A stretch of DNA of 64,000 nt from Neolewinella litorea (GTDB lineage: Bacteria > Bacteroidota > Bacteroidia > Chitinophagales > Saprospiraceae). The notes beneath the pieces were generated by a model, which made no database searches, was not told the origin of the DNA, and saw only the letters and a program-made list of their open reading frames with translations. Every line of letters starts with the position of its first letter. Position 1 is the stretch's first letter. This document shows positions 1 through 64,000 of this stretch, one piece after another. The translations under genes were made by a program, and so were the position numbers. The stretch lies in contig NZ_SRSF01000005.1 in the NCBI RefSeq assembly GCF_004803465.1, forward strand, positions 143,176-207,175, written 5' to 3'.

Positions 1-1007
1 GGGTTGGCGGTGTCCTCCTCGTAGCGTTCGCGGTTGAGGTAGGTCTCGCGGGCCAGGAAGAGCGCCGCCAGGAAGGAATCGGGGCTGGCCTGGTTCTTGC
101 CGACCAGGTCGTAGGCGGTCCCGTGGTCTGGCGAGGTGCGAATGGCCGGCAAGCCGGCCGTAAAATTGACCCCCTTTCCAAAACTGAGGGCCTTGAAGGG
201 AATCAACCCCTGATCGTGGTACATGGCCAGTACCGCATCGAATTTCTTGAACTTCCCGCTGCCAAAGAAACCATCGGCCGGGTAGGGCCCGAGCGCCATG
301 ATGCCGGCTTCCTTCGCCTGCTCTACAGCGGGCCGGACAACCTTCTCGTCTTCCGTACCGATGCGGCCTTCGTCGCCGGCGTGGGGATTGAGGGCCAGGA
401 CACCAATGAGCGGCTTTTCAATGCCGAAGTCGGCCCGCAGGCTGGCGTCCATGATCTTGATCTTTTCCAGGATTTTGGCCTGGGTAACCTGGCCGGCTAC
501 CTGGGAAACCGGGATGTGGTTGGTGACCACCCCAACGCGGAGATCATCGCTCACCAGGAACATCAGGCTTTCGTCTGCTCCGAGCTGCTGGGTCAGCATC
601 TCGGTGTGGCCGGGGTAGGGGAAGTCGTCCTTTGGCATGACCGACTTATTAATCGGCGCGGTGACCAGCGCATCGAGGTGGCCCTCCTTGAGGTCGGCTA
701 CGGCCTTCTCCAGCGACCGGGCCGCCGCGCGACCGCCGGCGGCGGTCGCCTGCCCGGGGGTAAGTTCCACTTCCTGATCCCAGCACGATATGAGGCTGAT
801 GTCACCCTCCCCGGCCTCTTCCGCCCTGGTGATGAAAGTCAGGGTAAACGCCCCGTCGGTGGAGTAGGGCGCAAAGACGGCCTCCGAGGCATAAATTACC
901 GGGGTGACCAGTTCCAGGATACCCCGCCGGCTAAGGGCCTTGACGATCACTTCGGGGCCGATGCCGTTGACATCGCCAACCGTAATTCCAATGCGAAGGG
1001 GATCCAT
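1..1007 (-). CDS. pdxA: 4-hydroxythreonine-4-phosphate dehydrogenase PdxA, 3' end outside window
   Basis: The reverse strand reads open from ATG at 1007 to the window edge, about 335 codons, which is nearly the full family length. PdxA oxidises 4-phosphohydroxy-L-threonine in the DXP-dependent pathway to pyridoxal phosphate. The N-terminus GITVGDVNGIGPEV is the family signature, and the metal-binding histidines are visible at about H134 (GHTEML), H209 (NPHAGD) and H264 (MYHDQG). The C-terminal SFGKGVNFTAGLP and TSPDHGTAYD blocks are also typical. The stop codon lies beyond position 1. A TAccTTCG promoter-like element lies about 25 bases upstream. The gene is divergent from the small lipoprotein pair at 1083. 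Another vitamin B6 gene, pdxH, lies 6 kb away but is not co-transcribed. Confidence 0.93.
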   Translation of the reverse strand, partial: MDPLRIGITVGDVNGIGPEVIVKALSRRGILELVTPVIYASEAVFAPYSTDGAFTLTFITRAEEAGEGDISLISCWDQEVELTPGQATAAGGRAAARSLEKAVADLKEGHLDALVTAPINKSVMPKDDFPYPGHTEMLTQQLGADESLMFLVSDDLRVGVVTNHIPVSQVAGQVTQAKILEKIKIMDASLRADFGIEKPLIGVLALNPHAGDEGRIGTEDEKVVRPAVEQAKEAGIMALGPYPADGFFGSGKFKKFDAVLAMYHDQGLIPFKALSFGKGVNFTAGLPAIRTSPDHGTAYDLVGKNQASPDSFLAALFLARETYLNRERYEEDTAN

Positions 1008-1070
1008 GCGGTAGGGCTTGTTTGTATCGCGAAGGTAGGCCCTCCAGCTCCGGGAACGGTAAAGCCTCCG

Positions 1071-1078
1071 TAAGTTTG
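1071..1078 (+). promoter_or_regulatory. Bacteroidota -7 element TAagTTTG, four bases before a GTG start
   Basis: TAAGTTTG matches the Bacteroidota sigma-A -7 consensus TAnnTTTG. Only four bases separate it from the GTG start at 1083, so transcription would begin at or very near the start codon (a leaderless mRNA). No clear TTG -33 element is present at the usual distance, so the promoter call rests mainly on the -7 box and its repeated placement in this window. Confidence 0.45.
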
Positions 1079-1082
1079 TGGC

Positions 1083-1358
1083 GTGAAGCCGTTGAGCGTT
1101 TTGTTGCTGTTCGTCGCAGTTGTGGGCACCGCCTGCGGCCCGGAGGAAAACGTTAGAGTGCAACTTACCCCGGACCAGCGGGATGCTTTCCAGGCGATCG
1201 CCGCGGCGCAAATCGATTCTTTGCGCCCCGTACTGGACAGCCTCTGCCAGGCTTCCTTCGCCGACCGCGTGGCTATCGCCACCGACAGCATCGTACAACG
1301 TCGCCTGGAGGAGGAAACCCGTCTGCGTACGCGCTTGCAGCAAATGACCGGCGAATGA
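1083..1358 (+). CDS. Small putative lipoprotein, function unknown
   Basis: This 91-residue protein starts at GTG. It has a short hydrophobic leader (about residues 4-17) ending in VGTACG, so Cys18 could be a lipidated cysteine, although glycine at -3 is a weak lipobox. The rest is hydrophilic and probably helical, rich in Arg, Glu, Gln and Asp, with no domain I recognise. Its 3' end overlaps the next lipoprotein gene by four bases (ATGA), so the two are probably translationally coupled and work together at the membrane. The function is unknown. Confidence 0.6.
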   Translation: MKPLSVLLLFVAVVGTACGPEENVRVQLTPDQRDAFQAIAAAQIDSLRPVLDSLCQASFADRVAIATDSIVQRRLEEETRLRTRLQQMTGE

Positions 1359-1762
1359 TCCGGTACCTGATCCTGCTCTGTCTGCTGGTCGCCGCCTGCC
1401 GCGAGGATGCCATTGACCCCCGCCAGCTGGTCGAGAAACGGGCCGCCGAACAGGTGGCGGCCATCCGCGCCAACCTGTTGCGCGATTGTGAGCGGAAGGT
1501 GCTCGAGGCAGCCGTCGCCCGCGCCGACTCTCTCCTGCTGGAAAGGGCGCGCAGCATGCGCCGAATCGCGGGACGACCCCCACGGCCCGGCCGACCCGGC
1601 GAACCACCCCCCATCCAGCTCTCCAAACCCCTGCCCCTGCGGCCACTCTTCCCCTTCGAAATTCGCTTCGACACCCTGTTGCGCGACAGTTTATTTCAGG
1701 ACAGCCTGCGTCAGGACAGCCTGTTGCGCCTGGGCTTTCCCAGGTTAAACACTCAGGAATAA
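1355..1762 (+). CDS. Putative lipoprotein, function unknown
   Basis: This 135-residue protein begins with a clear lipoprotein signal: a hydrophobic stretch MIRYLILLCLLVAAC with lipobox LVAAC and Cys15. The mature part has a charged helical segment rich in Arg, Ala and Glu, then a Pro/Arg-rich stretch (about residues 72-95), and a C-terminal run in which D-S-L recurs several times (RDSLFQDSLRQDSLL). That last part looks like a short amphipathic repeat. It overlaps the preceding gene by ATGA, forming a two-gene unit. I do not recognise the family. Confidence 0.6.
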   Translation: MIRYLILLCLLVAACREDAIDPRQLVEKRAAEQVAAIRANLLRDCERKVLEAAVARADSLLLERARSMRRIAGRPPRPGRPGEPPPIQLSKPLPLRPLFPFEIRFDTLLRDSLFQDSLRQDSLLRLGFPRLNTQE

Positions 1763-1863
1763 GGGTTGAGCACCCATAATAGGCAATTGGTTAGCCGGAA
1801 CTGGCTTAGTGTAACTTATATACTTACAGGAAGGCAAAAGCAAGTGATTTTGTCACCTATTTG

Positions 1864-1894
1864 TTGCCTTATATCCTCCAAATGCATATATTTG
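1864..1894 (+). promoter_or_regulatory. Bacteroidota-type promoter with no protein gene behind it
   Basis: TTG at 1864-1866 and TATATTTG at 1887-1894 are separated by 20 bases. This fits the Bacteroidota sigma-A promoter (TTTG at -33, TAnnTTTG at -7, spacing about 19-21). The predicted start is near 1900. No convincing protein gene follows on this strand before the terminator at 1972-1996, so it most likely drives a short non-coding RNA. An overlapping TTTG at 1860-1863 would give a less favourable spacing of 23. Confidence 0.6.
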
Positions 1895-1899
1895 CGGCA

Positions 1900-1996
1900 T
1901 CACAGGCAATCGCCTCTCATTTGATGAAGGTACCTGTAGCCTACACTCAGGAATTTTTGTAACCTTTTCGAAGCCGGACCCGCTCCGGCTTTTTTT
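1900..1996 (+). ncRNA. Candidate small RNA of about 95 nt
   Basis: A promoter (1864-1894) and an intrinsic terminator (1972-1996) bracket about 95 bases on the + strand with no recognisable protein gene. Near the 5' end a short hairpin (AGGC-AATC-GCCT, 1903-1914) is possible, then the palindrome AGGTACCT, an unstructured stretch, and the terminator stem. A 12-codon ORF (ATG 1924 to TAA 1962) lies inside but has no visible ribosome binding site. I do not recognise it as 6S, tmRNA, SRP RNA or RNase P RNA. It could instead be the 3' end of the upstream lipoprotein transcript. Confidence 0.45.
1972..1996 (+). terminator. Rho-independent terminator
   Basis: The inverted repeat AGCCGGA (1972-1978) / TCCGGCT (1984-1990) with a five-base loop is followed by a run of seven T on the + strand (1990-1996). 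The T-run overlaps the stop codon of the convergent HMG-CoA synthase gene. Confidence 0.8.
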
Positions 1997-3530
1997 ATGC
2001 CAGGATGTTGGCGGCGTAACCGTAGTGGCGCACACCCTCGGTGCCGTCGCGGCGATCGTGGACGTCGGCCAGGAAGAAGGTTCCCTGCTCGTGCTCGGTG
2101 ACGTTATCGCGCAGGCTGCAGCGGTGGAGCTGCTCGTAGGTATCGTAGTCGATTTCCTGCCGGTTGTTCAGTCGAAGCTGTAAATCGAAGCCGGCTACGA
2201 CCTCCCGCCAGCCTTCCTGCACCGTAGCCCCGAAAACCTTCGCCTTCGAGCCACTGCCATAGGCAAAGACCAGCAGATCCTTGCCCGCCAACTCCTCATC
2301 CGAATGGTAACCGGCCTCCAGGATGGCCATCAAACTGAGGAAGACGCTGGCGGAATACAGGTTGCCGACCCGCGAACTGGCCCAGTCGCCCGGGGCCAGG
2401 TGAGAGTCTACGAAACGGCGGTAGTCCTCGGTTTTGGTGACCGCCCGCAGGAATTCGCTGCACTTGGTCAGGTACTGCTCCCGATCATTGTAATCGTCGG
2501 CGCAGGGTACGTTGAGATCATTCTGGTCAATGAAGGATTCCCACTGCCGGGTAGCCTTGAGTTCCTCCATGAAGATCTCGGAAAACATCCGCCGGGCCTG
2601 GTAGGCGTAAGGCAGGTGGAAAGCCAGGGCGGCGTAGTCGGTTTGCAGGGTGCCGGCCTGCAGTCCGTGCCGGCGGCGATAGTCGATCAGGGCTTCACGG
2701 ATGCGGGCCTGGTAGGCTTCGTTGCTGTAGGGGCCATCGAACACCGGGGTGTCCTTGTGCAGGGTGAGGAATTTCTCATTGCAGTCAAGGATGCCGTTCG
2801 TGGTCAGGCCATTGGTCAATTTTTCTTCCAGTTCGTCCAGCTGGTAGTCCTCGGCGGAGAGGTCGGGAAGCAGGTTGATCACCTCCTGCAGGATCTCCCG
2901 TTTGCTGACCTTGCGCTTGGGCTTGAAAAAATCGTGGGCCGGACGGGTAGCTACCCCGAAATCAGCATCGATGGCCAGCAGGCGGGGCGACTGCCGCACC
3001 AGCATGGCGACGGCACCGGCCCCCTGGGTGTACTCCCCCGTACTGCCCATTTCGTACTTGGCGCTGTCGCTGGTCACTACGATACCCACGCGATTGTCCT
3101 TGGCGGCTGCCCATTCCAGGCAGTTCTGTAGGGCATCCACGCCGCCGATGCAGGCGAAGGTGAGGTCCACCACGTCGCAGTGCAGAAAGCAGTTCGGCCC
3201 GTAGGCGTCGGCGAAGTGGTCGGTCAGCATATCCAGCACGTAGGTAGCCGTTGGCTTGGCACCGTCGAGGGCACTTTCGGTGCCCAGGTAGATACGACCG
3301 ACGGTGCAGGGGTCCAGGTCGTTCTTGTGCATGAGGTCCAGCACCGCATTGGCGGCCATGGTGGCGGTATCCTCGCGGGCATCGGCCAGGGCCATCTGCT
3401 CCAGACCCAAGCCGTCCTTCAACTTACTGTAGGGGATGTTCCGTTTTTCCGCCAGCCTTTCTATGGGGAGGTAGAGCTGGGGGAGATAGGTGGAAAAGTC
3501 ATCGATTCCGACGGTAGAGGAAGTGGCCAT
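1995..3530 (-). CDS. mvaS: Hydroxymethylglutaryl-CoA synthase family protein
   Basis: HMG-CoA synthase condenses acetyl-CoA with acetoacetyl-CoA in the mevalonate route to isoprenoids. The catalytic triad can be placed: Glu85 in GTESALDG, Cys127 in TFACIGG and His305 in AFHLPYAY. The block GEYTQGAGAVAM is also strongly family-like. The protein is 511 residues from the ATG at 3530. The longer reading frame to 3665 adds 45 residues unlike the family N-terminus. It is longer than a typical bacterial MvaS (about 390 residues), with a charged insert around 203-260, so it belongs to the longer Bacteroidota HMGCS-like group and its exact substrate is less certain. It follows an alpha/beta hydrolase gene on the same strand with a gap of about 70 bases. 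Confidence 0.8.
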   Translation of the reverse strand: MATSSTVGIDDFSTYLPQLYLPIERLAEKRNIPYSKLKDGLGLEQMALADAREDTATMAANAVLDLMHKNDLDPCTVGRIYLGTESALDGAKPTATYVLDMLTDHFADAYGPNCFLHCDVVDLTFACIGGVDALQNCLEWAAAKDNRVGIVVTSDSAKYEMGSTGEYTQGAGAVAMLVRQSPRLLAIDADFGVATRPAHDFFKPKRKVSKREILQEVINLLPDLSAEDYQLDELEEKLTNGLTTNGILDCNEKFLTLHKDTPVFDGPYSNEAYQARIREALIDYRRRHGLQAGTLQTDYAALAFHLPYAYQARRMFSEIFMEELKATRQWESFIDQNDLNVPCADDYNDREQYLTKCSEFLRAVTKTEDYRRFVDSHLAPGDWASSRVGNLYSASVFLSLMAILEAGYHSDEELAGKDLLVFAYGSGSKAKVFGATVQEGWREVVAGFDLQLRLNNRQEIDYDTYEQLHRCSLRDNVTEHEQGTFFLADVHDRRDGTEGVRHYGYAANILA

Positions 3531-3603
3531 AGTGTTGGGTTTGTAGCTATGGTATTCAACGGCCACCCCCCGCCCATGGTTTATCCCTTTTGCGTTTAGG
3601 TCG

Positions 3604-4509
3604 TTATTGAGGTACGCGACAGTGGCGCAGGTACTCCAGTACCATGGCGGGTACCAGTTCGCCAATCAGACTGTGCCCGCAGTCGCGGGTAGTAATCAGG
3701 CTGGAGCCTTCCCAGTTTTTATGCATCTGGTGGGCGCCGCTAATGGGTGCCAGGTCGTCGCATTCGTCGTGGACGATGAGGCCCGGTACCCGGAGATTCT
3801 TGACGTATTTGACAAAGGAGATGTCGGTAAAACTCACGTCCAGCTTGCGCCGGAACTGGTAGTCGATGCCCTGCTTCACCTTGTCGTGTACGCCCACGAA
3901 ATCACAGAACTTGTCGATAAAGTGCTCCAGCTCGCCGGGTACGGCCAGGCTGACCAGTTGCTGCGGCTGGTAAGCGGGGTTCATCTCCGTGAGGTAAAGG
4001 ATGGCGGCCATCCCGCCGGCGGAATGGGCGATCCAGTAGTCGGGGGAAAAGTCGTGGTGCTCCAAATAGGCACCCAGGGCCTCGGCGTAAATCAGGGCAC
4101 TGAAGCGGCGGCCGCGGCTCTTGCCGTGCGCCGGGGCATCGAAGGCGTAAATGGAATAGCCGGCTTTCTGCAACGGCTCGAAAAATTCGAACCAGCGGCC
4201 CGTGTGACTCTCCCATCCGTGGAGCAACAAGATGCTTGGCCCCTTTCCCGGCCAGTGGTAACATTGCAGGGTATTCCCCTGGGCCTCCACGGTGTAGTGC
4301 CGCGCTTTCTGCATGAAGGCGGTGCTCAGAGGCTCCTCGGCGGCCCGGCGGGGTTTGCTCAGCAGGTAGTAGCCGATCGCTCCCGCCTGGCGTCGCGACA
4401 TCCGCGCCGTCCCGTTCAGGAGCCGGCGGATGCTACCGATGACAAACTTTTCTCTCCTGCCAGCCATGCTGAGGGTTGGGACCTTTTTGGGGACAAACTT
4501 AAAGTCCAT
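3604..4509 (-). CDS. Alpha/beta hydrolase
   Basis: This 301-residue alpha/beta-fold hydrolase has the oxyanion-hole block LLLHGWESHTGRW (about 95-106) and the nucleophile elbow AHSAGG with Ser163. An acidic residue follows in VHDECDDLAP (about D251/252), and the catalytic histidine is in DCGHSL (His279). There is no signal peptide. The first 70 basic residues are an N-terminal extension. The substrate cannot be told from sequence. It lies directly upstream of the HMG-CoA synthase gene on the same strand and may share its transcript, which hints at but does not show a link to acyl-thioester or lipid metabolism. Confidence 0.85.
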   Translation of the reverse strand: MDFKFVPKKVPTLSMAGRREKFVIGSIRRLLNGTARMSRRQAGAIGYYLLSKPRRAAEEPLSTAFMQKARHYTVEAQGNTLQCYHWPGKGPSILLLHGWESHTGRWFEFFEPLQKAGYSIYAFDAPAHGKSRGRRFSALIYAEALGAYLEHHDFSPDYWIAHSAGGMAAILYLTEMNPAYQPQQLVSLAVPGELEHFIDKFCDFVGVHDKVKQGIDYQFRRKLDVSFTDISFVKYVKNLRVPGLIVHDECDDLAPISGAHQMHKNWEGSSLITTRDCGHSLIGELVPAMVLEYLRHCRVPQ

Positions 4510-4562
4510 TCCGGGAACTTGTGTATCAAACGGGTCGTTATCTCCACTCGCAACCCCAGACC

Positions 4563-5825
4563 ATGCTTTCCACCCTTCCCCGCATCCGTCGGCTATACGT
4601 CCGGTCGTTCTCCGGACTGCCCCGGAAAGTGTGGCTGCTTTCGCTGGTCATGGTAGTCAACCGGAGCGGTGCCATGGTTATTGCGTTCCTGTCCGTCTAC
4701 CTGGTCAACTCCATGGGGTATACGGCCACCGACGCGGGTTGGGTGATGGGAGCCTTCGGGGTCGGCGGCATCGCCGGCAACTACTTCGGTGGATTGCTCA
4801 ACGACCGCTACGGATCCTGGCACATCATGATTTTCAGCCTCCTGATCGCGGGCCTGCTGCACATTTTGATAGGACAGGTCACTTCCTTTTGGCCACTGTG
4901 TATCTTGGTCTTCCTTACATCCCTCACCGCCGACGCTTTCCGGCCCGCCAACCGGGCCGCCATTGCCGTTTACGCCCCGCCCGAGCACCTGACGCAGTCG
5001 TACGGACTGCAACGGCTGGCCGCCAACCTGGGCTTCTCGGTAGGGCCGGCGCTGGGCGGACTGCTGATCACCACCTACGGCTACGAAAGCCTGTTCTGGG
5101 CGGACGGGATTACCTACTGGCTGGCGGCAATCCTTTTCCTGGTGGCCCTGCCGGCCGACGAAACGGCCCGTCCCCTGCCTTCTACGGCACCCGCGTCCGC
5201 GGCAGAAAAGGCACCACGCCCGGAAACCCGACCCGGCTACCGCCAACCGTGGCTGGTGCAAATGGTGCTGGCCAATACCCTGGTGATCATGTGTTTCTTT
5301 CAGCTCTTCAGCACGGTGCCCGTCCACCTGACCGCCAATGGCTACACGGAGGGGCAGTTCGGGCTGCTGCTGACGGTAAGTGGAGTGCTGATCGTACTCG
5401 TGGAGATGCCGCTGGTGTACTTAGCCGACCGCCGCTACCGGCCGCTCTTCGTGATGCTCACCGGCAGTGCGCTGATCACGGTGGGTTACTTTTTGTTGCC
5501 CGTGGCCGCGGTAGTGGGTTACAGCCTGCTGCTGGTGTGGATGGCCCTGATCACCTTCGGGGAGATCCTGCTGATGCCATTCACGGGGACCTATGTGGCC
5601 AGGCACGCGCCGCCCTCCCGCCGCGGTGAATACCTCGGTCTGCTCTCGGCGAGCTACTCCCTGGCCTTCGTGCTGACGCCGGTACTGGGTTTCCAGTTGG
5701 CGGAATACTTTGGTTACGCCAGTTCGATCTATACCATTTCCGGACTGGGGGTGGGGGGACTGCTGATCCTGCTGACGGTCGACCGGGCCCGCGAGGCCCG
5801 CAACCGGGAACTGGCCGTTAGGTGA
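4563..5825 (+). CDS. MFS transporter
   Basis: This 420-residue major facilitator superfamily protein has about twelve hydrophobic segments. The loop between helices 2 and 3 carries GGLLNDRYGSWHIM, a form of the MFS G-x-x-x-D-R-x-G signature. ATG 4563 was preferred to the upstream in-frame start at 4521, because the extra 14 residues are polar and family members start close to the first helix. A central loop (about 190-210) is rich in Pro, Ala and Thr. It probably exports a drug-like solute; the substrate is unknown. It is divergent from the hydrolase at 4509, and its 3' end overlaps the convergent gene at 5818 by eight bases. Confidence 0.85.
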   Translation: MLSTLPRIRRLYVRSFSGLPRKVWLLSLVMVVNRSGAMVIAFLSVYLVNSMGYTATDAGWVMGAFGVGGIAGNYFGGLLNDRYGSWHIMIFSLLIAGLLHILIGQVTSFWPLCILVFLTSLTADAFRPANRAAIAVYAPPEHLTQSYGLQRLAANLGFSVGPALGGLLITTYGYESLFWADGITYWLAAILFLVALPADETARPLPSTAPASAAEKAPRPETRPGYRQPWLVQMVLANTLVIMCFFQLFSTVPVHLTANGYTEGQFGLLLTVSGVLIVLVEMPLVYLADRRYRPLFVMLTGSALITVGYFLLPVAAVVGYSLLLVWMALITFGEILLMPFTGTYVARHAPPSRRGEYLGLLSASYSLAFVLTPVLGFQLAEYFGYASSIYTISGLGVGGLLILLTVDRAREARNRELAVR

Positions 5826-6279
5826 GGGTGTCGATGACCGTCTTAAGGGTCACGAAGAAGGGTTCCCGCGCCTCGGGCGAAATGGCGTCGCCTTCGTCCT
5901 CGGACAGGGTCAGGTCTTCCACGAAAGCCAGCAATTCCTCTTCTCCGCTCTGCTCGAAGAAGGGCGTCAGTCGGTCGCGCAGGCTGGCCCCCTTGCTGGC
6001 GGCCATAATCTCATAGTTGCGTTCCTCGGCGGTGGCGATCGCGTCGCCGGTCACCTCCTCCAGGCCGGAGCGCTCATCGTCGACCGACTGGAAGATGACC
6101 AGGGCAGCAAACAACAGAAGCTCGCGCTCCCCCTCCGTAAAGGCCTCCACGTCCTCGTTGGTGAGGTACTCCATCAGCTCCGGCTGGCTCTCGGCGAAAT
6201 CCTGGATCTGCTGTTCGTATTCTTCCCCGGCGCCTTCGAGGCGGTCGAGCGTACGGTCGATGGTGGCTTCGGAAATCAT
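5818..6279 (-). CDS. Hypothetical acidic protein
   Basis: This 153-residue soluble protein is strongly acidic (rich in Glu and Asp) and predicted mostly helical. It has no signal peptide, membrane segment or motif that I recognise. It starts at ATG 6279 and its stop overlaps the end of the convergent MFS gene. It lies just downstream of the 6318 gene and pdxH on the same strand, so it may be the last gene of that transcript. No function can be assigned. Confidence 0.6.
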   Translation of the reverse strand: MISEATIDRTLDRLEGAGEEYEQQIQDFAESQPELMEYLTNEDVEAFTEGERELLLFAALVIFQSVDDERSGLEEVTGDAIATAEERNYEIMAASKGASLRDRLTPFFEQSGEEELLAFVEDLTLSEDEGDAISPEAREPFFVTLKTVIDTLT

Positions 6280-6317
6280 GGATCGGGGTAAGGGGTTAAA
6301 TTAAGGGGGTGGGGCGG

Positions 6318-6689
6318 TCAGACCTGGTCGACGTGCTGCTTGACGAAGCCGAACCGACCGCCGGCCTCGTCAATGATGAGGAAGCAGAAGCTGTCCGGTT
6401 TATCCTTGTAGACATTGCGGAAGGGATCGATCTTCTCCTGGGTTACCACCTGCTTGACCACCAGTTCTTCCAGCGTCGTCAGGTTGATGGTCCAGACAAG
6501 CTCGCGGTTGGTCGGAACCTCCATCACGTAGATGCCGGGCAGGCTGTCCACGTCGTCGCCGGCGTAGGCCACGAAGATGGGGTAGTTGCTCACTTTCTCA
6601 TCCACCACTGTGGTGGCCGCCTCGTGGAGGGGCGCGTGGTAGCGGGCAATGTCGGTCTGTAGCTGTACCCAGTGGGCGTCCGTCTGCAT
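6318..6689 (-). CDS. Hypothetical protein
   Basis: This 123-residue protein starts at ATG 6689, twelve bases after the pdxH stop. The longer frame to 6728 would run into pdxH and was not used. The sequence suggests a small mixed alpha/beta domain (for example PIFVAYAG, GIYVMEVP, SFCFLIIDEAGGRFGF) without a signal peptide. I do not recognise the family. The tight spacing to pdxH suggests co-transcription. Confidence 0.6.
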   Translation of the reverse strand: MQTDAHWVQLQTDIARYHAPLHEAATTVVDEKVSNYPIFVAYAGDDVDSLPGIYVMEVPTNRELVWTINLTTLEELVVKQVVTQEKIDPFRNVYKDKPDSFCFLIIDEAGGRFGFVKQHVDQV

Positions 6690-6700
6690 GGGGTTGGTTT

Positions 6701-7357
6701 TTAAGGGGCCAGGCGCTCGCGCTTCCATGGTCCGGCGGCGTCCCCCTCCGGGCGGAGGTAGGCGAGGCGGTCGTGGAGGCGGCTGCTGCGGCCCTGCCAG
6801 AATTCAATCATTTCGGGGACGACGACGTAGCCGCCCCAGTTGTCGGGCTTGGGCAGCACCTCGACGTCGCGGTATTCGGCTTCCAGGGCTTCCTTGCGCT
6901 GTTCCAGGAATTCCCGGTCGGGGATCACGTCGCTTTGCGGACTGGCCCAGGCACCGATCTGGCTCTTTTTCGGCCGGCTCTGGAAGTAGGCCGTGGAGGT
7001 TTCTTCGTCCAGTCGCTCCACGCGGCCTTCGATGCGTACCTGCCGCTGCAGTTCCAGCCAGTTGAAGACCAAGGCCACGTGGGGGTGGGCATCGATCTCC
7101 CGACCCTTGCGGCTGTCGTAGTTGGTGTAGAAGACGAAGCCCCGGTCGTTGACCTCCTTCAGCAGCACGACGCGGGCGGCGGGGTGGCCGTCCCGGTTGA
7201 CGGTGGCCACGATCATGGCGTTGGGCTCGGGGCAATCGCTGTCTTGCGCCTCCTTGAACCAGCGGTCGAAGAGGGGGAAGGGCTGGTCGGGGGCGTCCGT
7301 TTCCAGCAGTTCGTCGGCTTGGTAGTCGACGCGGAGGTTCTTGGCGTCAATGGCCAT
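6701..7357 (-). CDS. pdxH: Pyridoxamine 5'-phosphate oxidase PdxH
   Basis: PdxH oxidises pyridoxamine or pyridoxine 5'-phosphate to pyridoxal 5'-phosphate using FMN. At 218 residues it has normal family length. Recognisable blocks are the FMN-binding ARVVLLKEV and FVFYTNYDSRKG, LVFNWLELQRQVRIEG, YFQSRPKKSQIGAWAS, and the C-terminal FWQGRSSRLHDR followed by WKRERLAP, the canonical end of the enzyme. It is the first gene of a probable three-gene set with the small genes at 6318 and 5818. Confidence 0.95.
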   Translation of the reverse strand: MAIDAKNLRVDYQADELLETDAPDQPFPLFDRWFKEAQDSDCPEPNAMIVATVNRDGHPAARVVLLKEVNDRGFVFYTNYDSRKGREIDAHPHVALVFNWLELQRQVRIEGRVERLDEETSTAYFQSRPKKSQIGAWASPQSDVIPDREFLEQRKEALEAEYRDVEVLPKPDNWGGYVVVPEMIEFWQGRSSRLHDRLAYLRPEGDAAGPWKRERLAP

Positions 7358-7372
7358 AGGGAAGGGTTTTAC

Positions 7373-7461
7373 CGCAGATCATGCGGGCGGCGGCGCGCGG
7401 GTCGCCAACCGGGAAACAGGAGCAAGGTCCTGCTGGTGCCCAGGATCCGCACGATCTGCGG
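7373..7461. repeat. Imperfect inverted repeat between pdxH and clpX
   Basis: CCGCAGATCATGCGG (7373-7387) and CCGCACGATCTGCGG (7447-7461) are inverted copies of each other with one mismatch, 59 bases apart. The arms are themselves partly palindromic. There is no T-run for a clear terminator in either direction. The pair could form the stem of an mRNA 3' end after clpX (stop at 7469) or be a protein-binding site. Confidence 0.5.
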
Positions 7462-7468
7462 GAAAAAT

Positions 7469-8752
7469 TTACGCAGCGGCGCGCAGCACCTCCAGCATGC
7501 CGCCCTCCAGTTTGGACTTGGCGTAGACGGTGTCGATGGCGTAGTGCTTGACGTCCTTGCGGCCGGGCAGGTCGAACATGGCGTCCGTCATGATGGCTTC
7601 GCAGATCGAGCGCAGGCCGCGGGCACCGAGTTCGTACTCGAGGGCCGTTTCGGCGATGTACTGGATCACGTCGTCCGTGAAGGTCAGGTTGATGCCCTCC
7701 AGGCGGAAGAGGTGCTGGTACTGCCGCAGCAGACTGTTACGGGGCTCCACCAGAATGCGCTTCATGGCGTCAAGGTCGAGCGGGCGCAGGAAGGAGATGA
7801 TGGGCAGGCGACCGATGAGTTCGGGGATCATGCCGAAGCGCTTCACGTCGCGGTGGGTGATGTACTGCAGCATATCCTCCTCCTTGATCTGCCGCTTGTT
7901 GGCGTTGCCGTAGCCGATGACCTTGGTGTTGGTCCGGCGGGCAATGATCTTTTCGATGCCGTCGAAGGCACCGCCGCAGATGAAGAGGATGTTCTGGGTG
8001 TTGACCTTTACGAGCTTCTGCTCGGGGTGCTTGCGGCCGCCCTGCGGGGGGACGTTCACGTCGGTGCCCTCGAGCATCTTGAGCATGGCCTGCTGGACGC
8101 CCTCGCCGCTTACGTCGCGGGTGATGCTGGGGTTGTCGCTCTTGCGCGCCACCTTGTCCATTTCGTCGATGTAGACGATGCCGTGTTCGGCGGCGGCCAC
8201 GTTGTAGTCGCAGACCTGCAGCAGGCGCGACAGGATGCTTTCCACGTCCTCCCCTACGTAGCCGGCCTCGGTGAATACCGTGGCGTCAACGATGGCGAAG
8301 GGTACCTGCAGCAATTTGGCGATGGTCTTGGCGAGCAGGGTTTTACCGGTACCGGTGCGGCCCACGAGCAGGATGTTGCTCTTCTCGATCTGGACCTCGT
8401 CGTCGGTGGTGGCGGGATGCGACAGCCGCTTGTAGTGATTGTAGACGGCTACGGAGAGAATCTTCTTCGCTTCCTCCTGGCCGATCACGTACTTGTCCAG
8501 GTGCTCCTTGATCTGGCTGGGGATGATGGTCTTGGGAAGTTTGAATTCAAACTTCGGGGCCTTCACCTTCGGCTGGGTTTCCGGTGCTTCCGGGTTGAGT
8601 CCGCCGTAGAGCTCCTCGGCCACGATCTCCTGGGCCTGCTCTACGCAGACTTCGCAGATGTGAGCGTCCAGCCCGGCCACCAGGACCAGGGCGTCGCTCT
8701 TGTCGCGACCGCAGAAAGAACAGCGGAAATCTTGTCGTTTACCTCGCATCAT
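7469..8752 (-). CDS. clpX: ATP-dependent Clp protease ATP-binding subunit ClpX
   Basis: ClpX is the AAA+ unfoldase that feeds substrates to ClpP. The 427-residue protein has the N-terminal zinc-binding domain with C11-x2-C14 and C33-x2-C36. The Walker A is GRTGTGKT (about 125) and the Walker B region is VYIDEMDKV. Also visible are the pore-loop region [14 protein letters not shown], sensor blocks and the ClpP-contacting IGF-equivalent loop region ([12 protein letters not shown] is in that neighbourhood). A second ATG three bases downstream is an equally good start. It lies downstream of clpP on the same strand, but a strong terminator between them argues for separate transcription. Confidence 0.97.
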
Positions 8753-8783
8753 GTAAGGGGGGTGTATATATCGGTGTATCGGT

Positions 8784-8827
8784 AAAAAACGGCGGGCCGG
8801 AAGACATGGAGTCTGTACGGCCCGCCG
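8784..8827 (-). terminator. Rho-independent terminator after clpP
   Basis: On the minus strand CGGCGGGCCG (8827-8818) pairs with CGGCCCGCCG (8799-8790), followed by a run of six T (8789-8784). It sits 34 bases after the clpP stop and before the clpX start, so it ends the clpP transcript. Confidence 0.88.
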
Positions 8828-8860
8828 GATGAATCATTGGGAACAGGGTAGGGCGAGGGG

Positions 8861-9577
8861 CTATTTGGCGTCGCTCTTGTCCCGGTTCAGCACTTCGTCG
8901 ACCAGACCGTAGCTGACCGCTTCGGTGGCCGTCATCCAGTTGTCGCGGTCGCTGTCCTTCTCGATCTCTTCAAAGGTACGGCCCGTATGCTTGGCCAAGA
9001 TAGTATAAAGCTCCTCACGCAGTTTGGAGATCAGGCGGTAGTTGATCTCCATGTCGGAGAACTGACCCTGCATGCCGCCGCTGGGCTGGTGGATCATCAC
9101 CCGGGCGTGGGGCAGGATGGAACGCTTGCCCTTCTCACCGGCGGCGAGCAGGACGGAACCCATCGAGGCGGCCAGACCGGTACAGATGGTGGCTACGTCG
9201 GGGGTGACGTACTGCATGGTATCGTACATGCCCATGCCGGCGATGACGCTGCCGCCGGGGCTATTGATGAACATCTGCACGTCGCGCTTCGGATCCACGG
9301 ATTCGAGGAACAGCAACTGGGCCTGCACGACGTTGGCAACGTAATCCGTCACGGCTACGCCCATAAAGATGATGCGGTCCATCATCAGGCGGCTGAAAAC
9401 GTCGAGGGCGGCCACATTCATCTGCCGTTCCTCGATCACGTTGGGGGAAAAGCCGGTCACCTGGGGGGTGGCCATGCTTCCTATGGTCTGGGCGTATTTC
9501 TCCAGGTGCATGGTACTCATACCCATATGGCGGGTAGCGTACTTCATGAATTCATCCTGGGGGACTTGGGGAGTCAT
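8861..9577 (-). CDS. clpP: ATP-dependent Clp protease proteolytic subunit ClpP
   Basis: ClpP is the serine peptidase chamber of the Clp protease. The catalytic triad is visible: Ser138 in [10 protein letters not shown], His163 in [11 protein letters not shown] and Asp212 in DRDNWMTA. At 238 residues it is about 35-40 longer than E. coli ClpP, the extra being N-terminal ([10 protein letters not shown] onward), which is common in Bacteroidota. Internal Met codons (residues 11, 18, 20, 23) are alternative starts. It is preceded by the trigger factor gene on the same strand, the usual tig-clpP-clpX order. Confidence 0.96.
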
Positions 9578-9642
9578 AAGTTGTTATTTTTTAACGATTG
9601 TTTCTCCCCGTAAACGGTGCCAGGGTCGCTAGGGTTGAGGGC

Positions 9643-11013
9643 CTATTCCTCCTCCTCGTCGGCCGGTGGCGTGTTGGCTTCGTTGAATGCCTTGATCGTT
9701 TTGTTGAACTCCTCCACCGACAGCGGCTGCTCTACCAGGGTCAGGTCTTCGCGAATGGCGGCCATCACCTTTTTCTCCATGGCGTTGCTGCTCAGTTCCT
9801 CGCGCTGCTTCTCGTCCTTGAGCATATTCTGGATGTAGTTGTCCAGGAACTCGTCGTTTAGGAAGGCCGGACGCTGTCCGCCGAGCATCCGCATCAGCGA
9901 CTCGAGGGCCTCGGCGCGTACGTCCTCGTACTGCAGTTCGATTTCTTTCTGGGCGGCCACCTTGTTGCGGATGAGCATCCAGCGTACGCCGCGCTCGAAG
10001 AACTCGAAGTTCGACTCGTCGTCGTCCTTGCTGAGTTTCTTCATGAGTTCAACCGGTACTTCGAAGTCGTTGCCTTCCACGAGGGCGCGCTGGATCTCGA
10101 AATTGGCCATCGATACACCCTGGGCGTTGAATCCTTTGGCGTTGTCCTCGGCCAGCCGCTCGCGCAGTTGCTCCTCGTTGGTGATGTTGCCTTCGGGGTC
10201 GAACTGGATGAAGAACTCCTCATTCAGTTCGGCGGGTACCAGGCGGCTGATCTTGTTGACCGTGATGGTGAAGGATTTGCCGTTCAGGTCCACGTCCTGC
10301 TCCTCCTCGCTGAGTTCCAGCAGGTACTTGCGCACGTGGCTGTCGCTGGCGTTGGCCTCGACCTGGCCGAGGTCGTCGACGTTGATGCTGGCGCCCACGG
10401 ACTGGCCGATGAGCTGCTCCTTCACCTCGTCCTGAAGGTTGTCGACGTAGAGTTTGGTATCGTTGGTGAGCTCACCGTCCACTTCCTGGATGGTGACGTC
10501 GAGGATGTCTTCCTCCTGGATGGGCCCCTCCTCAATGTCCTTGGTCTCACCGCGCTGCTTGCGGAGGTTGTCGACCAGCTCGTCGATGAATTCATCGCTG
10601 GTGTCGAGCACGTACTTCGTGAACGACTGCTCGGGCATTTTCAGCTCGAACTCGGGCTCCAGGCCCAGGTCGTACGACAGGCGCAGGTCCTTGATATTGG
10701 TGGCGCTGATTTGCTCCACCTCCTCGCTCTCGTCGGGCAGCGGACTGAAGATGAGTTTCAGTTCCTTCTCCTCGATGTAGCCGAAGAGCTCCTCCTGGAT
10801 GGTGCGGTCGAGCAGGGGGCCGAAGACCTGGTTACCCATGAGCTTGCGCAGGGCCGATAGGGGCGTCTTGCCCCGGCGGAATCCTTTGATGTTGACCCGC
10901 TTGCTCTCCTTTTTCAGCTCCTCGTTGAGTTTTTTACTCAATTCTTCCTTGGGGAAAAAGAGTTGGATGCGACCCGTGACCGGCCCGGTCTTTTCGTACG
11001 TTACTTCAGCCAT
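9643..11013 (-). CDS. tig: Trigger factor
   Basis: Trigger factor is the ribosome-bound chaperone at the nascent chain exit. The 456-residue protein has the N-terminal ribosome-docking signature GFRRGKTPLSALRKLMG (G-F-R-x-G-K loop near residue 44) and a middle region corresponding to the FKBP-like domain (about 150-240: EEDILDVTIQEVDGEL). The C-terminal part is long and helical, ending in an acidic EEEEE-type tail. It heads the tig-clpP-clpX block. No clear promoter motif was seen between it and the tRNA terminator. Confidence 0.93.
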   Translation of the reverse strand: MAEVTYEKTGPVTGRIQLFFPKEELSKKLNEELKKESKRVNIKGFRRGKTPLSALRKLMGNQVFGPLLDRTIQEELFGYIEEKELKLIFSPLPDESEEVEQISATNIKDLRLSYDLGLEPEFELKMPEQSFTKYVLDTSDEFIDELVDNLRKQRGETKDIEEGPIQEEDILDVTIQEVDGELTNDTKLYVDNLQDEVKEQLIGQSVGASINVDDLGQVEANASDSHVRKYLLELSEEEQDVDLNGKSFTITVNKISRLVPAELNEEFFIQFDPEGNITNEEQLRERLAEDNAKGFNAQGVSMANFEIQRALVEGNDFEVPVELMKKLSKDDDESNFEFFERGVRWMLIRNKVAAQKEIELQYEDVRAEALESLMRMLGGQRPAFLNDEFLDNYIQNMLKDEKQREELSSNAMEKKVMAAIREDLTLVEQPLSVEEFNKTIKAFNEANTPPADEEEE

Positions 11014-11020
11014 TTGCTTA

Positions 11021-11054
11021 TTCTTTAAAAGAAAGGCCTACCGGGGGGTAGGCC
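11021..11054 (-). terminator. Rho-independent terminator after tRNA-Leu
   Basis: On the minus strand GGCCTACC (11054-11047) pairs with GGTAGGCC (11042-11035), followed by TTTCTTTT. It lies about 30 bases downstream of the tRNA-Leu gene and just before the trigger factor start. Confidence 0.82.
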
Positions 11055-11082
11055 GTCAATCGCGCCCGGGGGCGGAATGGTG

Positions 11083-11164
11083 TGCGGGTGAAAGGACTCG
11101 AACCTTCACGCCTTGCGGCACTAGATCCTAAATCTAGCGTGTATACCAATTTCACCACACCCGC
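11083..11164 (-). tRNA. tRNA-Leu (anticodon UAG)
   Basis: The minus strand folds into a class II tRNA. The acceptor stem is GCGGGTG/CACCCGC. The anticodon arm is CTAGA-TTTAGGA-TCTAG with anticodon TAG, which reads CUN leucine codons. A short variable arm (TGCCGCAAGGCG region) and the T arm with GGTTCGAGTCC follow. The discriminator base is A, as expected for leucine. The 3' CCA is not encoded. A terminator follows about 30 bases downstream. Confidence 0.95.
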
Positions 11165-11281
11165 AAAAACGACCGCAAAGGTAAGCAGTTGATATTTATT
11201 GCGCAATAGGACGCGAAATACCTTCGCTCACCCCTGCAAATGGGGCGGCGGGCGGGGGATGCTCCACGTGAGCCGGCCGGG

Positions 11282-11647
11282 TCAGCCGGGCATGGAATAG
11301 ACGAAGCGTTCGTCGACGATCTTGCCGTCGCGCACCTGGTACACGCAGATCTCGTGCGCCTGGTTGCGGGTGCCGTCCTGCTTGGTCACGTCGATGCCCA
11401 TGCCCACGGTGAAGAAGTTCTGGTAGATCAGCGGATCGGTCACGGGAAGTGCGTGTATTTCCCGGTGCATTTCATCGAAGGCTTCGCTTTTGGCGATGAG
11501 GTTGTCAAGGCCGGTCACCGTCCCGTCCGGAACCCCCGGCATTTCGTGGCTTTGGGCATCCCGGGCGAACAGTTCCCGGTAAGCCTGGGTGGATTGGCGG
11601 TTGCGACTGAGCTCGACCAGGCGGTCGGCAATTTCTTGGATAGTCAT
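11282..11647 (-). CDS. SnoaL-like / NTF2-fold protein
   Basis: This 121-residue protein starts at ATG 11647. The longer frame to 11734 has an unlikely hydrophobic tail upstream and was not used. The pattern is that of the SnoaL-like (NTF2 fold) family: an N-terminal helix MTIQEIADRLVELSRN, then the YRELFARDAQSHEMPG and GLDNLIAKSEAFDEMHREIHAL blocks, and strands ending in EICVYQVRDGKIVDERFVY. Such proteins are small enzymes or stress proteins of varied function. No catalytic role can be assigned. A TATTTTGG promoter-like element lies about 40 bases upstream. Confidence 0.75.
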   Translation of the reverse strand: MTIQEIADRLVELSRNRQSTQAYRELFARDAQSHEMPGVPDGTVTGLDNLIAKSEAFDEMHREIHALPVTDPLIYQNFFTVGMGIDVTKQDGTRNQAHEICVYQVRDGKIVDERFVYSMPG

Positions 11648-11767
11648 GGGTGGGATTGGTTGATGTGTAGACCACCCAAAATAGGTCCCGGAAGAATTAC
11701 AAACAAATATTTTAAAGAATAAAATTAAACACAAATATTTTGCTTATCCCCGGCCGGGCCGCAACCT

Positions 11768-11775
11768 TACCTTTG
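11768..11775 (+). promoter_or_regulatory. -7 element TAccTTTG, four bases before an ATG
   Basis: TACCTTTG is a perfect TAnnTTTG element. It ends four bases before the methyltransferase ATG at 11780, which implies a leaderless or nearly leaderless transcript. A TTTG at 11739-11742 is the only -33 candidate, and its spacing of 25 is longer than usual. Confidence 0.5.
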
Positions 11776-11779
11776 CCCC

Positions 11780-12961
11780 ATGTCCGAAGCAATTGAAACC
11801 TTCTGGTCCACTGCCCGGCGTGCCGTGCGATCCGGCCGCCTCGCCAAGCTTACCCTGAGCAAGCCCCGCCGCAAGGATCCCGCCACCCCGCGCAACCTCT
11901 ACGCCCGGCCCGTGGAAGTGAAGGGCGAGATGGTCCTGCAGGTCACCCACCGCTACGCCGACCGAGAGGAGGTCAAAAACTACGCCCCGGAGACCGGTCT
12001 GGACTACCTAGCCGACCAGCTCGCCGACACTTATTACAACGGCGACCTATTTACTCTCGACGAGCAACTCTCGCTGCTTCAGAGCCGAAAGGGCAACGCC
12101 CGCCTGCGCGGCGAACCCGCACGCCACGAAACCACGACGGTCGACCACAACCGCCAGAAGTACCGCGACATTCCCGCCGACCGGCCCTACCTGCACGCGC
12201 TCGGGATTACCACCGAAGACGCGCAGGTCACGGCGGCCGGCCGCCGCAAGTACAAGCAGATCAACAAGTTCGTGGAGATCGTCGACAAGCTCGTCCAACA
12301 GCACCCCCTCCCCGCCGGGGCCCACATCGTCGATATGGGGTCGGGCAGCGGCTACCTCACCTTTGCCCTCTACGACCACCTGACCCATACCCTGGGCCTC
12401 GACGTGCGCGTGACCGGCGTCGAACTGCGACCGCAACTGGTGGAGAAATGCCGCGGGATCGCGGCGGACAATGGCTTTACCCACCTGCAGTTCGTCGAGG
12501 GCTACATCGACAGCTACCACCCCGAACGGCTCGACGTGCTCATCGCCCTGCACGCCTGCGATACGGCCACCGACGATGCCCTCTACCAGGGCCTGGCCGC
12601 CGGGGCCGAGATCATGATCGTGGCCCCCTGCTGCCAGAAGCAGGTCAGGCGCGATATGGAAGTACCCGATGACCTGCGCCCCCTGCTCGACAGCGGCATC
12701 ATGCTCGAACGGCAGGCGGCCATGCTCACCGACGGGCTCCGGGCCCTCTATCTGCAGGGGCGGGGCTACGCTACCAAGACCTTTGAGTTCATCCCCCTCG
12801 AGCACACCGCCAAGAACGTCATGATCACGGCCGTGAAGTCCGACAAACAGGCGGGCGGCGGCGCGCGGGAGCAATGGGAAACCCTGAAGCAACGCTTCGG
12901 GGTCAGGCGCCACTACCTGGAGGAATTGCTGGAAAAGGGCAATACAGCGGCAAGCAGGTAA
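11780..12961 (+). CDS. Class I SAM-dependent methyltransferase, METTL25/GSTCD-like
   Basis: This is a 393-residue protein. An N-terminal helical region (about 1-175) precedes a Rossmann-type methyltransferase core with the SAM motif IVDMGSGSGYLTFAL (about 183-197) and acidic residue VTGVELRP (about 215). Two later blocks, ALHACDTATDDAL (about 256-268) and VAPCCQKQ (about 281-288), are characteristic of the Methyltransf_32 family that includes eukaryotic METTL25 and GSTCD. I infer an RNA or protein target by analogy only, and the substrate is unknown. It stands alone on the + strand. Confidence 0.8.
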   Translation: MSEAIETFWSTARRAVRSGRLAKLTLSKPRRKDPATPRNLYARPVEVKGEMVLQVTHRYADREEVKNYAPETGLDYLADQLADTYYNGDLFTLDEQLSLLQSRKGNARLRGEPARHETTTVDHNRQKYRDIPADRPYLHALGITTEDAQVTAAGRRKYKQINKFVEIVDKLVQQHPLPAGAHIVDMGSGSGYLTFALYDHLTHTLGLDVRVTGVELRPQLVEKCRGIAADNGFTHLQFVEGYIDSYHPERLDVLIALHACDTATDDALYQGLAAGAEIMIVAPCCQKQVRRDMEVPDDLRPLLDSGIMLERQAAMLTDGLRALYLQGRGYATKTFEFIPLEHTAKNVMITAVKSDKQAGGGAREQWETLKQRFGVRRHYLEELLEKGNTAASR

Positions 12962-13006
12962 GGGACAACCAACCGTGGGTTCGCACCCGGATTGTACCTT
13001 CGCGCC

Positions 13007-13987
13007 ATGCCCCTCCGCCGCATCCTCTTATGCACCCTGGTCCTGCTGTCGGTATTCCCGGCGGTGGCCCAGCAGTCCACCAACCGCACCGTGAACGTCC
13101 GGGCGGAATTGGCGCGCAAGGAGATTATCATCGGCGACCAGATCAACCTCACGGTCAACGTTTCGGCTCCGCCGGGCACCACCGTATACCCTATCTCCGC
13201 CACCCTCATCGATGAGCTGCCCGCCGCGGAGGTGATCCGCGACGGCGGACTGCAAACCCTGGCCGAGGCTCCCGAATTGCTGCTCGAGCAGCGCATCCTC
13301 ATCACCAGTTTCGATACCGGCTACGTGGAGATTCCACGCATGCCCGTCTACTTCGAGACGCCGGCCGGCCGCCGCGATACCGTCTATACCCAAGACCTGC
13401 TGCTCACCGTAAGGGGGGCCATCGTATCGGCTGAAGACGACATCCTGCCCATCAAGCCCATCATCGAGGAGCCACGCAACCTGTGGGACTACTGGTGGGT
13501 CTTCGCCTTGCTGGGCGTGGTGGGGCTGTACTACGCCGCCACCGCCTACCGCCGCCGGCAGCCTACCGTGGCACCCGCGCCGCCGCCGCCCCCGCCCCCG
13601 CACGAACTGGCGCTCGCCGCCCTCGACGAACTGGAGCAAGAAAGACTGTGGCAGCGGGGCTACACCGACCGGTATTACGTCGAGCTCACGCGCATCCTGC
13701 GTACCTACCTCGGCGATCGCTTCGGCGTGCCCGCCCTGGAAATGACCACCCGACAGATCGTCGCCGCCCTCGACCGCCGCGAAGGGCTGGATCCGGAACG
13801 CGCGGGAGAGTTGAGCGAACTGCTGCAGTTGTCTGACCTGGTCAAATTCGCAAAGGCCACGCCCGCCGAGGAACTCCACCCCCGCAGCCTGGACCGCGTA
13901 CGGGCCTTCATCCTGTCTACCCGGCCCGTCCCCGAGCCGGAAAGCACGGAGGAAGCCATGGCTTCACCCCCCAAACCGCAGGCGTAA
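13007..13987 (+). CDS. BatD/DUF4381-like membrane protein of the Bat cluster
   Basis: This 326-residue protein starts at ATG 13007, chosen over a TTG at 12992 because signal peptide MPLRRILLCTLVLLSVFPAVAQ then begins at residue 1. A beta-rich periplasmic domain (about 25-150) is followed by one membrane helix (DYWWVFALLGVVGLYYAA, about 165-183), a proline linker of eight consecutive Pro, and a cytoplasmic helical domain. That fits the BatD/oxygen-tolerance and DUF4381 families, which sit with von Willebrand A proteins in aerotolerance clusters. Its stop overlaps the next gene start (TAATG). A TAccTTCG element ends four bases before the ATG. Confidence 0.72.
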   Translation: MPLRRILLCTLVLLSVFPAVAQQSTNRTVNVRAELARKEIIIGDQINLTVNVSAPPGTTVYPISATLIDELPAAEVIRDGGLQTLAEAPELLLEQRILITSFDTGYVEIPRMPVYFETPAGRRDTVYTQDLLLTVRGAIVSAEDDILPIKPIIEEPRNLWDYWWVFALLGVVGLYYAATAYRRRQPTVAPAPPPPPPPHELALAALDELEQERLWQRGYTDRYYVELTRILRTYLGDRFGVPALEMTTRQIVAALDRREGLDPERAGELSELLQLSDLVKFAKATPAEELHPRSLDRVRAFILSTRPVPEPESTEEAMASPPKPQA

Positions 13988-14994
13988 TGGGCTGGTGGAA
14001 CCAATTTACCTTCGTTTATCCCTGGCTGCTGCCCTTCGCGGCGGTGCCGGTACTGCTGTACCTCTGGAATCAGAAGCGGGGCGGGGAACGCCTGGTGAGT
14101 TTGCGACTGCCGAGCACGCGCTCGGTCGACGGACTGAGCAGCTGGCGCAGCACCCTGCGGCCCTTTTTGCCCCTGCTGCGGGTGGCCGCCCTGGTGCTGA
14201 TGATCGTGGCCCTGGCCCGGCCGCGACTGGACCTGAGCGAAGAGTCGGTGACGGCCGAGGGCATCGACATCGTACTGACCATGGACCTCTCCACTAGTAT
14301 GGGCGCGCAGGACTTCGACCCGAACCGGCTGGAAGTGGCCAAGCAGGTGGCCCGCGACTTCGTGAGCCAACGGGAGTATGACCGCATCGGACTGGTAGCC
14401 TACGCCGGCGAAGCCTACACCAAGGCTCCCCTGACGGTGGACAAGGAGATCATCGACCGCTTCATCAGCGAACTGGAGATGGGTGAGATCACCGACGGTA
14501 CGGCCATCGGACTGGGGCTGGAAACGGCAATCAACCGCCTCAAGGACAGCGAGGCCGCCTCCAAGATTATCATTCTCCTCACCGACGGCGAGAACAACGC
14601 CGGCGACCGCCACAAGCCCGAGGTGGCCGCCGAGATCGCCCGTCAGTTCGGTATCCGGGTGTACACCATCGGCGTCGGCAGCGGGGAGGAGACCCTGATG
14701 CCTTCGGCCCCCATTGGCGGCGGGCGCTATCGCTTCAAACCCACCCGGGGCACGGTGGACGACGAGCTGCTGGCCTACATTGCCGAGGAGACCAACGGTC
14801 GCTACTTCCGGGCCCGCGATACCGAGGAGCTGGAGTCGATTTACGACTACATCGATGAGCTGGAAAAGACCGAAATTGAGACGACGGTCTTCCGGCGCTA
14901 CGAGGAGCAGTTTGCCCGTTTCCTCTGGTTGGGCTTCGGCCTGCTGTTACTCGAAACCCTGCTGCGGTATACCGTGTTAAGGACGATCCCCTAA
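13987..14994 (+). CDS. batA: BatA-like von Willebrand factor A membrane protein
   Basis: This 335-residue protein has two N-terminal membrane segments (about 8-27 and 60-78), a VWA domain and a C-terminal membrane helix (about 310-328). The metal-ion-dependent adhesion site is intact: D100-L-S102-T-S104, a Thr in EITDGTAIGLGLE, and Asp in ILLTDGENN. This layout is that of BatA in Bacteroidota Bat operons, which are linked to oxidative and envelope stress tolerance. It overlaps the BatD-like gene upstream. In many Bacteroidota a MoxR ATPase and a DUF58 gene precede it; neither is present here. Confidence 0.88.
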   Translation: MGWWNQFTFVYPWLLPFAAVPVLLYLWNQKRGGERLVSLRLPSTRSVDGLSSWRSTLRPFLPLLRVAALVLMIVALARPRLDLSEESVTAEGIDIVLTMDLSTSMGAQDFDPNRLEVAKQVARDFVSQREYDRIGLVAYAGEAYTKAPLTVDKEIIDRFISELEMGEITDGTAIGLGLETAINRLKDSEAASKIIILLTDGENNAGDRHKPEVAAEIARQFGIRVYTIGVGSGEETLMPSAPIGGGRYRFKPTRGTVDDELLAYIAEETNGRYFRARDTEELESIYDYIDELEKTEIETTVFRRYEEQFARFLWLGFGLLLLETLLRYTVLRTIP

Positions 14995-15004
14995 GCCTTA
15001 CGCC

Positions 15005-15577
15005 ATGACCTCAATCCCTCCCTCCTCCTCCGGCGGTCGCAGCGCCGCCGCCCGTCGGCAACTGGCCGCCGTCTACGACCTGATGTACATCGAGGGAAAG
15101 CCCGGATACGAGCAGGTGTCCTTCGACGAGCGGATGTTTTCGGCGCTGTCGGATCTCCTGGAGCTCCTGCCCGCGGAGGGGGTTACGGAACTGCTCTTCC
15201 GGCTCAGCGAGGGGGTGCCCGCCCAGAAGGTGGCGGAACTGTACAATGTATTGATCTGGTCGGCCGACAGCCGCGGCGCCATCGACGCCGAGGAGATCCA
15301 GGAGTGGTTCTACGGCCGGCAGCGCCGTCGCATCGAGATCGCCTGCCAGGTGGACCTGTTCCCCAGCAACAGCATGGACGAAAGCCAGCGGGTGATCAAA
15401 CTGCTCATGGAGCGCTTTCCCGATCTGCAGCACCTGCTGCGCCCCCTGGCCAAGGAGGTTAAGTCGCAGATCAAGGAGGAAAAGGCCTGGTCCGACTACC
15501 GCCGCGAGACCTTCGAAATGCCGAAGGAAATGACGCCGGACATCATGAAGATCATCAAGAACATCAAACTGCGCTAG
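15005..15577 (+). CDS. Hypothetical protein inside the Bat cluster
   Basis: This 190-residue soluble protein is predicted mostly helical, with no signal peptide or membrane segment. The N-terminus is Ser-rich, and the C-terminus is Lys-rich (MKIIKNIKLR). The middle has a stretch resembling helical repeats (DERMFSALSDLLELLPAEGV...). It starts ten bases after batA and sits between the two VWA genes, which argues for co-transcription and a shared role. I do not recognise the family. Confidence 0.72.
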   Translation: MTSIPPSSSGGRSAAARRQLAAVYDLMYIEGKPGYEQVSFDERMFSALSDLLELLPAEGVTELLFRLSEGVPAQKVAELYNVLIWSADSRGAIDAEEIQEWFYGRQRRRIEIACQVDLFPSNSMDESQRVIKLLMERFPDLQHLLRPLAKEVKSQIKEEKAWSDYRRETFEMPKEMTPDIMKIIKNIKLR

Positions 15578-15639
15578 TGAGACGTCGTCTTCGGGCGGCT
15601 TACCTTCGGGCACGGTAATTTATCAATCAACCCCGTTCC

Positions 15640-16653
15640 ATGTTCCGCGTAGAACATCCCGACTATTTCTGGCTGCTCGCCCTGGTTCCCGTGGTGCTGG
15701 TGCTCTTCGTCTGGTACTGGCGGCAGCGGCGGGCGGCGCTGGATCGCTTTGCCGACCGGGAATTGATTGCGTTCCTGGCACCAGGCGTGAACCGCCGGTT
15801 GCCGTGGACGAAATTCGGACTCGTGGCCCTGAGCCTCCCCCTCCTCGTGCTGGCCCTCGCGAATCCGCAGTGGTCGGCCCAGCGCGAGGAGGTGCAGCGC
15901 CGGGGCATCGACCTGATCGTGGCCTTGGACATCAGTAACTCCATGCGGGCCGAGGACGTAAAACCAAGCCGTATGGAGCGGGCGCGGTTCTTCACCAATA
16001 CGCTCATCGACGAGCTGGCTGGGAATAACATCGGCGTGGAACTGTTCACCTGCACCGCCGTCCTGGCCGCCCCCCTGACGACCGACTACGCCTTCGTGAA
16101 GAGCGTGGTCAGCACCGCCGCCCCTTACCAAATTAGCGCGCAGGGTACCAACCTGGCCGAGGCCATCACCACCGCTGAGGCCGCCTTCGATCCGGAGAGC
16201 GCCAATCACCGTGCCCTCATCATCGTCTCCGACGGCGAGGATCACGCCGGGGAGGCCGCCGAGGCCGCGGCCCGGGCCCACGATCAGGGCCTGCTGGTCT
16301 ATACCGTAGGGGTGGGGCAGGCGAGTGGTAGCCTGATGCCCGTGCAACTCAACAACGGCCGCAGCGACTACATCCGGGAATCCGGCGGCGGACCGGCCAC
16401 CACCAGCGCCGACCTGACCACCCTGAAGGGCATCGCGCAGAGTGGCGGCGGCGCTTACTTCGCTCTCAGCGGTGACAGCGAGAACCTGGCCCAGGCCCTG
16501 CGCGCCCAGGTCGACCGCATCGAGAAGCAAGAATTCGAGACCCAGGAGTTCAGCACCTACGACAGCTACTTCTACTGGTTCCTGGCCCCAGCAGTACTCC
16601 TTCTCCTACTTGACATGGGCATCGGGCAGTACGCTGCTGCCCCCCGGCGGTAG
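15640..16653 (+). CDS. batB: BatB-like von Willebrand factor A membrane protein
   Basis: This 337-residue VWA protein has two N-terminal membrane helices (about 9-26 and 59-76) and the MIDAS motif D97-I-S99-N-S101. A second metal site is visible in VSDGEDHAGEA, and a C-terminal helix in FYWFLAPAVLLLLLDMGIG. BatB is the partner of BatA. The last eight codons (Q-Y-A-A-A-P-R-R) and the TAG stop coincide with a unit of the palindromic repeat array that begins here, so the native C-terminus seems to have been replaced by repeat sequence. A TAccTTCG element lies about 35 bases upstream of the ATG. Confidence 0.88.
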   Translation: MFRVEHPDYFWLLALVPVVLVLFVWYWRQRRAALDRFADRELIAFLAPGVNRRLPWTKFGLVALSLPLLVLALANPQWSAQREEVQRRGIDLIVALDISNSMRAEDVKPSRMERARFFTNTLIDELAGNNIGVELFTCTAVLAAPLTTDYAFVKSVVSTAAPYQISAQGTNLAEAITTAEAAFDPESANHRALIIVSDGEDHAGEAAEAAARAHDQGLLVYTVGVGQASGSLMPVQLNNGRSDYIRESGGGPATTSADLTTLKGIAQSGGGAYFALSGDSENLAQALRAQVDRIEKQEFETQEFSTYDSYFYWFLAPAVLLLLLDMGIGQYAAAPRR

Positions 16654-16733
16654 TACGATGCTGCCTCCCGGCAGCGCCAGTACAACGCTGCCTCCCGGCA
16701 GCGCCAGCAAAAGGCTGCCTCCGGCAGCGCTGC
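16629..16733 (+). repeat. Palindromic tandem repeat array A1 (27-bp units)
   Basis: Three units start at 16653, 16680 and about 16707, each reading GTACnAnGCTGCCTCCC followed by GGCAGCGCCA or a close variant. The core GCTGCC-TCCC-GGCAGC forms a hairpin. A fourth, more diverged unit (16629-16652, head GTAC) lies inside the batB coding end. The array runs head-first away from batB. The BatB stop TAG overlaps the head at 16650-16653. Confidence 0.8.
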
Positions 16734-16879
16734 ATAAAGCTAAAAATGAACTCTCTTACCGCCGCATAGACCGCCGAGTGAGTTGGGCTCCAGATGCAGC
16801 AATGCTACTGGCTTTCGATAAAGGTCCCGAGAATCTCCAGAACTATACCTCAATGGAGTTGCTCCCGCGGTAGCCGGTC

Positions 16880-16983
16880 CAGCGCGGCCGGAGGCCGCAA
16901 TGTTCTTGCGCGGTCGGAGACCGCCTTGTACTGCCGCGGTCTGAAACCGCTTCCTACTGCCGCGGCCGGAGGCCGCTTTGTAC
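16880..16983 (-). repeat. Palindromic tandem repeat array A2 (26-bp units), inverted relative to A1
   Basis: Read on the minus strand there are four 26-base units: 16983-16958, 16957-16932, 16931-16906 and 16905-16880. Their heads are GTAC, GTAG, GTAC and GAAC. Each has a palindromic core of the form GCGGYYTCMGRCCGC with paired changes in the stem (GCGGCC/GGCCGC, GCGGTC/GACCGC). The first unit encodes the end of PurN, and the head of the second supplies its TAG stop. The 146 bases between A1 and A2 (16734-16879) hold nothing I recognise. Confidence 0.8.
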
Positions 16984-17547
16984 CAGCCGGCGCACCACCC
17001 GCCAGTAGTTGGCATGCTCCAGGCGGAGGACGCGCTCGGCGATCTTTTCCGGTGAGTCGTCGGGGTCGAGGCGCACGGCGGCCTGGTAGATGATGTCGCC
17101 CTCGTCGTAATTCTCGTTGACGTAGTGTACGGTGATGCCGGTTTCCGACTCGCCCGCCGCCTTGACGGCCTGGTGGACGTGCCGGCCGTACATGCCCTTG
17201 CCGCCGTATTGGGGGAGCAGGGCGGGGTGGATGTTGACGATGCGGTCGGGAAAGGCCGCGACGAGGTAACCGGGGATGAGCCAGAGGAAGCCGGCCAGAA
17301 CGATCAGGTCGACGGCATAGTGCTCCAGGGCGCCGAGGAGTTCGGTGCCGGAAGCCCACTCGCTCCGCTTGACGACCAGACTCGGCAGCCCGCGCTCCGC
17401 CGCAACGGTAAGTGCCCCGGCGGTAGCCTTGTTGCTCACCAGCAGGACCACCTCAACGCCATCCTCCGGGTGGGCCTGAAAGCGATCGATCATGACCCGG
17501 GCGTTGGATCCGCCGCCGCTGACGAAAATGGCGATGCGTGTGCTCAT
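16954..17547 (-). CDS. purN: Phosphoribosylglycinamide formyltransferase PurN
   Basis: PurN transfers a formyl group from 10-formyl-THF to GAR in purine synthesis. The phosphate loop FVSGGGSNARVMI (8-20) and the catalytic set N105, H107 (IVNIHPALLP) and D151 (DEGDII) are present in a 197-residue protein of normal length. The last nine residues (V-Q-S-G-L-R-P-R-Q) are encoded by the first unit of repeat array A2, and the TAG stop is the GTAG head of the next unit, so the C-terminus was extended by the repeat. It is followed at a distance by the convergent batB. Confidence 0.93.
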   Translation of the reverse strand: MSTRIAIFVSGGGSNARVMIDRFQAHPEDGVEVVLLVSNKATAGALTVAAERGLPSLVVKRSEWASGTELLGALEHYAVDLIVLAGFLWLIPGYLVAAFPDRIVNIHPALLPQYGGKGMYGRHVHQAVKAAGESETGITVHYVNENYDEGDIIYQAAVRLDPDDSPEKIAERVLRLEHANYWRVVRRLVQSGLRPRQ

Positions 17548-17590
17548 GGGTGCAAGTACGGAAATCTGAACGGGAGATAAGGGATATGCC

Positions 17591-18847
17591 TCAAGCCACC
17601 GCCCGGATACGGCTGGCCGTGTATACCGCTACGATGCTCATGGCGATGGTGAAGTAGCCGAGCAACTCGTAGTGCTGCAGCTTGCCGTCGGGTCCCTCGG
17701 TGATGATGAACCCAGCTACCATGCTGCTGAAGAAGAGGGCCATTTCGTTGACCGACTGCCGAATGCTCATGAACCCGCCGCGGTTCTCGGGGCGCACCAC
17801 GCTGGTGATCATGGTCGTGGCCGGTACGTTGCGGCCGCTGGCGACCACGAAGAAGGAACTGGTGACAAGTAGCGCGACGGGGATGGAATTGGTGTCGAGA
17901 TTGGTGAGGGCGTAGATGCTGAAGAGCGCCAGGAACGAGGCGATGGTGAATACCCGCATGCGCCCGTAGCGGTCGGCCAACCGCCCAAAGAGGGGCAACA
18001 GCACTACCGTGAGGCCCCCGCCGATGAGGTAGATAAGGCTCACCTGCTTGTCGGCAAAGCCCACGTTGATCTGCATGTAGGGGGCGATGAAGGGAATGAT
18101 GGTGAAGTGACCCAGCATAAGGGTGAGGGTGAAGAGCAGTGCCGCCCGCTGGTTGGCATTGGAGAAGATGGCCCGGAAGGGCGCGGCGATCTTGCTGCCC
18201 ACCGAGCGCGGTTGCAGTAACTGGGCTTCCGGGTCGCGGCTCACTTCGCCCAGGGATTCGTCGGGCACGATGGTTTCCTCCACCAGGTGGCCGCGCATGT
18301 GCGGTACGAAAAAGAAGGCCACGGTGACGAACAGGGCCGCCAGGGCCGCCGTGGCGTAGAAGGGGGCCTGCCAGCTGTATTCCGCCGCAATCCAGATGCC
18401 GGCCGGCACGCCCACGACGGAGGCGGCGCTGAAGGCCGTCATCACCCAGCCCATGGCCGAGGCGCGGCGTTGCAGGGGAATGACGTCGCCCACAATGGCC
18501 AGCACCAGGGCGCCCAGGGTGCCGCCGAACAGACCGGTGCCGAAACGCGCCGCCAGCAGAAAGCCGTAGGTAGGGGCAAAGGCGCAGGCGAGCGTGCCGA
18601 CGGTGAAGCAGGTAAAGAGAAACAGCAAGGCGGTGCGGCGGTCGAAGCGGTCGATCACCACCGTGCTCACCAGGTTGCCGGTAAAGGCCGCCAGGGCGTA
18701 GGCCGACACCACCCAGGCGAACTGGCCGGGGGAGATGGCAAAGGCATTCATGATCGTCTTGCCCAGGGGCATGATGATCATGAAGTCGATGATGTGGCAA
18801 AACTGGACCGTAGCCAGGATGAGGAGCAACCGTTTCTCGTTGATCAT
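17591..18847 (-). CDS. MFS transporter
   Basis: This 418-residue major facilitator protein has about twelve hydrophobic segments, with VIDRFDRRTALLFLF as the loop 2-3 signature region and GRLADRYGRMRVF as the equivalent loop between helices 8 and 9. That symmetry is typical of drug or metabolite exporters of the DHA type. ATG 18847 was chosen because it overlaps the stop of the upstream epimerase gene (ATGA), implying translational coupling. The longer frame to 18865 would run further into that gene. The substrate is unknown; the coupling suggests a short acid or acyl-derived metabolite, as inference only. Confidence 0.85.
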   Translation of the reverse strand: MINEKRLLLILATVQFCHIIDFMIIMPLGKTIMNAFAISPGQFAWVVSAYALAAFTGNLVSTVVIDRFDRRTALLFLFTCFTVGTLACAFAPTYGFLLAARFGTGLFGGTLGALVLAIVGDVIPLQRRASAMGWVMTAFSAASVVGVPAGIWIAAEYSWQAPFYATAALAALFVTVAFFFVPHMRGHLVEETIVPDESLGEVSRDPEAQLLQPRSVGSKIAAPFRAIFSNANQRAALLFTLTLMLGHFTIIPFIAPYMQINVGFADKQVSLIYLIGGGLTVVLLPLFGRLADRYGRMRVFTIASFLALFSIYALTNLDTNSIPVALLVTSSFFVVASGRNVPATTMITSVVRPENRGGFMSIRQSVNEMALFFSSMVAGFIITEGPDGKLQHYELLGYFTIAMSIVAVYTASRIRAVA

Positions 18848-19251
18848 TCGCGGCGGCTTTGGCAAATTTCCACGAGTACGCCGTTGGTGCTTTTGGGGTG
18901 GAGAAAGCAGACGAGCTTGTTGTCGGCGCCCTCGGAGGGGAGCTCCTGCAGCAGTTCGAAGCCGTCTTCCCGCAGGCGGTGCATTTCGGCGTGGATATCA
19001 TCCACTTCGAAGGCGAGGTGGTGGATGCCGGGACCGCGCTTATCGAGGTACTTCTGGATGGGCCCGGTGGCGCCTTCGGGGGCGACGAGTTCGAGTTTTG
19101 CCTCGCCCGCTCCGCCGCGGAAGAAACTGGTGGTGACCGACTGTTCCGCCACGGTTTCGCGTTTGTAGGAACCGCGCCCGAGCAGTTTTTTCAGCAGGGC
19201 TTCGCTCTCTTCCAGGTTGCTTACGGCGATACCGATGTGCTCTAGTCGCAT
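18844..19251 (-). CDS. mce: Methylmalonyl-CoA epimerase
   Basis: This 135-residue vicinal-oxygen-chelate protein starts with MRLEHIGIAVSNLEES, the epimerase N-terminus. The expected metal ligands are H5, Glu in KLELVAPEG, His in GIHHLAFEV and Glu in VLVEICQ. The enzyme interconverts (S)- and (R)-methylmalonyl-CoA between propionyl-CoA carboxylase and methylmalonyl-CoA mutase. The MeaB chaperone of that mutase is encoded at 22335, which supports the call. ATG 19251 replaces a longer frame (to 19347) with an unlikely Pro-rich leader. It is coupled to the MFS gene by ATGA. Confidence 0.9.
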   Translation of the reverse strand: MRLEHIGIAVSNLEESEALLKKLLGRGSYKRETVAEQSVTTSFFRGGAGEAKLELVAPEGATGPIQKYLDKRGPGIHHLAFEVDDIHAEMHRLREDGFELLQELPSEGADNKLVCFLHPKSTNGVLVEICQSRRE

Positions 19252-19451
19252 GTTTTTCGGGGTTATGCAGCAGTAACGCACGGCGGGGGGGAAGGTTAGG
19301 GAGGGGTGGATGGGTAGTGGTCCGACCAATAATCCGCGGACCAGCACATGGTAGCCGCCGCCGCAGATCGTAAATCAGCCCCCGGAAACCAAAGCTTAAC
19401 CCCGCCAAACCTGCGGCCGGCCGTATTTTGCGGGAGCACAACACCGTTGCC

Positions 19452-19847
19452 ATGGCTACTTCCTTCAAACCCTCCGGCTACAACAGCCTTTCCCCCTACC
19501 ACGTAGTGAAGGGTGCGGACGCCTACATTGACTTCCTGGAGCGGGTGTTCGGGGCGGAACGGCTGCGGCGCTACACCCACGAGGGCCGGGTGGTGCACGC
19601 TGAGGTGCGCCTCGACGATACCGTGCTGATGCTCGCCGAGGCAACGGAGCAGTTTCCGCCCAACCGACCGCTGACGCACCTGTATGTTGCCGATGTGGAC
19701 AAACTTCATCAGCGGGCCGTCGAGGCGGGAGGCACCTCCATCGATGCACCCCGGGAGCGACCGGGCGACCCCGACCGCCGCGGTGCTTTTTCCGACCCGT
19801 TCGGGGGAAGCTGGTCGGTGGCTACCCAAGTTCACCCGGCCACCTGA
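19452..19847 (+). CDS. VOC-family protein (PhnB/glyoxalase-like)
   Basis: This 131-residue protein starts at ATG 19452. The sequence (SPYHVVKGADAYIDFLERVFGAERLRRY..., ending AFSDPFGGSWSVATQV) matches the PhnB-like or 3-demethylubiquinone-type subfamily of the vicinal oxygen chelate fold, in which DPFGxxW is a characteristic block. Substrate and catalysis are uncertain. A TAttTTG element lies about 20 bases upstream. It precedes proA by 24 bases and may share its transcript. The 200 bases between it and the divergent epimerase hold a short GGTCCG/CGGACC inverted repeat and no gene that I see. Confidence 0.82.
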   Translation: MATSFKPSGYNSLSPYHVVKGADAYIDFLERVFGAERLRRYTHEGRVVHAEVRLDDTVLMLAEATEQFPPNRPLTHLYVADVDKLHQRAVEAGGTSIDAPRERPGDPDRRGAFSDPFGGSWSVATQVHPAT

Positions 19848-19871
19848 TCTTTCCTCAAACACCCTATTGCC

Positions 19872-21137
19872 ATGACGGCCACTGACCAGTCCACTGCCAT
19901 TCGGGATGCGCTCGGCGACCTGCGCGCCGCCGCCGGCCGCCTCAACCGCCTGCCCGCCGAAAAGCTCAACACCTGCCTCCTGCGGCTGGCCGATCTGACC
20001 GAAGCCCATACGGAGGAGCTGCTGGGCGCCAATGCGCGGGACCTGGCCCGTATGGATCCCGCCAACCCCAAATACGACCGGCTGCTGCTGAACGAAGACC
20101 GATTGCTGGCAATCGCCCAAGATTTGCGCCGGGTAGCGGAATTGCCCTCCCCCCTGGGCCGGATGCTGGAGGAGCGGACGCTGGCCAACGGATTGCAGTT
20201 GAGTCGGGTGAGTGTACCCATCGGTGTAGTGGGCATCGTGTTTGAGTCGCGGCCCAACGTGACCTTCGATGTATTCGCGCTGAACCTGAAGGCCGGCAAC
20301 GCCACCGTGCTCAAGGGCAGCCGCGATGCCGCCGACAGCAACCGGGCCATCATGCACCTCATCGAACGGGCGTTGGCGGACACCGGTCTGCCCCCAGCCT
20401 GCTTCCTGGCCCCGGCCGACCGGGAGGCGCTGCAGCCTATTCTGACCGCCGACGGACTGGTGGACGTCATCATTCCCCGCGGCAGCCAGGGACTCATCGA
20501 CCACGTGCGGGCCAACGCCACCGTGCCCGTGATTGAAACCGGGGCGGGAATCTGCCACGCCTACGTAGACGCCACGGCCAACCTTGACTGGGCCCGGAAG
20601 ATCATCACCAACGCCAAGGCGCGGCGCGTGAGCGTGTGTAACGCTTTGGACTGCCTGCTCGTGCACCAGCAGCAACTGGATCGGCTGCCTGATCTATTGG
20701 AAATTTTGGGCCGCGAGCACCGGTGTGAGGTATACGCGGATGCGGAAGCTTACCCTGCGCTGGAGGGGCGTTATCCCGCAGCCCTGCTCAAGCACGCCAA
20801 TGAGGATTCCTTCGGTACGGAGTTTCTGCGGATGGCGCTTTCGGTAAAGACGGTGCCCGGCATAGATGAGGCGATCGAGCACGTGGAGCACTACGGCAGT
20901 CGGCACAGCGAGACCATCATCAGCGAAGACGAAGTGAATCAGGAACGGTACCTGCGCGAGGTGGACTCCGCGGTGGTGTACGTGAACAGCAGCACTGCCT
21001 TCACGGATGGCGGGCAGTTCGAGCTCGGGGCGGAGATCGGGATCAGTACCCAAAAGTTGCACGCCCGGGGGCCGATGGGCCTGGAAGCCCTCACGAGCTA
21101 TAAATGGTTGGTGCGGGGGAATGGGCAGTTGCGGTAG
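19872..21137 (+). CDS. proA: Glutamate-5-semialdehyde dehydrogenase ProA
   Basis: ProA reduces gamma-glutamyl phosphate with NADPH in proline synthesis. The 421-residue protein has the aldehyde dehydrogenase-like fold with VSVPIGVVGIVFESRPNVT (about 113-131), LNLKAGNATVLKGSRDA and the catalytic Cys256 in RRVSVCNALDCLLVH. The C-terminal INSSTAF-equivalent VYVNSSTAFTDGGQFELGAEIGIST is canonical. The partner glutamate 5-kinase (proB) is not adjacent. Confidence 0.96.
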   Translation: MTATDQSTAIRDALGDLRAAAGRLNRLPAEKLNTCLLRLADLTEAHTEELLGANARDLARMDPANPKYDRLLLNEDRLLAIAQDLRRVAELPSPLGRMLEERTLANGLQLSRVSVPIGVVGIVFESRPNVTFDVFALNLKAGNATVLKGSRDAADSNRAIMHLIERALADTGLPPACFLAPADREALQPILTADGLVDVIIPRGSQGLIDHVRANATVPVIETGAGICHAYVDATANLDWARKIITNAKARRVSVCNALDCLLVHQQQLDRLPDLLEILGREHRCEVYADAEAYPALEGRYPAALLKHANEDSFGTEFLRMALSVKTVPGIDEAIEHVEHYGSRHSETIISEDEVNQERYLREVDSAVVYVNSSTAFTDGGQFELGAEIGISTQKLHARGPMGLEALTSYKWLVRGNGQLR

Positions 21138-21250
21138 ATTAGTAACGATTTACGATTTCGGACCTACCCGTTAATCTGGCACTCCTACCGTTCCGGGCGA
21201 GGGTTATTCCGGCAGCCGGCTTCCTCACCGGCGGTGTAAATTGCGGCCGT

Positions 21251-22294
21251 ATGGCTTCCCGTTCCCTTTCCCGCCTGAGCCTGTCGACCACTGCGCTGGA
21301 CCTGCGGCTGGCGGTGCTGCTGCTGTTGCTCATCGTTGCGATCGGTACGGGGGGACTGATGCTGATCGAGGGCTACACCGTGCTGGAGGCCTTCTACATG
21401 TCGGTGATCACCATCTCAACGGTGGGTTTCGGTGAGGTGCGGCCGTTGTCGGACGGCGGCCGGGTATTCGTATCCGCGCTGGTGGTCGTCAACATTGGCG
21501 TGGTGGGCTACGTGTTGGCCGCCTTTTCTTACTACGTTTTTGACGGAAGACTATTTGAGACCATGCAGTACAACCGGGTTCAGTCGAAGATTGGCAAATT
21601 GAAGGGCCACACCATCGTTTGTGGCTACGGAAAGTACGGTCAGGAGATCGTCAGCCACCTGCAACTGCACGACCATCCGTACGTCATCATCGAGCAGGAC
21701 GAGGAGAAACTTCAGTCCTTACTGGAGGACGACAACGATGCCCTATACGTCATCGACGACGCCACCCACGACGATACCCTTTTCGCGGCCGGCATTGAGC
21801 GGGCTAATGCCCTGATCACGGCGCTGAACGACGACAGCGATAATCTCTTCATCGTGTTGTCCGCCAAGGACCTCAACCCGCGCCTGCGCATCGTGAGCCG
21901 CGCCAAGGAAGTCAGGGGGCGCCAGAAGATGATGAAGGCTGGGGCCACGCACGTGATCATGCCGGAACAGATCGGCGGCTTCTACATGGCCACCCTTATT
22001 TCCAAGCCCGGGGCCATTGAGTTCTTTAGCTTCATCACCAACGAGTTGTCGGCCGACATCGGCTTCGAGGAGCTCCGCTACGACCAGTTACCCGAACGCT
22101 ACCGCGGCAAGCCGATCGCCGACCTGCACCTGCGGGCCAATACGGGTGTAAACATCATCGGTCATCGGATGGGCGGCGGGAAATACTCGGTCAACCCCGG
22201 GCCGGAGACCATTCTGGAGCCCAACGCCAGTTTTATCGTAGTCGGCAATCCGCAGCAGATCGGGGCCCTGCGCAAGCTTTGCGGACTGGGCTAG
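21251..22294 (+). CDS. Potassium channel protein with RCK (TrkA-N/TrkA-C) domains
   Basis: This 347-residue protein has a two-helix pore domain (helices about 15-37 and 72-95) with the selectivity filter in TISTVGFGEV, a variant of TVGYGD. A TrkA-N/RCK domain follows, with nucleotide motif IVCGYGKYGQEIVSHL (about 119), and then a TrkA-C domain ending near GNPQQIGALRKL. This is the MthK-like architecture, in which ligand binding to the cytoplasmic ring gates K+ flow across the inner membrane. A TAaaTTGC element ends six bases before the ATG. Confidence 0.92.
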   Translation: MASRSLSRLSLSTTALDLRLAVLLLLLIVAIGTGGLMLIEGYTVLEAFYMSVITISTVGFGEVRPLSDGGRVFVSALVVVNIGVVGYVLAAFSYYVFDGRLFETMQYNRVQSKIGKLKGHTIVCGYGKYGQEIVSHLQLHDHPYVIIEQDEEKLQSLLEDDNDALYVIDDATHDDTLFAAGIERANALITALNDDSDNLFIVLSAKDLNPRLRIVSRAKEVRGRQKMMKAGATHVIMPEQIGGFYMATLISKPGAIEFFSFITNELSADIGFEELRYDQLPERYRGKPIADLHLRANTGVNIIGHRMGGGKYSVNPGPETILEPNASFIVVGNPQQIGALRKLCGLG

Positions 22295-22334
22295 GCGTCG
22301 GCGGTGGTCTTCGGAATACTATCTTGCCGGCCCC

Positions 22335-23318
22335 ATGGACGTTGATGCCCTCTTTGCCGATCTACAGTCGGCCCGCCACCGGCGGGCCCTGGGCCGGGCC
22401 ATCACCCTGGTAGAGAGCAACCGCACGGAGGACCAGGCCGCCGCCGCCCGGCTCATCGCCCTGGCGGAGCGGCACCCGCCGGCGCGTCCCACCTTCCGGG
22501 TGGGCGTCAGCGGGACGCCCGGGGTGGGTAAGTCGACCTTCATCGAGGCCTTCGGTCTGGAACTGGTGCGCCGCGGCCACCGTCTGGCGGTACTGGCCAT
22601 CGATCCCACCAGCAGCCTGAGCGGTGGCAGCATCCTGGGCGACAAGACCCGTATGGAACTGCTGACGCGGGAGGAGGCGGTGTACATCCGCCCTAGCCCG
22701 AACGCCGGAGAACTCGGTGGCGTAGGGCCGGCCAGCCGCGCCGCCGTCCTGCTGTGCGAGGCCGCGGGGTACGACTACCTGATCGTGGAAACCGTAGGGG
22801 TGGGACAGGCGGAGTGGCAGGTACACGCAATGACCGACGCCTTCCTGCTGCTGGCCCAGCCCGCCGCAGGCGACGACCTGCAGGGGATCAAGCGGGGCAT
22901 CCTCGAGCTGGCCGACCACCTCGTTGTAAACAAAGCCGATGCCCTGCCGAAGGAGGCGCGCCTGGCCGCTGCCGAACTGCGCCGGGGGCTCCATTTGGCT
23001 CCCGCCCGTCCCGACGGCTGGACGGTAGAGGTCGCCACCGCCAGTGCACTGACCGGGCAGGGGATTCCGGAAGTGGCCAACCGCCTGGAAACCTACCGGG
23101 AGCGGCTGTCCGCGGCCATCGCCCGGCGCCGCCAGGAGCAGCGAACCGAATGGTTGCGGGAGCAACTTCGTCGCGAACTGCTCCGCCGGCTGGACGTTTA
23201 CCTGAAATCGCGCGGCTGGGAAAACGACGAATTGCGTACCCATCTCGACGAATACCTCACCATTCCCGCCGCCGCTGATGTTATACTGGCGGACTTTCTA
23301 AAATCGAATAGACCATGA
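22335..23318 (+). CDS. meaB: Methylmalonyl-CoA mutase-associated GTPase MeaB
   Basis: MeaB (ArgK-type G3E GTPase) guards and reloads the adenosylcobalamin-dependent methylmalonyl-CoA mutase. The 327-residue protein shows Walker A GTPGVGKST (about 60-68), LAIDPTSSLSGGSILGDKTRM (split here into DPTSS and GDKTRM blocks), the ETVGVGQ switch and the guanine-specificity motif NKAD. The C-terminal dimerisation helices are present. The mutase itself is not in the window, but the epimerase at 18844 belongs to the same pathway. Its stop overlaps the lemA start (ATGA). Confidence 0.94.
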   Translation: MDVDALFADLQSARHRRALGRAITLVESNRTEDQAAAARLIALAERHPPARPTFRVGVSGTPGVGKSTFIEAFGLELVRRGHRLAVLAIDPTSSLSGGSILGDKTRMELLTREEAVYIRPSPNAGELGGVGPASRAAVLLCEAAGYDYLIVETVGVGQAEWQVHAMTDAFLLLAQPAAGDDLQGIKRGILELADHLVVNKADALPKEARLAAAELRRGLHLAPARPDGWTVEVATASALTGQGIPEVANRLETYRERLSAAIARRRQEQRTEWLREQLRRELLRRLDVYLKSRGWENDELRTHLDEYLTIPAAADVILADFLKSNRP

Positions 23319-23902
23319 GATCATTTACCACCCTCGCCCTGATCGTGGGTATTTTGGGCATCCTGCTTATCGGAGGATGCACGAGTTACAACGGATTCGT
23401 GAACGCCGAAGAAGATGTCGAGCGGGTATGGTCCGACGTGGAGACCCAGTACCAGCGTCGCTCGGACCTGATCCCGAACCTGGTCAATACGGTCAAGGGG
23501 GCCGCGGAGTTTGAGCGGGGTACGCTGGAGGCCGTCACCGAGGCCCGCGCCAAGGCGACTTCCATCAACATCGACGCCGACAACCTCACGCCCGAAATGC
23601 TGGAGCAGTTCCAGGCCGCTCAGGCCCAGATCTCTTCCGGATTGGGTCGCCTGCTGGCTACCGCCGAAGCTTACCCCCAATTGCAGTCGAACCAGCAATT
23701 CCAGGCGCTGCAGGACGAACTGGCCGGTACGGAGAACCGCATCGCCGTAGCCCGTAGCCGCTTCAACGAGGAGGCTACCGAATACAACAAACAGATCCGC
23801 CGCTTCCCCGGTGCCCTCTTCGCGAGCGTATTCGGGTTTGATGAAAAGCCCCAGTTCCAGGCCGAAGCCGGTGCCCAAAACGCCCCGACGGTAGAGTTTT
23901 AA
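23315..23902 (+). CDS. lemA: LemA family protein
   Basis: This 195-residue protein has an N-terminal membrane or lipoprotein anchor (LIVGILGILLIGGC, lipobox IGGC) and the long helical LemA core: YNGFVNAEEDVERVWSDVETQYQRR, RSDLIPNLVNTVKG, then ALQDELAGTENRIAVARSRFNE and the end block NKQIRRFPGALFASVFGF. LemA proteins are membrane-associated and of unknown biochemical role. They are very often encoded with TPM-domain proteins, as here: the next two genes carry TPM domains. Coupled starts and stops (ATGA upstream, TAATG downstream) indicate one operon. Confidence 0.93.
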   Translation: MRSFTTLALIVGILGILLIGGCTSYNGFVNAEEDVERVWSDVETQYQRRSDLIPNLVNTVKGAAEFERGTLEAVTEARAKATSINIDADNLTPEMLEQFQAAQAQISSGLGRLLATAEAYPQLQSNQQFQALQDELAGTENRIAVARSRFNEEATEYNKQIRRFPGALFASVFGFDEKPQFQAEAGAQNAPTVEF

Positions 23903-24330
23903 TGGTCAGGTTTTTCACCAAAGAGGAAGAAGCCCGCATCGTGGGGGCCATCCGGGAGGCTGAACTGGCCACCTCGGGCGAAATCCGCGTACACGTGGAG
24001 GTCGGTGCCCGCAAGCCCGCCCTGGACGTGGCCAAGCGCCTCTTCCACGAACTCGGTATGGATCAGACCCAGGACCGCAATGGTGTTCTCATCCTGCTGG
24101 CCGTTGACCGGCGCGAGTTCGCTATCCTGGGCGACGAGGGGATCAATAAGGTGGTACCCAAGGATTTCTGGGACGAAGAGCGCGACCTGATGCAACAGCA
24201 CTTCCGCCGCGGCGACTTCGCCACCGGTATTGAACTGGTCGTGCAGCAGATTGGCCGTAACCTCAAGCAGTTCTTCCCCTACCAGACCGACGACGTGAAC
24301 GAATTGCCCGACGAAATCAGCTACAACTAG
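23902..24330 (+). CDS. TPM domain protein (soluble)
   Basis: This 142-residue protein is a TPM (TLP18.3/Psb32/MOLO-1) domain, with the start TKEEEARIVGAIREAELATSGEIRVHVE and the central NGVLILLAVDRREFAILGDEGI. It has no signal peptide or membrane segment. TPM domains have been described as phosphatase-like or as assembly factors, and the exact role here is unknown. Its ATG overlaps the lemA stop (TAATG). Confidence 0.85.
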   Translation: MVRFFTKEEEARIVGAIREAELATSGEIRVHVEVGARKPALDVAKRLFHELGMDQTQDRNGVLILLAVDRREFAILGDEGINKVVPKDFWDEERDLMQQHFRRGDFATGIELVVQQIGRNLKQFFPYQTDDVNELPDEISYN

Positions 24331-24336
24331 ATCCTG

Positions 24337-24361
24337 CGTACTCCTCCCCTTCGGGGGAGTA
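24337..24361. other. Hairpin with TTCG loop between the two TPM genes
   Basis: GTACTCCTCCCC and GGGGGAGTAC around a TTCG tetraloop form a stable hairpin 7 bases after one stop and 16 bases before the next start. There is no T-run, so it is more likely an mRNA-stability or partial-termination element inside the operon than a full terminator. Confidence 0.55.
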
Positions 24362-24376
24362 CACAAAACCCCAACC

Positions 24377-25213
24377 GTGAATCAGTACCGCCAACGCCCC
24401 CTGTTTAGTCTGCCCCGCTGGACGGCGTTGTTCGTTCTGCTGATCACCGCCTGGGGTCTGGGGGCCCAGCCGGAAATCCCGCGCAGCACCAATCAGCTGG
24501 TCAACGACTTTGCCGGCCTGATGACCTCCGCCCAGCAGGCCCAGCTCACCGAACAGCTGAATGCCTACGCCCGCGAAACCTCCACCCAGATCGCGGTGGT
24601 CACCGAAGCTTCCCTGCAGGGGCAGCCGGTCTTTGATCGCAGTCTGGCCATTGCCGAAGGGTGGGGCATCGGGGGTTCGGAGGACAAGGACAACGGGGTG
24701 CTCATCTACGTAGCCCGCGACGACCGCAAAATCTACATCCAGACCGGCTACGGCGTGGAGGGCTTTCTCAACGATGCCCGGGCGGGTCGTATCATCCGGA
24801 ATATCATGACGCCGGCCTTTCGCCAGGGCGATTACTACGCCGGCATATCCGGGGCCGTGCAGGCCATCATGGACGCCGGGCGCGGGGAGTATACCGCGGA
24901 TGAGGTGCCGGAAGAGCAGCCGGGCATCCCCCCGGTATTCATCTTCATTTTCATATTCGTCATCTTCATGCTGCTCAATCGCTTCGGCAATCGCCACGAC
25001 GATGATGACGACGACGACGGCGGCTACTGGCGCGGGGGTCACTACGACGGGCGCCGGAGTCCGCGCGGTCGGCGGGGCGGCGGCTGGTTCATCCTGCCCG
25101 GCGGCTTTGGCGGCGGCGGTGGTGGAGGCGGCGGCTTCGGGGGCGGCGGTGGTGGCTTCGGCGGCTTTGGCGGTGGTGGCTTCGGCGGCGGAGGCGCGGG
25201 CGGCGGCTGGTAG
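24377..25213 (+). CDS. Secreted or membrane TPM domain protein with Gly-rich tail
   Basis: This 278-residue protein starts at GTG 24377. A hydrophobic signal (about 14-30, ending GLGAQP) precedes a TPM domain (QLVNDFAGLMTSAQQAQL... GIGGSEDKDNGVLIYVARDDRKIYIQTGYGVE). A membrane helix follows (FIFIFIFVIFMLL, about 192-204), then an Asp cluster of about seven residues, an Arg/Gly stretch and a nearly pure Gly/Phe C-terminus. The layout is that of the YgcG/DUF2207-neighbour TPM proteins. It closes the meaB-lemA-TPM-TPM block. Confidence 0.88.
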   Translation: MNQYRQRPLFSLPRWTALFVLLITAWGLGAQPEIPRSTNQLVNDFAGLMTSAQQAQLTEQLNAYARETSTQIAVVTEASLQGQPVFDRSLAIAEGWGIGGSEDKDNGVLIYVARDDRKIYIQTGYGVEGFLNDARAGRIIRNIMTPAFRQGDYYAGISGAVQAIMDAGRGEYTADEVPEEQPGIPPVFIFIFIFVIFMLLNRFGNRHDDDDDDDGGYWRGGHYDGRRSPRGRRGGGWFILPGGFGGGGGGGGGFGGGGGGFGGFGGGGFGGGGAGGGW

Positions 25214-25287
25214 CGGTCTTAACGCTTCGTTGACACCCATTGCGGTCGGCCGTGCGTTAGGTTTATCTTAGCCAAAATTTCCCGACC

Positions 25288-25731
25288 ATGCGTTATCTCA
25301 TTCTGCTCTGTATGCTGGGCCTCTCGGTCGCCGGCACCGCGCAATCGGCCGCGGCATCCGTGTGGCAGGACCTGGCGAAGGTGAGCTACGAAAAGAAATA
25401 CGACGAGCTGCTGGGCTTCAAGGTGGACGTGCCGGTGTTCGGCCAGGACGTCAAGGCCCTGGAGGGCAAGGTCATTGAGATCAGCGGTTACATCGTCCCC
25501 GTGGAGGGTTACAAGAGCCACAACGAGTTCGTCTTCAGCGCCTACCCGTATAACATGTGCTTTTTTTGCGGGGGCGCAGGTCCCGAGACCGTTATGGAAG
25601 TCACGGCCAAGGAGCCTGTGAAGTATCGCACCGAGCGGATCACCCTGCGCGGCAAGCTGAAGCTCAACAACGACAACATCAACCAACTGATGTACATCCT
25701 GGAAGACGCCGAGCAGGTATTGACCAAGTAA
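25288..25731 (+). CDS. Secreted protein with CxxC motif, OB-like, function unknown
   Basis: This 147-residue protein has a signal peptide (MRYLILLCMLGLSVAGTAQS). The mature part is beta-rich, with a strand pattern that reads like an OB-type barrel (GKVIEISGYIVPVEG, ERITLRGKLKLNNDN), and a conserved-looking CFFCGGAGPE motif near residue 90 that could bind metal or form a disulfide. It slightly resembles DUF3299 proteins, but I am not sure. It precedes the M28-like lipoprotein gene by about 100 bases. Confidence 0.7.
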   Translation: MRYLILLCMLGLSVAGTAQSAAASVWQDLAKVSYEKKYDELLGFKVDVPVFGQDVKALEGKVIEISGYIVPVEGYKSHNEFVFSAYPYNMCFFCGGAGPETVMEVTAKEPVKYRTERITLRGKLKLNNDNINQLMYILEDAEQVLTK

Positions 25732-25829
25732 TCGCCCCGCCGGATTCCATTGGTGAAGACGGCACCGTCGCTATTATTATCCGCCGGGCTACGCATTACC
25801 CTGGAACCCGGCCACTGAACCCCGATCCT

Positions 25830-26825
25830 TTGAAGCTTTCCCTTTTCCTTTCCGGCTTATTCATCTGTTTGATCACTGCGTCGTGCACCAACGACGCCGG
25901 CCCTCCGGTGCAGGACATTGCACCCGCGCCCGCGCCCCGGGAAGCAAAGCCCGTACCCAAGTTTGACCGCGACAGTGCCTACGCGTACGTGGAAAAGCAG
26001 GTGAACTTCGGTCCGCGCGTAGTCAACACCGAGTCGCACCGGCAGACCAAGGAGTGGTTGATCAAGAAACTCGAGGAATTCGGCGCGGAGGTGCGCATCC
26101 AGGATTTCGCGGCCGAGGCTTACGACGGGACCACGCTCAACGCCACCAACATCATCGGGCGCTACGCTCCGGAGCGGGAAGACCGCATCCTGCTGGCCGC
26201 CCACTGGGATACCCGACCGGTAGCCGACAGCCCCCTGGAAGACGATCCCAATGCCGTAGTGAACGGGGCCGACGACGGTGCCAGCGGGGTAGGGGTGCTG
26301 CTGGAAATCGCCCGCCAGCTCGGCATGAGCGATCCCGGCATCGGCGTGGATATCGTACTGCTGGACGCGGAAGACTACGGACAAGCAAACGGCGGCAACC
26401 GCAACAGTTGGGGCCTCGGCGCCCAGTACTTCGCCAAGAACGTGCCCGCCCCCAAGCCCCGCTTCGGCATCCTGCTGGATATGGTCGGGGCACGCGACGC
26501 CAACTTCGCCGTGGAGGGCTACTCCGAAAAATACGCCCCGGAAATTGTGGGCAAGGTGTGGCGGCTCGCCAACAGCATGGGCTACGGCAGCTACTTCGTC
26601 AACGAGCGCGGCGGCGCCATCACCGACGACCACTTCTTCCTGAACACCATGGCGGGTATTCCCACCATCGACATCATCAATCAACGCAAGGATACCGACA
26701 GCGGCTTCGTGCCCCACTGGCACACCGGCGACGACAATATGGACGTCATCGACAAGCGTACCCTGCGGGCCGCGGGTCAGGTGGTACTGGCTACCGTTTT
26801 CCGGGAAGCGGCTGGGACGTTGTAG
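25830..26825 (+). CDS. M28-family zinc peptidase / glutaminyl cyclase-like lipoprotein
   Basis: This 331-residue protein uses TTG at 25830, because no ATG or GTG in frame precedes a clean lipoprotein signal (FLSGLFICLITASC, lipobox TASC). Longer reading frames run back through the previous gene and were rejected. The metal-binding pattern of M28 enzymes is visible: H/D in LAAHWDTRP, NGADDGASGVG, LLDAEDYG and the last His in PHWHTGDD. WDTRP and the DxxDYG block resemble glutaminyl-peptide cyclotransferases as much as aminopeptidases. It is probably anchored in the outer membrane or periplasm. Confidence 0.85.
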   Translation: MKLSLFLSGLFICLITASCTNDAGPPVQDIAPAPAPREAKPVPKFDRDSAYAYVEKQVNFGPRVVNTESHRQTKEWLIKKLEEFGAEVRIQDFAAEAYDGTTLNATNIIGRYAPEREDRILLAAHWDTRPVADSPLEDDPNAVVNGADDGASGVGVLLEIARQLGMSDPGIGVDIVLLDAEDYGQANGGNRNSWGLGAQYFAKNVPAPKPRFGILLDMVGARDANFAVEGYSEKYAPEIVGKVWRLANSMGYGSYFVNERGGAITDDHFFLNTMAGIPTIDIINQRKDTDSGFVPHWHTGDDNMDVIDKRTLRAAGQVVLATVFREAAGTL

Positions 26826-26846
26826 GGGAGAGTTGCTGGTTGCTGG

Positions 26847-28400
26847 TTACTGAGCAGAGCGCAGCAGGTTTCCCATATCCACTTTCGGTCCGATCAAACC
26901 GGCCAGCTCTTCCTTCTTCACCCGCACCTGTTCGAGGGTGTCGCGGTCGCGAACGGTGACGGTGCCGTCTTCCAGACTGTCGAAATCGACGGTGATACAG
27001 AAGGGGGTGCCCACGGCGTCCTGGCGGCGGTAAAGTTTGCCGATGGAGCCGGTGTCGTCGTACTGCACCTCGAAGCGAAAGCGGAGGTCGTCAAAGATCT
27101 CCTTCGCCATGCCTACGAGTCGGTCGTCGTTGCGCTTGAGGGGCATAATGGCCGCCTTGACGGGCGCGATGGCGGGGTGGAGCGACAGCACGGTACGGGT
27201 GTTGTTGGGATCGTCCTGACCGGGCACCTGCTCGTCGCGCAGGGCGTGCGTAAGGGTGGCCAGGAAGAGGCGGTCGGCGCCGATGGAGGTCTCAACCACG
27301 TAGGGCACGTAGCTTTCCTTCGTTTCTGGGTCGAAGTACTGCATCTTTTTGCCGGAGAGCTCCTGGTGGGCACCGAGGTCGAAGTCGGTACGGCTGTGGA
27401 TTCCTTCGAGTTCTTTGAAGCCGAAGGGGAATGCGAACTGGATGTCCACGGCCGCGTCGGCGTAGTGGGCCAGGTTGTCGTGGTCGTGGAAGCGCAGTTT
27501 TTCCTGGGGGTGGAGGGCTAGGTGCCACTTCAGGCGGGCCTCCTTCCACTTTTCGTACCACTCCTGCTGGGTGCCGGGCTGGATGAAGAATTGCATTTCC
27601 ATCTGCTCGAACTCTCGCATGCGGAAGATGAACTGGCGGGCGACGATCTCGTTGCGGAAGGCCTTGCCGATCTGGGCAATGCCGAAGGGCAGCTTCTGGC
27701 GGGTGGTCTTCTGGACGTTGGTGAAGTTGACGAAAATGCCCTGGGCGGTTTCGGGGCGGAGGTAGAGCTTGCCTTCCTCGCCGGCGATGTTGCCGAGTTG
27801 GGTGGAGAACATGAGGTTGAACTGCCGCACATCGGTCCAGTTCTTGCTGCCGGTGTCGGGCTCGCTGATGCCGAGGTCTTCGATGATCTGCCGGAGGCCG
27901 GCCATGTCGCCGTCGGTCATGGCGGTGGCCAGTCGGCTGGCTACCTCGTCGTACTCGCGGGCGTAGCGCAGTACGTTGGGATTGGTGGCGCGGAACTGGG
28001 CCTCGTCGAAGTCGTCGCCGAAGCGCTTTTGGGCCTTGGCGATCTCCTTATTGATCTTGCCCTCGATCTTGTCCATGTAGTCTTCGATCAGCACGTCGGC
28101 GCGGAAGCGCTTCTTGGAGTCCTTGTTGTCGATCAGCGGGTCGTTAAAGGCGTCGACGTGTCCGGAGGCCTTCCAGGTCTTGGGGTGCATGAAGATGGCC
28201 GCGTCGATACCCACGATGTTGTCGTGCAGCTGCACCATGCTGCGCCACCAGTACTCTTTGAGGTTGTTCTTCAGCAGTACGCCGTTGGGCCCGTAGTCGT
28301 AGGCCGCGGCCAGTCCGTCGTAGATTTCACTGCTCTGGTAAATGAAGCCGTTTTCCTTGGCGTGGGCGGTAAGGGCTTTGAAGTCTATCTCGGTGGCCAT
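26847..28400 (-). CDS. glyS: Glycine--tRNA ligase (single-chain, alpha2 type)
   Basis: This 517-residue class II synthetase is of the homodimeric eukaryote-like type, not the alpha2-beta2 bacterial type. The N-terminal GFIYQSSEIYDGLAAAYDYGPNG is diagnostic. Motif 2 is in FRNEIVARQFIFRMREFEQME, motif 3 in SIGADRLFLATL, and the anticodon-binding domain is C-terminal (HPAIAPVKAAIMPL onward). It stands alone on the minus strand. The repeat array upstream (28453-28971) starts 53 bases before its ATG, so its promoter must lie within or next to repeat sequence. Confidence 0.95.
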   Translation of the reverse strand: MATEIDFKALTAHAKENGFIYQSSEIYDGLAAAYDYGPNGVLLKNNLKEYWWRSMVQLHDNIVGIDAAIFMHPKTWKASGHVDAFNDPLIDNKDSKKRFRADVLIEDYMDKIEGKINKEIAKAQKRFGDDFDEAQFRATNPNVLRYAREYDEVASRLATAMTDGDMAGLRQIIEDLGISEPDTGSKNWTDVRQFNLMFSTQLGNIAGEEGKLYLRPETAQGIFVNFTNVQKTTRQKLPFGIAQIGKAFRNEIVARQFIFRMREFEQMEMQFFIQPGTQQEWYEKWKEARLKWHLALHPQEKLRFHDHDNLAHYADAAVDIQFAFPFGFKELEGIHSRTDFDLGAHQELSGKKMQYFDPETKESYVPYVVETSIGADRLFLATLTHALRDEQVPGQDDPNNTRTVLSLHPAIAPVKAAIMPLKRNDDRLVGMAKEIFDDLRFRFEVQYDDTGSIGKLYRRQDAVGTPFCITVDFDSLEDGTVTVRDRDTLEQVRVKKEELAGLIGPKVDMGNLLRSAQ

Positions 28401-28452
28401 GGGGATTTAATTTTAGGCCGCGAAGATAGCTAAAGGGGCGGGGGTTGGCCAG

Positions 28453-28971
28453 CGACCGGTTCGTGGTTCGTGCCCTCCGGTCGCGGGATGCGGTAGCGCC
28501 CGACCGGTTCGTGACCTCCGGTCGCGGGATGCAGTGCTGCCCGACCGGCTCGTGACCTCCGGTCGCGGGATATATTACCGCCCGACCGGAGGTCGGGAAC
28601 CATGCCCCGACCGGTTCGTGCCCTCTAGGCGCGAGATATAGTGCTGCCCGACCGGTTCGTGACCTCCGGTCGCGAGATGCAGTGTTGCCCGACCGGAGGT
28701 CGGGAACCGTGCTACCCGACCGGTTCGTGCCCTCAGGTCGCGGGATACGGTGCTGCCCGACCGGAGGTCGGAAACCGTGCCCCTGACCGGCTCGTAACCT
28801 CCAGTCGCGGGATATATTACCACCCGACCGGAGGTCGGGAACCGTGCCCCCACCGGTTCGTGCCCTCAGGTCGCGAGATACGGTACCGCCCGACCGGAGG
28901 TCGGGAACCATGACCCCACCGCTTCGTGCCCTCAGGTTGCGAGATAAAGTACCGCCCGACCGGAGGTCGGG
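28453..28971. repeat. Compound palindromic repeat array B between glyS and the GCS-CBS gene
   Basis: About 520 bases are built from two alternating elements. The longer, about 42 bases, begins CGACCGGTTCGTG and contains CTCCGGTCGCGGGAT; its ends CGACCGG/CCGGTCG can pair. The shorter, about 25 bases, is CCGACC-GGA-GGTCGG followed by GAACCGTGCC. About eight long and six short copies occur, mostly alternating. Apparent proteins read from it (rich in P-D-L-R-S-G) are translations of the repeat and not genes. It lies between two divergent starts (28400 and 29045). The flanks hold no other feature that I see. Confidence 0.85.
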
Positions 28972-29044
28972 AGCAGCGACCCTCGCACCTGCGGCCCCGG
29001 CCCCATGTTCGGCTGATGTACCTTAGAGCCAACCGGAAGTACTT

Positions 29045-30970
29045 ATGGGAGAAGAAAAAGTAAACGTACCGACCGCGGAGAGCCACTCGGCCTTCACGCG
29101 CCACCTGCTGCAGGACGTGCAGGCGCTCGAGTACATGCTCAAGCACGAATGGTTCGAGACCGACACCATCCGCATCGGCGCCGAGCAGGAGATGTGCCTG
29201 GTGGACCGCAAAACCCTGAAGCCCACCCCGAAAAACATCAACGTGCTGAAGCGGCTCAAGGAATATCCCTGGGCCACTACGGAGATCGCACGCTTCAATC
29301 TGGAGACCAACTTTACGCCCCGCACCTTCGGCGGCGACGCCCTGCGGCGCATGGAGGAGGAAAACATGGAGCAGCTGCGCCTCGTCAAGATCGCCGCCAA
29401 GGCCAGCAACGCCCACATCGTGCTCACGGGCATCCTGCCTACCCTGCGCAAATTCGACCTGGCCCTCGATAACCTCACGCCCAAACCCCGCTACCTGGCG
29501 CTGATCGAGGCCATCAAGGCCCAACAGAAGAACGAGCGCGGCTTCGAACTCAACCTCCAGGGCATCGATGAGTTGCACATCCACCACGACAGTCCCCTGC
29601 TGGAAGCCTGCAACACCAGCTACCAGGTACACCTACAGGTGACGCCCGATACCTTCGTGCCGCTGTACAACATCGCCCAGGCCGTCGCCGCGCCCACCCT
29701 GGCCATGGCAGCCAACTCCCCACTAGTCTTCGGCAAACGGCTATGGCACGAATCGCGCATCGCCCTCTTTCAGCAATCGCTCGACGTAAGGACCAGCAAG
29801 GAACACATGCGGCAGTCCGAACCCCGCGTAAGCTTCGGCACGCGGTGGCTGGACCAGAGCATCATGGAGATCTACAAGGAGGACATCGCCCGCTTCCGGG
29901 TGCTGCTGGGCACCGAGATCGACGAAGACAGCCTGGATCTCGTCGGCCAGAAAAAAATACCCAAACTGCGCGCCCTCCAGGTGCACAACGGAACGGTATA
30001 CCGCTGGAACCGACCCTGCTACGGCATCAGCGAGAACGGAATGCCCCACCTGCGCATTGAAAACCGCGTGCTGCCCTCCGGGCCCACCGTGCTGGACCAG
30101 ACGGCCAACGCCGCCTTCTGGCTCGGCCTGATGATGGGTATGGCGCACGAGTACAAGGACATCCGCGAGCACCTGAGCTTCGCGGACGTGAAGGACAACT
30201 TCTCCAAGGCTGCGAAATTCGGCATAGATACTCAGTTTACCTGGTTCAACAACCGCAAGGTGAGCTGCCGCGACCTGATCCTGAACGAACTGCTGCCACT
30301 GGCTTACAAAGGCCTGCAGGCCCGGGGCATCGATCAGCCCGATATCGAGCGGTACCTGAGGGTGATCCAGGAACGGGCGGAGGTACACCAGAACGGTGCC
30401 CGCTGGTTGCTGAAATCCTTCACCTCCCTCACCGAACGGGTCAACCGCGACGAGGCGGTCACCATCCTCACTTCCCAGATGATCAAGTGCCAACTGGAGC
30501 AGGACCCGGTGCACAAATGGCCCATCCCCAAGGTGGAAGACCTGAAGCACTACCGCCCGGTAGGACTGCGGGTGGAAGAATTCATGGAGACGGACCTGTT
30601 CACCGTACGGGAGGCGGACCTCCTGGAACTGGTAGGTGATCTTATGGACTGGCGCAAACTCCGCTACCTGCCCGTGGAAGACGAGAACGGCCACCTCTGC
30701 GGCCTGATCACCACTCGCAAGCTGCTGCGCTACTACATCCAGAAGGGCCGCATCAACAACAACATGAACGACTACCGGACGGTAGGCGACCTTATGATCA
30801 AGAACCCAACCACCGTAAGTCCGCAAACCACTATAAAGGAGGCCATGCAACTCATGCGCGGCGGCAAACTCGGCTGCCTGCCCGTGGTCAAGGACGACGA
30901 ACTGGTGGGCATCATCACTGAGATGGACTTCCTGCGGGTGGCTGGGCGACTGATTGAGAGGCTCAAGTGA
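29045..30970 (+). CDS. Glutamate-cysteine ligase-like (GCS2) protein fused to two CBS domains
   Basis: This 641-residue protein has an N-terminal carboxylate-amine ligase domain of the GCS2 type (about 25-430): IRIGAEQEMCLVD with E47 and E49 as the metal/ATP-site motif, FNLETNFTPR, a GIDELHIHHDSPLLEACNTSYQ block, and RIENRVLPSGPTVLDQTAN. The C-terminus has two CBS domains (about 513-570 and 579-641), which usually bind adenine nucleotides. GCS2 enzymes form a gamma-glutamyl or related amide bond with ATP, so I infer regulation by adenylate charge. No glutathione synthetase gene is near. The ATG is the only good start. Confidence 0.85.
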   Translation: MGEEKVNVPTAESHSAFTRHLLQDVQALEYMLKHEWFETDTIRIGAEQEMCLVDRKTLKPTPKNINVLKRLKEYPWATTEIARFNLETNFTPRTFGGDALRRMEEENMEQLRLVKIAAKASNAHIVLTGILPTLRKFDLALDNLTPKPRYLALIEAIKAQQKNERGFELNLQGIDELHIHHDSPLLEACNTSYQVHLQVTPDTFVPLYNIAQAVAAPTLAMAANSPLVFGKRLWHESRIALFQQSLDVRTSKEHMRQSEPRVSFGTRWLDQSIMEIYKEDIARFRVLLGTEIDEDSLDLVGQKKIPKLRALQVHNGTVYRWNRPCYGISENGMPHLRIENRVLPSGPTVLDQTANAAFWLGLMMGMAHEYKDIREHLSFADVKDNFSKAAKFGIDTQFTWFNNRKVSCRDLILNELLPLAYKGLQARGIDQPDIERYLRVIQERAEVHQNGARWLLKSFTSLTERVNRDEAVTILTSQMIKCQLEQDPVHKWPIPKVEDLKHYRPVGLRVEEFMETDLFTVREADLLELVGDLMDWRKLRYLPVEDENGHLCGLITTRKLLRYYIQKGRINNNMNDYRTVGDLMIKNPTTVSPQTTIKEAMQLMRGGKLGCLPVVKDDELVGIITEMDFLRVAGRLIERLK

Positions 30971-31127
30971 TTTAGGATTTACAATCTTAATTTACCATTG
31001 GGGCGCGCCGTACTTCGTCGGTACAGACCCGGGAGTAGCAATTGACCGATCACTGCTTTTGAAGAGGTACACCACTGGAGGTGCGGGGCCGTGCGGTAGC
31101 AACATCGAAAATTGTAAATCCTAAATT
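30969..31127. repeat. Short element with 17-bp terminal inverted repeats, copy 1 of a duplicated sequence
   Basis: GATTTAGGATTTACAAT (30969-30985) and ATTGTAAATCCTAAATT (31111-31127) are inverted copies matching at 16 of 17 positions. They bound a 159-base segment that starts on the stop codon of the upstream gene. No ORF of note lies inside. The interior is repeated in diverged form at 31197-31329. The size and ends resemble a miniature inverted-repeat element, but no target duplication is clear. The 69 bases between the copies hold nothing that I recognise. Confidence 0.6.
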
Positions 31128-31196
31128 CAAACCCTTCCCCTAGTCGCCTGACGAATGGAAGTGAGGTGTGAAATGCGATTCTCGGCTTCTCATTAA

Positions 31197-31329
31197 CGAT
31201 TGGGAAGATGCCGCTGTACCTTGTTGCCCCGACCCATCTGGTGAGCAATTGACTAATCGCTGCGTTTGGGGAGGTAAACAGCCGGGAAGGGCGGGAGCCA
31301 TGCGGCAGCAACATCGAAAATCGTAAATC
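31197..31329. repeat. Copy 2 of the duplicated sequence, directly upstream of prs
   Basis: About 130 bases align with the interior of the element at 30969-31127. Shared anchors include GCAATTGAC, GAGGTA, GTAGCAACATCGAAAA/GCAGCAACATCGAAAA and GTAAATC. The AT-rich end motif recurs just downstream at 31333-31346 (AATTGTAAATCTTA) and runs into the ATG of prs at 31347. The duplication therefore makes up the whole region where the prs promoter should lie. Confidence 0.6.
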
Positions 31330-31346
31330 AGAAATTGTAAATCTTA

Positions 31347-32306
31347 ATGTCCCACAAGCCCCGCCTGACCCCTATGAACGAGAAGGTCACCCTGCTGTCC
31401 GTCACGACCAGCCAGTACCTTTCCGAGCAGATCGCCGAAGCCTACGGGCACGAACTCGGCCAGTTCCGGGTGGCGCGCTTCAGCGACGGTGAGATGCAAC
31501 CCATCATCGAGGAATCGGTGCGCGGGGAGTACGTCTTCATCATCGGCAGCACCTTCCAGCCCAGCGACAACCTGATGGAGATGCTGCTGACCATCGACGC
31601 GGCCCGGCGGGCTTCGGCCGGCTACGTCTGCGCCGTGATCCCCTACTTCGGCTACGCACGGCAGGATCGCAAGGACCGTCCCCGCGTGCCAATCAGCGCC
31701 AAGCTCATCGCCAACCTGCTAGAAGCCGCCGGGGTAGACCGCCTCATGACGCTGGATTTCCACGCCGACCAGATCCAGGGGTTCTTCGACATCCCCGTCG
31801 ACCACCTCCAGAGTCAGGCCATCTTCATCCCCTACTTCAAGGAGCAGGACATGAGCAACGTCATCTTCGCCAGTCCGGACATGGGCGGGGTAAAGCGTGC
31901 CCGGGCCTACGCCAAGTACTTTGAGCGCGACATGGTCATCTGCGACAAGTACCGCAAGCGGGCCAACGAAATTTCGGGCATGACCCTGATCGGCGACGTG
32001 CGCGGCGCGGACGTCATCCTGGTAGACGACCTCGTGGACACCGCCGGGACCCTCTGCCGGGCGGCCGACCTCATCATGGAAAAGGGAGCTCTCAGCGTGC
32101 GGGCCATCGCTACCCACCCCATGTTGAGCGGCAACGCTTACGAGAACATCAACAACAGCCAGCTCACCGAGCTCATCGTTTCGGACACCATCCCCCTGAA
32201 GCAGAACAGCCCGAAGATCAAGGTGCTGGGGTCGGCAGACCTCTTCGCCACCGCCATTCGGAATACGCACGACAACGCGAGCATCTCGGCCCTCTTCGTC
32301 AACTAG
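31347..32306 (+). CDS. prs: Ribose-phosphate pyrophosphokinase (PRPP synthetase)
   Basis: Prs makes PRPP from ribose 5-phosphate and ATP for nucleotide, His and Trp synthesis. The 319-residue protein has the ATP-loop region ARQDRKDRPRVPIS, the catalytic flexible-loop region SPDMGGVKRARAYAK and the PRPP-binding loop VILVDDLVDTAGTL. MNEKVTLL at 31374 is an alternative start that better matches the usual Prs N-terminus. The ATG at 31347 would place nine extra residues first. Confidence 0.93.
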   Translation: MSHKPRLTPMNEKVTLLSVTTSQYLSEQIAEAYGHELGQFRVARFSDGEMQPIIEESVRGEYVFIIGSTFQPSDNLMEMLLTIDAARRASAGYVCAVIPYFGYARQDRKDRPRVPISAKLIANLLEAAGVDRLMTLDFHADQIQGFFDIPVDHLQSQAIFIPYFKEQDMSNVIFASPDMGGVKRARAYAKYFERDMVICDKYRKRANEISGMTLIGDVRGADVILVDDLVDTAGTLCRAADLIMEKGALSVRAIATHPMLSGNAYENINNSQLTELIVSDTIPLKQNSPKIKVLGSADLFATAIRNTHDNASISALFVN

Positions 32307-32334
32307 GACGGGTGCCCGGCGGTTAATTGTCTTC

Positions 32335-35300
32335 ATGCCCTCACGTAAGCTCTACGATTACAACGCCTCTTTCCGGGCCGAGCTCGCGCGCCTCAACGAC
32401 CGGCAGCGCGCCGCCGTGGAGGCCGTGGAAGGACCGGTGATGGTACTGGCCGGTCCGGGCACCGGCAAGACCCACCTGCTCGCCGCGCGGATCGGAAATA
32501 TCCTGCTGCGCACCGACGCCGGCGCCCAGAATATCCTCTGCCTGACCTTCACCGACGCCGGCGTGAAGGCCATGCGCGAGCGGCTGCTGAGCTTCATCGG
32601 TCCGGAAGCGCACCGCGTAAGCATCTTCACTTTCCACAGTTTCTGCAGCCAGGTCATCCAGCACAACCTGCACTACTTCGGCCGGCCCGGCCTCGAACCG
32701 CTTTCGGAACTCGAGCGCATCCGCATCATCCGCGACCTGCTCGACCGGCTGCCGCAAACCGACCCCCTGCGACTCGGCTACCACGAAACCTACCACTACG
32801 AGGACCACCTGCAGGACCTCTTCGCCCAGATGAAGGCTGAGAACTGGACCGAGGACGAAATGCAGCAGCGCATCACCACCTACGTTGACGGACTGGAGCG
32901 CCACCCCGACTTCACCTACCAGCGCAAGTACAAGGACAAGCAGGCCGGCGACCCCAAGACCGGTCTGATCGAGGAGGAGCGCGGCCGTATGGCCAAACTC
33001 GCTTCGGCCGTCAGTCTCTTCCCCCGCTACCAGGAAGCCCTGCGGCAGCAGCGGCGGTACGATTACGGCGACATGATCGGCTGGGTACTGCGGGCCTTCC
33101 ACGATCATCCGGCGCTGCTGCGCAGTTACCAGGAACGCTTCCGGTACCTACTGGTAGACGAGTTCCAGGACACCAACGGCAGCCAGGAACGCATCATTCG
33201 CCTGCTGACCGACTACTGGGAAAATCCCAACATCTTCATCGTCGGCGACGACGACCAGGCCATCTACGAGTTCCAGGGCGCCCGCCTCAACGCCATGGTC
33301 GACTTTCACAACCGCTACGCGCGGGACCTCACCGTGGTCACGCTCACCGAGAATTACCGCAGTATACAACCCATCCTCAACGGCGCGGAGGCCGTCATCA
33401 ACCGCAATGTCCTGCGCATCGGCGACCGGCTGCCCCACCGCGACATCGACAAGCGGCTCAACAGCAACTCAGCGGGCGCGGACGCGGGTGCCGTACCAGC
33501 AGAAGGGGCCGGGCCACGTGGCATCACCTACCGCAGCTTCCCCGACCACCGGCAGGAAACCGGGTACCTCGTAGGCCAGCTCAAGCACTGGCACGAAGCC
33601 GGCATTCCGTGGTCGGAAATGGCCGTCATCTACGCCAAACACAGTCAGGCCGACCTGCTCCGCCACCTGCTCGAGCGGGCGGGGATTCCCTACCGTAGCA
33701 AGCGACGCCCCAACGTGCTCGACGGCCGACCGGTACGCCAGTTGCGCGATCTGCTGCGCTACCTGCACGCCGAGTACGAGCGCCCGGGAACGGGGGAGTA
33801 CCTGATTTTCCGCATTTTGCATTTCCGCTGCTTCGGCCTGCGGCCCCACGATCTGTCGCTCGTCAATCTCGGGCGCCTCGACGCCGTTGACGTTCACGGC
33901 CGCTTCCCCGGCTGGCGGGAGTACCTGCAACAGGCGGAGCTGTACCCCTACGGCGTGGAGGAGGGAGCCGCCCTTCACCGGGTGGCCGGCTGGCTGGAGG
34001 AGGCAATCGGGCGGATTGGCAGCCTGCCCCTGGCGGAACTGGTGGAGTACGTGCTCAACGGTTCCGGTTTGCTGGCTGGCGTACTGCGTGATCCCAACCG
34101 GGCGGAACTGCTGCAGCATCTGGCGACCTTTACCGACTTTGTACTGCGCGAACTGTCGCGCCGGCCCCGCCTCACCCTGCGTGACCTGCTGGAAACCCTT
34201 GACCAGATGGATGGCAACCGCATCGAGCTGCCACTGCGTTCCCACCTGGATCAGGCCGACGCGGTACTGCTGGTCACGGCCCATAGTGCCAAGGGCCTGG
34301 AGTTCGAAAAGGTCTGGATGCTCGACTGCTCGGAAAAGAGCTGGGGCCCCGGCGGGGGCCGCTCCCGCAGCCGCTTCAAATTGCCCGACACCCTCACCTA
34401 CGCCGGTACGGAGGACGAGGAGGAGGCCCGGCGCCGGTTGTTCTTCGTGGCCCTCACGCGGGCGCGCTCCGAGGTGGTGCTTTCCTGCGCGGAGTTCAGC
34501 AGCAAAGACAAACTTCAGCAGCACGTCGCCTTCGTGGACGAACTGATGGATGGCGGCGACGTAGCGCACCGGGAAACCAACCTCGACGCCGCCATTCTCG
34601 ACGAACTGGCGCTGCTGCAACTGAGTCCGAAAGACCCCGCCCGCTTCCCCCTGCTGGAGCGCAGCGCGATCGATCAGTTGCTGTCCGAGTTCCGGTTGAG
34701 TGTGAGCGCACTGTATGCCTACCTGGATTGCCCCCTGCGGTTCTACTACGAAAAGCTGCTCCGCGTGCCCGACCGGGAGCGGGAACGTACCGTCTACGGC
34801 TCTGCCCTGCACGAGGCGCTGCAGGATTACTTCCTGCGGATGAAGCGGGACCCCGACCACGCCTTCCCCAGCCGGGAGGAGTTGGTGTACAACTTCGAGA
34901 TCGCCCTGGCCAAGCGGCGCGGGCTATTGTCCCGCAAAGGCTACGAAAGCCGTCTGGAACGCGGCCGCCGGGAGTTGGTCACCTACTACGATACTTTCCG
35001 AAAGGACTGGGTCAACGACGTGGAAATTGAATACCTGATCCGCAACGCCGAAGTGGATGGCATCCCCCTCACGGGCATCATCGACCGTATCGATGTGATG
35101 AGCGACGCCTACGTTCGCGTGGTGGATTACAAAACGAGCACCGCCGGTAGCGGTAAGCTCCGCCGGCCGTCAAAGACCAACCCCTACGGCGGAGACTACT
35201 GGCGGCAGCTGACCTTTTACAAGCTCTTGTACGACAACCGGCCCGGCAACCTGCGCCGTGTCAAGGAGGGCCGCATCAGCTACCTGCTCACCAACCCCGA

Positions 35301-35514
35301 CGGCCAGCAAACCGAAGAGCGCATCGAACTGATGACGAAGGACACCGACGCCCTGCGGAAGATCCTGCGCGATACCTGGGAAGCCATTCAGGACCACCAG
35401 TTCACCGGTTGCGGCAAACCGGACTGTGAGTGGTGCCGCTTCGCCCGCGACCTCACCGATGAGGTGCCACTGGAGGCCACCGAGGCGGTTTATGGGCTGG
35501 ATGATTCGGCGTAG
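32335..35514 (+). CDS. UvrD/PcrA-family helicase fused to a PD-(D/E)xK nuclease with probable Fe-S cluster
   Basis: This is a 1059-residue protein. The N-terminal part is a superfamily 1 helicase: Walker A AGPGTGKT (39-46), Walker B YLLVDEFQDTNGSQE, the DDDQAIYEFQGA motif, TENYRS, and SAKGLEFEKVW further on. The C-terminal part is a RecB/AddB-like nuclease with D917, D931 and K933 (GIIDRID...VDYK). Four cysteines, C799 (CPLRFYY) and C1026, C1031 and C1034 (CGKPDCEWC), are placed as in AddB-type 4Fe-4S nucleases. It probably processes DNA ends in repair. No second AddAB-like subunit is adjacent. The TAG stop is the GTAG head of the first repeat of array C. Confidence 0.92.
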   Translation: MPSRKLYDYNASFRAELARLNDRQRAAVEAVEGPVMVLAGPGTGKTHLLAARIGNILLRTDAGAQNILCLTFTDAGVKAMRERLLSFIGPEAHRVSIFTFHSFCSQVIQHNLHYFGRPGLEPLSELERIRIIRDLLDRLPQTDPLRLGYHETYHYEDHLQDLFAQMKAENWTEDEMQQRITTYVDGLERHPDFTYQRKYKDKQAGDPKTGLIEEERGRMAKLASAVSLFPRYQEALRQQRRYDYGDMIGWVLRAFHDHPALLRSYQERFRYLLVDEFQDTNGSQERIIRLLTDYWENPNIFIVGDDDQAIYEFQGARLNAMVDFHNRYARDLTVVTLTENYRSIQPILNGAEAVINRNVLRIGDRLPHRDIDKRLNSNSAGADAGAVPAEGAGPRGITYRSFPDHRQETGYLVGQLKHWHEAGIPWSEMAVIYAKHSQADLLRHLLERAGIPYRSKRRPNVLDGRPVRQLRDLLRYLHAEYERPGTGEYLIFRILHFRCFGLRPHDLSLVNLGRLDAVDVHGRFPGWREYLQQAELYPYGVEEGAALHRVAGWLEEAIGRIGSLPLAELVEYVLNGSGLLAGVLRDPNRAELLQHLATFTDFVLRELSRRPRLTLRDLLETLDQMDGNRIELPLRSHLDQADAVLLVTAHSAKGLEFEKVWMLDCSEKSWGPGGGRSRSRFKLPDTLTYAGTEDEEEARRRLFFVALTRARSEVVLSCAEFSSKDKLQQHVAFVDELMDGGDVAHRETNLDAAILDELALLQLSPKDPARFPLLERSAIDQLLSEFRLSVSALYAYLDCPLRFYYEKLLRVPDRERERTVYGSALHEALQDYFLRMKRDPDHAFPSREELVYNFEIALAKRRGLLSRKGYESRLERGRRELVTYYDTFRKDWVNDVEIEYLIRNAEVDGIPLTGIIDRIDVMSDAYVRVVDYKTSTAGSGKLRRPSKTNPYGGDYWRQLTFYKLLYDNRPGNLRRVKEGRISYLLTNPDGQQTEERIELMTKDTDALRKILRDTWEAIQDHQFTGCGKPDCEWCRFARDLTDEVPLEATEAVYGLDDSA

Positions 35515-36140
35515 CGCCGGGGCGAGCCGCCAAGCTGTTATGAATACAGGCAGCCTGGCGACTAACAGTCGCCGCTACAGTGTATATCCGTCGGCATTCG
35601 TAGCGCCGGCTTGAGCCGGCAAGCTGCAATGGATGCGAGCAACATGATAGCTGAAGCCCTCGCGAAAAGCTGAATTACGGGCAGCATGACGGCTGAAGCC
35701 GTCGCTACGGGGCGTTTTCTGTTATTCGTAGCGCCGGCTTGAGCCGGCAAGCTGCTCTATATGCGGGCAGTGTGACGGACGAAGCCGTCGCAAATCGCTG
35801 ATTTACGGGCAGCATGAGGGCTAAGGCCGTTTTTCTGTTATTCGTAGCGCCGGCTTTAGCCGGCAAGCTGCAATGGATGCGAGCAACATGATGGCTGAAG
35901 CCGTCGCTACGAGACGTTTTCTGTTATTCGTAGCGCCGGCTTGAGCCGGCAAGCTGTTGGGAATGCGGGCATTAGGACGGGCGAAGCCGTAGCAAAAGCT
36001 GATTTACAGGCAGCATGACTGCTAAAGCCGTCACTAAGGGGCGTTTTCTGTCATTCGTAGCGCCGGCTTGAGCCGGCAAGCTGCTATATATGGGGGCAGA
36101 ATGACTGCTAAAGCCGTCGCTACGGGGCTGAAGTCGCTAC
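35511..36140. repeat. REP/BIME-type palindromic repeat array C
   Basis: Six forward units with head GTAG and body CGCCGGCTTGAGCCGG then CAAGCTG start at 35511 (diverged), 35600, 35728, 35844, 35930 and 36057. Between them are inverted partners ending GCTGAAGCCGTCGCTAC (reverse GTAGCGACGGCTTCAGC), for example at about 35687-35707, 35894-35910 and 36106-36122, plus decayed copies. Spacers contain a shared GGGGCGTTTTCTGTTATTC-like segment. GTAG heads face outward at both ends. The array exactly fills the gap between two convergent genes and supplies both of their stop codons. This layout is that of bacterial REP elements paired as BIMEs. Confidence 0.88.
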
Positions 36141-36778
36141 AGGAAGGGGTTTTCCCGCCGTTCCTCACCGATGGTGGTGGTGGGGCCGTGCCCGGGGTAA
36201 ACCACCGTTTGATCGGGGAGGGGCATCAGCTTGGTGAGGATGGAACCGATAAGGGTATCGTGATCGCCTAAGGGCAGGTCGGTGCGGCCGATAGATCTTT
36301 GAAACAGGACGTCGCCCGCGATGAGGTAATCTTCCGCGCGGTTGTAGAAGCAGATGCTGCCTGGAGAATGGCCCGGACAGAAAAGCACCTCAAAGGTGGC
36401 CGTACCCAAGGTCACGGTATCTCCATCATGGATGAAGTAGTCCGGGGCGGGAGAGGCCGTCATAGGGGGCAAGCCATAGGCCTGAACGATCATCGGCGCG
36501 GCTTCGAGGATCTGCTGCTCCAGGGGATGGATCCCCAATTGAAGACCGTAACGCTCCACAACGAACGCGTTGCCGAAGATGTGGTCGAAATGGCAGTGGG
36601 TGTTGATCAGCTTTACGGGCTTCAGGCCCAACCGGTCGATCGTCGCGGCCAGTTCCCGTTCCTCGGCCGGCGTGAAGGCACCCGGATCGAAGATGATGGC
36701 CTCCTTGGTGTCGTTGTCGTAGACTAGGTAGGTATTTTCCTGGACGGGATTCTGGGTCAGGGTATTTACGGTGGTCAT
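36137..36778 (-). CDS. MBL-fold metallo-hydrolase (glyoxalase II-like)
   Basis: This 213-residue protein starts at ATG 36778, four codons inside a longer frame. The metal-binding motif is THCHFDHIFG, followed by a His in CPGHSPGS, a bridging Asp in LIAGDVLF and the last His in VYPGHGP. The substitution Cys in THCHFDH is common in this hydroxyacylglutathione hydrolase-like subfamily. The substrate is probably a thioester or a similar small molecule. The TAG stop is formed by the outermost GTAG of repeat array C. Confidence 0.9.
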   Translation of the reverse strand: MTTVNTLTQNPVQENTYLVYDNDTKEAIIFDPGAFTPAEERELAATIDRLGLKPVKLINTHCHFDHIFGNAFVVERYGLQLGIHPLEQQILEAAPMIVQAYGLPPMTASPAPDYFIHDGDTVTLGTATFEVLFCPGHSPGSICFYNRAEDYLIAGDVLFQRSIGRTDLPLGDHDTLIGSILTKLMPLPDQTVVYPGHGPTTTIGEERRENPFL

Positions 36779-36879
36779 TGGAAAGTACAAAGTTTGAAGA
36801 ACGAAATACGAAGTAGGAAGGTGCTACCGGGAGCCGTGTCCACAGGAACTGCAGGCGATGCACCCGCGCCCCGCCGCAC

Positions 36880-36936
36880 AAAAAAACGGGGGAACCGGAA
36901 GCCCGTCTTGGTAGACGACCACCCGGATCCCCCGTT
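36880..36936 (-). terminator. Rho-independent terminator after rho
   Basis: On the minus strand AACGGGGGATCCGG (36936-36923) pairs with CCGGTTCCCCCGTT (36898-36885), followed by a run of T (36886-36880). It lies 26 bases after the rho stop. Confidence 0.85.
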
Positions 36937-36961
36937 CGGTGGGCCGAGAAATTAGCGCCGG

Positions 36962-38959
36962 CTAGGAGTTCATGGTGGCCAGGAATTCCTCGTTGCTGGT
37001 GGTGTTCTTCATGTGGCGCATGAGGAACTGGAAGGCTTCCTCGGGCTTCATGTCGGCCAGGTGGTTGCGCAGGATAAACATCCGCTGGAGTACGTCGCGG
37101 TCGAGCAGCAGGTCGTCGCGGCGGGTGCTGGAGCGGGTGAAGTCGATGCTGGGGTACATCCGCTTGTTGGCCAGCTGGCGGTCGAGTTGCAGTTCCATGT
37201 TGCCGGTACCCTTGAATTCCTCGAAGATGACCTGGTCCATTTTGGAGCCGGTATCGATGAGGGCGGTGGCCAGGATGGTCAGCGATCCGCCGCCGTCGAT
37301 GTTACGGGCGGCACCGAAGAACTTCTTGGGCTTCTGGAGGGCGTTGGCCTCGACACCACCGGAAAGTACCTTGCCGCTGCTGGGCTGTACGGTGTTGTAG
37401 GCGCGGGCCAGGCGGGTGATGGAGTCGAGCAGGATACATACGTCGTGGCCGCTTTCCACCAGTCGCTTCGACTTTTCGAGTACGACGTTGGCAACGCGAA
37501 CGTGGTTTTCGGCGGGCTCGTCGAAGGTGGAGCTGATGACTTCGGCCTTGACGCTGCGCTTCATGTCCGTGACTTCCTCCGGGCGCTCGTCGACGAGCAG
37601 CACGATGAGGTAGGTCTCGGGGTGGTTCTTGGCGATGGCGTTGGCGACGTCCTTGAGCAGGAAGGTCTTACCGGATTTGGGCTGTGCGACGATGAGTCCG
37701 CGCTGACCCTTACCGATAGGGGCGAAGAGATCGACCAGGCGCATGCCGTAGTCGCGGCCGCCCACGGAACCGGAGAGGGTGAACTTCTCGGTGGGGAACT
37801 GGGCGGTGAGGTAGTCGAAGGGTACGCGGTCACGCACGTCCTTCGGGTCGAAGCCGTTGATCTTTTCTACGTCGAGGAGGGCGAAATACTTCTCACCTTC
37901 CTTGGGGGGCTTGACGGGACCGCGCAGGGTATCGCCGGTGCGAAGACCGAAGGATTTGATCTGCTGCTGGCTGACGTAAACGTCGTCCGGGCTCGTCATA
38001 TAGTTGTAGTCCGGCGAGCGCATGAAGCCGTAGCCGTCGGGCATCATTTCCAGGATGCCGGTGGAGCTGATGATGCCGTCCAGTTTGAATTCGGGCTGGC
38101 CGCGGCGGTTGTCGCTGCGTCCGCGATCGTTTCCGCCGCCGGAGTCGCCGCGGTTACCGCGCTCGTTGTTGCTGGAGTCACCACGATTGCCGCGGTCGGT
38201 GTTCTGGGAATCGCCACGGTTACCGCGGTCGGCGCCGTCGTTGCGTGAGCCTCCACGGTTGCCCCGCTCGTTATTGGAGCCCCGTCCGCGATTGTCGTCG
38301 CGTTCTTCGGTGCGGCCCCGGCGCTCGTAGCGGTCGAAGCGCTGCTGCTCGGTGCCGGATTCGTCGTCGCCTTCATTGCCGCGTCCCCGTCCCCGGCTGC
38401 GGTTGTCGTCGCCTTTATCCTTGTTGTCGTCGCGGTTATCGGGCTTATTGCCTCCGCGGTTGCGGCCGGAATCGTCCTTTTGCTTGGTTTCTTCGCGCAT
38501 GCTGCGGCGTCCGCGCTGGCGGGTACGGCCTCCTCCGCTGGACTTATCGTCGTCCTTGCTGTCGGCGTCGTCGTTGTCCTCGTTGTCGGTGCCGTTATTG
38601 CCGGAGCGTCCGCGACCGCGGGCGGGGCGCTTGTTATCGTCGTTGCCGTCGGAAGAGCGGTTGCTGCGGCGACCACGTCCGCGGCCTGATTTTTCATTCT
38701 GGTCGGTACCGTCGGTATCGTCATCGCTGTTGCGGGCGGCGGCAGCGGCGGCTGCGGCGCGGCGGTTGGGCACGCGGTCGGTATCCGAGGCGGCGGGCGG
38801 TTCGCTGGCGGCGCCGGTTCCTTTGACGGCTTGTTGCTCCAGCAGGGTCAGGATAAGGTCCTGCTTGTTGAGTTTCTTGTAGGATTTGAGGCCTAACTTT
38901 TCGGCGTAGTCCCGAAGTTCGGGGACCAGCATGCCCTGTAATTGCGCTATGCTAAACAT
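36962..38959 (-). CDS. rho: Transcription termination factor Rho with large disordered insert
   Basis: Rho is the hexameric RNA helicase that ends transcription. The 665-residue protein has the Rho-N helical domain (1-42), then about 245 residues (45-290) of low-complexity Arg/Asp/Asn/Gly sequence with repeated R-G-N-R-G-D-S, the RNA-binding cold-shock-like domain (about 297-370) and the ATPase core with Walker A AQPKSGKT (425-432). E. coli Rho is about 420 residues, so the insert accounts for the difference. Long inserts are known in Bacteroidota Rho, and in Bacteroides one is reported to promote condensates. The 329-base gap to serS could hold a long leader for autoregulation. Confidence 0.95.
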
Positions 38960-39258
38960 CTATAGGTATGGTACGTAAAGGGGAAATTGGTGGAACCGAT
39001 GGTTACGGGCCGGCTTCCCGAGCGGAAGCGTGATCAGAGGGCCAGAGATTCGGAAAAAGTGAAGGTCGACCGGCGGGGAGGGCAGAAATGCCACTACCAG
39101 AGTCAGCACGCGGAATCGCTTGCCGCGCAAACCTACAACCAAATTTCGAAACGTAGACGAAAGGCGGTGATAGATTTGCAACTTAATACAAAAATCAGGA
39201 CATAAAGGTTTACGGCCCCCTCCGGCGGGTGCCGGCCGGGATGTCTGGGCCGGTGAAT

Positions 39259-39266
39259 TACCTTTG
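39259..39266 (+). promoter_or_regulatory. -7 element TAccTTTG of serS, in the rho-serS gap
   Basis: TACCTTTG lies 22 bases before the serS ATG at 39289, giving a leader of roughly 15 bases. In the same 329-base gap (38960-39288) a second + strand match (TAgaTTTG, 39171-39178) and a minus strand match (TAggTTTG, 39134-39127) are present. The minus match could start a leader of about 160 bases for rho. No -33 TTG is convincing for any of them. I see nothing else in the gap. Confidence 0.45.
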
Positions 39267-39288
39267 GGCCCCACTTAAAGATAATGGT

Positions 39289-40572
39289 ATGCTACTCGTA
39301 TCCACCCTGCGCGACGACCGCGAACGTGTCCTGACGGGATTGAACAAACGCAATCTCGATGCCGCGCAGAGCGTCGACCGCGTCGTGTCACTCGACGACC
39401 GCCGCAAGGAACTGCAGGCCCGCCTCGATAACCTCCTGGCCGAGCGCAACAGCCTGTCGAAAACCATCGGCGAGCTCTTCAAGTCCGGCCGCAAGGACGA
39501 GGCCAACGAAAAGCGACAGCGGGTGAACGACATAAAGGAGCAGACCGGCCCCCTAGAAGACGAACTCAACCGGGCGGTGGAAGAGCTGGAAGAAGCGCTC
39601 CTCCAACTGCCCAACGTACCCCACGCACGCGTCCCGGCCGGCAGCAGCGCGGAGGACAATGAAGTTTACCGCCCCCACGAAGGCGAACTGCCCGCCCTCG
39701 GCAACGATGCCCACCCCCACTGGGAACTGGCCGCCACCTACGGCATTTTCGACCTGGAACTGGGCGTACGGACCACCGGCAGCGGCTTTCCGGTCTTCAC
39801 CGGGCAGGGCGCCCGGCTGCAACGGTCGCTGGTCAATTACTTTCTGGACCGCAACACCGCCGCCGGCTATACCGAGTACGCCCCGCCGCTGCTGGTCAAC
39901 GAAGACACCGCCCGCGCCACTGGGCAGCTGCCCGACAAGGAAGGGCAGATGTACTACGTACCCGCCGACGACCTCTACCTGATCCCCACCGCCGAGGTGC
40001 CCCTGACCAACCTCTACCGCGGCGAACTCCTCGACGCCGACCGCCTGCCGATACGGCTGACCGGCTATACACCCTGCTTTCGCCGCGAAGCCGGCAGCTA
40101 CGGTGCCCACGTGCGGGGCCTGAACCGCGTCCACCAGTTCGATAAGGTGGAGATCGTACAGCTGGCGCGCCCGGAGGAGAGCTACGACAAACTGGACGAA
40201 ATGGTCGACCACGTCGCCGGCCTGCTTCGGGAACTGGAACTGCCCTTCCGCATCCTCCGGCTGTGCGGGGGCGATATGGGATTCACCTCGGCCATGACCT
40301 ACGACTTTGAGGTCTGGAGCGCCGCCCAGGAACGGTGGCTGGAGGTGAGCTCGGTATCCAATTTCGAGACCTACCAGAGCAACCGCCTCAAACTCCGCTA
40401 CCGCACGGAGCGCGGCACCGAACTGCTGCACACCCTAAACGGCAGCGCCCTAGCCCTGCCGCGCATCATTGCGGCGCTGCTGGAGAACAACCAAACCGAT
40501 GGAGCGATTCTATTACCCGAAGTGCTGCACGGCTACTTCGGCAAGGATCGGCTGACGCCCCTTGCCTCCTAA
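39289..40572 (+). CDS. serS: Serine--tRNA ligase
   Basis: This 427-residue class II synthetase has an N-terminal antiparallel coiled-coil arm (about 25-105: LDDRRKELQARLDNLLAERNSLSKTIG), motif 2 in GYTPCFRREAGSYG (with RGLNRVHQFDKVE) and motif 3 in NGSALALPRIIAALLENNQ. The start at 39289 gives the family N-terminus MLLVSTLRDDRERV. The frame to 39229 adds 20 residues and overlaps the promoter. A zinc peptidase gene follows 12 bases later. Confidence 0.95.
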   Translation: MLLVSTLRDDRERVLTGLNKRNLDAAQSVDRVVSLDDRRKELQARLDNLLAERNSLSKTIGELFKSGRKDEANEKRQRVNDIKEQTGPLEDELNRAVEELEEALLQLPNVPHARVPAGSSAEDNEVYRPHEGELPALGNDAHPHWELAATYGIFDLELGVRTTGSGFPVFTGQGARLQRSLVNYFLDRNTAAGYTEYAPPLLVNEDTARATGQLPDKEGQMYYVPADDLYLIPTAEVPLTNLYRGELLDADRLPIRLTGYTPCFRREAGSYGAHVRGLNRVHQFDKVEIVQLARPEESYDKLDEMVDHVAGLLRELELPFRILRLCGGDMGFTSAMTYDFEVWSAAQERWLEVSSVSNFETYQSNRLKLRYRTERGTELLHTLNGSALALPRIIAALLENNQTDGAILLPEVLHGYFGKDRLTPLAS

Positions 40573-40584
40573 AGCAACGCGACC

Positions 40585-41286
40585 ATGTTTACCGGCGGAT
40601 ACGGCATTTACATTATCATTACCCTGATATTTGCGGGAATTGGCGGGTTGGTAAGCAATCGCCTCAAGAGCAAATTCGCCCACTACAGCCAGGTGCCCAT
40701 GCCCAATGGGCAGAGCGGGGCGGAGGTGGCGCAGCGCATGCTCGATCACTACAACATTCGTGACGTGCGCATCGTGCCCGGGCAAGGTATGCTCACCGAC
40801 CACTACAATCCGGCCACCAAGACCGTCAGCCTGAGCCCCGACGTCTATGCCGGCCGCAGCGTAGCCGCCGCCGCAGTGGCCAGCCACGAGTGCGGGCACG
40901 CAGTGCAACACGCAAAAGGTTACGCCTGGCTGCAATTCCGCAGCAAGATGGTGCCCGTGGTGCAGATCGCTTCCCGCCTGCAGAGCATCCTACTGATGCT
41001 GGCCGTGGCCGGCATCGCGGGCGGCTTCGGGGAAACGCTGCTGCTGATCACCATCGGCGTGTTCGGCGTGACGGCCCTCTTCAGCGTCCTTACCCTGCCC
41101 GTCGAGTTCGACGCCAGCCGCCGCGCCCTGGCCTGGCTGGAAAGCAGCGGCACTGCGCGGGGCAGCCTGCACGAAGGTGCCAAGGACGCGCTGTGGTGGG
41201 CGGCGATGACCTACGTGGTCGCGGCACTCTCGGCGCTGGCGATCCTTTTCTGGCTGATTCTCCGGTATATGGGCCGGCGCGATTAG
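40585..41286 (+). CDS. YugP-like neutral zinc metallopeptidase
   Basis: This 233-residue membrane protein has an N-terminal helix (GIYIIITLIFAGIGGL), the HExxH-type site in VASHECGHAVQHA and three further helices in the C-terminal half. It matches the YugP (DUF2268/peptidase_membr) family of inner-membrane zinc peptidases of unknown substrate, with the typical GRSVAAAAVASHECGHA block. It is closely linked to serS and precedes frr. Confidence 0.88.
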   Translation: MFTGGYGIYIIITLIFAGIGGLVSNRLKSKFAHYSQVPMPNGQSGAEVAQRMLDHYNIRDVRIVPGQGMLTDHYNPATKTVSLSPDVYAGRSVAAAAVASHECGHAVQHAKGYAWLQFRSKMVPVVQIASRLQSILLMLAVAGIAGGFGETLLLITIGVFGVTALFSVLTLPVEFDASRRALAWLESSGTARGSLHEGAKDALWWAAMTYVVAALSALAILFWLILRYMGRRD

Positions 41287-41305
41287 CCCGCAAGGACCGA
41301 TTGCT

Positions 41306-41313
41306 TACTTTTG
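41306..41313 (+). promoter_or_regulatory. -7 element TActTTTG of frr
   Basis: TACTTTTG lies 18 bases before the frr ATG and predicts a leader of about ten bases. No good -33 TTG is at the expected distance. Confidence 0.42.
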
Positions 41314-41331
41314 CAAAAATTTACCTGAATA

Positions 41332-41895
41332 ATGGAAGACCTGTTAAGCGACCAGCTGGAAGAAACGAAGATGCTCATGGAAGAAGGGGTAGAGCACCTA
41401 GAGCGCGAACTCGTCAAGGTCCGTACCGGCAAGGCCAGCCCCGCCATGCTACACGGCATCATGGTTTCCTACTACGGCGTACCCACGCCGATCAGTCAGA
41501 CCGCTAACGTCAGCACCGCCGACTCCCGCACCCTGACCATCCAGCCCTTCGACAAGTCGAACCTGCCCAACATCGAAAAGGCCATCTTCGAGGCCAACCT
41601 GGGCGTTACGCCCCAGAACGACGGACAGCTCATCCGCATCAACATACCCCCCCTGACCGAGGAGCGCCGCCGCCAACTCGCCAAGGTCGTCAAATCGGAA
41701 GGCGAAGAGGCCAAAGTCTCGATCCGCAACGCCCGCCGCGATGCCATGGACAGTATCCGTAAGGAAGTCAAGAATGGCTACCCCGAAGACGCCGGCAAGC
41801 GTATGGAAGAGAAGGTGCAGGGCTGGACCGATTCCTACATCAAGAAGATCGAGGAGATCGTCGAGAACAAGGAGCGCGAAGTGATGACGCTCTAG
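41332..41895 (+). CDS. frr: Ribosome recycling factor
   Basis: RRF splits post-termination ribosomes with EF-G. The 187-residue protein has the expected length and signatures: LERELVKVRTGKASPAMLHGI, SYYGVPTPISQTANVSTADSRTL, and the end helices RRDAMDSIRKEVKNGYPEDAGKR and DSYIKKIEEIVENKEREVMTL. It is convergent with comEC, whose stop overlaps by four bases. Confidence 0.96.
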   Translation: MEDLLSDQLEETKMLMEEGVEHLERELVKVRTGKASPAMLHGIMVSYYGVPTPISQTANVSTADSRTLTIQPFDKSNLPNIEKAIFEANLGVTPQNDGQLIRINIPPLTEERRRQLAKVVKSEGEEAKVSIRNARRDAMDSIRKEVKNGYPEDAGKRMEEKVQGWTDSYIKKIEEIVENKEREVMTL

Positions 41896-43985
41896 TAATT
41901 GTAGTAGCGGAAGGCCCCGTCCTCCGCCGTCACGTGTAACTTTTCCGGATAGGCTTCCCGCCAATCGTTCACGCGGTAGGGCGCGTTGGAGCCGTCAACC
42001 ACGATCGGAACCTCCGCCAGCGCGGCGGGTAAAGCCCCGGGGCGGAAGCCGTTGCGCACCAACAACAGGTCGGCATCGGGCCAGGCGGCCGTGTCCGGAT
42101 AGGTCCGATCCCCGTCCAGCACCAGCACCCGCCGGTCGAGCAGCCGCAGGAGCGGATAGGCCACGGCCGCCGCCCCCCGGCTCTCCGGGCGATCGAAGGG
42201 CAGGGGAGCGGAGAAGGGCACCCCAAGCTTGCGCCGGAGGGGAGCGACCTGGTAATCGAGTTGGCCCTCCGCGAGCGAATCGCCGATCACCGTACCCGCC
42301 CGTCCGTCGAATACGTCGATCAGCGTGGCCCGTGGCAGGTGATAGATGGTGAACTGGGGCGGAGTGGGGTTGAGCCAGGGCATGAGCAAGCCGTAAAGCC
42401 CCAAAAGGCCGGCCAGTAGGAGGGCCGCCCACCGGGCCCGATGACTGGGGCGAAAGGCCAGGTAGGCCAGACAACCAATCAAGACCGCCAAAGTGAGGGC
42501 CATAAAGCCGCTGAAGTCGGCAAACTCCAGCGTAGCCCCCGGCAGGAACCGGCAGAAGAAAATGAAGGCATTTTGCAGGTCCACCACCCCGTTCAGGAGG
42601 GTGCCCGTGGGCCACAACCCCAGCCCGAGCGCGGCCAGTAGTCCGTGCAGCAGCCCCAAAGACAGCACGAGGTAAGCAAAGACGATCACCAGGGTGCCGC
42701 TGAACAGAAAGTAGACCGGGAACTGGCCGAAGTAATACAAGGCGAACGGAAGGGTGCCCAGTTGAGCCGCCGTAGAGACGCTGACGGCATCCCAGACCCG
42801 CGTCAGCGGCCCCGGCAGGTACAGCAACCGCTGCAGCGGACGGGCGAAGAGAGCGATGCCCGCCACGGCGGCGAAGGACAGTTGGAAACCGACCTGGAAG
42901 AGTTGCTTGGGCTGCACGACCAGCATCAGGAGGGCGGCGATGGCCAGCAGATTGAAGATGCTGTTGTTGCGGTTCACGGCGCGGCCGATCAGTACGATGC
43001 TCACCATCAGGGCCGCCCGCTGTACCGAGGCGCTCAGGCCGGTCACCAGGGCAAAGTACCAGACCGCCAGCAGGGTGACCGCCGTGCGCACCGCCGACCA
43101 GAACGGACGCGCGGGCAGCACCCACCCGAGCAGCTGCATGACGACCAGGGCCAGGATGCCGACGTGGAGTCCCGATACGGCCAGTACGTGGATGGCCCCG
43201 GTATCGGCGTAGGCCGAGCGCACCTCCGCGCCCAGCAGGTCGCGTTTACCCATGATCAGGGCGGCGGCCACGGCCAGGTTGTCGCCCGCGAGGTAGGGCG
43301 TCAGGGTCGCAAACCAGGCATTGCGGGAGCGGTCGGCCAGGACCGCGAGCGAGGAAGTCGGGGCGGGCACCAGACGTTCCCACTCGTGCGCGTCGGCGTA
43401 GGCCCGGTGGTAGATCGACTGTCCGGCCAGGTAGGCCCCGTAATCGAACACCTCCGGATTCAGCGGGGGCGGCACCCTTTCCGGCGTCACGTTCAGCAGG
43501 ACTTCCTCCCCGACGGCGAGCGTGTCGCCCCCTTCCAGGTACGCCAGCAGTTTGCCGCTGACGGGGTGAGTACTCCGGGCGCGGATGATGCCTGCCACCT
43601 CAACTTCCACGGCCGTACGTCGGGCACCGGGGCGCACGGCCGCCACCGATCCGGCCAGCAGGTCGCCGGCTACATACTGATGCCCGAAGTTATCCGCGTG
43701 GTTGAGGGGGTGCCGCCCGGCGGCGTACCAGCCCCCAAATCCGGTTAGTGCCGCGAGCAGCAGGAGCGAGACAAGCGTAGCCCGACGAGGATCTGGGCGC
43801 GGCCGCAGGTGCAGGGCCAGGGCTAACAGCAGGGCCGTCAGGCACAGGGCGGCGAAGGGCGCGGTGTAACGGTAATCCAGAACCGCGGACGCCAGGATAC
43901 CGGCAGCCAGCGCCGCCACGGGGGGAAGCAACGGGGCGGCAGCCCAAGCGATGGTGGGCCGGTCGGATGCGCTGCGAGGGATCAC
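41892..43985 (-). CDS. comEC: ComEC/Rec2 family DNA-uptake membrane protein
   Basis: ComEC forms the inner-membrane channel for single-stranded DNA uptake. The protein has an N-terminal DUF4131-like region with several helices and an OB-like part, the Competence domain with the hallmark HVLAVSGLHVGILAL, about ten helices in total, and a short C-terminal domain. That last part is much smaller than the beta-lactamase-like domain of many ComEC proteins, as is usual in Bacteroidota. I start it at GTG 43985 (697 residues). The reading frame is open to ATG 44039, but that start would overlap the divergent TolC gene. Confidence 0.85.
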   Translation of the reverse strand: MIPRSASDRPTIAWAAAPLLPPVAALAAGILASAVLDYRYTAPFAALCLTALLLALALHLRPRPDPRRATLVSLLLLAALTGFGGWYAAGRHPLNHADNFGHQYVAGDLLAGSVAAVRPGARRTAVEVEVAGIIRARSTHPVSGKLLAYLEGGDTLAVGEEVLLNVTPERVPPPLNPEVFDYGAYLAGQSIYHRAYADAHEWERLVPAPTSSLAVLADRSRNAWFATLTPYLAGDNLAVAAALIMGKRDLLGAEVRSAYADTGAIHVLAVSGLHVGILALVVMQLLGWVLPARPFWSAVRTAVTLLAVWYFALVTGLSASVQRAALMVSIVLIGRAVNRNNSIFNLLAIAALLMLVVQPKQLFQVGFQLSFAAVAGIALFARPLQRLLYLPGPLTRVWDAVSVSTAAQLGTLPFALYYFGQFPVYFLFSGTLVIVFAYLVLSLGLLHGLLAALGLGLWPTGTLLNGVVDLQNAFIFFCRFLPGATLEFADFSGFMALTLAVLIGCLAYLAFRPSHRARWAALLLAGLLGLYGLLMPWLNPTPPQFTIYHLPRATLIDVFDGRAGTVIGDSLAEGQLDYQVAPLRRKLGVPFSAPLPFDRPESRGAAAVAYPLLRLLDRRVLVLDGDRTYPDTAAWPDADLLLVRNGFRPGALPAALAEVPIVVDGSNAPYRVNDWREAYPEKLHVTAEDGAFRYYNY

Positions 43986-43999
43986 CGACCGAAAGGTAG

Positions 44000-44007
44000 T
44001 ATTTTTG
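44000..44007 (+). promoter_or_regulatory. -7 element TAttTTTG upstream of the TolC-like gene
   Basis: TATTTTTG lies 23 bases before the ATG at 44031, in the comEC/TolC divergent gap. It is a perfect match to TAnnTTTG but has no obvious -33 partner. Confidence 0.4.
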
Positions 44008-44030
44008 GCTTTTTCAACCTTACCCCCGGC

Positions 44031-45374
44031 ATGAACCAAATGTTATTGCTCCTTGCGGTCCTGCTTTGCACCTGCGTCCGCGCCCAGGAGACCCTGACGC
44101 TGAGCGATGCCATCCAGCGCGGACTGGAAAACAACTACCAGATCCGCATTGCCGCCAACGAACTCGAGGTGGCCCGCAACAATAACGACTACGCCCTCAC
44201 GCAGAAGTACCCCACCATTTCCCTGGGCATCAACCCCGGCGTAGCCTACCGCAACCAGAGCAACCCCGCCAGCATCGTGGTGCAGAGCGCCACCACGAGC
44301 TACACCCTGGGCCCTTCCGCCAACCTCAACTGGGTGATCTTCAACGGTGGCCGCATCGCCATAAACAAGGAACGCCTGGAAACCCTGGCCGACCTCAGCG
44401 CCGGCCAGCTGCAACTGCAAATCGAAAATACCGTGCAGGACATCATCAACGCCTACTACAACGCCGTGGTGCAGCGCGAGCAGATCGAGGTGCGCGAGCG
44501 GGTGCTGACCCTGAGCCGCGACCGGATCGAGTACCAGCAGGTGCGCCAGGAATTCGGGCAGGGCGGCACCTTTGACGAACTGCAGGCCCGGGATGCCTAC
44601 CTCTCCGACTCCTCCGCCCTCACAGTTCAGCGCGTGAGCTACCGCAACGCCGTCCGCAACCTCTTGCAGGCGATGGGCAGCGACGACCTGAACCAGGAGG
44701 TAGAGCTCGCCGATGACCTGGTGTACGACCCCACCGACTACGATGCCGCGGCCCTGGAAGATCAATTGATCGCCGCCAACCGGACCCTGCAGAACCTGCT
44801 CATCAATCGCGACCTGGCAGCCCTGCAGACCCAGCTGGTGGAAAGCGAATACAAGCCCACCGTAGGCATCGGGGCCGGCTTCGGCTACGACTTGGCGGTA
44901 CAGACGGGTACCCAGACCTTTGAATTCGGTGGCGACCAGCCGGGGCGCGAGCAGGAGCTGCCCGGCGTGGCGGCCCGGACGATTACCGGTAACGTGGGCT
45001 TCACGGCCAGCTACCTGCTGTTCGACGGCGGTAACCGGCGCGTGCGCGAGCAATCAGCACGCCTGCAGGAGATCACCGCCCAGCTCGACTACCAGTCGGC
45101 CCGCCAACAACTGCGCACGGCCCTGCTGAATACACTGGCCCTATACGAAAACCAGGCCCGCATCATCGGCATCACCCAGGACCTGATCGCGAACGCCGAG
45201 CGCAACCTCGAGATCGCCGAGGAGCGCTTCCGGGGCGGGACCATCAACAGCTTCGACTACCGGCAGATCCAGCTCAATTACGCGAACGCGGAATTCCAGT
45301 TGCTCAACGCCCTGCTCAACCTCAAGAATACCGAGACCGAGCTGCTGCGCGTGACCGGTCAGATCATCCGCTAG
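44031..45374 (+). CDS. TolC-family outer membrane efflux protein
   Basis: This 447-residue protein has a signal peptide (MNQMLLLLAVLLCTCVRAQE) followed by the TolC/OEP repeat architecture of two long coiled-coil halves. LTLSDAIQRGLENNYQIRIAANELEVARNN begins the first repeat, and DYQSARQQLRTALLNTLALYENQAR with AERNLEIAEERFRGGTINSFDYRQIQLNY belongs to the second. Such proteins form trimeric outer-membrane exit ducts for tripartite pumps. No membrane-fusion or pump gene is adjacent, so the partner is unknown. Confidence 0.9.
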   Translation: MNQMLLLLAVLLCTCVRAQETLTLSDAIQRGLENNYQIRIAANELEVARNNNDYALTQKYPTISLGINPGVAYRNQSNPASIVVQSATTSYTLGPSANLNWVIFNGGRIAINKERLETLADLSAGQLQLQIENTVQDIINAYYNAVVQREQIEVRERVLTLSRDRIEYQQVRQEFGQGGTFDELQARDAYLSDSSALTVQRVSYRNAVRNLLQAMGSDDLNQEVELADDLVYDPTDYDAAALEDQLIAANRTLQNLLINRDLAALQTQLVESEYKPTVGIGAGFGYDLAVQTGTQTFEFGGDQPGREQELPGVAARTITGNVGFTASYLLFDGGNRRVREQSARLQEITAQLDYQSARQQLRTALLNTLALYENQARIIGITQDLIANAERNLEIAEERFRGGTINSFDYRQIQLNYANAEFQLLNALLNLKNTETELLRVTGQIIR

Positions 45375-45398
45375 GGCCGCAAGCACGGGCCGAAACGC

Positions 45399-45406
45399 TA
45401 CCTTGC
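45399..45406 (+). promoter_or_regulatory. -7-like element TAccTTGC, four bases before ruvA ATG
   Basis: TACCTTGC (one base short of TAnnTTTG) ends four bases before the ruvA start at 45411. It is one of several such close placements in this window and is a weak match by itself. Confidence 0.35.
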
Positions 45407-45410
45407 GCGC

Positions 45411-46004
45411 ATGATCGCGTACGTAAAGGGCACCGTGGCCCACAAGAACCCTTCCTTCGTAGTGGTGGAGGCCGGGGGCATCGGCTACCACATCAACATC
45501 AGTCTGTACACCTATACCCGCATCGAGGGTGCCCAGACCGTGACCCTGCTGACCCACTTCCACGTGAAGGAGGACCAGCAGACGCTGTTCGGCTTCTACG
45601 AAGAGCAGGAGCGCAACCTCTTTCGGCTACTTATCTCGGTGAGCGGGGTGGGACCGGCCACGGCCCTGGTGGTGCTCTCGAGCATGAACGCCGAGGAGCT
45701 GCGCGCCGCGGTGATCGGGGAGGACGTGAGCACCATCCGCAAGGTGAAGGGGATCGGTCCGAAAACGGCCCAGCGGATCATTCTGGACCTCAAGGACAAG
45801 ATGATCAAGGAATCTGGCGAATCCCCGACAATGCTATCGCCGCAAAGCAATACGCTTAGGAGCGAGGCGTTATCAGCCTTGGTTAACCTGGGCTTTGGCC
45901 GGCCCGCCGTTCAACGCGCGTTAAATCGGGTACTTGCGGCCCATCCTCAGACGGCTACGCCGGAAGACCTGATCAAGCTCGCGTTGCGTGAACTGTCTTC
46001 CTAG
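45411..46004 (+). CDS. ruvA: Holliday junction branch migration protein RuvA
   Basis: RuvA binds Holliday junctions and loads RuvB. The 197-residue protein has the OB domain (MIAYVKGTVAHKNPSFVVVEAGGIGYHI), the helix-hairpin-helix region (LISVSGVGPATALVVLSSM, KVKGIGPKTAQRIILDLKDK) and the C-terminal domain III (SEALSALVNLGFGRPAVQRAL) that contacts RuvB. It precedes sprA by about 110 bases, a gene order also known from other Bacteroidota. ruvB is not adjacent. Confidence 0.95.
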   Translation: MIAYVKGTVAHKNPSFVVVEAGGIGYHINISLYTYTRIEGAQTVTLLTHFHVKEDQQTLFGFYEEQERNLFRLLISVSGVGPATALVVLSSMNAEELRAAVIGEDVSTIRKVKGIGPKTAQRIILDLKDKMIKESGESPTMLSPQSNTLRSEALSALVNLGFGRPAVQRALNRVLAAHPQTATPEDLIKLALRELSS

Positions 46005-46113
46005 TCCCGGCCCTCTGTTGACTGTCTAACTACCTCCCGTAACTACCAGCGGGAAAACGCTTTAAGCCCGCCGCCCTTACTTCATACCCGGGGGTCAGGA
46101 AGGATTGCATCGT

Positions 46114-49100
46114 ATGAACAAGACACTACTCTCTCTTTGTGTTGCCCTGGTTTCCCTCAGTTTCACCATCGTGCCCTACCGCACGGAGGCTGACGCCGTG
46201 GCCAGCCGCGAAGCTGCCCTTTCCTTTCTTTCACCGGTCCTGACGGACACCCTGCCCCCCCTGCGCGACCGCCGCCGCGACTTCATCACCGACCCCAACC
46301 GCAACCCCGTCGACCTGCGCGACCCCGCCGGCGTGGAGAAGACCGTGGAGTACGACCCCGCCACCGGCCGCTACATCGTACGCGAGCGCCTTGGGGAGAT
46401 CGACTTCCGCCCGCCCACCTACCTGACCTTCGAGGAATACTTTGAATACCGGCAGCGGGAAGACCAGCGCCGCTACTTCAACAACCTGGCCGGGGTGGGC
46501 AACCCCGAGGACTTCGTCAGTGTGGGCGACCCGCTGGCCGACATCGAGCTGGACCCCGACCTGGTCAACAATCTCTTCGGCGGCACCGAGATCAGCATCC
46601 AGCCGCAGGGCAGCGTCGACCTCAGCTTCGGCCTGAACTACCAGTACCAGGACAACCCCTTCATCGTGGAGCGCTTCCGGCGCAATACCATTTTCGACTT
46701 CGATATGGACATCCAGATGAACGTGACCGGGCAGATCGGCGACAAGCTCAAGCTCAACACCAACTACAACACCGGAGCCAACTTCAACTTCGACAACCAG
46801 ATCAAGCTCGACTACAACAGCGAGGCCTTCGGCGAGGACGACATCATCCGCAAGATCGAGGCCGGCGACGTGAGCCTGCCCCTGCGCGGTACCCTGATCG
46901 AGGGCGCCCAGTCGCTGTTCGGACTCAAAACCGAGCTGCAGTTCGGCCACCTGCGCCTGACGGCCATCGCCAGCCAGCAGCGGTCGCAGCGCGAAAAACT
47001 GACCATCGAGGGCGGCAGCCAGCTCCAGGAATTCGAGGTCTACGCCGACGAGTACGACGAAAACCGCCACTTCTTCCTCAGCCACTACAACCGCGAGGTG
47101 TACGAGGAAGCCCTGAGCAACCTGCCGCAGATCCAGACCCTCTTCCACCTGGAAAATATCGAGGTCTGGATCACCAACGACCGCAATGAGGTACTGGACG
47201 TGCGCGACATCGTGGCCTTCGCCGATCTTGGTGAGCCCACCCGTCTGACGAACCCCCGGGCCGTCGGGCAGTTCCCCACGCCCCGCTACCAGGAGATTTG
47301 CGACGGTCGCCCCCTGCCCGAGAACGGGGCCAACGACCTCTACGGCCGCCTCGTGGCCCAGGAGGAGAACCTGCGCGACATCGACCGCACGGTGGCGGTG
47401 CTGCAATCGGCCCAGTTCGGCCTCGAGCAGATCCGCGACTTCGAGAAGGTGTCGGCCCGCAAGCTCGACCCCCGTGAGTACACCGTCAATCCGGAGCTCG
47501 GCTTCATCTCCCTCAATATCAACGTACAGCCCGACCAGGTGGTGGCCGTCTCTTACCGCTACAAGTACAACGGAGAGATCTTCAAGGTGGGCGAACTGTC
47601 GGTGAACACCGACAACAGCAGCTCCGACACCAGCAACTTCGCCAACCAGGTGCTCATCACCAAGCTGCTGAAGAGCTCCACCCAGCGGGTGAGCGAGCCG
47701 GCGTGGGACCTGATGATGAAGAACGTCTACTCCCTCGGTGCCTACCAGGTGAACCAGGAGGACTTCCGCCTCGACGTGCAGTACGAGAACCCCGGACAGG
47801 GCTTCCAGCGCTTCCTGCCCGTACCTACCGACCTGCCCGGCGGTACCTTCAACCCGATCCCCGGCGTGCCGCTGATCCGGGCCTTTAACCTCGACCGCCT
47901 GAATACCCAGGGCGATCCGCAGCCCGACGGGGTGTTCGACTTCGTGCCGGGCATCACCATAAACCCCTCTACGGGACGCATCTATTTCCCTGTCCTCGAA
48001 CCCTTCGGCAGCGACCTGGCCGAGCGCCTGCCACCCGAGGTGGCACCGCGCTTTACCTACCAGGAACTGTACGATTCCACCCTCTTCCAGGCCCGCGAGT
48101 TTCCCGAGAAGAACCGCTTCGCCATCCGGGGCTCCTACAAGTCTACCGTTCAGAGCGAGATCAGCCTCGGCGCCTTCAACATCCCGGCGGGCTCCGTACG
48201 GGTGACGGCCGGCGGCGCACTGCTGGTGGAGGGCCGCGACTATACGGTCGACTACAGCACCGGGCGGGTGCGCATCCTCAACGACGCCATCCTCAGCTCC
48301 GGCGTACCCATCAACGTAAGCTTCGAGGACAATACGATCTTCAGCCTGCAGACCAAAACCATGCTGGGCCTGCGCGCCGACTACGAGGTGAACGACAACC
48401 TCGCCATCGGTGGCACCTTCATGCAGCTCTTCGAGCGCCCCTTCACCCAGAAGGTGAACCTCGGCGAAGACCCCATCAACAACCGGATATACGGCTTTGA
48501 CGCCACCTACAACCAACCCTCCGGCTGGCTCACGCGCACCCTCGACAAGCTGCCGTTCTTCAGCACCAACGCCCCCTCCAACGTCAGCCTGACCGCCGAG
48601 ACCGCCATCCTGGACCCCGGCCACAGCAGGGCCATCAACCTGAGCCGCAGCGAGAAGGGCGGCATCGTCTACCTTGACGACTTCGAGGGCACGGCCAGCC
48701 CCATCGACCTGATGACGCCCGTGCAGCGGTGGTACCTGGCCTCCGTACCGCAGAACGACGCCGGCAACAACAACCCGCTCTTCCCGGAGGCGCAGTTGCC
48801 CGGACTCGTCAGCGGCGCCAACCGCGCCAACCTGAGCTGGTACCGCATCGACCAGAGCGCGCGTAACGCCCTTGACAACAACAACGTCTACACCAGCGTG
48901 GTGCCGCAGCAGGAGGTCTTCCCCTTCTTCGACGCGGGGGCCGGGCGGCGCGGACTGTTCCAGTTCTTCACCTTCGACATGTCGTTCTACCCGAACGAGC
49001 GTGGGCCCTATAACTTCGACACCCCCTCGGGCTACCCCGGCCTGACCGCCGGTGCCCTGCCCGACCAGGGCGACCCCCTGACCCCGGTGAAACTGCTCGA

Positions 49101-52100
49101 CCCCGCCAGTCGCTGGGGCGGCATCATGCGGGAGATGACGACGACCGACTTCCAGTCGTCCAACATCGAATTCATCGAATTCTGGATGCTCTCGCCCTTC
49201 CTCGACCCCCAAAACGGTCGGCAGGCTGCTCCGGACGCCGCCGACAAGCAGGGTACGCTCTACATTAACCTCGGCAACGTAAGCGAGGACATCCTCAAGG
49301 ACAGCCGCAAGTTCTTCGAGAACGGATTGCCCACCCCCCTTAACCCGCGGCGGCCCGTGGACCGGACAGTTTGGTCGCGCGTACCCGTGGCCCAGCAGAT
49401 CACCCAGGGCTTCGACAACGACCCCGAGAGCCGGAAAGCGCAGGACGTCGGCCTGGACGGATTCGATGACGACGGTGAGCGGGAGCACTTCGCCGACTAC
49501 CTGGCCGCCTTCGCGGGCAACCCCCAGGTGCAGCAACGGCTGGCCGAAGACGTGTCGAACGACAACTTCTACTACTTCAACGACCAGGAACGCTTCGGCG
49601 AGGACGTGAGCCTGCTCACGCGCTACAAGAACTTCAACAACACCCAGGGCAACTCCGCGGCCAACGACAACACCAACAACAACCTGCGGCAGTCGGCCAC
49701 CAACCTGCCCGACGACGAGGACCTCAACCAGGACAATACCCTCAACGAATCCGAGAGCTACTTCCAGTACGAGATTCCCTTCGTGCAGTCGGCCGTGAAC
49801 CCCCGGGAACTGGACGTGGAGGCCACCCCCTTCATCACCGACCGCATCGAGGACGTGGGCGGGACGGGCCGCATCTGGTACCGCTTCCGCATCCCCCTGA
49901 ATACCGACCAGAAGACCTCCGTGGGCGGCATCCAGGACTTCCGGTCGATCCGCTTCATGCGCATGTTCATGAAGGATTTCGAGGCACCGGTGACCCTGCG
50001 CTTCGCCGAATTCGAACTGGTGCGCAACAGCTGGCGCCGCTACAACCGTCCCTTCCAGACCGGCCCGATCATCGGGGGTGAGGAAGACACAGAATTCTTT
50101 ATTGACGCCGTCAACATCGAGGAGAACAGTCGCCGGCAACCCTTCAACTACGTGCTGCCCAACGGCATCCGTCGGGAGCAGAGCCTAGGCCTGGTGACCA
50201 CCCTGCAGAACGAGCAGTCGCTGGCCCTGAAAGTGCAGAACCTGCAGCCCAGCGACAGCCGCGCCGTGTTCAAGTACACGGAAACCGACCTGCGCCTCTA
50301 CGAGCGCCTGAAAATGTTCGTCCACGCCGAAGCCACCGGGGAGAGCCGCATCGACCGGCCCAAGGACGGCGAGCTGCGCCTCTTCATGCGCCTGGGCTCC
50401 GACTTCGAGCAGAACTACTACGAGTACGAAGTGCCCCTGGCGCTCTCCGACACCACCGGACTGGACGGGCTCAACCCCAACGGCACGGCCTACGCCGATT
50501 CCGTCTGGCTGCCGGAGAACGAGGTCGACCTGCCCCTGGAACTCCTGCGCGAATTGAAGTTGGAGCGCAACAACAGCAGCGTACCCTCCGACGCCACCTA
50601 CGAACAGAGCTACTCGCCGGGAGACGGCATCAACCATACCCTGCGCATCAAGGGTAACCCCAACCTGGGCTTCGTGAAGGTCTTCATGATCGGCGTCCGC
50701 AACGAAAAGGACCTGGACAACGACGGCATCAGCGCCGAGGTGTGGGTGAACGAACTGCGCCTGGAGGGGCTCGACGAGCGGGGCGGCGTGGCCGCCATCG
50801 CCCGCGCCGACGTGCAGCTGGCCGACCTGGGTAACCTCACCGCCGCCGTCAACTACAGCAGCATCGGATTCGGGGCCCTGGACAACAGCGTCGTGGAGCG
50901 CAACCGCTTCAAGACCGCCGGCTACGACCTGGCCACTACCCTGAGCTTCAACCGCTTCCTACCCACCCGCTGGGGCGTGAATTTGCCGGTTTACCTGCAA
51001 CACAGCAAGCAGGTGAGTACCCCCGAGTACGACCCCTATGACTACGATATTCCGCTGCAGGACAAGCTCCGGGCCGCCGAAAGCCCGGTCGTGCGCGACA
51101 GCATCCGCGAGCAGGCCCAGGAGATCGACAAGATCACGGCCGTCAACCTCAACAACGTCAGCATCGCCCCCTCGACGCGGCGCACCAAGCCCAGCCCGAT
51201 CGATCCGGCCAACTTCTCGGTCAGCTACGGTTACACCAAGAACGAACACAGTGACCCCTACATCCAGTCGGAAGTCGTGCGGGACCACACCGGGGCTTTG
51301 GACTATACCTACAGCCGCGCCCAACCCAAGAGCTTTGAGCCCTTCAAAGGCATCGAGAGCAAGTACCTGCGCCTGCTCAGCGAGTTCAACCTGAACCCGC
51401 TGCCGAATACGGTAAGCATCACCAACGTGATCAACCGCAGCTTCGCCACCACCAGCTACCGCTTTGCCGGGGTCGACGAGAAGTTCAATACCTTCTTCAA
51501 CAAGCGCTTCATCTGGAACCGCAGCTACGACGTGCAGTGGAACCTCACGCGAAGTCTGCGCCTGGGCTTTAACGCCAACATGAACACGACGATCGACGAG
51601 CCCGACGAGAACGATATCGTCGTACTGCCCGAGGAGGAAGCCCAGCAGATCCGCCGCGACAGCATCTGGAGCAACCTGCTCAACGGCGGTCGGCCCAAGC
51701 AGTACAACCACACCATCAACGCCAGCTACCAGCTGCCGCTGCGCTACCTGCCCTTCCTCGACTTCGTCGACGTGCGCGCCCAGTATCTCGGCAATTACAC
51801 CTGGGCCGCCGCGCCGCTGCTGATCCAGGAGCGCGGACTGGGCAACATCATCCAGAACAGCCAGCAACGGCAGGTGACGGCCGACCTCAACTTTGAGCGC
51901 TTTTACGACCAGATTCCCTTCCTGCGCGCCGCCAACCAGGCGGGGCGGCAGCGCCGGCCGACCCGGCAAACCGGTCGGCAGTCCAACAACAATGAGACGG
52001 CCGCGGGCGGCAGTTCCTTCCTCCGGCCCCTGCTGGCCATCCGGCGGGCGCGGTTCACCTACAGTGAGGACTTCACGACCGTCATTCCCGGCTTCCTGCC

Positions 52101-53499
52101 CGAACCGAACCTGTTCGGCCTCAGCGACGGCTTCACCACCCCCGGCTGGGGATTCGTCGCGGGCCTCCAGCCCGAGATCCGCACCCTGGCCGAAGACCAG
52201 CGGGCCACCGACGCGGATTACCTCAACGAGCTCGGTACCAGCGGCTACATCAGTACCAGTCCCTACCTGAGCCAGGACGTGATCCAGAACTACACGAAGC
52301 AGTGGGACGCCAACGCCATCGTGGAGCCCTTCGCCGACTTCCGCCTGGAGCTTACCATGGACCGCAGTTTCTCGGAGAATTACACCGAAACCTTCAAGGT
52401 GCTCGAGAAGGGCCCCAACGAGCCCTTCACCCACAGCGTTCCCGTGCGCGACGGATCGCTCACCTTCAGCAACGGCGGCGCCCTGAGCCTTTTCAACCAG
52501 GATACTACCAACCTGAATAACCTCTTCGCCGCTTTTGAAGCCAACCGGCGCATCATCAGCCGCCGCCGCGGAGGCAGCACCCCGCACGCCGATCCCGACC
52601 TGGCGGCGCAGGGCTATTCCTTCGGCTACGGCCCCAATCAGCAGGAAGTCCTGCTGCCGGCCTTCCTGGCGGCCTACCGCGATGAAGACCCGAATACGGT
52701 GAGCCTCGATCCCTTCGACGTCACCGGCGCCCCGAACTGGCGACTGACCTGGAGCGGCCTCGACCGGGTCGGCGACCTGAGCAACATCTTCCGGCGGGTC
52801 AACATCACCCACGGCTTCCAGTCAACCTTCACGATCGCCAGTTACGGTACCAGCCTCGATTACCTGGACGCGCTCGAGCGGCAGGCCAATCCCCAAATCG
52901 CCGGCTACGATACGGTCAGCCTGAATTTCTTCCCCCGCATCGAGATCCCCAACCTGTCCGAGGCCAAGTCCTTCGCGCCCCTCCTCAGCATCGACGCCGA
53001 ACTGGTGAACGGGCTGTCGGTCAACTTCGCCTACACCAGCTCCGAGACCCGCAGCATCAACGTGGTCAGCAAGCTGCTCTCCGAAAGCGTGGGCAAGCAG
53101 GTGATCGGTGGCTTCGGGATCGTGCTGCAGGACATCCAGATCGGCTTCTTGCAGGGCCGGCAACGCACCCGCGAACCCGCCCCCACGACCAACACCGGAC
53201 GCCCCGGCGGCGGCAACAGCCGCAGCGGCGGCCGACTCAACGTCAGCGACATGGACATCCAGTTCAACTTCAGCCTGCGCGACGAAAAATCATACGCCAG
53301 CCGCCTGCTGCCGCCCACCCGCGAGATCATCGAGGGCGCGCGCATCTTCACCCTGGCCCCCTCGGTAGAGTACCAGCTCAACCAGCGGCTCAGCCTGCGG
53401 GCCTTCTTCGACTACCGCAAGACCACCCCCTTCAACCCCCTCGGTTTCCCCCAGACGGCCGCGAGCGGCGGCGTGGTCGTGCGCTTCCAATTGAACTAG
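46114..53499 (+). CDS. sprA: SprA, T9SS outer-membrane translocon / gliding motility protein
   Basis: This is a 2461-residue protein starting at ATG 46114 (a TTG three codons earlier is the longest-frame start). It has a signal peptide and then a very long Asn/Asp/Tyr-rich beta sequence. Family-like blocks include VDLSFGLNYQYQDNP, NINVQPDQVVAVSYRYKYNGEIFKVGE, KGGIVYLDDFEGTASPIDL and KVFMIGVRNEKDLDNDG, and the end GGVVVRFQLN is a typical outer-membrane beta-strand terminus. SprA (Sov in Porphyromonas) forms the giant 36-strand barrel through which T9SS cargo is exported. A long ORF on the opposite strand is a base-composition shadow. No other por/gld core gene is in the window. Confidence 0.96.
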   Translation: MNKTLLSLCVALVSLSFTIVPYRTEADAVASREAALSFLSPVLTDTLPPLRDRRRDFITDPNRNPVDLRDPAGVEKTVEYDPATGRYIVRERLGEIDFRPPTYLTFEEYFEYRQREDQRRYFNNLAGVGNPEDFVSVGDPLADIELDPDLVNNLFGGTEISIQPQGSVDLSFGLNYQYQDNPFIVERFRRNTIFDFDMDIQMNVTGQIGDKLKLNTNYNTGANFNFDNQIKLDYNSEAFGEDDIIRKIEAGDVSLPLRGTLIEGAQSLFGLKTELQFGHLRLTAIASQQRSQREKLTIEGGSQLQEFEVYADEYDENRHFFLSHYNREVYEEALSNLPQIQTLFHLENIEVWITNDRNEVLDVRDIVAFADLGEPTRLTNPRAVGQFPTPRYQEICDGRPLPENGANDLYGRLVAQEENLRDIDRTVAVLQSAQFGLEQIRDFEKVSARKLDPREYTVNPELGFISLNINVQPDQVVAVSYRYKYNGEIFKVGELSVNTDNSSSDTSNFANQVLITKLLKSSTQRVSEPAWDLMMKNVYSLGAYQVNQEDFRLDVQYENPGQGFQRFLPVPTDLPGGTFNPIPGVPLIRAFNLDRLNTQGDPQPDGVFDFVPGITINPSTGRIYFPVLEPFGSDLAERLPPEVAPRFTYQELYDSTLFQAREFPEKNRFAIRGSYKSTVQSEISLGAFNIPAGSVRVTAGGALLVEGRDYTVDYSTGRVRILNDAILSSGVPINVSFEDNTIFSLQTKTMLGLRADYEVNDNLAIGGTFMQLFERPFTQKVNLGEDPINNRIYGFDATYNQPSGWLTRTLDKLPFFSTNAPSNVSLTAETAILDPGHSRAINLSRSEKGGIVYLDDFEGTASPIDLMTPVQRWYLASVPQNDAGNNNPLFPEAQLPGLVSGANRANLSWYRIDQSARNALDNNNVYTSVVPQQEVFPFFDAGAGRRGLFQFFTFDMSFYPNERGPYNFDTPSGYPGLTAGALPDQGDPLTPVKLLDPASRWGGIMREMTTTDFQSSNIEFIEFWMLSPFLDPQNGRQAAPDAADKQGTLYINLGNVSEDILKDSRKFFENGLPTPLNPRRPVDRTVWSRVPVAQQITQGFDNDPESRKAQDVGLDGFDDDGEREHFADYLAAFAGNPQVQQRLAEDVSNDNFYYFNDQERFGEDVSLLTRYKNFNNTQGNSAANDNTNNNLRQSATNLPDDEDLNQDNTLNESESYFQYEIPFVQSAVNPRELDVEATPFITDRIEDVGGTGRIWYRFRIPLNTDQKTSVGGIQDFRSIRFMRMFMKDFEAPVTLRFAEFELVRNSWRRYNRPFQTGPIIGGEEDTEFFIDAVNIEENSRRQPFNYVLPNGIRREQSLGLVTTLQNEQSLALKVQNLQPSDSRAVFKYTETDLRLYERLKMFVHAEATGESRIDRPKDGELRLFMRLGSDFEQNYYEYEVPLALSDTTGLDGLNPNGTAYADSVWLPENEVDLPLELLRELKLERNNSSVPSDATYEQSYSPGDGINHTLRIKGNPNLGFVKVFMIGVRNEKDLDNDGISAEVWVNELRLEGLDERGGVAAIARADVQLADLGNLTAAVNYSSIGFGALDNSVVERNRFKTAGYDLATTLSFNRFLPTRWGVNLPVYLQHSKQVSTPEYDPYDYDIPLQDKLRAAESPVVRDSIREQAQEIDKITAVNLNNVSIAPSTRRTKPSPIDPANFSVSYGYTKNEHSDPYIQSEVVRDHTGALDYTYSRAQPKSFEPFKGIESKYLRLLSEFNLNPLPNTVSITNVINRSFATTSYRFAGVDEKFNTFFNKRFIWNRSYDVQWNLTRSLRLGFNANMNTTIDEPDENDIVVLPEEEAQQIRRDSIWSNLLNGGRPKQYNHTINASYQLPLRYLPFLDFVDVRAQYLGNYTWAAAPLLIQERGLGNIIQNSQQRQVTADLNFERFYDQIPFLRAANQAGRQRRPTRQTGRQSNNNETAAGGSSFLRPLLAIRRARFTYSEDFTTVIPGFLPEPNLFGLSDGFTTPGWGFVAGLQPEIRTLAEDQRATDADYLNELGTSGYISTSPYLSQDVIQNYTKQWDANAIVEPFADFRLELTMDRSFSENYTETFKVLEKGPNEPFTHSVPVRDGSLTFSNGGALSLFNQDTTNLNNLFAAFEANRRIISRRRGGSTPHADPDLAAQGYSFGYGPNQQEVLLPAFLAAYRDEDPNTVSLDPFDVTGAPNWRLTWSGLDRVGDLSNIFRRVNITHGFQSTFTIASYGTSLDYLDALERQANPQIAGYDTVSLNFFPRIEIPNLSEAKSFAPLLSIDAELVNGLSVNFAYTSSETRSINVVSKLLSESVGKQVIGGFGIVLQDIQIGFLQGRQRTREPAPTTNTGRPGGGNSRSGGRLNVSDMDIQFNFSLRDEKSYASRLLPPTREIIEGARIFTLAPSVEYQLNQRLSLRAFFDYRKTTPFNPLGFPQTAASGGVVVRFQLN

Positions 53500-53584
53500 A
53501 AGGGCCTTTCAGTAGTACCGTTATACGGCAGCCCTTGCGGACCGTCCACAGCCCTACCGAACCTAATCGATTTTACCAGCGATA

Positions 53585-54688
53585 ATGACTACTCCCCAAT
53601 TCTACCCCCTCCGCGTCAACCGCCTCCAGCCGGAAACCGACCAGGCGGTAAGCGTATACTTTGAACTCCCCGAGCACGATCGGACGGCCTTCAACTACCG
53701 GGCCGGCCAGTACCTCACCCTCCGCTTCGTCATCGACGGCAAGGAGGAACGGCGCGCCTACAGCATGTGCTCGGCCCCCCACGAGGATGAGCTGGCGGTG
53801 ACCGTCAAGCAGGTCCGCAACGGTATCGTCAGCAACCACATCGCCCAGAACCTGAAAGCCGGCGACACCGTCGACGTCATGCCCCCCATGGGCCGCTTTC
53901 TGGCCGACGTGGACCCCTCCGCCCGCCGCCGCTATTACCTCTTCGGCGCGGGCAGCGGCATCACGCCCCTGATGTCCATCCTGCGCTCGGTCCTCGAAAA
54001 GGAACCCAAATCGGAAGTCATCCTCTTCTACGGCAACCGCGACGAGGACAACATCATCTTCAAGCAGCAACTCGACGAACTGGAGCGCCGCTACGCCGGT
54101 CAGCTTACCGTGGAGCACACGCTGTCGCAACCCAAGAAGTACCCCACCAAGGGCTTGAAAGGGCTCTTCAAGCGCAGCCATACCCGCTGGGAAGGAGCCA
54201 CCGGCCGCATCGACCGCCGCGCGATCGTCAAGTTCCTCCAGCAGTACCCCACCGACGGGATGAACTGCCGCTACTATGTCTGCGGCCCCGGGGAAATGAT
54301 CGACAACGTTGAGGCCGCCCTGCTAGGCCACGGCATCGACGACAAACTGATCCACGTCGAACGCTTCGTCTCCGCCAGCACCGACAACGGCGCCGCCAAG
54401 ACCAAAAGCGTGGGCGGTACCGTCAACGTGAAGCTCGACAAGGAACTGCTGACCATCGAACTGGAACCCGGACAGTCCATCCTCGACGGACTCCTCCAGG
54501 CCGGCAAGACCCCGCCCTACAGCTGTCTGGCGGGCGCCTGCTCCACCTGCATGGCTCGTGTGGACAAGGGCGGCGTGAAGATGGACGTGTGCTACGCCCT
54601 CGACGATTCCGAGGTCGAGGAAGGCTACATCCTCACCTGCCAGTCGCACCCCACCACCCCGGAGGTCGACATCGATTTCAACGTGTGA
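53585..54688 (+). CDS. PaaE-like ferredoxin reductase with C-terminal 2Fe-2S domain
   Basis: This is a 367-residue protein. An FAD-binding domain comes first (YRAGQYLTLRFVIDGKEERRAYSMCS, with the R-x-Y-S FAD motif), then an NAD-binding domain (YLFGAGSGITPLMSILRSVL) and a plant-type 2Fe-2S domain with CLAGACSTCMARV and the last Cys in YILTCQS. This is the layout of PaaE/HmpA-type reductases that feed electrons to di-iron oxygenases. There are no paaABCD genes nearby, so its acceptor may be a desaturase or hydroxylase elsewhere. A probable terminator follows. Confidence 0.9.
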   Translation: MTTPQFYPLRVNRLQPETDQAVSVYFELPEHDRTAFNYRAGQYLTLRFVIDGKEERRAYSMCSAPHEDELAVTVKQVRNGIVSNHIAQNLKAGDTVDVMPPMGRFLADVDPSARRRYYLFGAGSGITPLMSILRSVLEKEPKSEVILFYGNRDEDNIIFKQQLDELERRYAGQLTVEHTLSQPKKYPTKGLKGLFKRSHTRWEGATGRIDRRAIVKFLQQYPTDGMNCRYYVCGPGEMIDNVEAALLGHGIDDKLIHVERFVSASTDNGAAKTKSVGGTVNVKLDKELLTIELEPGQSILDGLLQAGKTPPYSCLAGACSTCMARVDKGGVKMDVCYALDDSEVEEGYILTCQSHPTTPEVDIDFNV

Positions 54689-54694
54689 TCCTGG

Positions 54695-54723
54695 GGCGCC
54701 GGCGCACGGGTGCCGGGCCTTTT
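54695..54723 (+). terminator. Possible terminator after the ferredoxin reductase
   Basis: An imperfect stem (GGCGCCGGC..., loop, GTGCCGGGCC) six bases after the stop codon is followed by only four T. The stem needs a small bulge, so this is a weak call. Confidence 0.45.
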
Positions 54724-54815
54724 GACCAATATCCACGAAATTCGGGTAACAATTCCGTCCGGCTCCGCATTGACGACTGCGGGAGACGTATATTTATTGT
54801 TTCTCGCCCACGGCC

Positions 54816-56786
54816 ATGTTCACCTTCCGACCGGTTCCGCTCCCCATTCTGCTAGTCCTCGCGCTCTGCGCGACGCAACTGGCGGCGCAAACGCGTATCG
54901 GGCCGGATGGCACCCGGGAACGCGACCCCGTACTCACCGCTACCGGTAAGGAGCTCTACTTCACCCGACCCGATCATCCCCGCAACCAGGGAACCGAAGA
55001 CCGTGCCGACATCTGGTTCCGCCAGCGCGGTGCCGACGGCCGTTGGGGGCGCGCCCTCAACCCCGGGTCCCCGGTCAACTCATTCGACGACGATCGACTG
55101 CTTAACGCCAGCGTGGACGGCAAACGCCTGGCCGTATTGCGCACCGGAAAGAATGCCGTGATCCACCTGCTGGAGCGGGAAGGACGCAGCTGGCGCATCA
55201 TCGGCCACTGGCCGCTGCCCGCGGAGGTGGAAGACCCGACGGAGGCGACCTTCAACGCCACGGGTCAGGAACTGATCTACTCCCGCCGCAACCCCGACAA
55301 GGGCTCCGAAGACCTTTACCTGCGCCGGGCCCTGGCCGACGGCGCGTGGTCCGCCCCGGAGCCCCTGAGCTGGCTCAACGGCCCGGAAAACGAAAGTAAG
55401 CCCCAGTTTGCCGCCGACGGCCGCACCCTCTACTTCCGACGCGGCGCGGGGCAGTGGTACCGGCAGGAAGACCGCGGTCGGGCACCACAGGCCGTAGCCA
55501 TCCCCGGTCGCTACCTGCAACTGGCCGCCACCGACGAGGTGCTGGTGGCCACCACCGACGACCTGGGTAAGGATGAGCACCTGGTCACGCCGGACCTGCC
55601 CCTGAAGGTGTTTTGCCCGCCCGGTCGCATCAGCTACGGTACCCTGGGCAACCCGCCCGCCAAGGGATCGCCGACCGTGGCGGTGCCCCTGAGCTCGGGG
55701 ATTGAATTGCGGGTACTGCCCGACGTCCTGCACCGCTACGCGGTGGTGCTTCGCGACGGGGAGATCGCCTTCCCCGAAAGCGATATGCCGCCGATGGACA
55801 ACGTCCGTCCGGCCGGTAGTCTGGCCAGCCTGCGGGAGATCTCCGCCGACAACCGCGAAGCCTACCTGCACCAATCGCTGGCGGAGCGGCAGCGGGAACT
55901 GGCGCGCCTGGACCGCCTGCGGCAACAACGATACACGGTAGGAAAAACCGACCTGGGAACGCCAACGGAAGAATGGACGGCTCTGGACACCCTGCCCCCG
56001 GCGGCCGACACCTCTGCGAGCTTCCGCGCCCGTTACGCCCGCGATCTGGCGGAGTTGGAGCGGATGAAGGCCAAATTCCGGAAACAACAGGAGGAGCGCC
56101 TGCGCGCGCGACAGCGCGACAACTACCTGGACCTGGGCTGGAGCGACCGGCCCGGTGAAGAACCCGATACCACCGAGAATATAAATACGGATGCTTTGCG
56201 TTCCACCGTTCGCTCCGGCCTGTACCCCAATCAGCGGCCCGCCGTCACTGACCGCCGTCCCTGGGAGAACAACATCCGCAACGAGGTGGCCCGTCCGGCC
56301 ACGCAGAACCCTCCGCAGGAATTGGATGCGGAATACGCCCGCCAGCTGCGGGAGTTGGAAGCCCTGCGGGCCCAACTGCGGGAAATGAACGGCACCCCTG
56401 ATCCATCGGCTACCCGGTATCCGGCGACCGGCCGGGAAGCGCTGACCAGCAAGTCGCCCGGTACCCCAACTGCCACCAATCCGGCGGCGCGGAGGAGTGC
56501 CCTAGGGGTGACCTTCATTCCGAACACGGCCTATCCCAATTCCTCGGGGTATGCGGCGCTGGAAGCGCTCGCGGGCCGGGTGAGGGCCGGGGCAGGGGTT
56601 ATGGAGATTCGCGTACACACGGCTCCGGGCACCGACCCGCGGGCGGCCCAGTTGCTCAGCGAGGAACGCGCCGTCACTATTCGGAATTACCTGCTCAATG
56701 CCGGTATAGCGCCCGAAAACTTCCGCGTCATTGGCTACGGTAACCACCAGCCCGAGGGAGGTGAGCGGGTGGAGGTGGTGGAGTAG
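54816..56786 (+). CDS. Secreted beta-propeller protein with C-terminal OmpA-like domain
   Basis: This is a 656-residue protein. The signal peptide ends ATQLAAQT. The N-terminal region (about 25-250) has WD40/TolB-like propeller blades (RDPVLTATGKELYFTRPD, PTEATFNATGQELIYSRRN, SKPQFAADGRTLYFRRG). A charged coiled-coil and low-complexity middle (about 335-545) follows. The C-terminal 90 residues form an OmpA peptidoglycan-binding domain (AALEALAGRVRAGAG, HTAPGTDPRAAQLLSEERAVTIRNYLLNAGI). It could tether a complex to the cell wall. The combination recalls PorE of T9SS, but a lipoprotein cysteine is missing. Confidence 0.82.
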   Translation: MFTFRPVPLPILLVLALCATQLAAQTRIGPDGTRERDPVLTATGKELYFTRPDHPRNQGTEDRADIWFRQRGADGRWGRALNPGSPVNSFDDDRLLNASVDGKRLAVLRTGKNAVIHLLEREGRSWRIIGHWPLPAEVEDPTEATFNATGQELIYSRRNPDKGSEDLYLRRALADGAWSAPEPLSWLNGPENESKPQFAADGRTLYFRRGAGQWYRQEDRGRAPQAVAIPGRYLQLAATDEVLVATTDDLGKDEHLVTPDLPLKVFCPPGRISYGTLGNPPAKGSPTVAVPLSSGIELRVLPDVLHRYAVVLRDGEIAFPESDMPPMDNVRPAGSLASLREISADNREAYLHQSLAERQRELARLDRLRQQRYTVGKTDLGTPTEEWTALDTLPPAADTSASFRARYARDLAELERMKAKFRKQQEERLRARQRDNYLDLGWSDRPGEEPDTTENINTDALRSTVRSGLYPNQRPAVTDRRPWENNIRNEVARPATQNPPQELDAEYARQLRELEALRAQLREMNGTPDPSATRYPATGREALTSKSPGTPTATNPAARRSALGVTFIPNTAYPNSSGYAALEALAGRVRAGAGVMEIRVHTAPGTDPRAAQLLSEERAVTIRNYLLNAGIAPENFRVIGYGNHQPEGGERVEVVE

Positions 56787-56792
56787 GAACCC

Positions 56793-57299
56793 TTACAACT
56801 CAATGATCTTGCCCGAGTCGGCCACCTGGAACCGCCGTGCCGTGCTGGCGCTGGCCTGGTAGTCGAATTTTTGTCCGCCCTGCCCCTGGCCGCTCACCTG
56901 GTAGATCATCAGCGCTTCGGTGATGGCGGCGGTGGTCTGGGTAAGTTCCGCGCCGTCGTAGCTGGTGCCGGCAAGGATCAAGCGGTCGATGACCTCCTCG
57001 GTTTTCGGGTTTAGCGTAACGAGGGTATAGTGGTACTGCGCCAGGTCGGCCCGCCAGTAGATGATGCCAACGTAATTGTCCGCTTCCGGCAGCCGCAGGC
57101 AGGCGATGAACTCCGTAAACTCCTCGTTGACCTGAGTGGGCTCGAGAGGGATCAGGAACTGGTCCACCATGCGCGAGGGCAGCGGCGGTGTTTCCTTACT
57201 GATGCGGCGGACCGTGTCCTCGCCCAGGGTGATGGGGAGGGCCAGTTCCGGGAACTGTTCTACAAAGTGGGAAAAGCGGATGCGGGGGGTATCGGACAT
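56793..57299 (-). CDS. Hypothetical protein
   Basis: This 168-residue soluble protein starts at ATG 57299, chosen because the frame to 57329 adds only a basic decapeptide. The sequence is mixed alpha/beta (RFSHFVEQFPELALPITLG, ITEALMIYQVSGQGQGG), without signal, membrane helix or motifs that I know. It is convergent with the propeller-OmpA gene (7-base gap) and lies downstream of the methyltransferase on the same strand. Confidence 0.65.
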   Translation of the reverse strand: MSDTPRIRFSHFVEQFPELALPITLGEDTVRRISKETPPLPSRMVDQFLIPLEPTQVNEEFTEFIACLRLPEADNYVGIIYWRADLAQYHYTLVTLNPKTEEVIDRLILAGTSYDGAELTQTTAAITEALMIYQVSGQGQGGQKFDYQASASTARRFQVADSGKIIEL

Positions 57300-57365
57300 A
57301 CGGTTCGGGCGTTGAATTAGGGAATACACTACCGGTAAGCAGTTGGTTGAGGCGGGCAGGGAGGC

Positions 57366-58148
57366 TTACCGCTCCAGTACCAGGGCCAGGGTGCGCCAGC
57401 GCACTACGTTGCCGCGCTTGTCCATGGGCTCTTCCAGGTCCAGGGGGTCGGTGAGGTCCAGCAGTTGCCAGCCCTCGCGCAGCAGGTGATCCACGATTTT
57501 GATGGGTGGGTGAAAGTGCTCCCACTGCTTCTGTTTAAGGAAGTTGAGGGGGGAGACCATCACTACCCGGCCGCCGGGCTTCACCACCCGTTGCCACTCG
57601 GTAAAGGCCCGGCGCGCGTCCGGTAGCCGGTCGATCAGAAAGGTGTTGATCAGCAAGTCGAGGCTGTGGTCGGGGAAGGGCAGGGCGGCGGCGTCGGCGA
57701 GCGCAAACTGCAGGTTGGGCAGTTGGTGGCCGGTGAAGGACTCCAGGGGGTAGCCGTAACGGAGCAGGTTAGCCGAAACGCTTTTGCCGGCCGTCCAGTA
57801 GTCGCGGCCCTGACGAAGCATCTGGTAGCTGAAGTCGATGCCGTAGCAGTCCCAGTCCGGGTGTGCCAGCGCGATATCGCCCACGAGGCGGCCGACGCTA
57901 CAGCCGACGTCGGCTACGGCCCGAGCGGGGCCGGCGGGGATCCAGGGCTGGAGGTAATCGGCGAGGGGTTGCAGGGGATATCCGCCGTGCAGTTCATCGG
58001 CGAGGTGGAGGGCGGTCTGCCGGGCTACGAGTTCATCGTAGCGTTCGTAGACGTCCTGCCGGACTTCTTCTTCCGATTTGCGGTAGTAGAGGGGGATGCC
58101 GCGTCGTTCGTCGAGCGGCGGGGGTAACAGGCTTCCGAAAGCGGACAC
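57366..58148 (-). CDS. Class I SAM-dependent methyltransferase
   Basis: This 260-residue protein has a Methyltransf_11/25-type core: motif I AVADVGCSVGRLVGDIAL (about 77-94), acidic motif CYGIDFSYQML, LQFALADAAALPFPDHSLDLLINTFLIDRLPD and the post-motif VVKPGGRVVMVSPL. The N-terminal 70 residues are an extra helical part. The substrate is unknown. It ends the minus-strand run that begins with an A-type Fe-S carrier gene three bases upstream, so the two are probably co-transcribed. Confidence 0.85.
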   Translation of the reverse strand: MSAFGSLLPPPLDERRGIPLYYRKSEEEVRQDVYERYDELVARQTALHLADELHGGYPLQPLADYLQPWIPAGPARAVADVGCSVGRLVGDIALAHPDWDCYGIDFSYQMLRQGRDYWTAGKSVSANLLRYGYPLESFTGHQLPNLQFALADAAALPFPDHSLDLLINTFLIDRLPDARRAFTEWQRVVKPGGRVVMVSPLNFLKQKQWEHFHPPIKIVDHLLREGWQLLDLTDPLDLEEPMDKRGNVVRWRTLALVLER

Positions 58149-58151
58149 GCG

Positions 58152-58511
58152 TCAGGCACTGAAGGAGGTGCCACAGCCGCAGGTCTCCTTTGCATTGGGG
58201 TTGTTGAAGGTAAATCCGCGGTTTTCGAGTCCGGTGGCCCAGTCGATCTCCATGCCGAGGAGGTAAAGGGCGTGGCCGGGCTTCATCAAGACGAGTTCGT
58301 CGCCGACGGTAAACTTTTGGTCGTCGCTTTCCGGGAGGTCGAAGCCAAGCTGGTACTCAAAACCGGAGCAACCGCCGCCGCGCACCCCGATGCGCAGGTG
58401 GTGCTCTTCGTTGACCCCGAGCTCACTGCGCAGCCGCTTCAGCTGTACCATGGCGGACGGCGTAATGGAGATGGGGGTGGTTTTGGTAGTTGACTTAACT
58501 TCGGCGCTCAT
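58152..58511 (-). CDS. A-type iron-sulfur carrier protein (IscA/ErpA/SufA family), copy 1
   Basis: This 119-residue protein has the three family cysteines: C48 in RGGGCSGFEYQL, and C111 and C113 in the C-terminal CGCGTSF. A-type carriers hold and deliver nascent Fe-S clusters to target proteins. It lies 3 bases from the methyltransferase gene and is separated from the isc genes by the opposite-strand gene at 58588. A second paralogue is encoded at 59192. Confidence 0.92.
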   Translation of the reverse strand: MSAEVKSTTKTTPISITPSAMVQLKRLRSELGVNEEHHLRIGVRGGGCSGFEYQLGFDLPESDDQKFTVGDELVLMKPGHALYLLGMEIDWATGLENRGFTFNNPNAKETCGCGTSFSA

Positions 58512-58587
58512 AAACGATAAATTACTTTACTGGGCAGTTAACAACGGTATTTACCGCATAGTTGCCCGCCAACGAACGCCCGTGGTA

Positions 58588-59127
58588 ATGCTTAACATTC
58601 TTTTGTGGACGGTGCCGGTCGTGCTGACGGTGGTTCTGGTGTGGCTCCTGGGCGGTGTGCTGACCCGCTTCCGGGAGGCGGTCACGGCATTGGAACGGAA
58701 AGTTACGGCACCCGCGCCCGCGCAACAGGAAGCCGATCCGGTCGATCCGCTGGCGTTGCGGTTGCAGGCGTGTGAGCGGTTCACGCTGATGCTGGAGCGG
58801 ATATCGGTGCCCAACCTCCTGCTACGCCTCCCGCCCCACGAAGAGACGCCGCCGCGGGAGTACCGGGCCGAACTGCTGCTGGCCATCCGGCAGGAGGTGG
58901 AGTACAACATCACCCAGCAGATATACGTAAGCGACAGCCTGTGGTCGATCATCACCCACGCGCGCGACAACATCAGCCTGCAGATCGCCCGGGCCGCCGA
59001 GGAGGCGGAATCGAGCCGGCATATCGCCGACCGGCTCCGGATGATCAGCGGGCAGCAGGAGGAAAATCCTATTGCCCTGGCGCAGGGGGCCATTCGGCGG
59101 GAAGCCGCTTCGGTGCTCACCCGCTAG
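58588..59127 (+). CDS. Membrane-anchored hypothetical protein
   Basis: This 179-residue protein starts at ATG 58588; the longer frame to 58390 runs antisense through the A-type carrier gene and was rejected. One N-terminal membrane helix (NILLWTVPVVLTVVLVWLLGGVL, about 2-24) is followed by a cytoplasmic helical domain with coiled-coil character (REAVTALERKV, QIYVSDSLWSIITHARDNISLQIARAAEEAE). I do not recognise the family. It lies on the opposite strand between two A-type carrier genes. Confidence 0.65.
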   Translation: MLNILLWTVPVVLTVVLVWLLGGVLTRFREAVTALERKVTAPAPAQQEADPVDPLALRLQACERFTLMLERISVPNLLLRLPPHEETPPREYRAELLLAIRQEVEYNITQQIYVSDSLWSIITHARDNISLQIARAAEEAESSRHIADRLRMISGQQEENPIALAQGAIRREAASVLTR

Positions 59128-59130
59128 GCC

Positions 59131-59169
59131 AAAAAAAGAACGGCGCACCGGGGTTGCCGGTGCGCCGTT
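59131..59169 (-). terminator. Rho-independent terminator of the isc genes
   Basis: A perfect 13-base stem, AACGGCGCACCGG (read on minus at 59169-59157) with CCGGTGCGCCGTT (59151-59139), is followed on the minus strand by a C and seven T. It lies 22 bases after the stop of the second A-type carrier gene and only 4 bases from the stop of the convergent gene. Confidence 0.9.
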
Positions 59170-59191
59170 GCTAATTCTATCGTGGGATAGC

Positions 59192-59518
59192 TTATACAGC
59201 GAAACTTTCGCCACAGCCGCATTCGCGGGTGGCGTTGGGGTTGTTGAAGGCAAAGCCCTTGCCGTTCAGGCCGCCGCTGAACTCCAGGGTGGAGTTGCAG
59301 AGGTAGAGGAACGACTTCAGGTCGCACACGACGGTTTCCCCGTTGTCTTCGAACACCTGATCCTTCGGCTTCAATTCATCGTCGAAGTCGAGTTGGTAGG
59401 ACAGGCCGGAGCACCCCCCGCTGGTGATGGACACCCGCAGGAAATAGTTATCGGGAAGGCTTTTGGCCTCACGAATTTCGCGCAGCCTTTCCTTCGCGCT
59501 GTCGGCAACGAAAAGCAT
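59192..59518 (-). CDS. iscA: A-type iron-sulfur carrier protein, copy 2 (IscA-like)
   Basis: This 108-residue protein has C36 in ITSGGCSGLSYQL, and C100 and C102 in the C-terminal ECGCGESF. It follows iscU by 11 bases, the normal iscS-iscU-iscA order, and ends in a strong terminator. It is clearly distinct from the copy at 58152, with about one third of positions shared by eye. Confidence 0.93.
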   Translation of the reverse strand: MLFVADSAKERLREIREAKSLPDNYFLRVSITSGGCSGLSYQLDFDDELKPKDQVFEDNGETVVCDLKSFLYLCNSTLEFSGGLNGKGFAFNNPNATRECGCGESFAV

Positions 59519-59529
59519 AGGATCGAAAT

Positions 59530-59946
59530 TTAGTGCGAGGCGACGATGGACTCGGCGGTCTGGACGCCGTTCTTGGCCTGGTAGTCTTTGATGGCGCCCT
59601 TGATGGCGTCTTCAGCGAGTACCGAGCAGTGGATCTTCACCGGGGGCAGGGCCAGTTCTTCCACGATGGCCATGTTGTCGATGGCCAGGGCTTCGTCGAC
59701 GGTCTTGCCTTTCAGCCACTCGGTAGCGAGGCTGGAGCTGGCGATGGCCGATCCGCAGCCGAAAGTCTTGAACTTGGCTTCGGTGATTTTCTTGGTTACG
59801 GGGTCGACCTCAATTTGCAGCCGCATGACGTCGCCACACTCGGGAGCGCCTACGAGGCCGGTGCCTACGTTGGTCTTGTTCTTGTCGAGCGTGCCTACGT
59901 TGCGGGGATTCTTGAAGTGGTCGAGAAGTTTTTCGCTGTATGCCAT
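59530..59946 (-). CDS. iscU: Iron-sulfur cluster scaffold protein IscU
   Basis: IscU is the scaffold on which IscS builds 2Fe-2S clusters. The 138-residue protein has cysteines C37 (APECGD), C64 (TFGCGSAIAS) and C107 (KIHCS), Asp39 beside the first cysteine, and the LPPVK motif (100-104), which in other bacteria is the binding site of the HscA chaperone. hscA and hscB are not nearby. It lies between iscS and iscA. Confidence 0.95.
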   Translation of the reverse strand: MAYSEKLLDHFKNPRNVGTLDKNKTNVGTGLVGAPECGDVMRLQIEVDPVTKKITEAKFKTFGCGSAIASSSLATEWLKGKTVDEALAIDNMAIVEELALPPVKIHCSVLAEDAIKGAIKDYQAKNGVQTAESIVASH

Positions 59947-60054
59947 TTTCTTATTATTTGAGGGTTAGACCGTGGTCGGTCTTAGTATAACAGGCCAGCC
60001 GCCGGCATAGTTGATGATCGCGCTGCCGGCGGGAGGGTAGGGGAAGTACCGGCG

Positions 60055-61275
60055 CTAGTGCTCCGACCATTCGATGGCGTCGATGTCGATGCCTTCCTTG
60101 TACATTTCCCAGATGGGGCTGAGGTCGCGCATGTGGTTGACGCCTTCGGCCACCTTGGCGATGGTTTCGTCGATGTCTTCCTCGGTGGTGAAGCGACCCA
60201 GGCTGAAGCGGAGGCTGGAGTGGGCGAGGTCGTCGCCGAGGCCCAGGGCCACCAGTACATAGCTGGGCTCGAGGCTGGCCGAGGTACAGGCCGATCCGGA
60301 GGAGACGGCGATGTTCTGGTTGAAGGTCATCATGAGACCTTCGCCTTCGACGTGCTTGAAGCTGATGTTGGTCACGTGGGGCATGCGGCTTTCGCGGCTG
60401 CCGTTGACGTAGGATTCTTCCAGCATGCTGGTGAGGGCGTGCTCCAGTTTGTCGCGGAGGCGGCTCAGGCGTTCGGCGTCCTGCTGCATTTCGGCCTTGG
60501 CGATCTCGGCGGCCTTGCCGAAGCCGACGATGCCGGGTACGTTGAGGGTGCCGGAGCGCATGCCGCGCTCGTGACCGCCACCGTCCATCTGGCTGGTGAC
60601 CTTCACGCGGGGGTTCTTGCGGTTGACGAAGAGGGCGCCGACGCCTTTGGGACCGTACATCTTGTGGCTGGTGAAGGCCATCAGGTGAACGCCTACTTCC
60701 TTGGGGTCGACGGGGATCTTGCCGACGGCCTGGGTGGCGTCGGACATGAACAGGACACCGTGCTTGGCGCAGATGTCGCCGATGGCTTTCATATCCTGGA
60801 TGACGCCGGTTTCGTTGTTGGCCCACATGACGGAGACCAGGACGGTCTTGTCGGTGATGGCCGCTTCGAGTTCGCCGAGGTCGATGAGGCCTTCGCGGTT
60901 CACGTCGAGGTAGGTGACCTTGCCGCCCATCTTTTCGACCTTGCCGCAGGCGTCGAGGACGGCCTTGTGCTCCGTCTTGACGGTGATGATGTGGTCGCCC
61001 TTGCGCTTGTACATTTCGAAGACGCCTTTGATGGCCAGGTTGTCGGATTCGGTAGCGCCACTGGTGAAAATGATCTCCCGCTCATCTACGTTGATGAGGT
61101 CGGCTACCTGCTTGCGGGCGGTTTCCACGGCCTGCTCGGCGGCCCAGCCGAAGGGGTGGTTGCGGCTGGCGGCGTTGCCGGGATTCTCGTAGAAGTAGGG
61201 TATCATGGCATCCACTACCCGGGGATCGGTGGGGGTGGTGGCATTGTTGTCGAGGTAAATAAGGCGCTGGCCCAT
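60055..61275 (-). CDS. iscS: Cysteine desulfurase IscS
   Basis: This 406-residue PLP enzyme takes sulfur from cysteine for Fe-S clusters and tRNA thiolation. The start at 61275 gives the family start [20 protein letters not shown]. Also visible are the PLP lysine K205 in SHKMYGPKG, the PLP-phosphate region SGATESDN and the active-site Cys330 in [17 protein letters not shown]. The last gives the long-loop IscS (group I) type. The upstream regulator IscR is absent; the gene is the first of the isc set. Confidence 0.95.
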
Positions 61276-61361
61276 AGGTATATATCTTAGATCTTGATCA
61301 ATTCGCTCCATGCTAACACCTAGGCATTCGTTTGGTTGCCGGGGGAAAGGTTGGAATTTCG

Positions 61362-61859
61362 TCAGCTTTTAACGGGGGCAAAAAGCTCCCGGATCCGGTA
61401 GTCGTCGCGGCGTTTAGGCGTCATCCCGCGAGCGCTGCAGTACTGCTGGTGCCGCGCCTCCGCCCGGTAGAAGGCGGTCACGCGTTCCACGTCGGTAGCC
61501 GGTGAGAAGCCGTTTTCGCGCAGGGTTTCCAGCATGGCGCGGGCGGTGGCCAGCTGCTCGTCGTCCTGCAGGGAAAAGATGGCCGAGCGGTATTGCCCCG
61601 TTCCCCTGCCCCGGTTGAACTCGAAGTTGTGGAGAGTGAAAAACTCGGTAAGGAGGGCCCGGGTGGATAATTTCCGGGTATCGTAGGTCACGGCGACCAC
61701 TTCGGCGTGGCCGGTGTCCTGCTCACAGACCTGGATGTAGGTGGGTTCGGCTACCCGTCCGCCGGCAAAGCCGACCTGGGTAGCGATCACGCCGGGCAAG
61801 CGCCGCAGGTGGTACTCCCGACCCCAGAAGCAGCCGCTGCCGAGCAGAAGGGTAGCCCT
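61362..61859 (-). CDS. msrA: Peptide-methionine (S)-S-oxide reductase MsrA, in frame with msrB across a TGA
   Basis: The reading frame begins right after the msrB TGA stop and is in the same frame. The catalytic motif G-S-G-C-F-W-G with Cys at codon 10 lies near the start, and [13 protein letters not shown] and the C-terminal HQQYCSARG region follow. No ATG or GTG lies before the catalytic Cys. The nearest usual start codon (TTG 61799) would remove it. MsrA repairs methionine-S-sulfoxide. Many bacteria fuse MsrB and MsrA in this order, so the TGA looks like a break in a bifunctional gene. Readthrough, a non-standard start or a sequencing error are all possible. Confidence 0.75.
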
Positions 61860-62276
61860 TCAGGCTTCGTTGATGTCGAGGGAGCCGTGCTCGGCCTCGT
61901 ACTTCTCGCGGGGGATGAATTTGATCGACAGGCTGTTCACGCAGTGGCGGGTATTCTTCTCGGTGAAGCGCTCGCCGTGGAACACGTGCCCCAGGTGGCC
62001 GCCGCAGTTGTTGCAGAGGATCTCGATGCGCCGGCCGTCGGCGTCGCGGAGGTGCTGTACGGCGTTCGGGACCTCGTCGTCGAAGCTCGGCCATCCGCAG
62101 CCGCTGCTGAACTTATCGTGGCTGTCGTACAGTGGGGCCTCGCACCTGCGGCAGACGAAGACACCATCCTGCTTGAAGTTATTATACTCACCGGTGAAAG
62201 GCATCTCGGTGCCTTTGCGGGCGATCACGCGCTCCTCCTCGGGGGTCAGGGTATTCCAGTTCTCTTTAGCTTTCAT
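61860..62276 (-). CDS. msrB: Peptide-methionine (R)-S-oxide reductase MsrB
   Basis: MsrB reduces methionine-R-sulfoxide. The 138-residue protein has two zinc CxxC pairs (C42/C45 in [11 protein letters not shown]88/C91 in [13 protein letters not shown]) and catalytic Cys112 in [14 protein letters not shown]. The start at 62276 omits three residues of a longer frame (62285). The protein ends SLDINEA at TGA, and the next codons continue into MsrA with no gap, as in fused MsrB/A enzymes. Confidence 0.93.
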
Positions 62277-62314
62277 ACCAGCCAAAACAGGTACAGGCCG
62301 AATAGGGTTCTCCG

Positions 62315-62490
62315 GTAAGATGCGGCCTCAGGCCGCGCTGGTACAATGCGGCCTCAGGCCGCGAAAGCAAAATGCGGCCTCAGGCCGCGATGGTAAGATG
62401 CGGCCTCAGGCCGCGAGAGTAAAATGCGGCCTCAGGCCGCGAAAGCAGGATGCGGCCTCGGGCTGCGCAGTGGAATGCGGCTTCCCCGGA
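62315..62490 (+). repeat. Tandem 26-bp palindromic repeat array D
   Basis: Seven units start at 62315, 62341, 62367, 62393, 62419, 62445 and 62470; five are exactly 26 bases. The form is G[TC]A[ACG]nATGCGGCCTC followed by AGGCCGCG and three variable bases. The 15-base core GCGGCCTCAGGCCGC is an almost perfect palindrome. Array A2 units differ only slightly (GTACAAAGCGGCCTCC versus GTACAATGCGGCCTCA). The last unit is diverged. The remaining gap (62491-62621) holds no gene that I see; on the minus strand it has a T-run just after the purS stop. Confidence 0.88.
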
Positions 62491-62621
62491 ATTACCCCGG
62501 CACCTGCGCGCCGCCGCAATACGGCAGACAAACAACCACAAGCGCGTTACCCATCAATGAAGCGAGGAATAACTGCCAGCGACTACCGGGCTAAACTACC
62601 AATAGACCAAAAAAACCACCC

Positions 62622-62873
62622 CTAAACTTCCTCCACCACAAAATCATAGCTCTCCATGATCACATTAGCGAGCAGTTTCGAGCAGGCGAGTTCCACCTTG
62701 TCGTGGGCTTCCTGTTCGTTTTCGGCGTGCAGTTCCATGGTGACGTGCTTGCCGATGCGGACGTCGCTGACGCCCTTCAGGCCCAGGTTGGGAAGGTTCT
62801 TGACGACCACCTTGCCTTGCGGGTCGAGGAGTTCGGCTTTGGGCATGATGTTAATGTGGGCTAGGAACTTCAT
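62622..62873 (-). CDS. purS: Phosphoribosylformylglycinamidine synthase subunit PurS
   Basis: PurS is the small subunit of the three-part FGAR amidotransferase (PurSQL). The 83-residue protein has the family pattern: FLAHINIMPKAELLDPQGKVV, NLGLKGVSDVRIGKHVTMEL, then a helix and the end YDFVVEEV. purQ and purL are not adjacent. Its ATG overlaps the stop of the upstream phosphatidylserine synthase gene (ATGA), so the two are coupled. Confidence 0.92.
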   Translation of the reverse strand: MKFLAHINIMPKAELLDPQGKVVVKNLPNLGLKGVSDVRIGKHVTMELHAENEQEAHDKVELACSKLLANVIMESYDFVVEEV

Positions 62874-63619
62874 AGAGTCGACTTGGCGGGAGTAGGCGGG
62901 TACACCAGGTTAAGGATGACGTAGACCAGGACGATGAAGGGGAAGGCCGAGGTCCACAATAGAATAAGCAGGCAGATTGCCAGGGCGGCAAAGATATACC
63001 GCGTCTCATTCCCGGCCCACCCGAAGCCGTGCAGCTTGAAGGAAAACATGGGGTGCTCGCTCACCAACAGGTAGCTCATCAGCAGGATGGAGGGGTAAAT
63101 GACGAGGGGGTGAAGCGCGTAGGGTGCCCAGTTCTGGTTGGTGGCCACGATGAGCATCAGTCCTACGGCGTAGACCGTGCTGGTGGGGGTGGCCACGCCG
63201 ATGAAGTTCTCCGTTTGCCGGGTATCCAGGTTGAACTTGGCCAGGCGCAGGGCGCTGAACAGGGCCACGATGAGGGCCGGGGCGGCGTACCACGACCAGC
63301 TGATGGGGGCTTGCAGGGCGAGGGGCCAGTTTGCGGAGGGCGCGGGTGCCGGGTCCGTCGGTAACTGCAATAATACGTAGTAGATCACGGCGGGCACTAC
63401 CCCGAAGCTGACCATATCGGCCAGGCTGTCGAGTTCCTTACCGTGCTCGCTACTGACGTTGAGGCTGCGGGCCACCAGTCCGTCGGCGAAGTCGAACCAG
63501 CCGGCCGCGAAGAGGAACCAGAAGGCCGGAATGAACCGCAGGTCAAGGATGCAGATGAGGGCCGCGCACCCGCAGAAGAGGTTGAGCAGGGTAACGAAGT
63601 TGGGGATCCAGGCTTTCAC
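62870..63619 (-). CDS. pssA: CDP-diacylglycerol--serine O-phosphatidyltransferase
   Basis: This 249-residue inner-membrane CDP-alcohol phosphatidyltransferase makes phosphatidylserine, the precursor of phosphatidylethanolamine. The catalytic motif is complete: D-G-x2-A-R-x8-G-x3-D-x3-D in FADGLVARSLNVSSEHG followed by KELDSLADMVSFG. Six to eight hydrophobic helices surround it. I use GTG 63619 (MKAWIPNFVTLLNLFCG), which is the normal start of the family; the longer frame begins at TTG 63628. It is coupled to purS. Confidence 0.93.
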   Translation of the reverse strand: MKAWIPNFVTLLNLFCGCAALICILDLRFIPAFWFLFAAGWFDFADGLVARSLNVSSEHGKELDSLADMVSFGVVPAVIYYVLLQLPTDPAPAPSANWPLALQAPISWSWYAAPALIVALFSALRLAKFNLDTRQTENFIGVATPTSTVYAVGLMLIVATNQNWAPYALHPLVIYPSILLMSYLLVSEHPMFSFKLHGFGWAGNETRYIFAALAICLLILLWTSAFPFIVLVYVILNLVYPPTPAKSTL

Positions 63620-63694
63620 GGCCGGCAAGTTACAAGTTAAAGGTTTGTTAGGGTAAGGACAGTTTACCAGCGCCGGAGCGTACCTAGGGCGTCC

Positions 63695-63723
63695 TTGAAT
63701 AAGTTATGATAAGGCTAGCTTTG
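63695..63723 (+). promoter_or_regulatory. Full Bacteroidota promoter with leaderless start
   Basis: TTG (63695-63697) and TAGCTTTG (63716-63723) are separated by 18 bases. The -7 box ends five bases before the ATG at 63729, so transcription would start at or next to the start codon. This is the best-formed case of the pattern in this window. Confidence 0.6.
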
Positions 63724-63728
63724 ACACT

Positions 63729-64000
63729 ATGAATCGTATTTACCTCCTGCTGCTGGGACTCTTCGTCGCCGGCGCCGTAGTGGCGCAACCGGCCAACGAC
63801 GACTGCGGTTCGGCCGTGGTGCTGCCGGCGACCCTGAGCTACTGCTCGGGACCGGACGCCTTCACCACCGAAGGGGCCACGCCCTCCCTGCAGCCGGATG
63901 CCTACCCCATCTGCATTGACGAGCGCGACCAGATCCGGGACGTGTGGTTCAGCTTCGTGGCGCAGCGCAACTCCGTAGCCATCCAGGTGATCGGCAACGA
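63729..64000 (+). CDS. Secreted protein, probable T9SS cargo, 3' end outside window
   Basis: The frame is open from ATG 63729 to the window edge (90 codons). The signal peptide MNRIYLLLLGLFVAGAVVAQ is followed by PANDDCGSAVVL, a Cys pair region and DVWFSFVAQ. Mature proteins starting N-D-D-C and carrying D-V-W-F-S-F are common among large Bacteroidota surface or secreted proteins, often T9SS cargo. The sorting domain at the C-terminus, which would confirm this, is beyond the window. The function is unknown. Confidence 0.75.
   Translation, partial: MNRIYLLLLGLFVAGAVVAQPANDDCGSAVVLPATLSYCSGPDAFTTEGATPSLQPDAYPICIDERDQIRDVWFSFVAQRNSVAIQVIGN

Follow-up and report, generated by a model that had tools for sequence, protein, structure and literature searches.

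GTAG-headed palindromic repeats (REPs) of the Neolewinella group often abut the stop codons of neighboring genes exactly: the coincidence is seen at both ends of one array in N. litorea, it recurs as a sharp spike across the genus, the same stops are present at this locus in relatives that carry no REP, and the genome holds a RAYT gene flanked by these REPs. We propose—with a probability of about 0.5—that RAYT-associated REPs land 3′ of GTAGs that already exist, and that TAG stops are the main GTAGs where landing is safe.

A repeat array that begins and ends on stop codons

The window analyzed here, a stretch of 64,000 nucleotides of N. litorea DNA, holds a REP array (“array C”) between two convergent genes. 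The first encodes a helicase-nuclease with a UvrD-like helicase and a PD-(D/E)XK nuclease (32335..35514, plus strand; ORF list, Pfam PF00580, PF12705 and PF13361, and orthologs), and shares 91% identity with N. marina, 80–83% with seven further Neolewinella, Lewinella and Saprospiraceae records, and less with the rest. The second encodes a metallo-beta-lactamase-fold hydrolase (36137..36790, minus strand, start uncertain; ORF list and Pfam PF00753). The helicase-nuclease stop, TAG 35512-35514, lies inside GTAG 35511-35514, the head of the outermost forward REP unit, and the hydrolase stop, TAG 36139-36137, lies inside the minus-strand GTAG 36140-36137 (plus-strand CTAC 36137-36140). The coordinates confirm what the first-pass annotation of this DNA had claimed, i.e., that array C spans the gap between the two genes and that both TAG stops fall within GTAG heads. 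The outermost units are decayed.

Array C is built of 27-nt units (e.g., GTAGCG-CCGGCTTGAGCCGGC-AAGCTG) in both orientations and at several spacings, an observation on this array alone that bears on REPIN/BIME inverted-pair units. The loose unit scan gave 6.5 matches per shuffled sequence, so only matches with at most three errors were used. The outermost forward unit (35511..35537, plus strand) has a decayed stem and folds no better than its own shuffles, though its head GTAG, which holds the helicase stop, and its tail AAGCTG are kept. Next to it stands an inverted unit, GTAGCGGCGACTGTTAGTCGCCAGGCTG (35551..35578, minus strand), followed by an intact forward unit (35600..35626, plus strand) and an intact inverted unit (35682..35708, minus strand), both found by pattern match and unit scan and both intact on folding. 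Pattern match and unit scan also agree on three further intact forward units (35728..35754, 35930..35956 and 36057..36083, plus strand) and on a forward unit with the loop TTTAG (35844..35870, plus strand). Two inverted units were found by pattern match, one with a single stem change (35890..35910, minus strand; G000:C35:179065-179085) and one with stem decay (36103..36123, minus strand; G000:C35:179278-179298). The outermost inverted unit, GTAGCGACTTCAGCC (36126..36140, minus strand), is truncated, and its head at 36140-36137 holds the hydrolase stop.

GTAG REPs and a cognate RAYT

Across 269 canonical units the consensus is GTAG-CGACGGCTTNAGCCGTC-AN-GCTG, and this consensus, like the two intact window units that were folded, has an unpaired GTAG at the end of a palindrome of 20–40 nt; in the two folded units the head is in part able to pair with the tail as well. 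The window genome holds 76 unit matches at three or fewer mismatches, and at the loci fetched for the offset count below 23 of 408 units are centered within a called gene, so that the family is present in many copies, mostly outside genes. On the 3′ side of the hairpin each base of GCT is conserved in at least 93% of the 269 units, and this GCT pairs with the AGC of the head in both units folded. Such conservation and pairing would be predicted by GTAG-guided cleavage at CT, the geometry proposed in PMC8266576, in which GTAG serves as the guide and cleavage takes place at CT.

A cognate RAYT flanked by the repeats is present in the window genome (L049:4195-4953). It scores 86.7 bits on NF047646 (cut-off 80), its sequence matches TnpArep (PDB 4er8, E 3e-4), these REPs lie on both sides of it, and the gene's own end falls on the head of a REP whose stem has one change. 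A Pfam search for Y1_Tnp gave at least one gene in each of 17 genomes searched and did not list this RAYT, which was found among the contact genes. The REPs are probably spread by the genome's RAYT. As a separate observation, RAYT genes of three genomes (L049:4195-4953, L141:4521-5213 and L103:4760-5194) each end on a REP head, the L103 copy having a shortened open frame (187 aa, vs. 233 in L141).

Stop-to-head offsets across the genus

The unit pattern had exact matches in 10 of 40 genomes searched. Around these matches, 109 REP loci were fetched from nine genomes including the window's own, whose loci came from among the matches listed; G010, which also has unit matches, lies outside the fetched loci. 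Gene ends were taken from a codon-usage caller written for the analysis (correct at 7/7 annotated E. coli ends checked), and the offset was counted from the stop to the nearest head-first unit for genes with a REP within 150 nt, these being the genes at the fetched loci and not a random genome sample.

The offset was exactly 0 in 43 of 94 genes, and every other offset was found in at most four (44/95 if one doubtful row, L052, is included; it is a GTAG hairpin and not a REP, and was left out of the 44 contacts). Uniform placement would put less than 1% of genes at offset 0 (p ~1e-67), and chance as the cause of the genus-wide spike is ruled out by this count. By genome, the share at offset 0 was 11/20 in G017, 11/26 in G004, 8/12 in G002, 6/15 in G007, 3/8 in G012, 2/10 in G000, 1/2 in G016 and 1/1 in G005, with none in G023. 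Tail-first units at the same fetched loci show no favored offset from the stop. Beyond the 43/94, 15 further GTAGCG candidate stops sit on decayed or partial units, both array C ends among them; they stand outside the counts because the unit pattern overlooks decayed units. Counted at the 109 loci, random offsets of heads from stops are contradicted by the spike at 0, and the generality that the first-pass annotation had put as an “if” is supported within the genus.

The abutment is absent from the E. coli stretches used as a control. In seven MG1655 stretches (~349 kb) we found 40 REP heads, 19 of them near a same-strand gene end, and offset 0 occurred in 0/19 of these. The GTAG supply at the stop in these stretches, 8/61 sites in a count that includes REP heads, gives an expectation of ~2.5 contacts, and TAG makes up 16 of 258 stops. 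The 0/19 fits a low GTAG supply and also a different REP type.

These distributions bear on the possibility that a hairpin just behind a stop is useful in itself, through protection of mRNA ends or slowing of terminating ribosomes, with selection on spacing giving the exact coincidence. E. coli REPs up to 15 nt from the stop are reported in passages of PMC12306157 to lower translation, and in our loci REPs at 1–12 nt past the stop also exceed the GTAG supply (see below). Yet such an effect should be smooth, and 43 genes lie at offset 0 vs. at most four at each of the offsets 1 to 12; moreover, none of the 19 heads in E. coli, the species from which the effect is reported, lies at 0. We consider a useful hairpin an improbable source of the spike.

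The same stops in REP-free relatives

At array C the REP-free comparison covered relatives with at least 70% C-terminal identity. All six REP-free relatives of the helicase stop at the same codon, five of them with TAG, as do all six of the hydrolase, four with TAG, and N. marina has GTAG at both gene ends and no array. The claim that the array provides both stops is therefore rejected at this locus, where 12/12 REP-free relatives share the codon, often already as TAG; judged by these alignments, the array C stops predate the array. The hydrolase stop also bears a REP in Lewinella sp. JB7 and N. aquimaris (L102, L154) and none in N. marina, the closest relative, a pattern of recurrent insertion or loss.

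Taking all nine gene families together, the position of the stop codon is shared by 24 of 45 REP-free orthologs (14 of the 24 with TAG, nine with GTAG), and ordinary GTAG-ending genes give 23 of 39 by the same measure (13 of the 23 with TAG, 10 with GTAG), which is no detectable difference with our own locus included (p = 0.66). Half of the 24 shared codons come from that locus, and without it the contact families give 12/33 (5/12 TAG) vs. 23/39 (p = 0.06). One or more relatives that stop at the same codon were found for 7/9 contact families vs. 17/19 ordinary genes. Three rows (L051 helicase, L051 hydrolase and L107) were excluded as decayed REPs, taking the orthologs from 48 to 45, the shared codons from 27 to 24 and the families from ten to nine. 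In the close pairs of L096 and L050 the empty site reads GTAA, not GTAG, and a clean empty/filled junction, sought in very close strain pairs among the genomes compared, was not found. In family L091, a filled site (L190, G004) has the REP directly behind the stop with the head CTAG, the first base of which is a free third codon position. Taken at the level of sequence, these comparisons suggest that stops older than the repeat are common at other loci as well, and that some stops may be REP-made.

The opposite order of events would have the REP carry its own GTAG, insert near gene ends and, where the head falls in frame, create a new stop that is then kept by selection. The families L121 (0/3) and L062 (0/5) are what such an origin predicts, as none of their eight REP-free relatives shares the stop codon; the lower sharing once the array C locus is set aside points the same way, a passage in Di Nocera, De Gregorio and Rocco (PMC3733652) phrases REPs as providing the stop, and a second array in the window (“array A,” below) probably gave one gene, purN, a tail from another repeat. 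Against this origin stand the 12/12 relatives at array C, and the rarity of units inside genes. With random insertion into coding ends, two of the three frames should carry the gene into the unit or past it (units with a CTTGAG loop offer an internal TGA in one frame), yet a stop 1–60 nt beyond the head was found in four contacts only, vs. 43 at 0, in a count that covers read-through up to 60 nt. We judge stop creation unlikely as the general account. The first-pass annotation had offered two causes, insertion targeting TAG and selection for insertions that keep or create a stop: targeting of (G)TAG fits best here, and creation is possible in L121 and L062, i.e., two of the nine families.

GTAG supply and sequence context at contact stops

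If REPs join existing GTAGs wherever this does no harm, the spike should follow from where such GTAGs lie. As a supply null we took 220 GTAGs whose 3′ junction is non-coding and which lie at the stops of 525 REP-free genes or up to 150 nt past them; 75 of these (34%) are the stop itself. The observed share at the stop is 46% (43/94; p = 0.06 against supply), and it is 42% (37/88; p = 0.19) after orthologous contacts were collapsed by removing six orthologous repeats listed by hand. GTAG supply accounts for most of the offset-0 spike. Heads at 1–12 nt past the stop exceed the supply (18/51 vs. 14/145, p = 9e-5), so that an additional pull towards gene ends remains.

Contact stops also differ in context from REP-free GTAG stops, at two positions that were picked after viewing the table and in a set where some contacts are orthologous. 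C stands at −3 in 26/43 contact stops vs. 19/82 REP-free GTAG stops (p = 7e-5), an excess that persists on stratification by genome (seven genomes, p = 0.002; two others with hardly any data were omitted), and T stands at −1 in 22/43 vs. 17/82. The −3 base belongs to the gene, and the C preference points to target choice.

A proposed landing rule

We propose that new REP copies would attach directly 3′ of a chromosomal GTAG that is already present. Where genes are densely packed, insertion within a gene would mostly be harmful, and the commonest harmless GTAG near gene ends would be a TAG stop preceded by G; REPs would for this reason pile up exactly on stops. At array C, one copy would have settled behind the helicase stop and a second behind the hydrolase stop on the opposite strand, the array then growing between them. 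This order of events, like the precedence of stops over REPs as a general rule, is what we infer from the comparisons above, and the RAYT would be the enzyme that carries out the insertion and joining. More tentatively, a wider rule may hold: GTAG would be the landing site, with REPs inserting 3′ of it and perhaps preferring C at −3, the TAG stop would be the attachment site, and stop-codon usage would set both the places and the numbers of REPs. Such a rule would explain the abutment in Neolewinella, where 41% of REP-free stops are TAG, and its absence from the E. coli stretches, where TAG stops are few.

Identical junctions would also arise from the four shared bases if recombination or template switching between short GTAG homologies produced the copies and no RAYT cleaved the target, and the growth of the array and its decayed edges suggest local copying. 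The REP-flanked RAYT and the C preference at −3, which falls outside GTAG, lean against homology of this kind, each being compatible with it all the same. We give copying by homology little weight, and GTAG would more naturally serve as a target than as a short stretch of homology for copying.

The landing of REPs 3′ of GTAG has an analogy in IS200/IS605 elements such as IS608, summarized in PMC8266576: these move by single-strand HUH transposition, and guide sequences 5′ of their hairpins choose the cleavage sites and, in IS608, also the target. The likeness is limited to the target sequence remaining on the 5′ side, and no such element was seen moving here.

Relation to published REPs

That GTAG REPs often provide TAG stops has been in print since 2013, in the passage of Di Nocera, De Gregorio and Rocco cited above (PMC3733652). 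Their GTAG-tagged REPs likewise have a GTAG head and a short palindrome and lie between convergent or co-directional genes. Counts and a comparison with REP-free genes are absent from that passage; the present analysis adds offset counts for a genus of Bacteroidota and finds the stop older than the repeat at the locus of the finding. The stop-providing rule is thus already published in qualitative form. In the literature searched we found no stop-offset count, REP-free comparison or GTAG target model.

REPtrons (a RAYT/TnpAREP with its cognate REPs), as treated in passages of PMC2817692 and PMC8266576, likewise have a REP-flanked RAYT, a hairpin-adjacent GTAG and a conserved CT 3′ of the hairpin; they differ in that TnpAREP cleavage is published at CT or CA, and those passages name no REP insertion target, GTAG included. 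The SMAG repeats of Stenotrophomonas maltophilia (PMC2613905) are likewise GTAG-headed short palindromes that form tandem arrays with flanking DNA, and their copy number varies between strains. They have another palindrome and another host, and the word “stop” is absent from the main text of that report.

If stop codons are landing pads, the qualitative aside of 2013 turns into a rule of targeting that can be tested, with an explicit substrate for a strand-transfer assay, and annotators are warned that a TAG stop adjacent to a repeat need not be made by the repeat.

Array A and other repeats in the window

Array A (16620-16980, between batB and purN) is made of the palindromes GCTGCCTCCCGGCAGC (forward) and GCGGYCTCCGRCCGC (reverse) with a period of 26–27 nt. 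The batB and purN genes each read through one palindrome and then meet a TAG in the linker, which at other copies reads, e.g., CAGTAC, CAGCAA or AAGAAC. Both GTAGs of array A were checked, and neither is the head of a repeat unit; they are located in the linker of a different palindrome. The extended end of the window purN recurs in N. marina purN, which stops at the same place with TAA instead of TAG. Of the ten other purN relatives, six end just past the conserved ...YWR..R.L, and the remaining four carry different tails. The array A repeat probably extended purN, by comparison of these gene ends, in a process separate from the GTAG-head rule.

The pooling of arrays A and C as one rule is rejected, given the different palindromes and the position of the array A TAGs in the linker. 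Since array A is a different repeat family, the “four of four” gene ends of the first-pass annotation become two on GTAG REPs plus two of another kind: all four do end in TAG, and the support from GTAG REPs is 2/2 once the merged families are separated. TAG accounts for 23/53 stops in the window and 216/525 (41%) in REP-free genes, and from this share four TAGs of four by chance alone has a probability of ~0.03. The four TAGs by themselves are only mildly surprising; the genus-wide offsets lie far beyond chance.

Three further repeats lie in the window. At 28440-28980, ~41-nt units (GGTTCGTGACCTCCGGTCGCGGGAT..CCCGACCGG) form a dense array in the gap that separates the start of a gene carrying tRNA-synthetase class II and anticodon-binding domains from its neighbor. 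The stretch 62288-62493 is a tandem of 26-nt units that contain the palindrome TGCGGCCTCAGGCCGCG and are akin to the array A reverse units. Two 52-nt direct repeats (31085-31136 and 31294-31345), 81% alike, lie upstream of a ribose-phosphate pyrophosphokinase-like gene.
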